A DNA stretch of 33,959 bases from an uncultured Pseudomonadota bacterium (GTDB lineage Bacteria; Pseudomonadota; Gammaproteobacteria; Steroidobacterales; Steroidobacteraceae), in NCBI GenBank assembly GCA_902826225.1, contig CADEED010000032.1:1381-35339 (forward strand), read 5' to 3'. The position numbers were made by a program, and so were the translations under genes. Positions within the stretch are counted from its first letter, which is position 1; every line of letters begins with the position of its first letter. Below are positions 1 to 33,959 of the stretch, piece by piece. The notes below the pieces were generated by a model. It did no database searches and was not told where the DNA came from. It saw only the letters and a list, made by a program, of their open reading frames with translations.

Positions 1-105
1 GATCATCCCGCCGAGCGCACGTATCTCGATGCATTGGCCGCGCGGCTCAAACTACCTGCCGAGTTGCGGAAGCATCTCGAGGCAAGCGTCGTCAGCGAGC
101 AATAG
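1..105 (+). CDS. C-terminal fragment of a TerB/DUF533 (YebE-like) protein, cut by window start
   Basis: An open frame enters from the left edge and ends at TAG 103-105, giving 34 residues that start DHPAERTYLDALAARL. The pattern of His-Pro-Ala-Glu, a Tyr-Leu-containing helix, then a Leu-rich helix and an acidic tail resembles the end of DUF533/TerB-like inner-membrane-associated proteins such as YebE. The function of that family is unknown. The gene converges with the lipoprotein gene on the other strand, and only two bases separate the stop codons. The assignment rests on a short tail and is tentative; it is not obviously flagellar. Confidence 0.5.
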   Translation, partial: DHPAERTYLDALAARLKLPAELRKHLEASVVSEQ

Positions 106-107
106 CC

Positions 108-977
108 CTAGCTGCAGATCGACGTCGAGCCCGATGCGCTCCGGGCGCGGAAGGAACGCACGATTGCGAGTTCACGCGTGATCGCGCCGCTCGTCGTGTT
201 CATCGAGTGCGCCCAGTCCATGATCTGAACCGTGTCGCAGGTGCCGACGGCGCCGCGGACGAGCTGCGCCATGCGGACGGTGTGCACGAGCGAACCGCCG
301 ACCGATGCCGTCGTGCTGTTGGCAACCACGAAGTCCGAGTTGTTGAACATCGTGAACTGCCACAGATATTCGCCGAGCTTCTCGAGTTCGTCGGCGCTCA
401 GCGGACGCTGGTTGAAGCTGCCGGCAGCGCCGATGTCGGAGCGCAGGTCGCTGCCCGAGCGGTCGAGGTAATCGCAGCGGAACACGCGATGACGCAGCAT
501 CGCGGTCACGTCGAAGCGCGGCACGCGGATCATCTCGAACATGCGGGAATCGCTGCGCACTTCCACGAGATCTGAATACATGCCGTTCCACGTCGCCTGC
601 GTCTCGGACCAGGCGAGCGCCTGTGCCATGTCGTTCGTGCAGACTTCGAACGTCGGGCCGGCGGCTTGCGGGCCCGTCGCCAGGTCGGTGTTCTTGAGGT
701 GGCGGGTCGACAACGTGCCGTACACATTCGAGGGACGCGCTTCGATATCGAAGCCGCTTGGCGTACGCGAGTCGCCTTTGTAGAGGCGATCGGCGAGGTC
801 GAGATCCGCGGATGCGGACGAGGACTGCGTCGCGGCGAACGGACTGCTGGAGGTCGCAGCCGCGGCGGCCGCCGGCGAAGTCGACGCAGCGGGCGCGGAC
901 GAACCCGAGCCTCCGCCGCCACCGCAGGCGGCCAGAGTGATCAACACCATCGACGCAAAGGTGATCCGCAGGCTCAT
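108..977 (-). CDS. Putative lipoprotein of unknown function
   Basis: The protein is 289 residues from ATG 977 (complement). It begins with a short lipoprotein signal, MSLRITFASMVLITLAAC, whose lipobox LAAC places the lipidated cysteine at residue 18. A Gly run and a long Ser/Ala/Thr-rich linker (roughly residues 19-55) follow, as expected for a tethered envelope protein. The rest is a single region with four cysteines (in FEVCTND, VFRCDYL, GTCDTV and the C-terminal SICS), so disulfides are plausible. I do not recognise the family. It is not FlgH, FlgP or LPP20 by eye. An upstream in-frame ATG at 1163 lies inside the preceding gene and would bury the signal peptide, so 977 is preferred. The start overlaps the upstream gene stop by 4 nt (ATGA), implying translational coupling. 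Confidence 0.8.
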   Translation of the reverse strand: MSLRITFASMVLITLAACGGGGGSGSSAPAASTSPAAAAAATSSSPFAATQSSSASADLDLADRLYKGDSRTPSGFDIEARPSNVYGTLSTRHLKNTDLATGPQAAGPTFEVCTNDMAQALAWSETQATWNGMYSDLVEVRSDSRMFEMIRVPRFDVTAMLRHRVFRCDYLDRSGSDLRSDIGAAGSFNQRPLSADELEKLGEYLWQFTMFNNSDFVVANSTTASVGGSLVHTVRMAQLVRGAVGTCDTVQIMDWAHSMNTTSGAITRELAIVRSFRARSASGSTSICS

Positions 978-1333
978 TCGTTGCACCGCTGCCAATTGTT
1001 CTGACGCACGCGCACCCAGGTGCCGCTTTCCTCGATCGATCCGGACTCGTCGTATTTCCGGACGTCCATGACTGGCAGGCCTCGTTCGCGCGAACGGGCC
1101 AGCGACACTTCGCAGGCCCAGAGCCACATCGCGCGGTCGTCCGTCCATGCGCGCCACACGCATCCACCTTCGAGTTCGCGCTGCGCGAGCTTCTCGAGCG
1201 TCGGCGTGAGCCGGCGTTCGTCGATGAGCTCGTGCGCGTCGCCCGGCAGGCGCCCCTCGGCGACGATGAAGCTGTCAAGCAGCTCGCCGGTATTGCAAGG
1301 TTGCTGAATAGCACGGAGCTTCATCGTTTCCAT
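974..1333 (-). CDS. Hypothetical protein, partner of the lipoprotein
   Basis: This 119-residue protein of unknown function starts METMKLRAIQQ and ends in QNNWQRCNE. It is rich in Trp and charged residues and has four cysteines (QQPCNT, GGCVW, WACEV, QRCNE). There is no signal peptide or membrane segment, so it is probably cytoplasmic. The start at 1333 follows an AAGGG ribosome-binding-like sequence about 8 nt upstream on the minus strand. ATG 1324 is an alternative, and an upstream ATG at 1468 adds an Arg/Ser-rich stretch that does not look coding. The stop overlaps the lipoprotein start by 4 nt. The two genes therefore form a coupled unit separate from the flagellar operon, which terminates at about 1695. 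Confidence 0.65.
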   Translation of the reverse strand: METMKLRAIQQPCNTGELLDSFIVAEGRLPGDAHELIDERRLTPTLEKLAQRELEGGCVWRAWTDDRAMWLWACEVSLARSRERGLPVMDVRKYDESGSIEESGTWVRVRQNNWQRCNE

Positions 1334-1694
1334 CGTCGAGCGGCCCTTTCGTTGTTGGGGCCGGCGGCAGCTAACGAGCACGCGAGAGAGAGGAGTACCG
1401 TCGGTCGGTGCACGAACCCGCGAGCTGCCGCCAGCGAGACGTTGGTGTTGATGTTTGCGCATCAGCACGCTGAGGGGGTTTACGGCGGCAAGGGGGCCAA
1501 ATTGAGCCGGCGAATGTGACGGGCTTCGCGAGTGCGCGGCAATTATTGGAACGGCGTCTCTTATGTATCGTTGTCGGGCGTGATTCCGTCTGACGAGTCG
1601 CGTCGGCGTTCATGACCGCGCTCGCCAATATGTAAATCCGCTCAGCCGGAAGGCTCCACGTGGAACATGGGTAGTTAGTGAAGGAAACCGGCCG
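1334..1694. other. Gene-free interval between the hypothetical gene and the flgAMN terminator
   Basis: I find no convincing gene here: the short frames read as Arg/Ser/Pro-rich shadow translations. The interval must contain the promoter for the minus-strand unit below 1333, but no strong sigma-70, sigma-28 or sigma-54 match stands out. Its only clear structure is the 10-bp inverted repeat at 1363-1432. Confidence 0.6.
1363..1432 (-). repeat. 10-bp inverted repeat in the leader of the hypothetical/lipoprotein unit
   Basis: GGCGGCAGCT at 1363-1372 is matched exactly by AGCTGCCGCC at 1423-1432, leaving a 50-nt loop. It lies 30-100 nt upstream of the start at 1333, so it could fold in the 5' untranslated mRNA or serve as a binding site. 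Confidence 0.45.
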
Positions 1695-1718
1695 AAAAAA
1701 AACGCGCCAGAGGCGCGT
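1695..1718 (-). terminator. Intrinsic terminator of flgA-flgM-flgN
   Basis: Read on the minus strand, ACGCGCC-TCT-GGCGCGT forms a 7-bp GC-rich stem with a 3-nt loop, followed by eight T residues (plus-strand A run 1695-1702). It lies about 40 nt past the flgN stop. This is a canonical Rho-independent terminator. Confidence 0.92.
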
Positions 1719-1757
1719 CAGGGAAGCATCGGTGCGGCGACCAGTCGGGCTGGGGAA

Positions 1758-2246
1758 TCAGGCCTCGGCTGACAGTACGGCGCCGGCGGAGGCATAGGGA
1801 TTGGACTGGCCGCGCGGTCCGTAACCACGCGGCTCGGTGTTCGTGCCGGTCATGGCGCCGAGAAGTCCTTCGACGCGCTTGATCTGGGCGCCAACGAGTA
1901 CGCCGTTGCGATCGTTGAGGTCGCGGCACTCGCGGGCGCGCGCGGCGCACTCATCGTAGCGGGCAGCCAACGTGCGATCCGGATCGCACGCGGCGAGAAG
2001 CCTGGCGAGACCGGCGAGGTCGCTTTCGTATCCGAGCATTTCGCACAGCGTGCGGCGCTCGTCTTCGATCTTCACCAGTTCTGTCACGCTCGCCTGGCGT
2101 GCTTCGGCAAGAGACTCCAGCGCGTCGATATTGCGGCCGCGCAATGCGCGGTGTTCCTGGTCGAGAAGACGGGCGAACTCGCCGAGCGCCGCAACCTCGG
2201 CGTCGAGCAGCCGGCGGAGAGTGTCACGAGTCAGAGCCGCGTTCAC
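1758..2246 (-). CDS. flgN: FlgN, flagellar export chaperone for FlgK and FlgL
   Basis: This protein has 162 residues. It is a mainly helical, Leu/Arg/Glu-rich protein matching the FlgN family in size and pattern. The N-terminal helix LRRLLDAEVAALGEFARLLDQEHRAL, described here by its first residues only, begins at about residue 10 and carries the typical heptad-like spacing, followed by a charged second helix (ASVTELVKIEDERRTL). The tail after about residue 135 is Gly/Pro/Ser-rich and probably disordered. In known systems FlgN binds the hook-filament junction proteins FlgK and FlgL in the cytoplasm and delivers them to the export gate; both substrates are encoded in this window. It follows flgM by 17 nt and is the last gene before a strong terminator. 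No obvious Shine-Dalgarno is present, which fits coupled translation from flgM. Confidence 0.9.
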   Translation of the reverse strand: MNAALTRDTLRRLLDAEVAALGEFARLLDQEHRALRGRNIDALESLAEARQASVTELVKIEDERRTLCEMLGYESDLAGLARLLAACDPDRTLAARYDECAARARECRDLNDRNGVLVGAQIKRVEGLLGAMTGTNTEPRGYGPRGQSNPYASAGAVLSAEA

Positions 2247-2263
2247 GCTGATTCCGTGTCCTG

Positions 2264-2590
2264 CTACTTGCGAGCGGGAATCGTGGCAAGAAGATCCACT
2301 TCGAAGCGCATCATCTTGTCGGCGATCCGCTGCGGGTCGATATGGTAGCGGCCGTCGTCGAGCGCGCGGCGCACTGCGTCGACGCGACTCTCGTTCACCA
2401 CCGGCAGCGTGCCGATATGAGCCTCGAGCGCGGCCAGGGTGCGCGCCGTATCGGAAACGTCGATGTTGGAAGCAGCGCCGGTGCTCTCGGTCTTGCGGCC
2501 ATCCGAGGTGGCATCGCGGGTGCGCGTTACGGGTCCGCCAGCGCCGACCTGCACCGGGCGTCCGTCAATTCCACTGATCTTGTTCGCCAT
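2264..2590 (-). CDS. flgM: FlgM, anti-sigma-28 factor
   Basis: The protein has 108 residues and the FlgM layout: a short start MANKISGIDGRPVQ, a flexible Ser/Thr/Gly-rich region to about residue 40, then the helical sigma-binding half. The latter contains VSDTARTLAALEAHI, VVNESRVDAVRRALDDGRYHID and RIADKMMRFE, the family hallmark. FlgM holds FliA (sigma-28) inactive in the cytoplasm until the hook is complete, and is then secreted through the flagellar export apparatus. A sigma-28 promoter lies directly upstream (2623-2649), so the gene is under the factor its product inhibits, the usual feedback loop. It is also downstream of flgA, from which read-through is possible. GGAG about 9 nt before ATG 2590 supports the start. 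Confidence 0.95.
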   Translation of the reverse strand: MANKISGIDGRPVQVGAGGPVTRTRDATSDGRKTESTGAASNIDVSDTARTLAALEAHIGTLPVVNESRVDAVRRALDDGRYHIDPQRIADKMMRFEVDLLATIPARK

Positions 2591-2622
2591 CGACCGTTCT
2601 CCATGGGGTATCTACGAGCCTT

Positions 2623-2649
2623 GTAACGGCCCCCGAACCCGAAACTTTA
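2623..2649 (-). promoter_or_regulatory. Sigma-28 (FliA) promoter of flgM
   Basis: On the minus strand TAAAGTTT (2649-2642), an 11-nt spacer and GCCGTTAC (2630-2623) match the enteric sigma-28 consensus TAAAGTTT-N11-GCCGATAA at 8/8 and 6/8 positions. The flgM start is 33 nt downstream of the -10 box. Confidence 0.88.
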
Positions 2650-2712
2650 GGCAGTTCGACGAGAAATTGACGCTTCCAGGCGGTTTCGCCGTGATGGGGC
2701 GCACGCCGGGCG

Positions 2713-3444
2713 TCAGGGATTCACTCGCACCACCCCTGCGCTTTCGGCCACACCCTCGACGACCTTGAGCGAAAGCAGGTTCCGTACCCGCACTCGCTGG
2801 CTCGTGGCCGCATTGGCCAAAGCCACTCCCGACGCCCGGACTTCGAGTCCCCCGGCGGTTGCGGCCAGGGTCACACTCTGACCACGATAGATGATGTATG
2901 CGGCGTCGAGGGCGTCGGCGGTGAGTACGACGCCTGCGGGTATGGCCCGCCGGGTGAGGCGCCCGGCAAGATCCGCGACCTGCGAGACGTAAGGCGAAGC
3001 CAGACCGGGCAAAACCCGCGACTCCACCTGCACGTCGGCGGCGGTGATTGCCGCGCCGCGCGCGACGGCCCGGCGCATCACCAACACTTCACTTCGTCGA
3101 TGGATCTCCACTGGAACGTTCAGATTCCAGAACGCCCCTGCCGTGCAGGAGACGCGGACCAGCAGGCGAGACTGTGTACCCCGCGGTGCGGCGGCGCGCG
3201 CGGTGAGCGGGGTGGGACAGGCGGTGAGTCGCAGTCGCGGATCGAGGTCCGCGGCCTCGAACGTCACGCCGGCGATTCCGGCGCCGACTTCTCGCGCCAC
3301 GGCCGCAACGGCGTCGCGACGTATCGCGGACAGGGACTGCACCCCGCCAACGCTCTCCTGTGCGCCCGCCGCAACCGACGCCAGCAGCAGCACGGCCGTG
3401 GTCCACCGCGCGACGGAAGCGGGAGTCGAAAAATTGACTGGCAT
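2713..3444 (-). CDS. flgA: FlgA, P-ring assembly chaperone
   Basis: This periplasmic protein has 243 residues. An N-terminal signal peptide (hydrophobic AVLLLASVAAGA, cleavage near residue 28) is followed by the FlgA N-terminal domain with two cysteines (C76 and C100) that probably form a disulfide, and by a C-terminal SAF domain. The SAF part shows the family patterns VLVMRRAVARGAAITAADV, a Val-Leu-Pro-Gly segment, and the end GQSVTLAATAGGLEVRASGVAL. FlgA assists assembly of FlgI into the P ring around the rod. The gene is first in flgA-flgM-flgN and divergent from flgB. No Shine-Dalgarno precedes ATG 3444, and the predicted sigma-54 start site falls one base upstream of it, so the mRNA may be leaderless. 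The n-region of the signal is weakly charged, but no better in-frame start is available. Confidence 0.92.
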   Translation of the reverse strand: MPVNFSTPASVARWTTAVLLLASVAAGAQESVGGVQSLSAIRRDAVAAVAREVGAGIAGVTFEAADLDPRLRLTACPTPLTARAAAPRGTQSRLLVRVSCTAGAFWNLNVPVEIHRRSEVLVMRRAVARGAAITAADVQVESRVLPGLASPYVSQVADLAGRLTRRAIPAGVVLTADALDAAYIIYRGQSVTLAATAGGLEVRASGVALANAATSQRVRVRNLLSLKVVEGVAESAGVVRVNP

Positions 3445-3455
3445 GCGAAGTAGTC

Positions 3456-3471
3456 AGCAAGGGACATGCCA
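3456..3471 (-). promoter_or_regulatory. Sigma-54 promoter of flgA
   Basis: On the minus strand TGGCATG-TCCC-TTGCT has the invariant GG and GC elements 10 nt apart (consensus TGGCACG-N4-TTGCW). The -12 C is at 3457, placing the start site near 3445, directly at the flgA ATG (3444). Confidence 0.82.
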
Positions 3472-3555
3472 GCGCGCGCGCTGCTAAAGAAAAGAATCCC
3501 GAGGCCGTTACGCCGCTACCCGCAGATCACTCCGCTGCCGCTGCAAACGCTGGCC

Positions 3556-3575
3556 GCGACGCGGCAACGCGTCGC
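3556..3575. promoter_or_regulatory. Perfect palindrome midway between the flgA and flgB promoters, candidate activator site
   Basis: GCGACGCG-GCAA-CGCGTCGC is an uninterrupted 8-bp inverted repeat with a 4-nt centre at about 3565. The two divergent sigma-54 promoters at 3456-3471 and 3653-3668 have their midpoint at about 3562. Bacterial enhancer-binding proteins usually bind 80-150 bp upstream of -24, so one site here could serve both. It lies outside both transcripts, so an RNA hairpin role is unlikely. Which protein binds is not shown by the sequence. Confidence 0.5.
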
Positions 3576-3652
3576 CACCCCGGCGTGCTCCGCGTCGCAG
3601 GGTATTCGATCGCTTTCAATCCCAACGCCGCCCGCCGTGCGAAAAGGTGTCG

Positions 3653-3668
3653 TGGCACGTCGCTTGCT
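3653..3668 (+). promoter_or_regulatory. Sigma-54 promoter of the flgB operon
   Basis: TGGCACG-TCGC-TTGCT is an exact match to the -24/-12 consensus (GG 3654-3655, GC 3666-3667). The predicted start is near 3679, leaving a 43-nt leader that contains AGGAG at 3711-3715 before flgB. Confidence 0.93.
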
Positions 3669-3721
3669 TTGCTCCTCGCATGACACCGGCCACGACGACT
3701 GGCCGACGCGAGGAGTAAGCG

Positions 3722-4132
3722 ATGCCCCTGAACCTGGATCAGTACGTGAGCGTGCATGCCGCGGCACTCGACGTGCGCGCGCGCCGCGGTGAACTGATCG
3801 CCAACAACCTCGCCAACGCGGACACGCCGGGATACCAGGCGCGTGACATCGACTTTCGGCAGGCCATGGCGCGCGCGGCGGGTGAGCGGACCACGGGTGT
3901 CACGATCACCACGACGCGGCCGGCGCACATCGGTGGCGCGGGCTCGGCCGACGCGGCAACGAATCCGGACCTCAAGTACCGCACGCCGCTCGCCCCGGCG
4001 CTCGATGGCAACACCGTCGACGCACAGATCGAGCAGGCCTCGTTCGCGGAAAACGCCGTTCGCTACCAGGCGACGCTGACTTTCCTCAATTCCAAGTTTC
4101 GAGGGTTGCTCACCGCGATCCTCGGTGGCTAA
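3722..4132 (+). CDS. flgB: FlgB, proximal rod protein
   Basis: This 136-residue protein has the usual FlgB length. The N-terminal rod/hook signature LIANNLANADTPGYQARDI appears at about residues 22-40, and the C-terminal helix (VRYQATLTFLNSKFRGLLTAI) supplies the other half of the coiled-coil D0 region. FlgB is exported by the flagellar type III system and polymerises as part of the proximal rod across the periplasm. Its start has a strong AGGAG six bases upstream. It is the first gene of the long rod-hook-ring operon and is driven by the sigma-54 promoter at 3653. Confidence 0.96.
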   Translation: MPLNLDQYVSVHAAALDVRARRGELIANNLANADTPGYQARDIDFRQAMARAAGERTTGVTITTTRPAHIGGAGSADAATNPDLKYRTPLAPALDGNTVDAQIEQASFAENAVRYQATLTFLNSKFRGLLTAILGG

Positions 4133-4147
4133 CAGGAACACCATCCC

Positions 4148-4576
4148 ATGTCATCGTTCAAAGCCTTCGACATCGCCGGTTCCGGCATGGCCGCGCAATC
4201 GGTGCGACTCAACACAACGGCCAGCAATCTTGCCAACGCCGACAGCGTCAGCAATAACCCGGCCACCGTCTACAAGGCGCGCCACCCGATCTTCGAAGCC
4301 GTGCGCGCGAAACTCACGATACAGGGCGCGCCCGCCGATGCGCAGCCCGCGGTGCGCGTGCGCGGCATCTACGAGTCCACGGCACCGGCCAGCCAGCGTT
4401 ACGAGCCAGGCAACCCGCTCGCGGACGCGAATGGCTTCGTCTTCGCGCCGGCCGTGAATGCCGTCGAGGAAATGGTCAACATGATTTCCGCTTCGCGTTC
4501 GTATCAGAACAACGTCGAAGTCATGAACACCTCCAAAGAACTGCTGCTGGCCACGTTACGGCTCGGCCAGGGCTGA
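4148..4576 (+). CDS. flgC: FlgC, proximal rod protein
   Basis: The protein has 142 residues. The N-terminal rod signature appears as LNTTASNLANADSVSNN (about residues 23-40), and the C-terminal pattern NAVEEMVNMISASRSYQNNVEVMNTSKELLLATLRLGQG, given in outline only, is diagnostic of FlgC and FlgG type axial proteins. It is exported and forms part of the proximal rod with FlgB and FlgF. It sits 15 nt after flgB with AGGAA 8 nt before the start, so it is cotranscribed and independently initiated. Confidence 0.96.
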   Translation: MSSFKAFDIAGSGMAAQSVRLNTTASNLANADSVSNNPATVYKARHPIFEAVRAKLTIQGAPADAQPAVRVRGIYESTAPASQRYEPGNPLADANGFVFAPAVNAVEEMVNMISASRSYQNNVEVMNTSKELLLATLRLGQG

Positions 4577-4581
4577 CGCAC

Positions 4582-5283
4582 ATGCTCGACATGGACACCA
4601 TCAACGCCGCCATGGTGCGGCAGAAGACGCCGGAGCAGATCGCGGCGAACGCCGCCATCGCGAAGAAAGCAGAGCTCAATCAAGAGGACTTCCTGACGCT
4701 CATGATCTCGCAGCTCAAGAACCAGGATCCGTTCAAGCCGATGGATCCCGCGCAGTACGTGGGTCAGCTTGCCCAGTTCAGTTCGGTGTCTGGCCTCGCG
4801 AGCATGAACAAGAACATCACCGCGCTGTCGGAATCGCTGCGCGGCAACCAGGTGCTGGATGGAGCGGCTCTCATCGGTCGCACCGTCATCGCCGCGGGCA
4901 ACACGGTCTACCGCTACGCCCCGACCGAAGGTGCCGATGCGATGCCGACGCAGGGCACGATCGATGTGCCGAGCGGTGCGTCCAGCGTGCAACTCGTGGT
5001 GCGCGACTCTGCCGGAACCCTGGTCAAGTCGCAGGCGCTCGAAACGCAGTCCGGCGTGAGTGGCTTTCGCTGGGACGGCACCACGAACGCAGGCAGCCTC
5101 GCCGCGCCCGGGGCCTACCGAATCGAAGTCATCGCCCGCGTGGGAGATGAGAACGTTTCTCTCAATACCAGCGTCGCTGCCCAGGTCTCGAGCGTCGCGC
5201 TCGATCCGGCAACCGGCGCGCTCACCCTCGACACGGATTCACTCGGCGAAATCGCCATGAGCGACGTCGAGCGCGTGCTGTAA
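4582..5283 (+). CDS. flgD: FlgD, hook cap (hook assembly scaffold)
   Basis: This protein has 233 residues. The conserved N-terminal block runs through LNQEDFLTLMISQLKNQDP and MDPAQYVGQLAQFSSVSGL (about residues 30-75), the export and assembly region of FlgD. It is followed by a tudor-like and FlgD Ig-like domain with GxFRWDG (here SGFRWDGTTNAG) around residue 155. FlgD caps the growing hook and is needed for FlgE polymerisation; it is lost when the hook is complete. The start lacks a good ribosome site. ATG 4591 (MDTINAAM) is an alternative start three codons in. It lies five nt after flgC. Confidence 0.95.
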   Translation: MLDMDTINAAMVRQKTPEQIAANAAIAKKAELNQEDFLTLMISQLKNQDPFKPMDPAQYVGQLAQFSSVSGLASMNKNITALSESLRGNQVLDGAALIGRTVIAAGNTVYRYAPTEGADAMPTQGTIDVPSGASSVQLVVRDSAGTLVKSQALETQSGVSGFRWDGTTNAGSLAAPGAYRIEVIARVGDENVSLNTSVAAQVSSVALDPATGALTLDTDSLGEIAMSDVERVL

Positions 5284-5310
5284 CCCGAACAGTTCCACAG
5301 GAGATTCCAC

Positions 5311-6528
5311 ATGCCCTTTCGCATCGCCCTCTCGGGCCTGAACGCCGCCCAGTCGGACCTCAACGTCACGGCCAACAACATTGCCAACACCTCCACCAAC
5401 GGATTCAAGGGGTCGCGCGCGGAATTTGCGGACCTGTTCGCGGTGTCACTGCAGGGCGTGTCGGCGAATGCCAGCGGCAATGGTGTGCGAGTCTCTAACG
5501 TCGCGCAGCAGTTCGCGCAGGGCAATGTCGAGTTCACCGACTCGAATCTTGATCTCGCGGTCAGCGGGCCGGGCATGTTCATCGTGTCCGATGCCGGCGC
5601 GCTCGCCTATACGCGCGCGGGCGCATACCAGTTGAATCGCGACGGCTACGTCGTGAACGCCCAGCAGCAGAGACTGCAGGCCTATCCACCGCTCGCCGCG
5701 GGCGGCTTCAACACCGGCGGTCTCGCCGATCTGCGCCTGCAGACGACCGACTCGCCGCCGCAGGCCACGGGCAGCGTGGAGTACTTCATCAATCTGCCCG
5801 GCAACGCCACGGCACCCGCGGTCACGCCCTTCGATCCGGCGGATCCGAACACTTTCAACCATGCGACCTCGCTCACGTTGTTCGACTCGCTGGGCGCGAC
5901 GCACACCGGCACGATGTACTTCGAGAAGACTGGCGTCGCCAACCAGTGGGCGACGCGTCTATACATCGACGGCACGGCGGTCGGCGGAGCCCAGACGCTG
6001 CAGTACTCGAACACGGGCTTGCTCACCGCGCCGGTCGGCGGCCAGGTTCCGTTTCCCGCCTACGTCCCCACTACGGGCGCCGCGCCGATGACGATCACGG
6101 TCGATCTCGCGCAGTCCACGCAGTACGGCAGCAACTTCGCGGTGAACGCAGTCACCCAGGACGGCTACACGACCGGCCGCCTCATCGGCATGGATATCAG
6201 CGAGACGGGCGTCGTGCAGGCGCGCTTCACCAACGGCATCTCGCAGCCGCTCGGCCAGATCGCCATTGCGAACTTCGCCAACGTGCAGGGACTGCAGCAG
6301 CTCGGCAACACGCAGTGGGCCGAGACCTTCTCCTCGGGCCAGGCGCTGCGCGGCCAGGCGGGCAATTCCGGCTTCGGTCTCGTGCAGTCCGGCGCGCTCG
6401 AGGGCGCCAACGTCGACGTCACCGAAGAGCTCGTGAAGATGATCACCGCGCAGCGCAACTTCCAGGCCAGCGCGCAGATGATCAGCACGGCCGACTCGAT
6501 CACCCAGACCATCATCAACATCCGGTAG
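5311..6528 (+). CDS. flgE: FlgE, hook protein
   Basis: At 405 residues this is close to the enteric hook protein (about 402). It begins with the hook family start MPFRIALSGLNAAQSDLNVTANNIAN, given here only in part, with the signature VTANNIANTSTNGFKGSR at about residues 19-36. The C-terminal axial motif is NVDVTEELVKMITAQRNFQASAQMI. The middle contains LTLFDSLGATHTGTMYF, typical of the FlgE D1/D2 region. FlgE is secreted and polymerises into the universal joint linking rod and filament; length is set with FliK. AGGAG 8 nt upstream supports the start. Confidence 0.96.
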   Translation: MPFRIALSGLNAAQSDLNVTANNIANTSTNGFKGSRAEFADLFAVSLQGVSANASGNGVRVSNVAQQFAQGNVEFTDSNLDLAVSGPGMFIVSDAGALAYTRAGAYQLNRDGYVVNAQQQRLQAYPPLAAGGFNTGGLADLRLQTTDSPPQATGSVEYFINLPGNATAPAVTPFDPADPNTFNHATSLTLFDSLGATHTGTMYFEKTGVANQWATRLYIDGTAVGGAQTLQYSNTGLLTAPVGGQVPFPAYVPTTGAAPMTITVDLAQSTQYGSNFAVNAVTQDGYTTGRLIGMDISETGVVQARFTNGISQPLGQIAIANFANVQGLQQLGNTQWAETFSSGQALRGQAGNSGFGLVQSGALEGANVDVTEELVKMITAQRNFQASAQMISTADSITQTIINIR

Positions 6529-6535
6529 GTAGTCC

Positions 6536-7276
6536 ATGGACCGCATGCTCTACGTGGCGATGACCGGCGCGAAGGAAACCCTCCGCGCGCAGGCGGTCAA
6601 CAACCACAACATCGCCAACGCGAGCACCACCGGCTTCCGTGCCGACCTCTCGGCGTTCCAGAGTCGCGCCGTGGACGGCTCCGGCTACGCCTCGCGCGTC
6701 TACGCCACGAACACGACGACCGGGTGGGACGATCAGTCGGGCGCACTGCTATCGACGGGCCGCGATCTCGACATCGCGATCAACGGCCCGGGCTGGATCG
6801 CCGTGCAGGGCGCCGACGGTCGCGAGGCCTATACGCGCGCCGGCAATCTTCAGGTGGATGCCACCGGTCAGCTGGTCACTGCCACGGGGCGGCCCGTGCT
6901 GGGCGACGGCGGTCCCATCAACATCCCGCCGTACACGTCCATCTTCTTCGCGCGCGACGGCTCTATCTCGGTGGTCGCGCAGGGTCAGACGCCGGACACG
7001 ACGTCGACGGTCGGCCGGCTCAAGCTCGTCAATCCCGCCAACGAAGCCATTGCCCGCGGCGACGACGGGTTGTTCCGCATGAAGGATGGCAGTGATGCGC
7101 CGGCCGATGCCGGCGTCGCGATCGGTTCGGGCACGCTCGAGTCGAGCAATGTGAACACCGCCGACGCCATGGTCACCATGATCGAACTGGCGCGGCACTT
7201 CGAAATGCAGGTCAAGGCAATTCGCGCCGCCGAGGAAAATGGCGCCGCCGCCGCGCAGCTCATGCGTCTGGGCTGA
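6536..7276 (+). CDS. flgF: FlgF, proximal rod protein
   Basis: The 246-residue protein carries the axial-protein signature AVNNHNIANASTTGFRADLSAF at about residues 18-38 and the C-terminal VNTADAMVTMIELARHFEMQVKAIR. Between them lies the hook-like D1 region with LDIAINGPGWIAVQG and AYTRAGNLQVDATGQLVTATG. Length and the substitution of the usual ELVNMI by DAMVTMIELAR distinguish it from FlgG. FlgF is exported and joins the rod between FlgC and FlgG. It lies seven nt after flgE in the same operon, with a GGTAG-like weak ribosome site. Confidence 0.95.
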   Translation: MDRMLYVAMTGAKETLRAQAVNNHNIANASTTGFRADLSAFQSRAVDGSGYASRVYATNTTTGWDDQSGALLSTGRDLDIAINGPGWIAVQGADGREAYTRAGNLQVDATGQLVTATGRPVLGDGGPINIPPYTSIFFARDGSISVVAQGQTPDTTSTVGRLKLVNPANEAIARGDDGLFRMKDGSDAPADAGVAIGSGTLESSNVNTADAMVTMIELARHFEMQVKAIRAAEENGAAAAQLMRLG

Positions 7277-7309
7277 GCCCGGACCTAACAGGATTCAAGG
7301 AGACTCTCG

Positions 7310-8095
7310 ATGAACCCAGCACTTTGGGCCGCCAAGACCGGATTGGATGCGCAGCAGACGCGCCTCGCGGTCACGTCCAACAACCTCGCCAACGTCAGCA
7401 CCAGCGGTTTCAAGAAGAGCCGCGCGGTCTTCGAAGACCTGCTGTATCAGAATGTGCGTCAGGTGGGTGGCGCGACGTCGCAGGACACGCAGGCGCCGTC
7501 GGGAGTGCATCTCGGCACCGGCGTGCGCGTGGTGGCCACGGAGAAGATCTACACGCAGGGCGGTCTGACGCAGACCGACAACGCCCTCGACGTCGCGATC
7601 GAAGGTCGCGGCTTTTTCCAGATCCAGATGCCCGACGGCAGCACGACCTACACCCGCGACGGCAGCTTCCAGGTTTCGGCGCAGGGACAGATGGTCACTT
7701 CCAGCGGCTACGTCCTGCAGCCGGGCATCAGCATTCCCGACGGCTCACAGAGCGTCACCATCGGCCGCGACGGAGTCGTGAGCGTGCGAGTGGCGGGGCA
7801 GGGAGCGCCGGTGCAGGTCGGCCAGCTGCAACTCACGGATTTCGTCAATCCCGCCGGACTTCAGCCCCTCGGCGAGAACTTGCTCGCCGAAACGGTGGCG
7901 AGCGGCCCCGCACAGACCGGATCGCCCGGCCAGAACGGCCTCGGCGTCACCACGCAGGGCTCGGTGGAAGCTTCCAACGTCAACGTGGTCGAGGAGCTCG
8001 TCAACATGATCGAGACGCAGCGTGCCTACGAGATGAACTCGAAGGCCATCTCGACCGCCGACCAGATGCTCGAGTACGTCAACAACCAGCTCTAA
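7310..8095 (+). CDS. flgG: FlgG, distal rod protein
   Basis: The protein has 261 residues, the standard FlgG size. It shows the N-terminal [20 protein letters not shown] (about residues 20-39), the immediately following [14 protein letters not shown] block typical of FlgG, and the C-terminal [20 protein letters not shown] and [15 protein letters not shown]. FlgG forms the long distal rod, around which the P and L rings assemble. AAGGAG 8 nt upstream is a strong ribosome site. It is followed at once by the ring genes flgH and flgI. Confidence 0.97.
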
Positions 8096-8104
8096 CTATC
8101 CGCC

Positions 8105-8797
8105 ATGAAAGAAGCTCACTTCCGCGAATTGCTGCTGGCGATGGCCATGGCGGCGGCGTTGCTGGCCTCCGGTTGCAGCGTGCTGACGGCGGACGGCGGC
8201 CGCGAGTTCGACGCCGCTTGGCCGGAGGTCGCGGAACCTCCGGTGGCGCAGCCCGGTGCGATCTACGCGCAGGGCACCGACGTGTCGCTGTGGAACAACG
8301 TCACGGCGCGCAACGTCGGCGATACCCTGACGATCACGCTCGCGGAGAGCACCGAAGCGGAGAAGACGGCGACCACCACCGCCGGCAAGTCCTCCAGCGC
8401 GACCCTGACGGGCCCCACGATCGCCGGACGGCCGATCACGATGAGCGGAACGCCCATCCTGCAGGCCGGCATGGACAACAGCTCGCAGTTCGCGGGCAAT
8501 GGTGCGGCCGCGCAGAGCAACAAACTCGACGGCTCCGTCACCGTGACGGTTGCCAGACGATTCTCCAACGGCAACCTGCTGGTGCGCGGCCAGAAGTGGA
8601 TCGCGATCAACAACGGTCGCGAATACGTGCGACTGCAGGGCATCGTGCGGCCGAGCGACATCGCTCCCGACAACACTGTGCTCTCGTGGCGGGTGGCGGA
8701 TGCCTACATTTCTTACGGCGGTCAAGGCACGGTGGCCAACGCCAGCAAGCCCGGCTGGCTGTACCGCTTCTTCAATTCGCCCAAGACGCCGTTCTGA
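8105..8797 (+). CDS. flgH: FlgH, L-ring lipoprotein
   Basis: The protein has 230 residues. The lipoprotein signal ends in LASGC, with the lipidated cysteine at residue 24. FlgH landmarks follow: [29 protein letters not shown] (in part), the Thr/Ala-rich [41 protein letters not shown] and [23 protein letters not shown], plus the C-terminal [18 protein letters not shown]. It builds the ring in the outer membrane through which the distal rod passes. Nine nt separate it from flgG, and there is no visible Shine-Dalgarno. Confidence 0.96.
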
Positions 8798-8810
8798 CAG
8801 GATGAACTCC

Positions 8811-9950
8811 ATGCGCCGCAGACTCCGCTACTTCACTTTTGAACGGCTCAACGTCCTCGCGGCGATCTGCGCGGCCCTGTTCATGTTGCTCGCGGCGACC
8901 GCCAGCGCCGAGCGCGTCAAGGATCTCGCATCGGTGCAGGGCGTGCGCAGCAATCAACTCGTGGGTTATGGCCTGGTCGTGGGTCTCGCGGGAACCGGCG
9001 ACCAGACCAGCCAGGCTCCCTTCACGATCCAGAGCATCAAGAACATGCTCGTCCGCTACGGCGTCACCATTCCGGCCAACACCAATCCGCAGTTGAAGAA
9101 CGTCGCCGCGGTCACCGTGCACGCCGATCTGCCAGCCTTTGCCAAGAGCGGCCAGGCCATCGACGTAACCGTGTCGTCGATCGGCAATGCGGGCAGCCTG
9201 CGCGGAGGTAGTTTGATCATGACGCCGCTGCGTGGCGCCGACGGCGAAGTGTATGCGATCGCGCAGGGCAGTCTGGTGGTCGGCGGCTTCGGTGTCGCGG
9301 GCAAGGATGGTTCGAGCATTGCGGTGAACGTGCCGTCGGCCGGCCGCATTCCGAACGGCGCCTCGGTTGAGCGCGAAGTGCCGAACGGCTTCGCCGCAGA
9401 ACCCTTCGTCATGCTCAACCTGCATTCGCCGGACTTCACCACGTCGGCCCGGCTCGCCGAAGGAATCAACAAGCTGCTGGGCCAGGGGACAGCGCAGTCG
9501 GTCGACAGCGTGTCGGTCAAGGTGGCGGCGCCGGCCGATGCCAGTCAGCGGACGGCCTATCTCGCGACTCTCGAAGCCATCGAGATCGAGCCGGGCGATG
9601 CACCCGCCCGCGTCATCGTGAACTCGCGCACCGGCACCGTCGTCATCGGCTCGCATGTGCGGGTGATGCCGGCAGCGGTTTCTCACGGATCGCTCACGGT
9701 CACGATCACGGAGCGTGCCTCGGTGAGCCAGCCCAACGAGTTCGGCCGCGGCGACACTGTCGTCGTGCCGCAGAGTTCGATCACCGTCTCGCAGCCGCCG
9801 GCGCGCATGTTCGTATTCGACGCCGGCGTCGACCTCAACGACATCGTGCGGGCGGTGAATCAGGTGGGCGCCGCGCCCGGCGATCTCGTGGCGATCCTGG
9901 AAGCGCTCAAGGAGTCCGGTGCGCTGCGCGCCGAGCTCATCGTCATCTGA
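8811..9950 (+). CDS. flgI: FlgI, P-ring protein
   Basis: The protein is 379 residues from ATG 8811. A long basic signal ([13 protein letters not shown], then a hydrophobic core) is probably cleaved after ASA, leaving the classic mature start [20 protein letters not shown] and GLAGTGDQT. Further FlgI landmarks are [15 protein letters not shown]-like [34 protein letters not shown] and the end [19 protein letters not shown]. It polymerises into the periplasmic ring in the peptidoglycan layer with help from FlgA. AGGA at 8799-8802 is correctly spaced for 8811 but overlaps the alternative ATG 8802 (three residues longer), so 8811 is preferred. Confidence 0.95.
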
Positions 9951-9959
9951 GCCCTCGTC

Positions 9960-10898
9960 ATGACGCTGCGTATCGACCCTAACAACATGATCTCGCCCGC
10001 GCCGCGTGGCGGGGCCGCGCCCGACGCAGGCACGCGCGTCGATGCGCATGATTTCAAGCAGTTCTCCACGCTGCGCCGCGGTGCCGCGGCGAACGATCCC
10101 GAAGCACTGCGCGCCGCCGCGCGCCAGGCCGAGAGCCTGTTCACCAGGATGATGCTGGAAAGCATGCGCAGCGCCAGCTTCGGCGACCCCATGTTCGGCA
10201 GCGACCAGGGTGACCTGTACCAGGACATGGCGGACGACCAACTCGCCGTGCAGCTCAGTCAGGGTCGCGGACTCGGTCTCGCCGACATGCTGATCCGTCA
10301 GTTGAGCGGTGGGGTGGCCGGCGCGAGCTCCGGCAAGACACCAGCGGCTTCCCCGGCGACCGCGGCCGCCTCGCCTGAGGAACGCGATCGATTCATCGCC
10401 GATCTCATGCCGCACGCCGCCGACGCTGCGCGCGAACTCGGTGTCAATCCGCGCAGCCTGATCGCGCAGGCGGCGCTCGAAACCGGCTGGGGCCGATCGC
10501 AACCTGGCGGTGACAGTCACAACCTGTTCGGCATCAAGGCCACGGGCGGATGGGGCGGGGCGAGTGTCCAGGGAAAGACCCAGGAGTTTTCCGCAGGCAT
10601 CGCGAGTGACGTCAACGCACGCTTCCGTGCCTACGATTCCACGCGCGACAGCGTCGCGGATTATGTTCGCTTGATTCGCGACAACCCGCGCTACGCGGCA
10701 GCGCTGAACACCGGAAGTGACGTGGAGGCGTTTGCGAACGCGCTGCAGAGGGCTGGCTACGCCACCGACCCGGACTACGCGCGCAAGCTCACGGCGGTGG
10801 CCGCGGAAGTGGATCACCGTACGTCCGTGGATTCGTTCAAGTCGGACTCCGCAGGGCCGATACCTCAGCAGAAGTCTTCGAGGATGAGCAATGGCTGA
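9960..10898 (+). CDS. flgJ: FlgJ, rod cap and peptidoglycan hydrolase
   Basis: This 312-residue protein has two domains. The N-terminal half (to about residue 115) is the rod-capping domain, with ARQAESLFTRMMLESMRSAS and a DLYQDMADDQLAVQLSQG stretch. After an Ala/Ser/Pro linker, residues from about 140 form the glucosaminidase-type domain with LIAQAALETGWGRS, where Glu174 is the expected catalytic residue, and NLFGIKATGGW. FlgJ caps the growing rod and opens the wall for it. Alphaproteobacterial and some other FlgJ proteins lack the enzyme half, so its presence fits a gamma- or betaproteobacterium. The 3' end contains the flgK sigma-28 promoter, and the last 8 nt overlap flgK. Confidence 0.96.
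   Translation: MTLRIDPNNMISPAPRGGAAPDAGTRVDAHDFKQFSTLRRGAAANDPEALRAAARQAESLFTRMMLESMRSASFGDPMFGSDQGDLYQDMADDQLAVQLSQGRGLGLADMLIRQLSGGVAGASSGKTPAASPATAAASPEERDRFIADLMPHAADAARELGVNPRSLIAQAALETGWGRSQPGGDSHNLFGIKATGGWGGASVQGKTQEFSAGIASDVNARFRAYDSTRDSVADYVRLIRDNPRYAAALNTGSDVEAFANALQRAGYATDPDYARKLTAVAAEVDHRTSVDSFKSDSAGPIPQQKSSRMSNG
10837..10863 (+). promoter_or_regulatory. Sigma-28 promoter of flgKL, inside the end of flgJ
   Basis: TCAAGTCG (10837-10844), an 11-nt spacer and GCCGATAC (10856-10863) match the sigma-28 consensus at 5/8 and 7/8. The -10 box is 27 nt before the flgK ATG, with GAGGA at 10880-10884 between. It would allow late expression of the junction proteins independent of the upstream operon. 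Confidence 0.78.
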
Positions 10899-12780
10899 CG
10901 TATTGAGCACCGGGCTGTCCAGTCTGCGCGCCTTGCAGCGCGCGCTCGATACGACTGCCCACAACATCGCGAACGTAGCGACGGAGGGTTACACCCGCCA
11001 GCGCGTCGAATTCGCTACGCGCCAGCCGTCGCTGCGCGGTTCGAGCTGGATCGGCAGCGGAGTCGACACTTCGACAGTTCGCCGCATCTACGACCAGTTT
11101 CTCGCGCTGCAGACTCGCACCAGCGGCAGCAATCTCGCTCGACTCGATGCGTTCGCTGGCCAGGCCGAGCGGATCGACAATCTGCTCGGCGACGCCAACA
11201 ACGGCCTGTCGAGGTCCTTGCAGAGTTTCACCGATGCGATCAACGAAGTCTCCACGACGCCGGCATCCATACCCGCGCGCCAGGTGCTGATCGCCGAGGG
11301 CCGCGCGCTCGCGGACCGGCTGCGCAGTTACGACGCGCGATTGCGCGACATGTCCGCGGAAATGAACGGCCGGCTCGGCGTCGAAGCGCAAGAAGTCACG
11401 ACACTCGCCGAGGGAATCGCGCGCCTCAACGGCGATATCTCGACCGCCATCGAATCGAGCGGGCGGCCGCCGAACGATCTGCTGGACCAGCGCGACGCGC
11501 TCATCGATGAACTTGCCGGCAAGGTGGGCGTATCGGTCGTCGCGGAAGGCAGTTCGACGCTCAACGTTTTCATCGGAAACGGCCAGCCGCTGGTGCTCGG
11601 CACTTCTGCTTCGCAGATCACGACGGCCGTCGATCCGCTCGACCCCGAGAGAGTGCGTCTCGCGCTGCGTACGCCCACGGGCACGGTCGATCTGACGCGC
11701 ATTGTCTCGGGCGGCACTCTCGGCGGCTTGCTGGACTGGCGCAGCCAGATGCTCGACTCGGCCCGGAACGAGCTCGGGCGCATCGGCGTCGCAGTAGCCG
11801 GCCAGGTGAATGCCCAGCATCGCGAAGGCATGGATCTCAGCGGCGCGCTGGGCGGAGACTTCTTCAACATCGGCGCGGCGACCGCGATCGCGTCCACCGC
11901 CAACGCCGGCACGGCGACCGCCACGGTGACTCGCACCAATGTCGCGGCGATCACGGCCAACGATTACACGCTCGAGCGCACGGCCACGGGATACAACCTG
12001 CGCCGCCAGGATACGGGAGCCGCCGTGACGTTCACGGGCACCGGCACTCTTGCCGATCCGATTCTCGCGGACGGCCTGTCCATCGTCGTCGGCGCCGGAG
12101 TCGTGACGGGCGACCGCTACACGATCCGCCCGACTCGTGACGCGCTCCTGGGATTCAATGTCGCGATCAGCGATCCCTCCCGGCTCGCCGCAGCGGCGCC
12201 GATTCGCGCGAGCGCCACGACTGCCAATTCGGGTACGGGCACCGTGACGGCGGGCGAGGTGCTTGACGCGACGAACGCCCAGTTGCTGACTACGGTCAAC
12301 ATCGATTTCACGTCGCCGACCACCTACACGGTCAACGGCGCGGGCAGCTTCACCTACACGCCCGGTTCCAACATCGACATCAACGGCTGGCGAATCCAGC
12401 TCGACGGCGCGCCGGCGATCGGCGATCGGTTCACGGTGCGCAGCAATGCCGGCGCCGGCGGCGACAACCGCAATGCTTTCGCGCTGGCCGATGCACTGCG
12501 TGCCGGCACGCTCGACGGCGGCACGACTTCCGTCGCGGCGGCGGTCGAGAGACTGACCGCCGACGTCGGACTGTCGACGCGCACTGCGCAGGTCAACCGC
12601 GATGCCGAGGCGGTGGTGCACGACAGCGATCTTGCTTCCCGCGACGCCGTCTCCGGCGTCAACCTCGACGAGGAAGCGGCCAACATGCTGCGCTACCAGC
12701 AGGCATATGCCGCCGCGGCGCAGATCATCGCGGTGGCCGGAGAGATGTTCGACACGCTCATCAACGCGGTGAGGAGATAG
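10891..12780 (+). CDS. flgK: FlgK, hook-filament junction protein 1
   Basis: At 629 residues it is longer than enteric FlgK (about 547). The N-terminus has GLSSLRALQRALDTTAHNIANVATEGYTRQRVEF in outline (signature NIANVATEGYTRQR at about residues 25-38), and the C-terminus VSGVNLDEEAANMLRYQQAYAAAAQIIAVAGEMFDTL in outline. Both form the axial D0/D1 domains. The extra length is in the middle, where two related beta-rich units occur at about residues 334-415 and 442-520 (each ending GDRYTIRP or GDRFTVRS). FlgK is exported with FlgN help and joins hook to filament with FlgL. GAGGA six bases upstream supports the start. Confidence 0.96.
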   Translation: MADVLSTGLSSLRALQRALDTTAHNIANVATEGYTRQRVEFATRQPSLRGSSWIGSGVDTSTVRRIYDQFLALQTRTSGSNLARLDAFAGQAERIDNLLGDANNGLSRSLQSFTDAINEVSTTPASIPARQVLIAEGRALADRLRSYDARLRDMSAEMNGRLGVEAQEVTTLAEGIARLNGDISTAIESSGRPPNDLLDQRDALIDELAGKVGVSVVAEGSSTLNVFIGNGQPLVLGTSASQITTAVDPLDPERVRLALRTPTGTVDLTRIVSGGTLGGLLDWRSQMLDSARNELGRIGVAVAGQVNAQHREGMDLSGALGGDFFNIGAATAIASTANAGTATATVTRTNVAAITANDYTLERTATGYNLRRQDTGAAVTFTGTGTLADPILADGLSIVVGAGVVTGDRYTIRPTRDALLGFNVAISDPSRLAAAAPIRASATTANSGTGTVTAGEVLDATNAQLLTTVNIDFTSPTTYTVNGAGSFTYTPGSNIDINGWRIQLDGAPAIGDRFTVRSNAGAGGDNRNAFALADALRAGTLDGGTTSVAAAVERLTADVGLSTRTAQVNRDAEAVVHDSDLASRDAVSGVNLDEEAANMLRYQQAYAAAAQIIAVAGEMFDTLINAVRR

Positions 12781-12783
12781 CCG

Positions 12784-13989
12784 ATGCGCGTTTCCAGCGC
12801 CGCCATGCATCGCAGCAGCATCAACGCCATTCTCGAGCAGCAGAGCCGCATGGCGGCCACGCAGCAGCAGGTCACGACCGGCCGCAGATTCCAGACGGCG
12901 TCGGACGACCCCATCGCCGCGACGCGTGCCGCGGTGCTCGATCGCACGGTTGCGGACAACGAGCAGTTCAGCCGCAATTCGAACATGGTCGAAGCGCGTC
13001 TGAGCTACGAGGAACAATCGCTCGGCGACGTCACGTTGCTGTTGCAGCACGTGCGCGACCTCGCGTTGCAGGGCGCGAATTCGACCCTCGGCGCGGAAGA
13101 GCGGCGCATGCTCGCGAACGACGTGCGGCTGCAGAAGTCGGCGCTGATCGAGATGGCGAACCGCGACGATGGCAACGGCGAGTACCTGTTCGCAGGCACC
13201 TCGAGCAGCGCCGCGCCGTTCGCGCAGGGAAGTGCCGGTGTGAGCTACACCGGCGACATGACCAACCGCGTGGTGCGCGTGAGCAACAGTCAGGCGATCG
13301 CCGACGGGCACAGTGGCGCCGACGTCTTCATGGGCATCTCCGAGCGCAACGGCGCGTTTCGCACGAGCGTCACCGCGACGAACACCGGCAGCGGCACCAT
13401 CGATGTCGGCCGTGTCGTCGACAGCACCGCCTGGGTCGCGGACAACTACACGCTGCAGTTCACGAGTCCCACGGACTGGCAGGTCGTCGACGACGCCCTC
13501 CCCACGCCGCTGGTGGTCGCGAGCGGCGCCGGATTCACGAGCGGGCAGAGCATCCAGTTTCTCGGCGCCAGTGTGTCGATCACTGGCATACCGTCCACGG
13601 GCGACAGTTTCACGATCCAGCCCGCGCAGAAGCTGGACATGTTCGCAATGCTGGAGGAACTCGCCGCCACGCTGGAATCCGCTACCGGCTCGCCGAGCGA
13701 CCGCGCGACTTTCCAGGCGCAGATCGGCGCCGGGATCGCGAACCTGGATCAGAGTCTGTCGCGTGTTTCGAACATACGCGCGGAAGTGGGCTCGCGCCTC
13801 GTGGCGATCGACCAGGCAGTCGAGACCCGGGCGTCGGAGTCCGTCGAACTGCAGGCGCTACTGTCCGAGCTGCGTGACGTGGATTACGCCGAGGCGGTAA
13901 GCCGACTGAATCAGCAGTACACGGGCCTGCAAGCGGCGCAAGCGGCGTATACGCGCATCGCGCAGCTGTCCCTGTTCGACTATCTCTAA
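12784..13989 (+). CDS. flgL: FlgL, hook-filament junction protein 3
   Basis: The 401-residue protein is longer than enteric FlgL (about 317). The N-terminus is flagellin-like: MRVSSAAMHRSSINAILEQQ, then VTTGRRFQTASDDPIAATRA (about residues 33-52), the FlgL signature. The C-terminus, LLSELRDVDYAEAVSRLNQQYTGLQAAQAAYTRI in outline, is also typical. The insert at about residues 196-281 resembles the repeated unit of FlgK (TGSGTIDVGRVVD ... GDSFTIQP). It forms the adaptor between FlgK and the filament. It lies three nt after flgK, whose end provides GAGGAG as the ribosome site. Confidence 0.96.
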   Translation: MRVSSAAMHRSSINAILEQQSRMAATQQQVTTGRRFQTASDDPIAATRAAVLDRTVADNEQFSRNSNMVEARLSYEEQSLGDVTLLLQHVRDLALQGANSTLGAEERRMLANDVRLQKSALIEMANRDDGNGEYLFAGTSSSAAPFAQGSAGVSYTGDMTNRVVRVSNSQAIADGHSGADVFMGISERNGAFRTSVTATNTGSGTIDVGRVVDSTAWVADNYTLQFTSPTDWQVVDDALPTPLVVASGAGFTSGQSIQFLGASVSITGIPSTGDSFTIQPAQKLDMFAMLEELAATLESATGSPSDRATFQAQIGAGIANLDQSLSRVSNIRAEVGSRLVAIDQAVETRASESVELQALLSELRDVDYAEAVSRLNQQYTGLQAAQAAYTRIAQLSLFDYL

Positions 13990-14038
13990 CTAACGGCGTG
14001 ATGAGCATCACAAAACCGGGCAGGGCACCGCACGACGC

Positions 14039-14065
14039 TTAAGTTCGCCCCACCCGAACCGATAC
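14039..14065 (+). promoter_or_regulatory. Sigma-28 promoter of fliC
   Basis: TTAAGTTC (14039-14046), an 11-nt spacer and ACCGATAC (14058-14065) match the sigma-28 consensus at 6/8 and 6/8. The position, about 60 nt before the flagellin start, leaves a leader of roughly 55 nt. Confidence 0.82.
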
Positions 14066-14084
14066 AGGCCCTGAGCAAGTTATT

Positions 14085-14102
14085 GCCGGTGTTGTCACCG
14101 GC
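14085..14102 (+). other. Hairpin in the fliC 5' leader
   Basis: GCCGGTG-TTGT-CACCGGC is a perfect 7-bp stem with a 4-nt loop, between the sigma-28 promoter and the AGGAG ribosome site (14113-14117). It would form in the 5' untranslated mRNA and leaves the ribosome site single-stranded, so a stabilising role is more likely than repression. Confidence 0.6.
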
Positions 14103-14125
14103 CAACAAATTCAGGAGTCGCTTCA

Positions 14126-15967
14126 ATGCCTCAAGTCATCAACACGAACGTGGCGTCGCTGACCGCTCAGCGCAACCTCACGACATCACAGGGCCAGTTG
14201 GCGACTGCATTGCAGCGTCTGTCTTCTGGTCTGCGCATCAACAGCGCGAAGGACGATGCCGCCGGTCTCGCGATCTCGGAGCGTTTCACGACGCAGATCC
14301 GCGGTCTCAACCAGGCCGTCCGCAACGCGAATGACGGTATCTCCCTCGCCCAGACCGCGGAAGGCGCGCTCGGCGAAACCGGCAACGCGCTGCAGCGTAT
14401 CCGCGAGCTGGCGATCCAGTCGGCCAACAGCACGAACTCCGCCTCTGACCGCACGGCGCTCAACGCCGAAGCCGCTCAATTGCTGCAGGAAATTCAGCGC
14501 GTCGGTCTGACCACGCAGTTCAATGGCCAGAACATCCTCGACGGCACGTTCCAGTCGGCGCAGTTCCAGGTGGGCGCGAACGCCAACCAGACGATCTCGT
14601 TCGGCATTACCGGTTCGACGACGAACCTGTTAGGCGCCTTCCAGGCGACCAGTGCCCCCGTGACCGCCAGTGCCTTCGACGGCGCGGGCTTCACGATCAA
14701 CGGTGTGGAAGTCGGCGTCTCGGCCGCCACCAGCGCGGCCGGCGTCACTGCCGACAGTGCGACGGCGAAGGCCACGTCGATCAACTCCAAGTCCAATCTG
14801 ACCGGCGTGACCGCGACGGCTGCGAACTCGGTGCAGGGCGCCGCCCCGGTCGCGCGTTCCAGCCTCGCCAACGGCGCGCTGGCCATCAACGGCGTGTCGG
14901 TCGGCGCGATTGCGCGCGACGCGAGTGCCGTGACCCAGGGCCGCAACGCCGCCACGGCGATCAACGCGGTGACCAACCAGACGGGCGTGACCGCGGTGGC
15001 CGATGCCAGCACGGGCGCTCTGACTCTCTCGACGAGCGATGGCCGCAACATCGCGCTGACGAGCACGGCGGGCAACGCCGCTGGCGCGACGGCGATCTTC
15101 AACGCGACGGGCCTCGACGTGTCGACGGGTGCAAATCCGACCGGCAACGACACTTTCACGCTGACGATCGGCGGCCCCTTCGACCTGTCGGCTCCGGCCG
15201 CGGGTTCGCTCACGGAAGCCGATACCTTCGTACTCGACGGTGTCACGTACGAGTTCACGACGGATGCGACGGTGACTTCGGGCAACGTGGCGGTAACGGT
15301 TGCCGACGGCAACACGGCGACGCAGGTTGCGACGGCGGTGACCACGGCCATCCAGGCGCAGTTCACGCTGGGCAACACCTCGGTCTCGGCGGCTTCGGCT
15401 GCTGCGGTCGTCACTGTGACCAACAACAAGCTGGGTGCCAATGGCACGCTGGCGGGTTACAGCGAAGCCGGCGTGATCGGTGGCGGTGGCGCTGGCGCCA
15501 TCGTGCAGGGTGCCGAAACGGCGGGCACGAACGCCGCCGACGGCGGCGGCATCACGACCCGCGGCACGCTCACGCTGAGCTCGCCGGCCAGCTTCACGCT
15601 GGGCGGCGCGGATCTGGCCTTCGCTGGCCTGGCCGCTGCGACTCCGGCGCTGACGCGTCTCGACACGGTCAACATCTCGACCGTGGCGGGTGCGAACTCG
15701 GCCATCGCGGTGCTCGACGGTGCGCTCGCGCAGGTGACCGGCATTCGCGCCGATCTCGGCGCGGTGCAGAACCGCTTCGCGTCGACTGTCGCGAACCTGA
15801 CGACGACCGCTGAGAACCTGAGCGCCGCGCGCAGCCGCATCCTCGATGCCGACTTCGCGCAGGAAACCGCTGCTCTGACCCGCGCGCAGATTCTGCAGCA
15901 GGCCGGCACGGCGATCCTGGCTCAGGCGAATGCGGTTCCGCAGAACGTCCTCTCGCTGCTTCGGTAA
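14126..15967 (+). CDS. fliC: FliC, flagellin
   Basis: This 613-residue protein is larger than many flagellins because of its surface-exposed middle. The N-terminus is classic ([18 protein letters not shown], then [20 protein letters not shown] and [14 protein letters not shown]), and the C-terminus ends with [21 protein letters not shown] and [16 protein letters not shown], the D0/D1 domains. The variable region (about residues 175-510) is Ala/Thr/Gly-rich and contains two INGV-type units at about 187-232 and 250-293, resembling the flagellin hook IN motif. FliC is secreted and polymerises as the filament. AGGAG with an 8-nt spacing supports the start, and sigma-28 drives it. Only one flagellin gene is present in the window. 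Confidence 0.97.
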
Positions 15968-16011
15968 CGGGGTGACATGAGCGGAGTTTCAGATAGCCGC
16001 AATGAAAAGGG

Positions 16012-16041
16012 GGCGCCGCGAGTCGAGAGACTCGCGGCGCC
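16012..16041 (+). terminator. Strong hairpin between fliC and flaG, possible partial terminator or mRNA 3' end
   Basis: GGCGCCGCGAGTC-GAGA-GACTCGCGGCGCC is a perfect 13-bp stem closed by a GNRA-type GAGA loop. No T run follows on the plus strand, so it is not a canonical intrinsic terminator. On the minus strand it is followed by CCCTTTT. A role in limiting read-through into flaG-fliD, or in protecting the fliC mRNA end, is inferred. Confidence 0.6.
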
Positions 16042-16086
16042 GCCCGCCGCTGCGGCAGGGCCTGATGACTTCGCAGAGGTACGGCC

Positions 16087-16440
16087 ATGAGAATCGGTGA
16101 CCCAGCAATCGAAGCTGACAGCCGGATTCAGCGCAAGGTTGAACCCGCACGCGTCGCAGTCGAGGCTGTCGAGGCAGTGCGGAGCGAGCCGGCATCCGTG
16201 CCGGCGCGTGCCGTGGAGATTCCGAAGATCGAATCGGTGACGCGGCAGATCGACACGTTCTTGCGCAGCACGAACCGATCGCTGCAGTTTCGCGTCGACG
16301 ACGCCACCGGCCGAACGGTCGTGAGCATCGTGGACACGGAGACCGGAGAGATGATTCGCCAAGTGCCCGGCGAAGAAGTGTTGCGCCTGGCGCAGCGCGT
16401 CGAAGACAGCGTCGGCGCCTTGCTCGACGAGCAGGTTTGA
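16087..16440 (+). CDS. flaG: FlaG family protein
   Basis: This small protein has 117 residues. Its second half carries the FlaG pattern: LQFRVDDATGRTVVSIVDTETGEMIRQVPGEEVLRLAQ, given in outline, where the conserved core is VDTETGEMIRQVP at about residues 82-95. The first 50 residues are charged and of low complexity. FlaG proteins affect filament length in several polar-flagellate bacteria, and their mechanism is not settled. It is located between flagellin and cap genes, as in Vibrio, Pseudomonas and Xanthomonas relatives. AGAGG upstream supports the start. No own promoter was seen, so expression may depend on read-through from fliC. Confidence 0.92.
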   Translation: MRIGDPAIEADSRIQRKVEPARVAVEAVEAVRSEPASVPARAVEIPKIESVTRQIDTFLRSTNRSLQFRVDDATGRTVVSIVDTETGEMIRQVPGEEVLRLAQRVEDSVGALLDEQV

Positions 16441-16456
16441 TGTTTCAGAGGACGAC

Positions 16457-17845
16457 ATGGCAGGACTGAGCTCACCCGGTTTGGGGTCGGGACTGGATAT
16501 CAACAGTCTCGTATCGCAGCTCGTGGCTGCCGAAAAAGCACCCGCGCAAGCGCAGATCACGCGCGCGCAGACCTCAACGGTCACGACGATTTCCGCGCTC
16601 GGCTCCCTCAAGGGCGCGCTCGGCGCATTCAATGCGGCATTGACGCCGCTCAAGACACTCGAAGCTTTCTCGGCGCGCTCGGCGACGGCTTCAAACGTCA
16701 ACATCTTCACCGCCTCGGCGTCCAATGCCGCATCACAGGGCAGCTACGACGTTCAAGTCGAGTCGCTCGCGTCGGCGCACCAGCTCACCTCCGACCCTTT
16801 CGCGGGCGGTGCAGGGCAGGTTGTCGGCACCGGCACGCTCACTATCGGTTCTGGCGACTCGACGTTCCAGGTGAGCATCGATTCGAGCCACAACACGCTC
16901 GCGCAGATCCGCGATGCGATCAACCAGGCGACGGGCAATGACGACCTCGTCCGCGCCACGACAGTGAACGCCGCGGATGGTGCGCACCTCGTCTTGTCCG
17001 CGGTCGCGACCGGCGCGGACGCCGCGATCACCGTCGCCCAGGCCGATGGCGACGGCGGGCTCGCGAGCCTCGAGTACAACCCGACGCTCACGACCAACTA
17101 CACGCAGCAGCGCGCCGCCGCCGATTCGGTAGTGTTCATTGCCGGCTTCGAGCATCGCGGGGCGACCAATACCATCGACGACGCGATCGAGGGTGTCAGC
17201 ATCACGCTGCTCGACGCCGAGCCGGGCGAGACGTTCACGCTGACGGTCGCGAACGACACCGACTCGACGACCTCGCGCATCGAGAATTTCGTCGATCAGT
17301 ACAACGCGCTGGCGAAGACCGTCGGATCGTTGCGCAGCTATGAGCCGGCGACGAAGAAGGCCGGCCCGCTGCTCGGCGATGCGATGCTGCGTGGCATCGA
17401 GACCGAGCTGCGCGTGAAGCTGACGGATACCGTCGGCGGCGCGACCGGTCCGTACCAGACTCTCGCCAGCATTGGCATCACCACCGAGAAGGACGGCACG
17501 CTCAAGCTGGACGGCGCCAAGCTGAACGCGGCGATGGCATCAAACTACGACGACGTTGCCGCGCTGTTCGGTTCGGCGACCGGTGTCGCCGCGCGCATGT
17601 CGGATGCGCTCACGCCGCGGCTGGCGAGCGATGCCGAGCTCGACGTGCGCACCAAGCGCCTCAACGCGAAAAGCGTGGCGTTGCAGAAGGATCAGGCCTC
17701 GCTGGAAGCGCGCATGCTCAAGGTGGAGTCCCGATACCGCGCGCAGTTCACCGCGCTCGACAGCCTGCTCTCGAAGCTGCAGAACACATCCGCGTTCCTC
17801 ACGCAGCAGCTCGATTCGATCTCGAAGATCTCGTCCAGCAAGTGA
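16457..17845 (+). CDS. fliD: FliD, filament cap protein
   Basis: At 462 residues it has the usual FliD size. The start MAGLSSPGLGSGLDINSLV and SQLVAAEKAPAQAQITRAQT mark the N-terminal D0/D1 coil. LDAEPGETFTLTVANDTDS, FVDQYNALAKTVGSL and TLASIGITTEKDGTLKLDGAKL mark the C-terminal FliD domain, with a final coiled coil of Lys/Asp/Leu. The protein caps the filament tip and promotes flagellin folding. AGAGGA is about 7 nt before the start. It lies 16 nt after flaG. Confidence 0.96.
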   Translation: MAGLSSPGLGSGLDINSLVSQLVAAEKAPAQAQITRAQTSTVTTISALGSLKGALGAFNAALTPLKTLEAFSARSATASNVNIFTASASNAASQGSYDVQVESLASAHQLTSDPFAGGAGQVVGTGTLTIGSGDSTFQVSIDSSHNTLAQIRDAINQATGNDDLVRATTVNAADGAHLVLSAVATGADAAITVAQADGDGGLASLEYNPTLTTNYTQQRAAADSVVFIAGFEHRGATNTIDDAIEGVSITLLDAEPGETFTLTVANDTDSTTSRIENFVDQYNALAKTVGSLRSYEPATKKAGPLLGDAMLRGIETELRVKLTDTVGGATGPYQTLASIGITTEKDGTLKLDGAKLNAAMASNYDDVAALFGSATGVAARMSDALTPRLASDAELDVRTKRLNAKSVALQKDQASLEARMLKVESRYRAQFTALDSLLSKLQNTSAFLTQQLDSISKISSSK

Positions 17846-17855
17846 GCTGAGCCGC

Positions 17856-17882
17856 TCAAGTCCGCCTGCGGCGGGCCGTTAA
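17856..17882 (+). promoter_or_regulatory. Candidate sigma-28 promoter of fliS
   Basis: TCAAGTCC (17856-17863), an 11-nt spacer and GCCGTTAA (17875-17882) match the sigma-28 consensus at 5/8 and 7/8. It lies wholly in the fliD-fliS gap, with GGAG at 17896-17899 following. The -35 resembles that of the flgK promoter (TCAAGTC). Confidence 0.72.
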
Positions 17883-17907
17883 TCTCCACAACACTGGAGC
17901 TATGACG

Positions 17908-18321
17908 ATGGCCTTCCCGCCAAACGCCGCAAAACTCGCCGCCTACCGCAGCACCTCGGTGCACGCCGGCGTCGATGCAGCCGACTCTCATCGCCTCATC
18001 GTCATGATGATGGATGGCGCGCTCGAGCGCATCGCGACGGCCCGCGGCCTCATGCAGCACGGTGGTGGTGCGGGGAAGGCCGAGCTCCTGCATCGCGCGG
18101 TGGCGATCGTCGATGAGCTGCGCAACAGTCTCAACTTCAAGGCCGGCGGCGAGCTTGCCGTCAACCTCGATTCCCTCTACGAATACATGTGCCAGAGGCT
18201 CATGCAGGCGAATGCGTCCAACAAGCCCGAGTGGCTGGACGAAGTCACCCGCCTGCTTGCGGAAGTACGTTCGGCGTGGCTCGCGTTGCCGCAGGCGCGG
18301 CCGCAGATGCAGCCGCGATGA
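17908..18321 (+). CDS. fliS: FliS, flagellin export chaperone
   Basis: The protein has 137 residues from ATG 17908. It is all-helical with the FliS pattern: LAAYRSTSVHAGVDAADSHRLIVMMMDGALERI in outline (the conserved HRLIVMMMDGAL is at about residues 29-40), NSLNFKAGGELAVNLDSLYEYM in outline, and a last helix LLAEVRSAWLAL. FliS binds the C-terminus of flagellin in the cytoplasm and prevents premature polymerisation. GGAG at 17896-17899 is 8 nt from ATG 17908 but only 2 nt from ATG 17902, so the downstream start is preferred (the protein differs by two residues). Confidence 0.94.
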   Translation: MAFPPNAAKLAAYRSTSVHAGVDAADSHRLIVMMMDGALERIATARGLMQHGGGAGKAELLHRAVAIVDELRNSLNFKAGGELAVNLDSLYEYMCQRLMQANASNKPEWLDEVTRLLAEVRSAWLALPQARPQMQPR

Positions 18322-18647
18322 GCGCGCCGGCGCCGAGTTCGAGCGCGCGACCGCCGCGGTTGCGGCTCGTGCGCAGTTCGCTGCGCCCGGTGGGTGGCGC
18401 GGATGCGGATGCCGAGTGGCGGCGCGTCGCCGCCGCGATCCTCGCGATCACGTGGGAAGTCTCCCGCCACATGCGCGAACTGCGCTTCGGGCGCGTGCAC
18501 GAAGGCCTCGACGAACGGCGCGAGATGCTCGGGCTCATGCGCGCGATGCCGCTCGACGCGAACGGCAGGGCTTGCCTGCGATCGCTCGAGGAAGCCGCGC
18601 TGGAGTCGGAACGCTGCATCGCCGCCATGACGGGCAAAAGCCGCTAG
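18318..18647 (+). CDS. fliT: FliT-like protein (probable flagellar chaperone)
   Basis: This small protein has 109 residues. After a Ser/Pro/Arg-rich start, residues from about 32 are helical (WRRVAAAILAITWEVSRHMRELRFGRVHEGLDERREML in outline, then SLEEAALESERCIAAMTG). No strong family signature is visible. The position directly after fliS, the 4-nt ATGA overlap, the size and the helical content match FliT, the FliD chaperone and FlhDC regulator of enteric bacteria. FliT homologues diverge strongly, so the name is a positional inference. Longer in-frame starts would overlap fliS in another frame. Confidence 0.6.
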   Translation: MSAPAPSSSARPPRLRLVRSSLRPVGGADADAEWRRVAAAILAITWEVSRHMRELRFGRVHEGLDERREMLGLMRAMPLDANGRACLRSLEEAALESERCIAAMTGKSR

Positions 18648-18659
18648 ACTTCCCGCCGC

Positions 18660-19226
18660 GTGTACGACGGCAAAGACACCATCGTGATATTCGACAAGCT
18701 GGCCTACGAAGACCTGCTGCCGGTGCGCTGGCGTCCGCTGGCGCAGCCGGTGGACGACGTGACCGCCGCGCACTTCGCGGATCGGAACCTGCGGGTGCTC
18801 CAGGCCTGCGATGCGCTCGAAGAACACGGGCAGCTCGACAAGGCCGACGATGAGTCCCCGCATTCGGCCGATCTGCGGCGGCTCGACTTCAAACTGAACC
18901 TGCTGCTGGACATCTGCGGGCAACTCATGGCCGCGAGCCAGCCCCGGCTGCATCCCACCACGATCCGACTGAATGCGATGGGTGCGATTTTCTCTTACGG
19001 CGAAAGCGTGCCCGAGGGATCTCACGGTGTCCTCGAAGTGATGCTGCGGAATGTCGTCGTACAGCCGCTCAATCTTCCGGCCCTGGCGGTCGCGGGCGCT
19101 CCGGCGGGACAGGTGCGCGTGAGTTTCTCCGCCCTCGGCGATGTCGTCGCGGATCACATCGAGAAGCTCGTGTTTCGCCGCCACCGGCGCAAGATTGCCG
19201 GCGCACGTGGTACTCGTCGCGCGTGA
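18660..19226 (+). CDS. PilZ-fold protein with a degenerate cyclic di-GMP motif
   Basis: The protein has 188 residues from GTG 18660; GTG 18684 (MIFDKLAYEDLLPVRW) is an alternative start. DKLAYEDLLPVRWRPL is followed by a long helical region (about residues 35-95) and a C-terminal beta domain with LHPTTIRLNAMGAIFSYGE and VRVSFSALGDVVADHIEKLVFRRHR in outline. The second element resembles the PilZ DxSxxG strand but reads LNAMG, and no RxxxR motif precedes it. This resembles the helical, non-canonical PilZ proteins found in xanthomonad flagellar clusters (XC6012 type), which do not bind cyclic di-GMP in the usual way. It probably acts in flagellar regulation or assembly, by position. It lies 12 nt after the FliT-like gene. 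Confidence 0.75.
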   Translation: MYDGKDTIVIFDKLAYEDLLPVRWRPLAQPVDDVTAAHFADRNLRVLQACDALEEHGQLDKADDESPHSADLRRLDFKLNLLLDICGQLMAASQPRLHPTTIRLNAMGAIFSYGESVPEGSHGVLEVMLRNVVVQPLNLPALAVAGAPAGQVRVSFSALGDVVADHIEKLVFRRHRRKIAGARGTRRA

Positions 19227-19232
19227 GAAGTT

Positions 19233-19255
19233 CACGCGGCATTTTCCGCCGCGTG
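19233..19255 (+). terminator. Hairpin after the PilZ gene, possible weak terminator
   Basis: CACGCGGC-ATTTTCC-GCCGCGTG is a perfect 8-bp stem starting 7 nt after the stop codon. It lacks a proper T run (TTCAGTCGTT follows), so termination efficiency is uncertain. Confidence 0.5.
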
Positions 19256-19371
19256 TTCAGTCGTTATCACTAAGGGAATCCCCCGAACTCGCGCGGTCAT
19301 CGGCATTCCCTCGAAGGTTGTTAGTTCGTTTATCGCATGCGTCTGCAAAGATGCACTGCGCGTCACGTTTT

Positions 19372-19392
19372 TTCGCGCGTCATTGGCGCGAA
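19372..19392. promoter_or_regulatory. Inverted repeat upstream of the fleQ-like gene
   Basis: TTCGCGC-GTCATTG-GCGCGAA is a perfect 7-bp inverted repeat ending 30 nt before the GTG start and 19 nt before AAGGAG. It may be an operator or leader hairpin of the master regulator gene. No confident promoter was identified in 19227-19421. Confidence 0.4.
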
Positions 19393-19421
19393 GATACTCG
19401 CGAGAGTTGTAAGGAGTTGCC

Positions 19422-20594
19422 GTGCAGACGATCGAATGCATCAGTGCGCAGAGCGAAGGAGTGGCGCGCCGTGCAGAGATGAATCTGGCCACGAGTTCCA
19501 GGGTTGACGGAGTTCAGTTGCCGACGGGTGTCTCGCCCGCGATCACCGCCGTGAACCGGCTGATCGAACAGGTGGCGCCCTACGATTCCACGGTTCTCAT
19601 ACTAGGGGAATCCGGTACGGGCAAGGAGATCGCGGCGCGTGCGATTCACGCAGCCAGCGCGCGCCGCCAGCGTCCCTTCGTCGCCGTCAACTGCGGCGCC
19701 ATTCCCGCCGAGCTGCTCGAGAGCGAACTCTTCGGGCACGAGAAGGGCGCCTTTACCGGTGCCATCACCACTCGCAAGGGGCGGTTCGAGATCGCCGAGG
19801 GTGGAACCCTTTTCCTCGACGAGATCGGCGACATGAGTCTGCCGATGCAGGTGAAACTGCTGCGCGTTCTGCAGGAGCGCGTCTTTGAGCGCGTCGGCAG
19901 CAATGTCTCGAGCGAGTGCGACGTCCGCATCATCGCCGCGACCCATCGCAACCTCGAGGAGTCGATCATCCGCGGAACCTTCCGCGGCGACCTGTTCTAT
20001 CGCCTCAACGTTTTTCCCATCGAGATGCCCACGCTGAGCGAACGCATCGCGGACCTGCCGGTGTTGATCGAGGATTTCGTCGGGCTCGCGGTGTCCCGCG
20101 GCCGGCCGCGCCTGCAATTGAAGGATGAAACTCTCGATGCACTGGCCGGCTACTCGTGGCCGGGCAACATCCGCGAGCTGTCGAATCTCATCGAACGCCT
20201 GGCGATTCTCTGTCCCGAACGTCCCGTGGGCGTCGACGACCTGCCGGCGCGTTACCGTCCGGTGGACTGGACTGCGCCCCGGGCCGCGTTGACGACCACA
20301 TTGGAAATCCCGCAGTTGCTGGCGTCGATGTCGGCCGAGCACGCTATCGAAAGCGAGGAAGTCCTGCCGCCGTCCATGTGGATGGGTGAGCAGGATGCGA
20401 TCACGCGTCTGCCGGAACATGGAGTGGATCTTCGAGCTCATCTCATGGTCATCGAACGCAGCCTCATCAGCCAGGCGTTGCAGCGCTCGGGCGGCACGGT
20501 GGCGCACGCGGCGCGCCTGCTGTCGCTGCGCCGGACGACGCTGGTGGAAAAGTTGCGCAAGCTCGGCATGGCACAGGCCCACGAACCCGCCTGA
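19422..20594 (+). CDS. fleQ: FleQ-like sigma-54 activator without receiver domain
   Basis: The protein has 390 residues from GTG 19422, a start set by AAGGAG at 19411-19416. The AAA+ domain fills residues 35-275: Walker A GESGTGKE (62-69), the sigma-54 contact loop GAFTGA (109-114) and Walker [11 protein letters not shown] (128-137). A C-terminal Fis-type helix-turn-helix ends in [20 protein letters not shown]. Sequence through [23 protein letters not shown] and [14 protein letters not shown] is close to Pseudomonas FleQ, the polar flagellar master activator. However, the approximately 135-residue N-terminal FleQ domain is absent. The FleQ LFRS motif is replaced by VQLP, and Arg-Asn after Walker A reads Arg-Ala. 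It probably activates the four sigma-54 promoters here. Confidence 0.88.
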
Positions 20595-20652
20595 GATTTG
20601 TCGGTGCCGGCCACGCCCGAGCCGATCCCCGCTCCAGAAGACGACAGATTGC

Positions 20653-20675
20653 TGACACTCGTGTGAACGGTGTCA
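20653..20675. promoter_or_regulatory. Inverted repeat upstream of the fleR-like promoter, candidate activator site
   Basis: TGACAC (20653-20658) and GTGTCA (20670-20675) form a 6-bp inverted repeat with 11 nt between, centred about 35 bp upstream of the -24 element. This spacing suits a proximal FleQ-type site. The repeat is short and may be chance. Confidence 0.3.
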
Positions 20676-20697
20676 CGCTGCCTCGGCGGACTTTGCC

Positions 20698-20714
20698 AGG
20701 CACAGCTCTTGCAA
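20698..20714 (+). promoter_or_regulatory. Sigma-54 promoter of the fleR-like/fliE operon
   Basis: AGGCACAGCTCTTGCAA holds GG (20699-20700) and GC (20711-20712) exactly 10 nt apart, with the flanking GGCAC and TTGC matching consensus. The predicted start is near 20724, and the gene start 20774 is about 50 nt downstream. No other promoter was seen before fliE. Confidence 0.88.
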
Positions 20715-20773
20715 CTGCAATCGTTGGCCGCACTCGGCCAATCGAATCTGGGCCAAATGAAACTGAGGTTCTG

Positions 20774-21754
20774 ATGAGCACTGCACTCAATTTGAGCGAC
20801 GCGCTGGAACCCGTCGCAGTCGATGCCGCCTCGCAGCTGACGGTCGCGCTCGCGCGCCGGGTCGCCGCCACCGACTGCACGGTCCTCATCGTGGGAGAGT
20901 CCGGCACCGGAAAGGAAGTCCTCGCGCGCCTGATCCACCGCGCGAGCCCGCGCGCGGCGAACAATTTCGTCGCGGTCAACTGCGCGGCCATTCCCGAGAA
21001 CATGCTCGAAGCGATGCTGTTCGGCTACGAACGCGGGTCATTCACCGGTGCCACGGCTGCGCATGCCGGCAAGTTCGAGCAGGCCAACGAGGGAACACTG
21101 CTGCTCGACGAAATCACGGAGATGCCGCTCGCGCTTCAGGCCAAACTATTGCGCGTCTTGCAGGAACGCGAGGTCGAGCGCCTCGGCGGAACCGAGCCGC
21201 TGCCACTCGACGTGCGGGTCATCGCGACGACCAACCGGCTGCTGCGCTCAGAAGTGTCCGCGGGCCGCTTCCGTGAAGATCTCTACTACCGTCTCAACGT
21301 GTTTCCGCTGGCGCTGCCCCCGCTGCGCGAGCGCCGCGACGACATTCTGCCGCTCGCCGCGCATCTACTACAGCAGCGTGGCCGCCCGGGCCAGCGGATT
21401 CCGGCCCTGTCGGCCGACGTCGCGCATCTGCTGCTCACCTATGGCTGGCCCGGCAACGTGCGGGAGCTGGACAACCTGCTGCAGCGTGCGGTGGTGCTGA
21501 CCGAAGGCACGGTCATCGAACCCGAGCACATCCTTTTCGAGAATCCGCCGGCGCGTGCCGGCGGCGGCGAGAGCGCATCGCCCGTTCTGCACCAGACCAT
21601 GGAGCGGGCGGAGCGCGATGTGATTCTCGAGGCCCTGCGCGCCGCGCACGGCAGCCGGCGCGAGGTCGCGGAGAAGCTCGGCATCAGTCCGCGCACGCTC
21701 CGCTACAAGCTCGCCCGCATCCGCAACGCGGGAATCGATGTGCCAGCGGCCTGA
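20774..21754 (+). CDS. FleR/FlrC-like sigma-54 activator without receiver domain
   Basis: The protein has 326 residues from ATG 20774, with GAGG 5 nt upstream. An upstream in-frame ATG at 20663 lies before the promoter start and is excluded. The AAA+ domain has Walker A GESGTGKE (41-48), the sigma-54 loop as GSFTGA (88-93) and Walker [12 protein letters not shown]. The C-terminal Fis-type helix-turn-helix is [20 protein letters not shown]. It resembles FleR of Pseudomonas and FlrC of Vibrio in the core ([35 protein letters not shown]), but the response-regulator receiver domain is missing and no FleS/FlrB kinase gene is adjacent. It presumably activates mid-tier flagellar promoters without phosphorylation. 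It is followed after 13 nt by fliE in the same transcript. Confidence 0.88.
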
Positions 21755-21767
21755 TTGAGATCGACCT

Positions 21768-22115
21768 ATGAGCAACATGGAAATCGATCGCGTCCTCGCG
21801 CAGATCCGCAGCATTTCGCAGTCCGCCGGTACGGGCGGCGTGGGCGGTGCGCGCGGCGTGGCGGGTGCGCCGGGAGCTCCCGGCTCCGTCGACAACGGAT
21901 TCGCGAAGCTCTTGAAGCAGGGGCTCGACTCGGTCAACCAGCTGCAGGAGAAGTCGAGCACGCTCGCGACGCAATTCGAACGCGGCGTTCCGGGTGTCGA
22001 ACTGCCGCAGGTCATGCTGGAAATGCAGAAGGCGAGCGTTTCGTTTCGCGCGCTCACGGAGGTCCGCAACAAGTTCGTCGAGGCCTACCGCGAGATCATG
22101 AACATGCCGCTGTGA
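21768..22115 (+). CDS. fliE: FliE, MS-ring to rod junction protein
   Basis: This 115-residue protein has a Gly/Ala-rich, probably flexible N-terminal part (GTGGVGGARGVAGAPG), which is slightly longer than in enterics. The conserved C-terminal half follows: FAKLLKQGLDSVNQLQ, GVELPQVMLEMQKASVSFRALTEVRNKFVEAYREIMNMPL (in outline). FliE is secreted and links the MS ring (FliF) to the proximal rod. Ribosome site is weak (GAGAT), consistent with coupling to the regulator gene upstream. It begins the fliE-K basal-body and export cluster. Confidence 0.95.
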   Translation: MSNMEIDRVLAQIRSISQSAGTGGVGGARGVAGAPGAPGSVDNGFAKLLKQGLDSVNQLQEKSSTLATQFERGVPGVELPQVMLEMQKASVSFRALTEVRNKFVEAYREIMNMPL

Positions 22116-22135
22116 GCGGCTAGAGGGCGAAGTCG

Positions 22136-23806
22136 ATGGCGGGAGAACTGGCTGGAACAATGGGCCCCGAGAGAGTCATCAGCGGCATGAAGCCGCTGTT
22201 GCTGCTGGTCGGTGTCGCTGCGGCGATCGCCGCGGGCGTCTGGGTCATGTTGTGGTCTGTGGGACCTACCTACAGCCTCCTGTACTCCAATCTCGCGGCG
22301 GAGGATGCCGCGCAGATAACGCAAGCGCTCGACAGCGCGGGCATTCCCTACAAGCTCGGAGACGGTGTCGGCTCGATCAGCGTCCCGGCGGAGCAACTCG
22401 GCTCCGCGCGCATGCGGCTCGCCTCGCAGGGCCTTCCCGAAGGTGGCGGAGGGGTGAACGCGATGACGCGGGATCCCGGCTTCGGCGTCAGCGCGTTCAT
22501 GGAGAACGCACGCTACCAGCACGCGCTCGAGACCGAGCTCGCTCGCACGATCGCCAGCCTGCAGAACGTGCAGGGAGCGCGAGTGCATCTGGCCATGGCG
22601 CGGCAGTCCGCGTTCGTGAGCGAACGCCGTCCCGGCAGCGCGTCCGTATTCCTGCAGATCAAAGCCGGCCGACGGCTCGATGACGAGAACGTGCAAGCCA
22701 TCGCCAACCTGGTGGCGTCCAGCATTCCGGAACTCACGGCGGAGCAGGTCACTGTCGTCGATCAGGCCGGACGCCTGCTATCCGCGCCGGATGTCGACAG
22801 CGACACCGCGATGCGCGACAAGATGTTCGAGTTCTCCCACCGTCTCGAGGAAAGCTACTCCAACCGAATCCAGCAGATGCTGACGCCGCTCGTGGGACCC
22901 GGACGCGTGCGCGCGCAGGTCGTCGTGCAGGTTGACATGACCACGACCGAGCAGACCCGCGAACAATTCAATCCGCAGAGTCAGGTTGTCCGCAGTGAAT
23001 CGACCGCCGAGGAAGCCGCGCGCAATGGGGCCGGCAACGCCGGTGGTGTTCCGGGTGCGCTCACGAATCAGCCTCCGCAGCCCGGAGTGGCGCTGCCGCC
23101 CGGCGCTGCGCCAGCCGTCGCGCAATCCGGCACGACGCCCGCGGGCGCAGCGGCGGTGGCCAACAACAACGGTACCGGCGCCGTGGTGACCGGCCCCGAC
23201 TCGACATCACGGCAGTCGACGCGCAACTACGAAATCGATCGCACGATGGCGTACACGCGCGCTCCCGCCGGCAAGGTCACGCGACTCTCCGTTGCCGTTC
23301 TGATCGACAACCTCCGAACTACCGGCGCCGATGGCAAGGTGACAGAAACGCCGCTGCCTCAGGCGCAACTCGACCGCCTCACCGCGCTCGTTCGCGACGC
23401 TGTCGGTTTCGACGCAGCTCGTGGCGACACCGTCAATGTCGTGAACTCTTCGTTCCTCGGCGAGCCCGCGGTGGTCGCAGGCGAGCTCGAATCGATTCCA
23501 ATCTGGGAACGTGCCTGGGCGCAGACACTGGCCAAGGTTCTAGCCGGCCTGATCGTGCTGCTGATCATCGTCTTCAGCGTCCTGAAACCGCTGACGAGGG
23601 GCTTGCTCAGCGCGGCGCGGCCGACGCTCCTGCGACAGCCCGCGATCGTTGGCGCAGGCGCGGCCCCGGGCGGCGGCGGTGCGGCCGGCGCGGAAACGCC
23701 CGGCCTCGCGTACGAACAACAGGTGGCCGCGGCGCGCGGTCTCGTTGCTCAGGATCCGAAGCGCGGCGCCCAGGTCGTGAAGGCGTGGGTGGCGAGCGAT
23801 GGCTGA
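22136..23806 (+). CDS. fliF: FliF, MS-ring protein
   Basis: The protein has 556 residues. A first membrane segment (about 20-40, LLLLVGVAAAIAAGVWVML) is followed by the periplasmic ring-building motifs: YSLLYSNLAAEDAAQI, LASQGLPEGGG, FMENARYQHALETELARTI and VHLAMARQSAFVSER. A Gly/Ala/Pro-rich insert occupies about 300-350. The second membrane segment is at about 465-485 (LAGLIVLLIIVFSVLKPL). The C-terminal FliG-binding tail contains ARGLVAQDPKRGAQVVKAWV. FliF forms the inner-membrane base for rotor and export gate. Its end overlaps fliG by 8 nt, so the stoichiometrically paired proteins are probably translationally coupled. Confidence 0.97.
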   Translation: MAGELAGTMGPERVISGMKPLLLLVGVAAAIAAGVWVMLWSVGPTYSLLYSNLAAEDAAQITQALDSAGIPYKLGDGVGSISVPAEQLGSARMRLASQGLPEGGGGVNAMTRDPGFGVSAFMENARYQHALETELARTIASLQNVQGARVHLAMARQSAFVSERRPGSASVFLQIKAGRRLDDENVQAIANLVASSIPELTAEQVTVVDQAGRLLSAPDVDSDTAMRDKMFEFSHRLEESYSNRIQQMLTPLVGPGRVRAQVVVQVDMTTTEQTREQFNPQSQVVRSESTAEEAARNGAGNAGGVPGALTNQPPQPGVALPPGAAPAVAQSGTTPAGAAAVANNNGTGAVVTGPDSTSRQSTRNYEIDRTMAYTRAPAGKVTRLSVAVLIDNLRTTGADGKVTETPLPQAQLDRLTALVRDAVGFDAARGDTVNVVNSSFLGEPAVVAGELESIPIWERAWAQTLAKVLAGLIVLLIIVFSVLKPLTRGLLSAARPTLLRQPAIVGAGAAPGGGGAAGAETPGLAYEQQVAAARGLVAQDPKRGAQVVKAWVASDG

Positions 23807-24812
23807 CGCTCCTGGCGGACGGAACGGCGTCGAACGCGCGGCCATTTTGCTGCTGACGCTCGGCGAATCCGAGGCGGCAGAAATCCTCAAGCACATGGGC
23901 GCGAAGGACGTGCAGCGCCTCGGCCGAAGCATGGCGGAGCTCACGAGCGTGTCCCGGGACGAAGTGCGCGGCGTGCTCAATGAGTTCACCGAGCAGCTCG
24001 AGAGTCAGACTTCGCTCGGCGTCGGCAGCGATGACTTCGTGCGCAAGGTCCTGGTCAACGCGCTCGGCGACGACAAGGCCAACACTCTCATGGATCGCAT
24101 CCGGCTCGGCGGGCAGCGCAAAGGTCTCGAGGCGCTCAAGTGGATGGATGCAAAGGCAGTGGCAGAGCTGCTGCGCAACGAGCATCCGCAGATCATCGCC
24201 ATCGTCCTGTCATACCTCGAAACGGAGCAGGCCGCGGAAGTGCTGGGCTGCATGCCCGAGAACAGCCGCTCGGATCTCATCATGCGCGTCGCCACGCTGG
24301 ATGGCGTTCAGCCGTCCGCGCTCTCCGAACTCGACGAAATGATGGAAAAACAATTTGCGGCCGGCGCCAGTGCCGGCAAGAGCTCCTCGCTCGGTGGGCT
24401 CAAGGTCGCGGCGGAAATGGTCAACCTGCTCGACTCGAGCGTCGGCACCGCGGTGATGAACGAAGTCGGCAAGAGCGACGAACGCCTGTCGCAAAGCATC
24501 CAGGACCTCATGTTCGTCTTCGACGACCTCATGGAAGTTGACGATCGAGGCATGCAGGAACTGCTGCGGCAGGTGGCCGCCGACAAGCTGCTGCTCGCGC
24601 TCAAGGGCGCCGACGAAGAATTCAAGGCAAAGGTGTTCAAGAACATGTCGCAGCGTGCCGCCGAGATGATGAAGGACGACCTGGCCGCCAAGGGCCCGGT
24701 GCGGCTCGCCGACGTGGAAGCCGCGCAGAAGGAAGTCCTGATCGCCGCCCGCAAGCTCGCCGACGACGGCACGATCGCGCTGGGTGGCAAGGGCGGCGAA
24801 GCCTATGTCTGA
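23799..24812 (+). CDS. fliG: FliG, rotor switch protein
   Basis: The protein has 337 residues, the standard FliG length. The N-terminal domain (VERAAILLLTLGESEAAEIL) binds FliF. The middle domain has the EHPQ motif in LLRNEHPQIIAIVLSYLE. The C-terminal torque domain has LMFVFDDLMEVDDRGMQELL, followed by LKGADEEFKAKVFKNMSQRAAEMMKDDL (in outline), with the charged residues that face the stator. Located at the cytoplasmic face of the MS ring, it couples ion flow through MotAB to rotation and switches direction with FliM and FliN. It overlaps both fliF (8 nt) and fliH. Confidence 0.97.
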   Translation: MADAPGGRNGVERAAILLLTLGESEAAEILKHMGAKDVQRLGRSMAELTSVSRDEVRGVLNEFTEQLESQTSLGVGSDDFVRKVLVNALGDDKANTLMDRIRLGGQRKGLEALKWMDAKAVAELLRNEHPQIIAIVLSYLETEQAAEVLGCMPENSRSDLIMRVATLDGVQPSALSELDEMMEKQFAAGASAGKSSSLGGLKVAAEMVNLLDSSVGTAVMNEVGKSDERLSQSIQDLMFVFDDLMEVDDRGMQELLRQVAADKLLLALKGADEEFKAKVFKNMSQRAAEMMKDDLAAKGPVRLADVEAAQKEVLIAARKLADDGTIALGGKGGEAYV

Positions 24813-25494
24813 TCCGCTGGTGGCCGTGCTCTCCGACGTTGCGCGCTGGTCATTGCCGACCGTGGATGGCGCGCCCCTGCCGCGCGGCAGCGGCGGCGTC
24901 AATGTCATGCATCTCTCCGCCGTCGAGCGCGATGCCTGGGAGCACGGGTACAAGGCGGGGCACGTCGAGGGCGTGCGCAAGGGTGAAGCCGAGCTCAAGG
25001 TGCGCATCGGCGAGGTGGACGCGCAGATCGCGGCGCTGCAGGCCATCATCGAAACACTCGCCCAACCTCTCGCCGAACTCGACGCGGGCATCGAAACTGA
25101 ACTCACCCGCCTCGCGATGATCATCGCCAAGCACCTGGTGCGGCGCGAGTTGCGGTTGGATCCCACGCAGGTCATCGGCATCGTGCGCCACACGGTCGGC
25201 TTGCTGCCCGTGACCGCGCGCAACATCAAGATTCAGCTGCATCCCGACGATGCGGCCATTCTGCGCGATCGGCTCGCGACGGCCGTGGGCGAACGAGAAT
25301 GGGAGCTGCGGGAGGATCCGCTGATGGCGCGCGGCGGTTGCCGCGTGATCTCCGACAATTCGAGCATCGACGCGCGCGTCGAGGCAACCATCGCCGCCGC
25401 GATGCGCGGTCTGCTCGGCGATGACCGGGCAGAGCGCGTCGACGCGATTCCATCGCCGGCATCCACCGGGCCACAGGGCGAGGAACCGGCATGA
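24805..25494 (+). CDS. fliH: FliH, regulator of the flagellar export ATPase
   Basis: The protein is 229 residues from ATG 24805, which overlaps the fliG stop by 8 nt. The GTG at 24784 lies deep in fliG and is less likely. The middle carries a charged helix, [21 protein letters not shown], followed by the coiled-coil region (about 70-105) typical of FliH. The C-terminal domain has [21 protein letters not shown] and [18 protein letters not shown], shared with V-ATPase E subunit relatives. It binds FliI, holds the ATPase at the C-ring and moves substrates to the gate. The FliH stop overlaps fliI by 4 nt. Confidence 0.93.
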
Positions 25495-26876
25495 GCGATT
25501 CCAATTCCTTCCGCGCGGAGCGCGCCCGCGGTTGGCGCGAGAGCATCGACCGCCAGGTGGCACGAGCGGCGAACTTGCCGTCGCCGCCGGTCGAAGGCGC
25601 GCTCACGCGCATGGTCGGACTCGCGCTCGAGGCATCTGGCTGCCAGGCCGCGGTGGGCGACGTCTGCGATCTGATTTCCAGCGACGGTTCGCGCGCGGAA
25701 GCCGAAGTCGTCGGATTCGCGGGCGACCGGCTGCTGCTGATGCCGACAGGCGATGTGCACGGCCTCGCGCCGAGCGCACGGGTCATCCCGCGGCAGCGCG
25801 CGGGCAGCGTACGCGTCGGTCCGGGCCTGCTCGGTCGAATCATCGACGGTACAGGCGCGCCGCTCGACGGCCTCGGCCCGCTCAACTGCGAAGAACGCGT
25901 CAAACTACTGGGCAAGAGCATCAATCCGCTCGAGCGCCACCCCATCGACACGCCGCTCGACGTCGGGGTTCGATCGATCAATTCTCTGCTGACCGTTGGG
26001 CGCGGTCAGCGCATCGGACTGTTCGCCGGCTCCGGCGTCGGCAAGAGCGTCTTGCTCGGCATGATGGCTCGGTATACATCCGCCGACGTGATCGTCGTGG
26101 GCCTCATCGGCGAGCGCGGTCGCGAAGTGAAGGAATTCGTCGATCGTATTCTCGGCGCCGAAGGCCGCCGGCGCTCCGTCGTCGTCGCATCGCCGGCGGA
26201 CAATCCGCCGCTGATCCGCCTGCACGGTGCCTGGCTTGCGACCGCGATTGCCGAGCATTTCCGCGAGCGCGGCCTGTCCGTGCTCCTCATCATGGATTCC
26301 CTGACGCGTTTCGCGCAGGCGCAGCGCGAGATCGGGCTCGCCATCGGCGAGGCGCCCGCGACCCGCGGCTATCCACCGTCGGTATTCGCGCGCTTGCCGG
26401 CGCTCGTCGAGCGGGCGGGGAACGGTTCCAGCGGCCGCGGCTCGATCACCGCGTTCTACACCGTGCTCACCGAAGGCGACGATCAGCAGGATCCGATCGC
26501 CGACGCGGCCCGCGCCATCCTCGACGGTCACGTCGTGCTGTCGCGCCGCATCGCCGAGGCCGGTCAGTATCCGGCCATCGACATCGAGGCGTCGGTGAGT
26601 CGCGTCATGCACGAGATCGTCACGCCCGAGCATGCCGAACTCGCGCGCCGGTTTCGCCAGAATCTGGCGATCTACCAGCAGCACCGCGATCTCATCTCGA
26701 TCGGCGCGTACCAGCGAGGAAGCGATCCGCGCATCGATGCCGCGATCGACCTGTGGCCGGCAATGCAGAAATTTCTCATGCAGCCCATCGAAGAGCGCGT
26801 GGGGCAGCGCGACGCCGTGCAGGCGCTGGCGCAGTTGTTCGCTACCGCGCCGCCGGTGCGCAAGGCGGCGGCATGA
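25491..26876 (+). CDS. fliI: FliI, flagellar type III export ATPase
   Basis: The 461-residue protein is homologous to the F1 ATPase beta subunit. Walker A is AGSGVGKS at residues 179-186. Further landmarks are [35 protein letters not shown] (Walker B LLIMD) and [18 protein letters not shown], specific to FliI and its virulence homologues. [20 protein letters not shown] follows. The hexamer works under the export gate to unfold substrates and detach chaperones. ATGA overlaps at both ends (fliH, fliJ) show tight coupling. Confidence 0.97.
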
Positions 26877-27322
26877 CGCGATCGGAACGGCTCGAAGTGG
26901 TGCAGCAGGCCACGGCGCACCATGAGCGCGAGCATGCCGAGAAGGTGGCGCAGGCCGAACGTGTCGTTGTGGAGATGGAGGCGAAACTCGAAGCGCTCGA
27001 GCGCTATCGAAAGGAATACGAGACCAGCTTCGCGACCAGGGCCGGCGCCGGTGTCGGCGTTGCGGCAGGTCGTGACTTCCAGGCGTTCCTCGCACGTCTC
27101 GGCGAAGCGCTCGAACAGCAACGGCAGGTCGTCGAGCAGGCCCGAGCCGCGCACCAGGCGGCGATCGTCGCCTGGCGCGAGGTGGCCAAGCGTGCGCACG
27201 TAGTCGACACGCTCGCCGAGCGTTGGCAAGTCGAGGAGTCGCGCGAGTCGAACCGTCGCGACCAGCGCGACAGCGACGAGCTGTCGCAGCAACTGCGCAT
27301 CAATCGAGAGGGCAAGACATGA
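26873..27322 (+). CDS. fliJ: FliJ, export chaperone escort and ATPase stalk
   Basis: This 149-residue protein is almost entirely a charged coiled coil. [20 protein letters not shown] is followed by repeated Glu/Gln/Arg/Ala heptads up to about residue 140 (for example [12 protein letters not shown] and [20 protein letters not shown]). The family motif YRKEYE and the paired antiparallel helices fit FliJ, the central stalk inside the FliI hexamer that links it to FlhA. Start ATG 26873 overlaps the fliI stop and the end overlaps the fliK start, each as ATGA. A longer open stretch in this frame back to 25421 is a shadow of fliI. Confidence 0.92.
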
Positions 27323-28350
27323 TTCCCACCATCGCACCTTCGAAAACCGAGACCGCGAGCGCCGCCAATGCCACGGAAATCGCCGTCATGGGCGATACCG
27401 GCGCCTTCGACGCGCTACTGGCACTTCAGGCGCTGGTCGAAAGCGGCCTGGTCGCGCCGGCTCCCGAGATCAATGGGGGACTGCCTGCCTTGGAATCTTG
27501 CGACGATCTTTCCGTCAAGTCCGAGTTCGAGTCCGAATCCGACACCGACGCCGATACCGACGCCGACACCGACGCCGTCATCGAAGCCGCGACTGCGGGC
27601 GCTCTGAGCCTGCTCGCCCCGTTGACGCCGACAGCCGTGACCAAGGCTCCCACGCCGCCGCCCGCCAGCGCCGCGCGCTCATCGCCCGGTCCGGACGGCG
27701 GCGCGATCGCGCCGCTGCCGAATCCGTCGACGAGTTCATCGGATCGAGCCGCCGCCGATCCGCTGCCCGGTGCGGCGCTGGCGGCCGGCGCCGATGGTGG
27801 GCCCGCGGTCGAGTCGCCCGCCGCGGGAAAGGCTGCACCGCCGGTCGCGACAACCGCACTCGACAGCGCGTCCTGGAACGATCTGCGCGGCCCGGCCGAA
27901 CTGCTGGCCCGCACGAGCCGACACGCGACCCAGGAGCGCACGGAATACTCGGTCGCCGCGCGAGTGACGGATCCGCGTTGGGCGGATGATCTCGGTTCGC
28001 GGATCGCCATGATGGTCCGGACCGGCGATTCCTCGGCGTCTCTGCAACTCACGCCGACGGACCTGGGTCCCGTCGACGTCGACGTGGCAGTTCGCGACGG
28101 CCAGGCTTCGGTGCACTTCGGCGCCGCCAGCGCCGAAACCCGCGCGCTGCTCGAAGCATCGATCCCGCGCCTGCGCGAAATGCTCGCCGCGCAAGGGTTT
28201 CAACTCATGGACAGCAGCGTCTCGCACGGCTTTGCCCGGCAGAGCCGCCACGAATCCGCGGGTACGCCACGCGTCGACTCCACCGTCGATGCGCCGGCGG
28301 CGGCCGCACACGCAGTCCAGATCGCCGGGCTTCTCGACCTCTACGCCTGA
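27319..28350 (+). CDS. fliK: FliK, hook-length control protein
   Basis: The protein has 343 residues, short for FliK. The N-terminal two thirds are low complexity, rich in Ala/Pro/Ser/Asp, and include three copies of a 12-bp repeat at 27541-27576 encoding DTDA (residues 75-86). The C-terminal domain (about residues 235-315) is the conserved FliK part: LGSRIAMMVRTGDSSASLQL, TPTDLGPVDVDVAVRDGQASVHF and LEASIPRLREMLAAQGFQL, the substrate-specificity switch. FliK measures hook length and signals FlhB to change from hook to filament export. It is the last gene before the fliL promoter; its start overlaps fliJ by 4 nt. Confidence 0.93.
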   Translation: MIPTIAPSKTETASAANATEIAVMGDTGAFDALLALQALVESGLVAPAPEINGGLPALESCDDLSVKSEFESESDTDADTDADTDAVIEAATAGALSLLAPLTPTAVTKAPTPPPASAARSSPGPDGGAIAPLPNPSTSSSDRAAADPLPGAALAAGADGGPAVESPAAGKAAPPVATTALDSASWNDLRGPAELLARTSRHATQERTEYSVAARVTDPRWADDLGSRIAMMVRTGDSSASLQLTPTDLGPVDVDVAVRDGQASVHFGAASAETRALLEASIPRLREMLAAQGFQLMDSSVSHGFARQSRHESAGTPRVDSTVDAPAAAAHAVQIAGLLDLYA

Positions 28351-28423
28351 AGCCGCTCCCGGCGGCACGCCAGAAAACCGTCGCCTCCGGGCGCATTGCG
28401 TGACGGCTCTCACGTTTCGAGTG

Positions 28424-28439
28424 TGGCACGCGCGTTGCA
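28424..28439 (+). promoter_or_regulatory. Sigma-54 promoter of the fliL-flhA operon
   Basis: TGGCACG-CGCG-TTGCA is a full match to the consensus (GG 28425-28426, GC 28437-28438). The predicted start is near 28450. A small inverted repeat, CGTGA-N6-TCACG, lies just upstream at 28399-28414. Confidence 0.93.
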
Positions 28440-28484
28440 CGTTGCATGGCAGCCGCAACCACTTTCACTGGTGAGTACCTGTCC

Positions 28485-29003
28485 ATGGCCGAACCCGCCG
28501 TACCCGAAGAAGAAGCTGAAGAGGGCGCCGACGCCGCCAAACCCAAGGGCGGAAAGAAGGGCCTGATCATCGCCGTCGTAGTCGCCGTCGTCCTGGCCGG
28601 CGGCGGATTCGCGGCGTTCAAACTACTTGGCGGCAAGGAAGATCCGGCCAAGAAGAAGGAAACGGTCAAGACGGAACTGGTGCCGCCGCGCTATGTGACT
28701 CTCGATCCGCCGTTCGTCGTGAACTTCGAGGCCGAGTCCGCGGTCCGCTTCCTGCAAGTCACCGTCGGCCTCATGACGCGCGATCTCGAGATCGAGAAAC
28801 TCGTCAAAGAGAACGATCCGCGCATCCGCAACGACCTCCTCCTGATCCTCGGCAATCAGCCCTATGCAGCCCTCTCCACGCGCGAAGGCAAGGAAGACCT
28901 GCGAAAGAGCTGCCTCGAGACCGTCCGCACGGTGATCAAGGAAAGCGGCGCCGAACCCGACAAGCTCGAGGCGCTGTATTTCACTTCCTTCGTGATGCAG
29001 TAG
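28485..29003 (+). CDS. fliL: FliL, stator-associated membrane protein
   Basis: The protein is 172 residues from ATG 28485. A short acidic then Lys-rich cytoplasmic N-terminus (EEEAEEGADAAKPKGGKKG) precedes one membrane segment (LIIAVVVAVVLAGGGFAAF, about residues 26-44). The periplasmic FliL domain has YVTLDPPFVVNFEAES, RFLQVTVGLMTRD and VKENDPRIRNDLLLIL, ending with the FliL-type YFTSFVMQ. It supports stator units around the rotor. An in-frame ATG at 28446 lies upstream of the predicted sigma-54 start site (about 28450), so it cannot be used by that transcript. GGTGAG 9 nt before 28485 supports the chosen start. Confidence 0.95.
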   Translation: MAEPAVPEEEAEEGADAAKPKGGKKGLIIAVVVAVVLAGGGFAAFKLLGGKEDPAKKKETVKTELVPPRYVTLDPPFVVNFEAESAVRFLQVTVGLMTRDLEIEKLVKENDPRIRNDLLLILGNQPYAALSTREGKEDLRKSCLETVRTVIKESGAEPDKLEALYFTSFVMQ

Positions 29004-29012
29004 GCGCAGGTC

Positions 29013-30023
29013 ATGGCTCCGCAGGAAGTTCTCAATCAGGACGAGATCGATGCGTTGCTGAATGGCGTCGATCAAGGCGCGGTCAGTACCGAGCCGGAAG
29101 CCCCGCCGGGCGAGGCGCGCCAGTACGACTTCAGCCGCGAAATGCGCATCGTCCGCGGACGCATGCCGACGCTCGAGATGGTCAACGAACGGCTCGCGCG
29201 GCAGCTCCGCGTCAGCGTCTACAACCTGCTCCGGCGCACCGTGGAGATATCGGTGGGCCAGGTGTCGATGAGGAAGTTCAGCGAGTACACCCATTCGCTG
29301 AGCCTGCCGATCAATCTCAATCTCGTGAAGATCAACCCGTTGCGTGGCACCGGCCTGTTCGTGCTCGACCCGAAACTGGTATTCGCTTTCGTCGACAACT
29401 TCTTCGGTGGCGTTGGCCGGCACGCGAAAATCGAAGGTCGCGACTTCACGGCCACCGAAATGCGCGTGGTGCACATGTTCCTGCGCAGCGCGTTCGCCGA
29501 CATGCGCGAGGCATGGACGCCGATCACGAAGATCGACGTCGAATACGTGAGCTCCGAGATCAATCCGAATTTTGCGGGCATCGTCACGCCGTCGGAGGTC
29601 GTGGTGATCTGCCCGTTCAACATCCAGCTCGATGGCGCCGGCGGCGCGCTGCACGTCGTCTTGCCGTACTCGATGATCGAGCCGCTGCGCGAAGTGCTCG
29701 ACTCCGGCGTGCAGAGCGATCGTGCCGAGCAGGACGATCGCTGGCTCTCGATCCTGAAGGAGGGTTTACAGGACGCCGAAGTGGAGCTCACGACGGTGCT
29801 CGGGCAGGGCAGCGTCCAGTTGTCGAGGCTGATCGACATGAAGCCGGGCGATGTTCTGCCCTGCGATTTCGCCGGCAAGGCGACGGTGCTTGCCGAGGGC
29901 GTGCCACTGTTTCGCGGCGCATTTGGCGTTTCGCGCGGTCAACAGTGCGTCCGCTACGAACAGAAGATCCGCCGCGCCGGCTCGAGCACCGGCGATTCGG
30001 CGATGGCACGCAGATCCACTTGA
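29013..30023 (+). CDS. fliM: FliM, C-ring switch protein that binds CheY-P
   Basis: The protein has 336 residues. The N-terminal CheY-binding segment is EVLNQDEIDALLNGVDQGAV (about residues 5-24). The middle domain has RIVRGRMPTLEMVNERLARQ, FVLDPKLVFAFVDNFFGG and FTATEMRVVHMFLRSAFADM. The C-terminal surface-presentation domain matches FliN (LSRLIDMKPGDVLPCDF). FliM connects FliG to the FliN ring and receives chemotaxis signals. It is 9 nt after fliL with a GCAGG ribosome site. The intact CheY-binding segment suggests chemotaxis control although no che genes are in the window. Confidence 0.97.
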   Translation: MAPQEVLNQDEIDALLNGVDQGAVSTEPEAPPGEARQYDFSREMRIVRGRMPTLEMVNERLARQLRVSVYNLLRRTVEISVGQVSMRKFSEYTHSLSLPINLNLVKINPLRGTGLFVLDPKLVFAFVDNFFGGVGRHAKIEGRDFTATEMRVVHMFLRSAFADMREAWTPITKIDVEYVSSEINPNFAGIVTPSEVVVICPFNIQLDGAGGALHVVLPYSMIEPLREVLDSGVQSDRAEQDDRWLSILKEGLQDAEVELTTVLGQGSVQLSRLIDMKPGDVLPCDFAGKATVLAEGVPLFRGAFGVSRGQQCVRYEQKIRRAGSSTGDSAMARRST

Positions 30024-30035
30024 GGTATTGAAAGC

Positions 30036-30347
30036 ATGAACGCTACTTCGGAAAACATCGCGGCCGACACGCGCGACGGCTCACAGGATGTGAACCTGGA
30101 CGTCATCCTCGATGTCCCCGTCACGCTGTCGATGGAAGTCGGCAGGACCCGGATTCCGATCCGCAACCTGTTGCAGCTCAATCAGGGCTCGGTCGTGGAG
30201 CTGGATCGCGCCGCGGGCGAGCCGCTCGACGTATTCGTCAACGGAACGCTGGTTGCGCACGGCGAAGTCGTCGTAGTCAACGAGAAGTTCGGCATCCGGA
30301 TCACCGACGTCGTCAGTCCCGCCGAACGCATCCGCAAACTGAAGTAG
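30036..30347 (+). CDS. fliN: FliN, C-ring switch protein
   Basis: This 103-residue short form of FliN has an acidic N-terminal tail of about 20 residues. The conserved domain follows: LDVILDVPVTLSMEVGRTRI, IRNLLQLNQGSVVELDRAAG and EPLDVFVNGTLVAHGEVVVV, ending FGIRITDVVSPAERIRKL. It forms the base of the C-ring and docks FliH-FliI. GAGG 10 nt before the start overlaps the fliM stop. Confidence 0.97.
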   Translation: MNATSENIAADTRDGSQDVNLDVILDVPVTLSMEVGRTRIPIRNLLQLNQGSVVELDRAAGEPLDVFVNGTLVAHGEVVVVNEKFGIRITDVVSPAERIRKLK

Positions 30348-30362
30348 CCGAAGGATTTCCCG

Positions 30363-30746
30363 GTGGATGCACCTCTGTTCGCCGCACCGGCCGCGAGTGC
30401 CGCGTCGACGCCGGCCGCAGGCCTCGCCGAGGTCACGCTCGCGCTGCTCGTAGTCGTCGCGCTCATCGCGGGACTCGCATGGCTCGTGAAGCGCATGCGC
30501 GGCTTCGGCACGAGCGGTCACGACCGGATCCGGCTGCTCGCCGACCGGACGCTCGGGCCCAAGGAGCGCTGCGTGCTGCTGCGCGTGGGTGACACGGAAC
30601 TCCTCGTGGGGATTGCGCCGGGCGCCGTAAGAACGTTGCACGTGTTCGCGCCTGGCGCGAACACCGGTGAACCGGTACCGCCCGCGGCGACGGGACCGCA
30701 GCTGCCGAACTTCAAGGAGCTGTTGGTGAGGAGTCTCGGCAAGTGA
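30363..30746 (+). CDS. fliO: FliO, export gate assembly protein
   Basis: This 127-residue protein begins at GTG 30363, with GAAGGA at 30350-30355 at good spacing. A short periplasmic Ala/Pro-rich start precedes one membrane segment (about residues 20-40, [20 protein letters not shown]). The conserved FliO part is [31 protein letters not shown] in outline. FliO stabilises FliP during assembly of the export gate. The stop overlaps the fliP start by 4 nt. Confidence 0.92.
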
Positions 30747-31480
30747 AAGGCGCGCTGCTCCTGGTGGGCACAATGCTGCTGCCGCTGGCGGCCTCCGCGG
30801 CCGGTGGGCTGCCCGCGGTGACGGTGACGACGGAACCCGGCGGTGGCCAGACCTATTCGTTGACGCTTCAGGTCCTGATCCTGATGACGGTGCTGTCGCT
30901 GCTGCCCGCCATCCTGCTCATGATGACGGCGTTCACGCGCATCGTGATCGTGCTCGCGATCCTGCGGCAGGCGATCGGCGCGGGCCAGACGCCGCCGAAC
31001 CAGGTGCTCGTGGGGCTCGCGCTGTTCCTGACGCTGTTCGTCATGGCGCCGGTGGTCGAGAAGATCAACACCGAAGCCGCGCAGCCCTATCTGGCGGGAA
31101 CCATCGAAACCACGGTGGCGCTCGAACGCGCCATCGTTCCGATCAAGAGCTTCATGCTCGAGCAGACGCGCGAATCCGACATCGCGACCTTCGTGCGGAT
31201 CTCGGGCGGTAAGGGATTCGCGAAGCCAGCCGACGTGCCGCTCAGCATCCTGGTGCCGGCCTTCGTCACGAGCGAGCTCAAGACGGCGTTCCAGATCGGC
31301 TTTCTGCTGTTCATTCCGTTCGTGGTCATCGATCTCGTGGTCGCGAGCGTGCTCATGTCGATGGGCATGATGATGTTGTCGCCGGTGCTCATATCGCTGC
31401 CGTTCAAGATCATGTTGTTCGTGTTGATCGATGGCTGGGCGCTGGTCATGGGCACTCTCGCCCAGAGTTTTTTCCGATAG
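30743..31480 (+). CDS. fliP: FliP, export gate core protein
   Basis: The protein has 245 residues from GTG 30743; GAGGAG at 30728-30733 fits this start. A cleavable signal ([19 protein letters not shown]) is present, as known for FliP. Four membrane segments follow. Landmarks are [20 protein letters not shown] and [40 protein letters not shown] and [20 protein letters not shown]. Five FliP subunits with FliQ and FliR form the helical gate in the MS ring. It overlaps fliO by 4 nt. Confidence 0.97.
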
Positions 31481-31501
31481 TCACTCCGCAAGAGGCGCGT
31501 C

Positions 31502-31771
31502 ATGAGTCCTGAAATGGTCGTAACGATCGGGCGGCAAGCGCTCGAGATGACGCTGATGCTGTCCGCTCCGCTACTGCTCACCGCGCTCGCCGTCGGCCTC
31601 ATCGTGGGCATCTTCCAGGCGGCAACGTCGATCAACGAGATGACGCTGTCGTTCATTCCCAAGCTGATCGCGATGGCCGCCGTGCTCGCGCTGACCGGTC
31701 CATGGATGATCCGCAGTCTCGTCGAGTACTCGCGCGGTCTGATCGAAAGCATTCCGTCGCTGGTGGGGTGA
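31502..31771 (+). CDS. fliQ: FliQ, export gate protein
   Basis: This 89-residue protein has two membrane helices. Its start MSPEMVVTIGRQALEMTLML and the family motifs LIVGIFQAATSINEMTLSFI and PKLIAMAAVLALTGPWMI identify it. It packs on FliP in the export gate. It has AAGAGG before the start, 21 nt after fliP. Its stop is immediately followed by the fliR ATG with no spacer. Confidence 0.97.
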   Translation: MSPEMVVTIGRQALEMTLMLSAPLLLTALAVGLIVGIFQAATSINEMTLSFIPKLIAMAAVLALTGPWMIRSLVEYSRGLIESIPSLVG

Positions 31772-32557
31772 ATGCCGGTGTTCGCGCTCACCACCGGGCA
31801 GCTCGAGGCGTGGGTCGCGCAAGGGTTCTTCCCGTTCGTGCGTATCGGCGCGTGCCTCATGGTCGCGCCGCTGTTCGGCGCGCGCTTCGTGCCCACGCGC
31901 ACCCGCATCATCCTCGCCGTCGCGATCACGGCGCTCGTGGTGCCGCTGATCCCCGCTCCGGCCGTTGCGCCGTTCTCGGCGCAGGGCTTCGTCGTGGTGT
32001 TCCAGCAATTGCTCATCGGCGTGGCACTCGGATTCGCGCTGCAGGTGGTATTCGACGCCCTGGCGCTGGCCGGTCAATTGCTGGCCAACAGCATGGGTCT
32101 TTCCTTCGCGTTCAATGTCGATCCGCTGCGCGGCAGCAGCACGCCGGCGCTCGGCCAGCTCTACGTAATCCTGGCGACGCTCATGTTCCTCGCGCTCGGT
32201 GGCCACACGGCGATCATCGAAGTCCTCGTCTCCGGTTTGCACGTGCTGCCCGTAGGGACGAGCGGATTCGGGCGGGAGGGCTTGTGGGCGCTCATCCTCT
32301 GGGGCGGCCAGTTATTCGCCGGTGCAATCGCCGTTGCGCTGCCAGGGGTCACGGCGCTGCTGATCGTGAATCTTGCGTTCGGCGTCGTCAGTCGCGCCGC
32401 GCCGTCGCTCAACCTGTTCGCGGTCGGGTTCCCCGTCTCGCTGGTCGTCGGCCTGCTGGTCGTGCTCGCGGGTATCGGCCCGATGCTGAGCAGCTTCACG
32501 ACGCTGCTGTCGCAGGGCTTCGAGTTCGTGCGTTCACTGCACGTGGCGGGGCCCTGA
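31772..32557 (+). CDS. fliR: FliR, export gate protein
   Basis: The protein has 261 residues and about six hydrophobic segments. Landmarks are FPFVRIGACLMVAPLFGARFVPTRTRI in outline, VFQQLLIGVALGFALQVVFDAL and LAGQLLANSMGLSFAFNVDP, followed by ALGGHTAIIEVLVSGLHVLPVG. One copy joins FliP and FliQ in the gate. The start is directly after the fliQ stop (TGA-ATG). The flhB start follows one nt after its own stop. Confidence 0.97.
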   Translation: MPVFALTTGQLEAWVAQGFFPFVRIGACLMVAPLFGARFVPTRTRIILAVAITALVVPLIPAPAVAPFSAQGFVVVFQQLLIGVALGFALQVVFDALALAGQLLANSMGLSFAFNVDPLRGSSTPALGQLYVILATLMFLALGGHTAIIEVLVSGLHVLPVGTSGFGREGLWALILWGGQLFAGAIAVALPGVTALLIVNLAFGVVSRAAPSLNLFAVGFPVSLVVGLLVVLAGIGPMLSSFTTLLSQGFEFVRSLHVAGP

Positions 32558-32558
32558 T

Positions 32559-33659
32559 ATGGCGGAGTCCGGCGCAGAACGTACAGAACAGGCAACTCCC
32601 AAGCGCCTCGAGGAGGCGCGCAAGCGAGGCCAGGTTCCGCGGTCCCTCGAACTGTCGATGGCAGCGGTGTGCATCGCGGCCTCCACGGCTATCTACGCGC
32701 TCGGGGCGGGCACCGCCGGGAAGTTCGCCGAGCTCATGCGCGGCTCGCTGACGTTGAGTCCGGCGCAGGCCATGGGCGAGGGCGTGATCTGGCCCACGCT
32801 CATGGACGCGGGCCTGCGCGCGCTGCTGATCATCCTGCCGATTCTCGGCGCCACCTTCGTCGCGGCGCTCGCTGCGCCGCTCGCGATCGGTGGCTGGAAT
32901 TTCTCGGCCGAGGCGCTGACGCCCAAGTTCTCGCGGCTGAATCCCGCGAGCGGCCTGGGCCGCGTCTTCTCGGCTCGCGGCAGCGTCGAGCTCGTCAAGG
33001 GCCTGGCCAAGGTCGCGGTGGTGTCGGTCATCGCGTGGGTCCTGCTGAAAGGAATGACCCCGCAGATGATGGGGCTGTCGAGCGAACCGCTGGAGGGGGC
33101 GATCGGCCATGCGGCGGCGCTCGCCGGCTACGCGCTGCTGGTGCTCTGCTTCGGACTCGTGGCCATCGCGGCATTCGACGTGCCGTTCCAGCTCTGGCAA
33201 CACTCGCGCGATCTGAAGATGACGCGGGAAGAGGTGAAGGAGGAGTACAAGGAGAGCGAAGGCTCGCCGGAGACCCGTGGCCGGATCCGCGAGGCGCAGC
33301 GTGCGCTCGCGCGCGGCCGCATGATGCAGGAGGTTCCGACGGCGGACGTGGTCGTCACCAACCCCACGCACTTCGCGGTGGCGCTGCGCTACGACGAGTC
33401 GCGCATGCGTGCACCGGTCGTCGTCGCCAAAGGCACCGATCTGCTGGCCGCGCGCATCCGTGAGATTGCCGTGCAGAACGGAGTACCGCTGCTGGCCGCG
33501 CCACCTCTCGCGCGCGCCCTGTATCGCAATGTCGAGCTCGGGCACGAAGTTCCGGCGGCGCTGTACGCCACCGTCGCGCAGGTTCTCACCTACGTCTATC
33601 AGCTCAAGGCGGCCGTCGTTCGCGGGGCGAAGCCGCCGCCGGCGCCCATCATCGACTGA
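32559..33659 (+). CDS. flhB: FlhB, export switch protein
   Basis: The 366-residue protein has the typical N-terminal start AERTEQATPKRLEEARKRGQ, four membrane segments between about residues 30 and 210, and a cytoplasmic domain. The autocleavage motif NPTH is at residues 268-271, in VVTNPTHFAVALRYD. Self-cleavage between Asn and Pro is required to change export from hook to filament proteins after FliK signals. The intact motif indicates a functional switch. Following the cleavage site, PLARALYRNVELGHEVPAAL is conserved. Confidence 0.97.
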   Translation: MAESGAERTEQATPKRLEEARKRGQVPRSLELSMAAVCIAASTAIYALGAGTAGKFAELMRGSLTLSPAQAMGEGVIWPTLMDAGLRALLIILPILGATFVAALAAPLAIGGWNFSAEALTPKFSRLNPASGLGRVFSARGSVELVKGLAKVAVVSVIAWVLLKGMTPQMMGLSSEPLEGAIGHAAALAGYALLVLCFGLVAIAAFDVPFQLWQHSRDLKMTREEVKEEYKESEGSPETRGRIREAQRALARGRMMQEVPTADVVVTNPTHFAVALRYDESRMRAPVVVAKGTDLLAARIREIAVQNGVPLLAAPPLARALYRNVELGHEVPAALYATVAQVLTYVYQLKAAVVRGAKPPPAPIID

Positions 33660-33674
33660 AGCGACCGATAAGCT

Positions 33675-33959
33675 ATGGCAGCCACCGACAACAGTTCAAT
33701 CTTGAGTCCGCTGATGCGGATCGGGATCGGCGTGCCGGTCGGTCTCATCTCGATCCTCGCGATGATGATCCTGCCGCTGCCGCCGGTAATACTGGACGTG
33801 CTGTTCACGTTCAACATCGCGCTCTCGCTGGTCATCGTCATGGCGGTGTTCAACGTCAAGCGGCCGCTCGAGTTCGCAATCTTTCCGACCGTGCTGCTGC
33901 TCGTCACCGTCCTGCGCCTGGCGCTCAACGTCGCATCGACGCGCGTGGTGCTGTTGCAC
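33675..33959 (+). CDS. flhA: FlhA, export gate protein (5' part, cut by window end)
   Basis: 95 codons of FlhA are present from ATG 33675. After MAATDNSSILSPLMRIGIG come two hydrophobic segments (VGLISILAMMILPLPPVILD and FNIALSLVIVMAVFNVK). The FHIPEP family core, FAIFPTVLLLVTVLRLALNVASTRVVLLH, is given here in outline. FlhA is the large gate protein that receives chaperone-substrate complexes and uses the proton motive force. The start has no clear ribosome site, 15 nt after flhB. Confidence 0.96.
   Translation, partial: MAATDNSSILSPLMRIGIGVPVGLISILAMMILPLPPVILDVLFTFNIALSLVIVMAVFNVKRPLEFAIFPTVLLLVTVLRLALNVASTRVVLLH

Follow-up and report, generated by a model that had tools for sequence, protein, structure and literature searches.

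The stretch of DNA between flgA and flgB in this uncultured member of the Steroidobacteraceae is likely to be a two-tier control region, in which two divergent sigma-54 promoters each have an activator site of their own and in which the FleR-like activator, devoid of a receiver domain in the clade to which the window belongs, would be aided by CRP in that clade. In the reading that we favour, which is built from sequence comparison, flgA, and with it flgM, would be read from its own sigma-54 promoter, and a FleQ-like protein (the most likely candidate) would bind a box located just downstream of this promoter and overlapping the first flgA codons. The rod-hook operon, flgB, would be read from the opposite sigma-54 promoter, activated by a FleR-like protein bound to a palindrome about 83 bp upstream, on a fixed face of the helix. 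In the clade, where this activator would work without a receiver and without FleS, CRP at a site two helical turns nearer the promoter probably helps or gates this step. Which protein binds which site, as well as the gating by CRP, is what we infer from these comparisons. The features concerned, within the window (the whole stretch of 33,959 nucleotides analysed), are as follows.

2264–2590, minus strand: flgM (TIGR03824, 64.2 bits against a cut-off of 40.75)
2713–3444, minus strand: flgA (TIGR03170, 113.5 bits against a cut-off of 54.65)
3425–3438: FleQ-like box GTCG-N6-TGAC (7/8), within the first flgA codons, on the downstream side of the flgA promoter
3456–3471, minus strand: predicted flgA sigma-54 promoter (-24/-12), TGGCATGTCCCTTGCT, no mismatch, predicted +1 at about 3445
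3485–3511, plus strand: candidate sigma-28 (FliA) promoter TAAAG-N14-GCCGTTAC, directed toward flgB, 10/13 by eye
3540–3557: possible second palindrome copy GCTGCAA-ACGC-TGGCCGC (12/14), upstream and two helical turns away, scored in the window
3556–3575: perfect 8-bp inverted repeat (arms 3556–3563 and 3568–3575), overlapping the conserved palindrome 4 bp out of register
3561–3578: FleR-type palindrome GCGGCAA-CGCG-TCGCCAC, matching GCGGCAA-N4-TTGCCGC at 12/14, with 83.5 bp between its centre and the flgB -24 T
3584–3599: weak CRP-like site CGTGC-N6-TCGCA (7/10), its centre and that of the palindrome being 22 bp apart
3653–3668, plus strand: predicted flgB sigma-54 promoter, TGGCACGTCGCTTGCT, no mismatch, predicted +1 at about 3679
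3722–4132, plus strand: flgB (TIGR01396, 116.4 bits against a cut-off of 59.05)
19479–20594, plus strand: FleQ-like sigma-54 activator, 371 aa, with AAA+, lid and HTH_8 domains only
20774–21754, plus strand: FleR/FlbD-like sigma-54 activator, 326 aa, with AAA+ and HTH_8 domains and no receiver domain

Judged by match and conservation, the two sigma-54 promoters are real and are conserved in relatives. The sigma-54 promoter consensus is TGGCAYRNNNNTTGCW, and the GG-N10-GC elements that the initial annotation had placed on opposite strands at 3456–3471 and 3653–3668 both match it without a mismatch. Three perfect sites occur in the window and 12 in the source genome (3.99 Mb in 194 contigs, 94% complete), against one for the pattern read backwards. 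FlgB was found in 133 of 217 genomes of the family. Among 210 gathered loci, 145 carry a divergent pair of sigma-54 sites (125 after removal of redundancy), and the flgB-side site is perfect in 124 of these 125, which bears out the proposal of divergent sigma-54 promoters for flgA(-flgM) and flgB. Of the 65 loci without the pair, 37 are from Pseudomonas, where flgA is not adjacent to flgB. Among 80 named loci, the one most closely related is L031 (identical with L003), from a Steroidobacteraceae MAG; the others include further gammaproteobacterial MAGs and many Pseudomonas. The third perfect site of the window (28424–28439) is located where fliL is listed to start (28446); transcription from it is predicted to begin at about 28450, past the listed ATG, so that fliL probably begins at a later codon. 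We also considered a hairpin in the flgB leader formed by TTGCTCCTCGC and GCGAGGAGTAA, and rejected it, as the left arm is placed at the predicted transcription start or upstream of it.

The initial annotation had noted a perfect 8-bp inverted repeat no more than 4 bp away from the point midway between the two promoters, and taken it as one activator site serving both. The repeat is present, its centre (3565.5) lying 3.5 bp off the midpoint between the -24 T's. Repeats of this kind, perfect over 8 bp and with a spacer of at most 10, appeared in 10.5% of 2000 dinucleotide shuffles of 3472–3652; in 0.35% of the shuffles one lay at most 4 bp from the midpoint, a criterion chosen post hoc. Conservation in relatives, the check proposed at the time, speaks against it: in the three congeners compared with the window (L002, L003 and L006), the arms match in the same frame at 4/8, 3/8 and 1/8 positions. 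The repeat is probably a chance arrangement of bases, and we rejected it as a binding site on account of its frequency in shuffles and the poor match of its arms in congeners. The expectation of an activator-type palindrome near position 3565 survives in part: a conserved element does lie there, but at 3561–3578 and not as the repeat had been drawn.

This element, GCGGCAA-N4-TTGCCGC, reaches 12/14 or more in 101 of the 125 nonredundant loci and stays below this in 24, compared with 0.88% of 1250 shuffles. Spacers of 0–3 and 5–10 gave at most 11 of 125 loci each, far fewer than spacer 4. As the consensus was drawn from the same kind of sequences that were later counted, weight is placed on the comparisons with shuffles, with other spacers, with helical phase and with unlinked controls. 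In the 117 loci scoring at least 11/14 (L001 being scored at a tied palindrome site, 104 bp), the distance from the palindrome centre to the flgB -24 T has a median of 83 bp (sd 18.8), and that to the flgA -24 T one of 99 bp (sd 67.1). The distances to flgB peak at 71–72, 82–84 and 91–95 bp. At a period of 10.5 bp, the Rayleigh R for 101 loci is 0.68 for flgB and 0.22 for flgA, and it is still 0.52 for flgB without the 81–85 cluster (52 loci); the loci share ancestry, so that p values, those of this helical-phase test included, come out too small.

The tie to flgB holds where the two genes are apart. In 50 unlinked control loci (35 from Pseudomonas), the palindrome, usually in the form GCGGAA-N5-TTGCCGC, lies 55–110 bp from the flgB promoter in 39. 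None of the 37 flgA sigma-54 sites scored in these controls has a palindrome above 10/14 upstream; the remaining controls comprise three without a flgA sigma-54 site and ten without a usable flgA match. A 12/14 palindrome within 200 bp distinguishes the flgA/flgB pair from the other ten perfect sigma-54 sites in the genome, which score at most 10/14. With at most one mismatch, CGGCAA-N4-TTGCCG shows no genome-wide enrichment in three of the four genomes of the genus (42 against 44 for the backward control in the genome itself, 36 against 36 and 75 against 68 in two others). G002 alone is enriched, sixfold (54 against 9). The half-sites of L002 and L003 fit a 1-bp spacer better than one of four (in L003, GCGGCAA-T-TTGCCGC), possibly a switch of spacing within the genus. 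A conserved palindrome at a fixed helical phase to the rod-hook promoter, the trait of a class III enhancer, is thus found across the loci and at 12/14 in the window. The palindrome is best read, from its sequence context, as the FleR-type enhancer of flgB. The idea of one midpoint site for both promoters was abandoned: the palindrome is within 4 bp of the midpoint in only 12 of 117 loci, and its spacing and phase, like the unlinked loci, tie it to flgB.

On the flgA side, a GTCA-N6-TGAC box occurs downstream of both promoters in relatives, with spacer 6 the strongest. It scores at least 7/8 below flgA in 21 of 125 loci (0.8% of shuffles) and below flgB in 22 of 124 (1.6% of shuffles). At flgA the box is 8/8 in the congeners L002 and L003; the flgB-side box of the window scores 5/8 only. 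A 2002 study by Jyot reportedly placed FleQ sites downstream of promoters. Such sites in Pseudomonas, and FleQ binding near promoters without looping, are described in work cited in the available part of PMC6120874, which also gives the FleQ consensus as GTCaNTAAAtTGAC and considers FleQ motifs unreliable. In L258, another perfect genomic sigma-54 promoter is preceded by two FleQ-like boxes of 7/8.

In the window, flgA would be transcribed almost without a leader, its ATG lying 1 nt from the predicted transcription start (27 nt from the -24 T). A FlgA frame was detected in 100 of the 125 loci; in 61 of these the first in-frame ATG lies 26–32 nt from the -24 T (the predicted +1 being at 26), i.e. 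with a leader of 0–6 nt. Within the genus (the window, L002, L003 and L006) the start codon is 0–1 nt from the predicted sigma-54 start, and in the distant relatives L025 and L027 the leader is longer and includes a Shine-Dalgarno-like stretch. The control region also carries an element of FliA type, for which the consensus is TCAAG-N14-GCCGATAA. This consensus scores at least 11/13 toward flgB in 30 of 125 loci, with other spacers giving at most three loci and the opposite strand at most one.

Both candidate activators are encoded in the window, and directly upstream of them lies a gene for tPilZ, an atypical c-di-GMP receptor (18648–19226). The FleQ-like protein also has no N-terminal domain, the domain search having reported no N-terminal FleQ domain in it; it presumably works like FleQ. 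The FleR-like protein fits the FlbD model best, with a score below the FlbD cut-off. Its gene has a further in-frame GTG at 20663, and some searches used a query starting at 20765, three codons before the ATG at 20774. No Response_reg domain (PF00072) and no match to our receiver model were found in it. Across 94 fleR loci (83 with a usable flgB region, 82 in the tree), a receiver was found in 28 and was absent from 66. The receiver model was trained on five of the 28 matches, and Pfam agreed with the calls in all seven loci checked (three with a receiver and four without, the window included), two of which had trained the model.

Absence of the receiver goes together with absence of the kinase. 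Upstream of fleR, both a kinase H-box and a G-box motif occur in 26 of the 28 loci with a receiver and in none of the 66 without one; three of the latter show a G-box-like match alone. As the upstream sequence is short at some loci (about 0.35–0.9 kb, e.g. L313, L266 and L263), the absence of the kinase there rests on searches with a FleS query (from G047) in the genomes covered. In all 9 receiver-bearing genomes searched, this query gave E values of 1.2e-60 or lower. FleS is missing in all 15 receiver-less genomes searched, where the best E values were only 6.4e-19 to 1.1e-25; among these is the genome of the window, 94% complete, with a best match at an E value of 7.6e-23. With neither FleS nor a receiver, the FleR-like protein would not be switchable by phosphorylation of a receiver domain. 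In the FleR tree, a single clade (SH-aLRT 99) unites the 53 receiver-less members of the family, and G057 and G063 branch separately; the tree has two receiver changes in total, and its starred branches force one. In the genus coded g23 (L314–L320), G161, G162, G164, G165 and G166 have a receiver-bearing FleR with kinase motifs upstream, and G167 and G169 are receiver-less, a mixture that suggests exchange of the regulator block or a mixed genus.

The CRP site consensus is TGTGA-N6-TCACA, and between palindrome and promoter it scores at least 8/10 in 48 of 101 loci, against 1.3% of shuffles. Spacer 6 is the strongest (spacers 4 and 8 gave 10 and 12 loci), 38 of the 48 sites lie 20–25 bp from the palindrome centre, and distances to the promoter fall near 41, 51, 61 and 72 bp. 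Of the 56 receiver-less genomes, 32 have a site of at least 8/10 at 18–26 bp from the palindrome and 40 one of at least 7/10; none of the 27 receiver-bearing genomes has either. When the whole 150 bp is considered, at least 8/10 is reached in 36 of the 56 and 5 of the 27, respectively. Eight receiver-less genomes have their site (7–8/10) at 41–48 bp instead. A further eight of the 56 have no 7/10 site at either preferred distance; these include G057, G063 and G070, which lie outside the clade with no receiver match. G057 is the cleaner counter-example, since fleR of G063 and G070 contains an in-frame stop. Of the 50 unlinked controls, six score exactly 7/10 at 18–26 bp and none 8.

The genome encodes a CRP orthologue (311.5 bits against a cut-off of 266); compared with solved structures, it resembles E. 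coli CRP and Vfr more than the CLP-type 3iwz. As a replacement input, CRP bound two helical turns from the palindrome is plausible, and we presume a link between receiver loss and the CRP-like site. Since both fall in one clade, their association counts as a single event, and an independent-pairs test found one pair, without power. The bolder scenario, in which the clade dismantled the FleS–FleR checkpoint, gained a CRP site at two helical turns from the palindrome and now gates entry into rod-hook assembly by cAMP-CRP instead of a two-component signal, would fit these sequences but is in our opinion rather unlikely.

Other explanations of these sites deserve consideration. As sigma-54 activators can act from afar and whichever way round their site lies, a single FleR-type complex on the palindrome could serve both promoters by looping either way; the palindrome also lies between them, its median distance to the flgA -24 T being 99 bp. 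We find this improbable, given that the palindrome keeps neither a fixed spacing nor a clear phase to flgA, that it is found at none of the unlinked flgA promoters scored, that flgA has a FleQ-like box of its own, and that in Pseudomonas flgA and flgB belong to different tiers, class II and class III under FleR, respectively (PMC8036289, from the portion available). Conversely, the FleQ-like protein alone might drive both promoters through downstream boxes, with the palindrome binding another factor, e.g. a repressor. The spacer-6 boxes below both promoters in relatives would agree with this, as would FleQ ChIP peaks that, in the available text of PMC6120874, cover flgA and flgBCDE alike in two pseudomonads. 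Such a scheme appears very improbable in view of the poor flgB-side box of the window, the activator-like helical phasing of the palindrome to flgB, and the recognition of the flgBCDE promoter by FleR (PMC8335546, as far as its accessible part reports).

It is possible, though less likely than not, that the CRP-like site is a sequence habit of the clade without a role, or that it binds another regulator. One clade shares the site and the loss of the receiver, some receiver-less genomes lack it at the preferred distances, five receiver-bearing genomes have an 8/10 match elsewhere in 150 bp, and the window's copy reaches only 7/10, those of clade members scoring up to 10/10. The copies of the window are generally weaker than those of the family (palindrome 12/14, CRP-like site 7/10, FliA-like element 10/13). 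Against a mere habit stand the preference for spacer 6, the rarity in shuffles, the preferred distances to palindrome and promoter, the eight further genomes with a site at 41–48 bp and the CRP orthologue in the genome. We retain the two-tier region with a CRP-aided FleR-like activator as the likely arrangement.

E. coli has the same divergent gene pair around one intergenic control region, flgAMN/flgB, under FlhDC; unlike that of the window, this region is not known to use sigma-54 and has one activator. FlbD and its ftr motif form an alphaproteobacterial system, and the Caulobacter ftr sequence presumably resembles the flgB palindrome. Caulobacter FlbD is a sigma-54 activator working from ftr motifs, according to the available part of PMC3930126. 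The region may also be likened to the FleQ–FleSR cascade of Pseudomonas, with sigma-54 promoters for flgA and flgB and a FleR-type activator for flgB; in Pseudomonas loci the GCGGAA-N5-TTGCCGC palindrome lies mostly 70–74 bp from flgB. In contrast to Pseudomonas, flgA and flgB are divergent neighbours in the window, its FleR is without a receiver, FleS is missing, and a CRP-like site has been added in the clade. Among the open-licence matches listed, in the parts of these sources available, we found no report of a CRP site in a flgB enhancer, of the CGGCAA-N4-TTGCCG motif for FleR or of a leaderless flgA.

A two-component checkpoint that postpones expression of the rod and hook genes until completion of the base is described as a general theme in polar flagellates, and Xanthomonas is reported there as a polar flagellate without a flagellar two-component system (PMC7064773, from its accessible portion). 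Xanthomonas is thus a precedent for an absent kinase checkpoint, the likeness being in the absence of the kinase. The palindrome, with its spacer and phasing, provides a usable motif for FleR-type sites. In a clade in which the enhancer has been kept while kinase and receiver are gone, the purpose of the checkpoint would become directly testable, and the CRP-like site is a candidate replacement input for the lost two-component signal.
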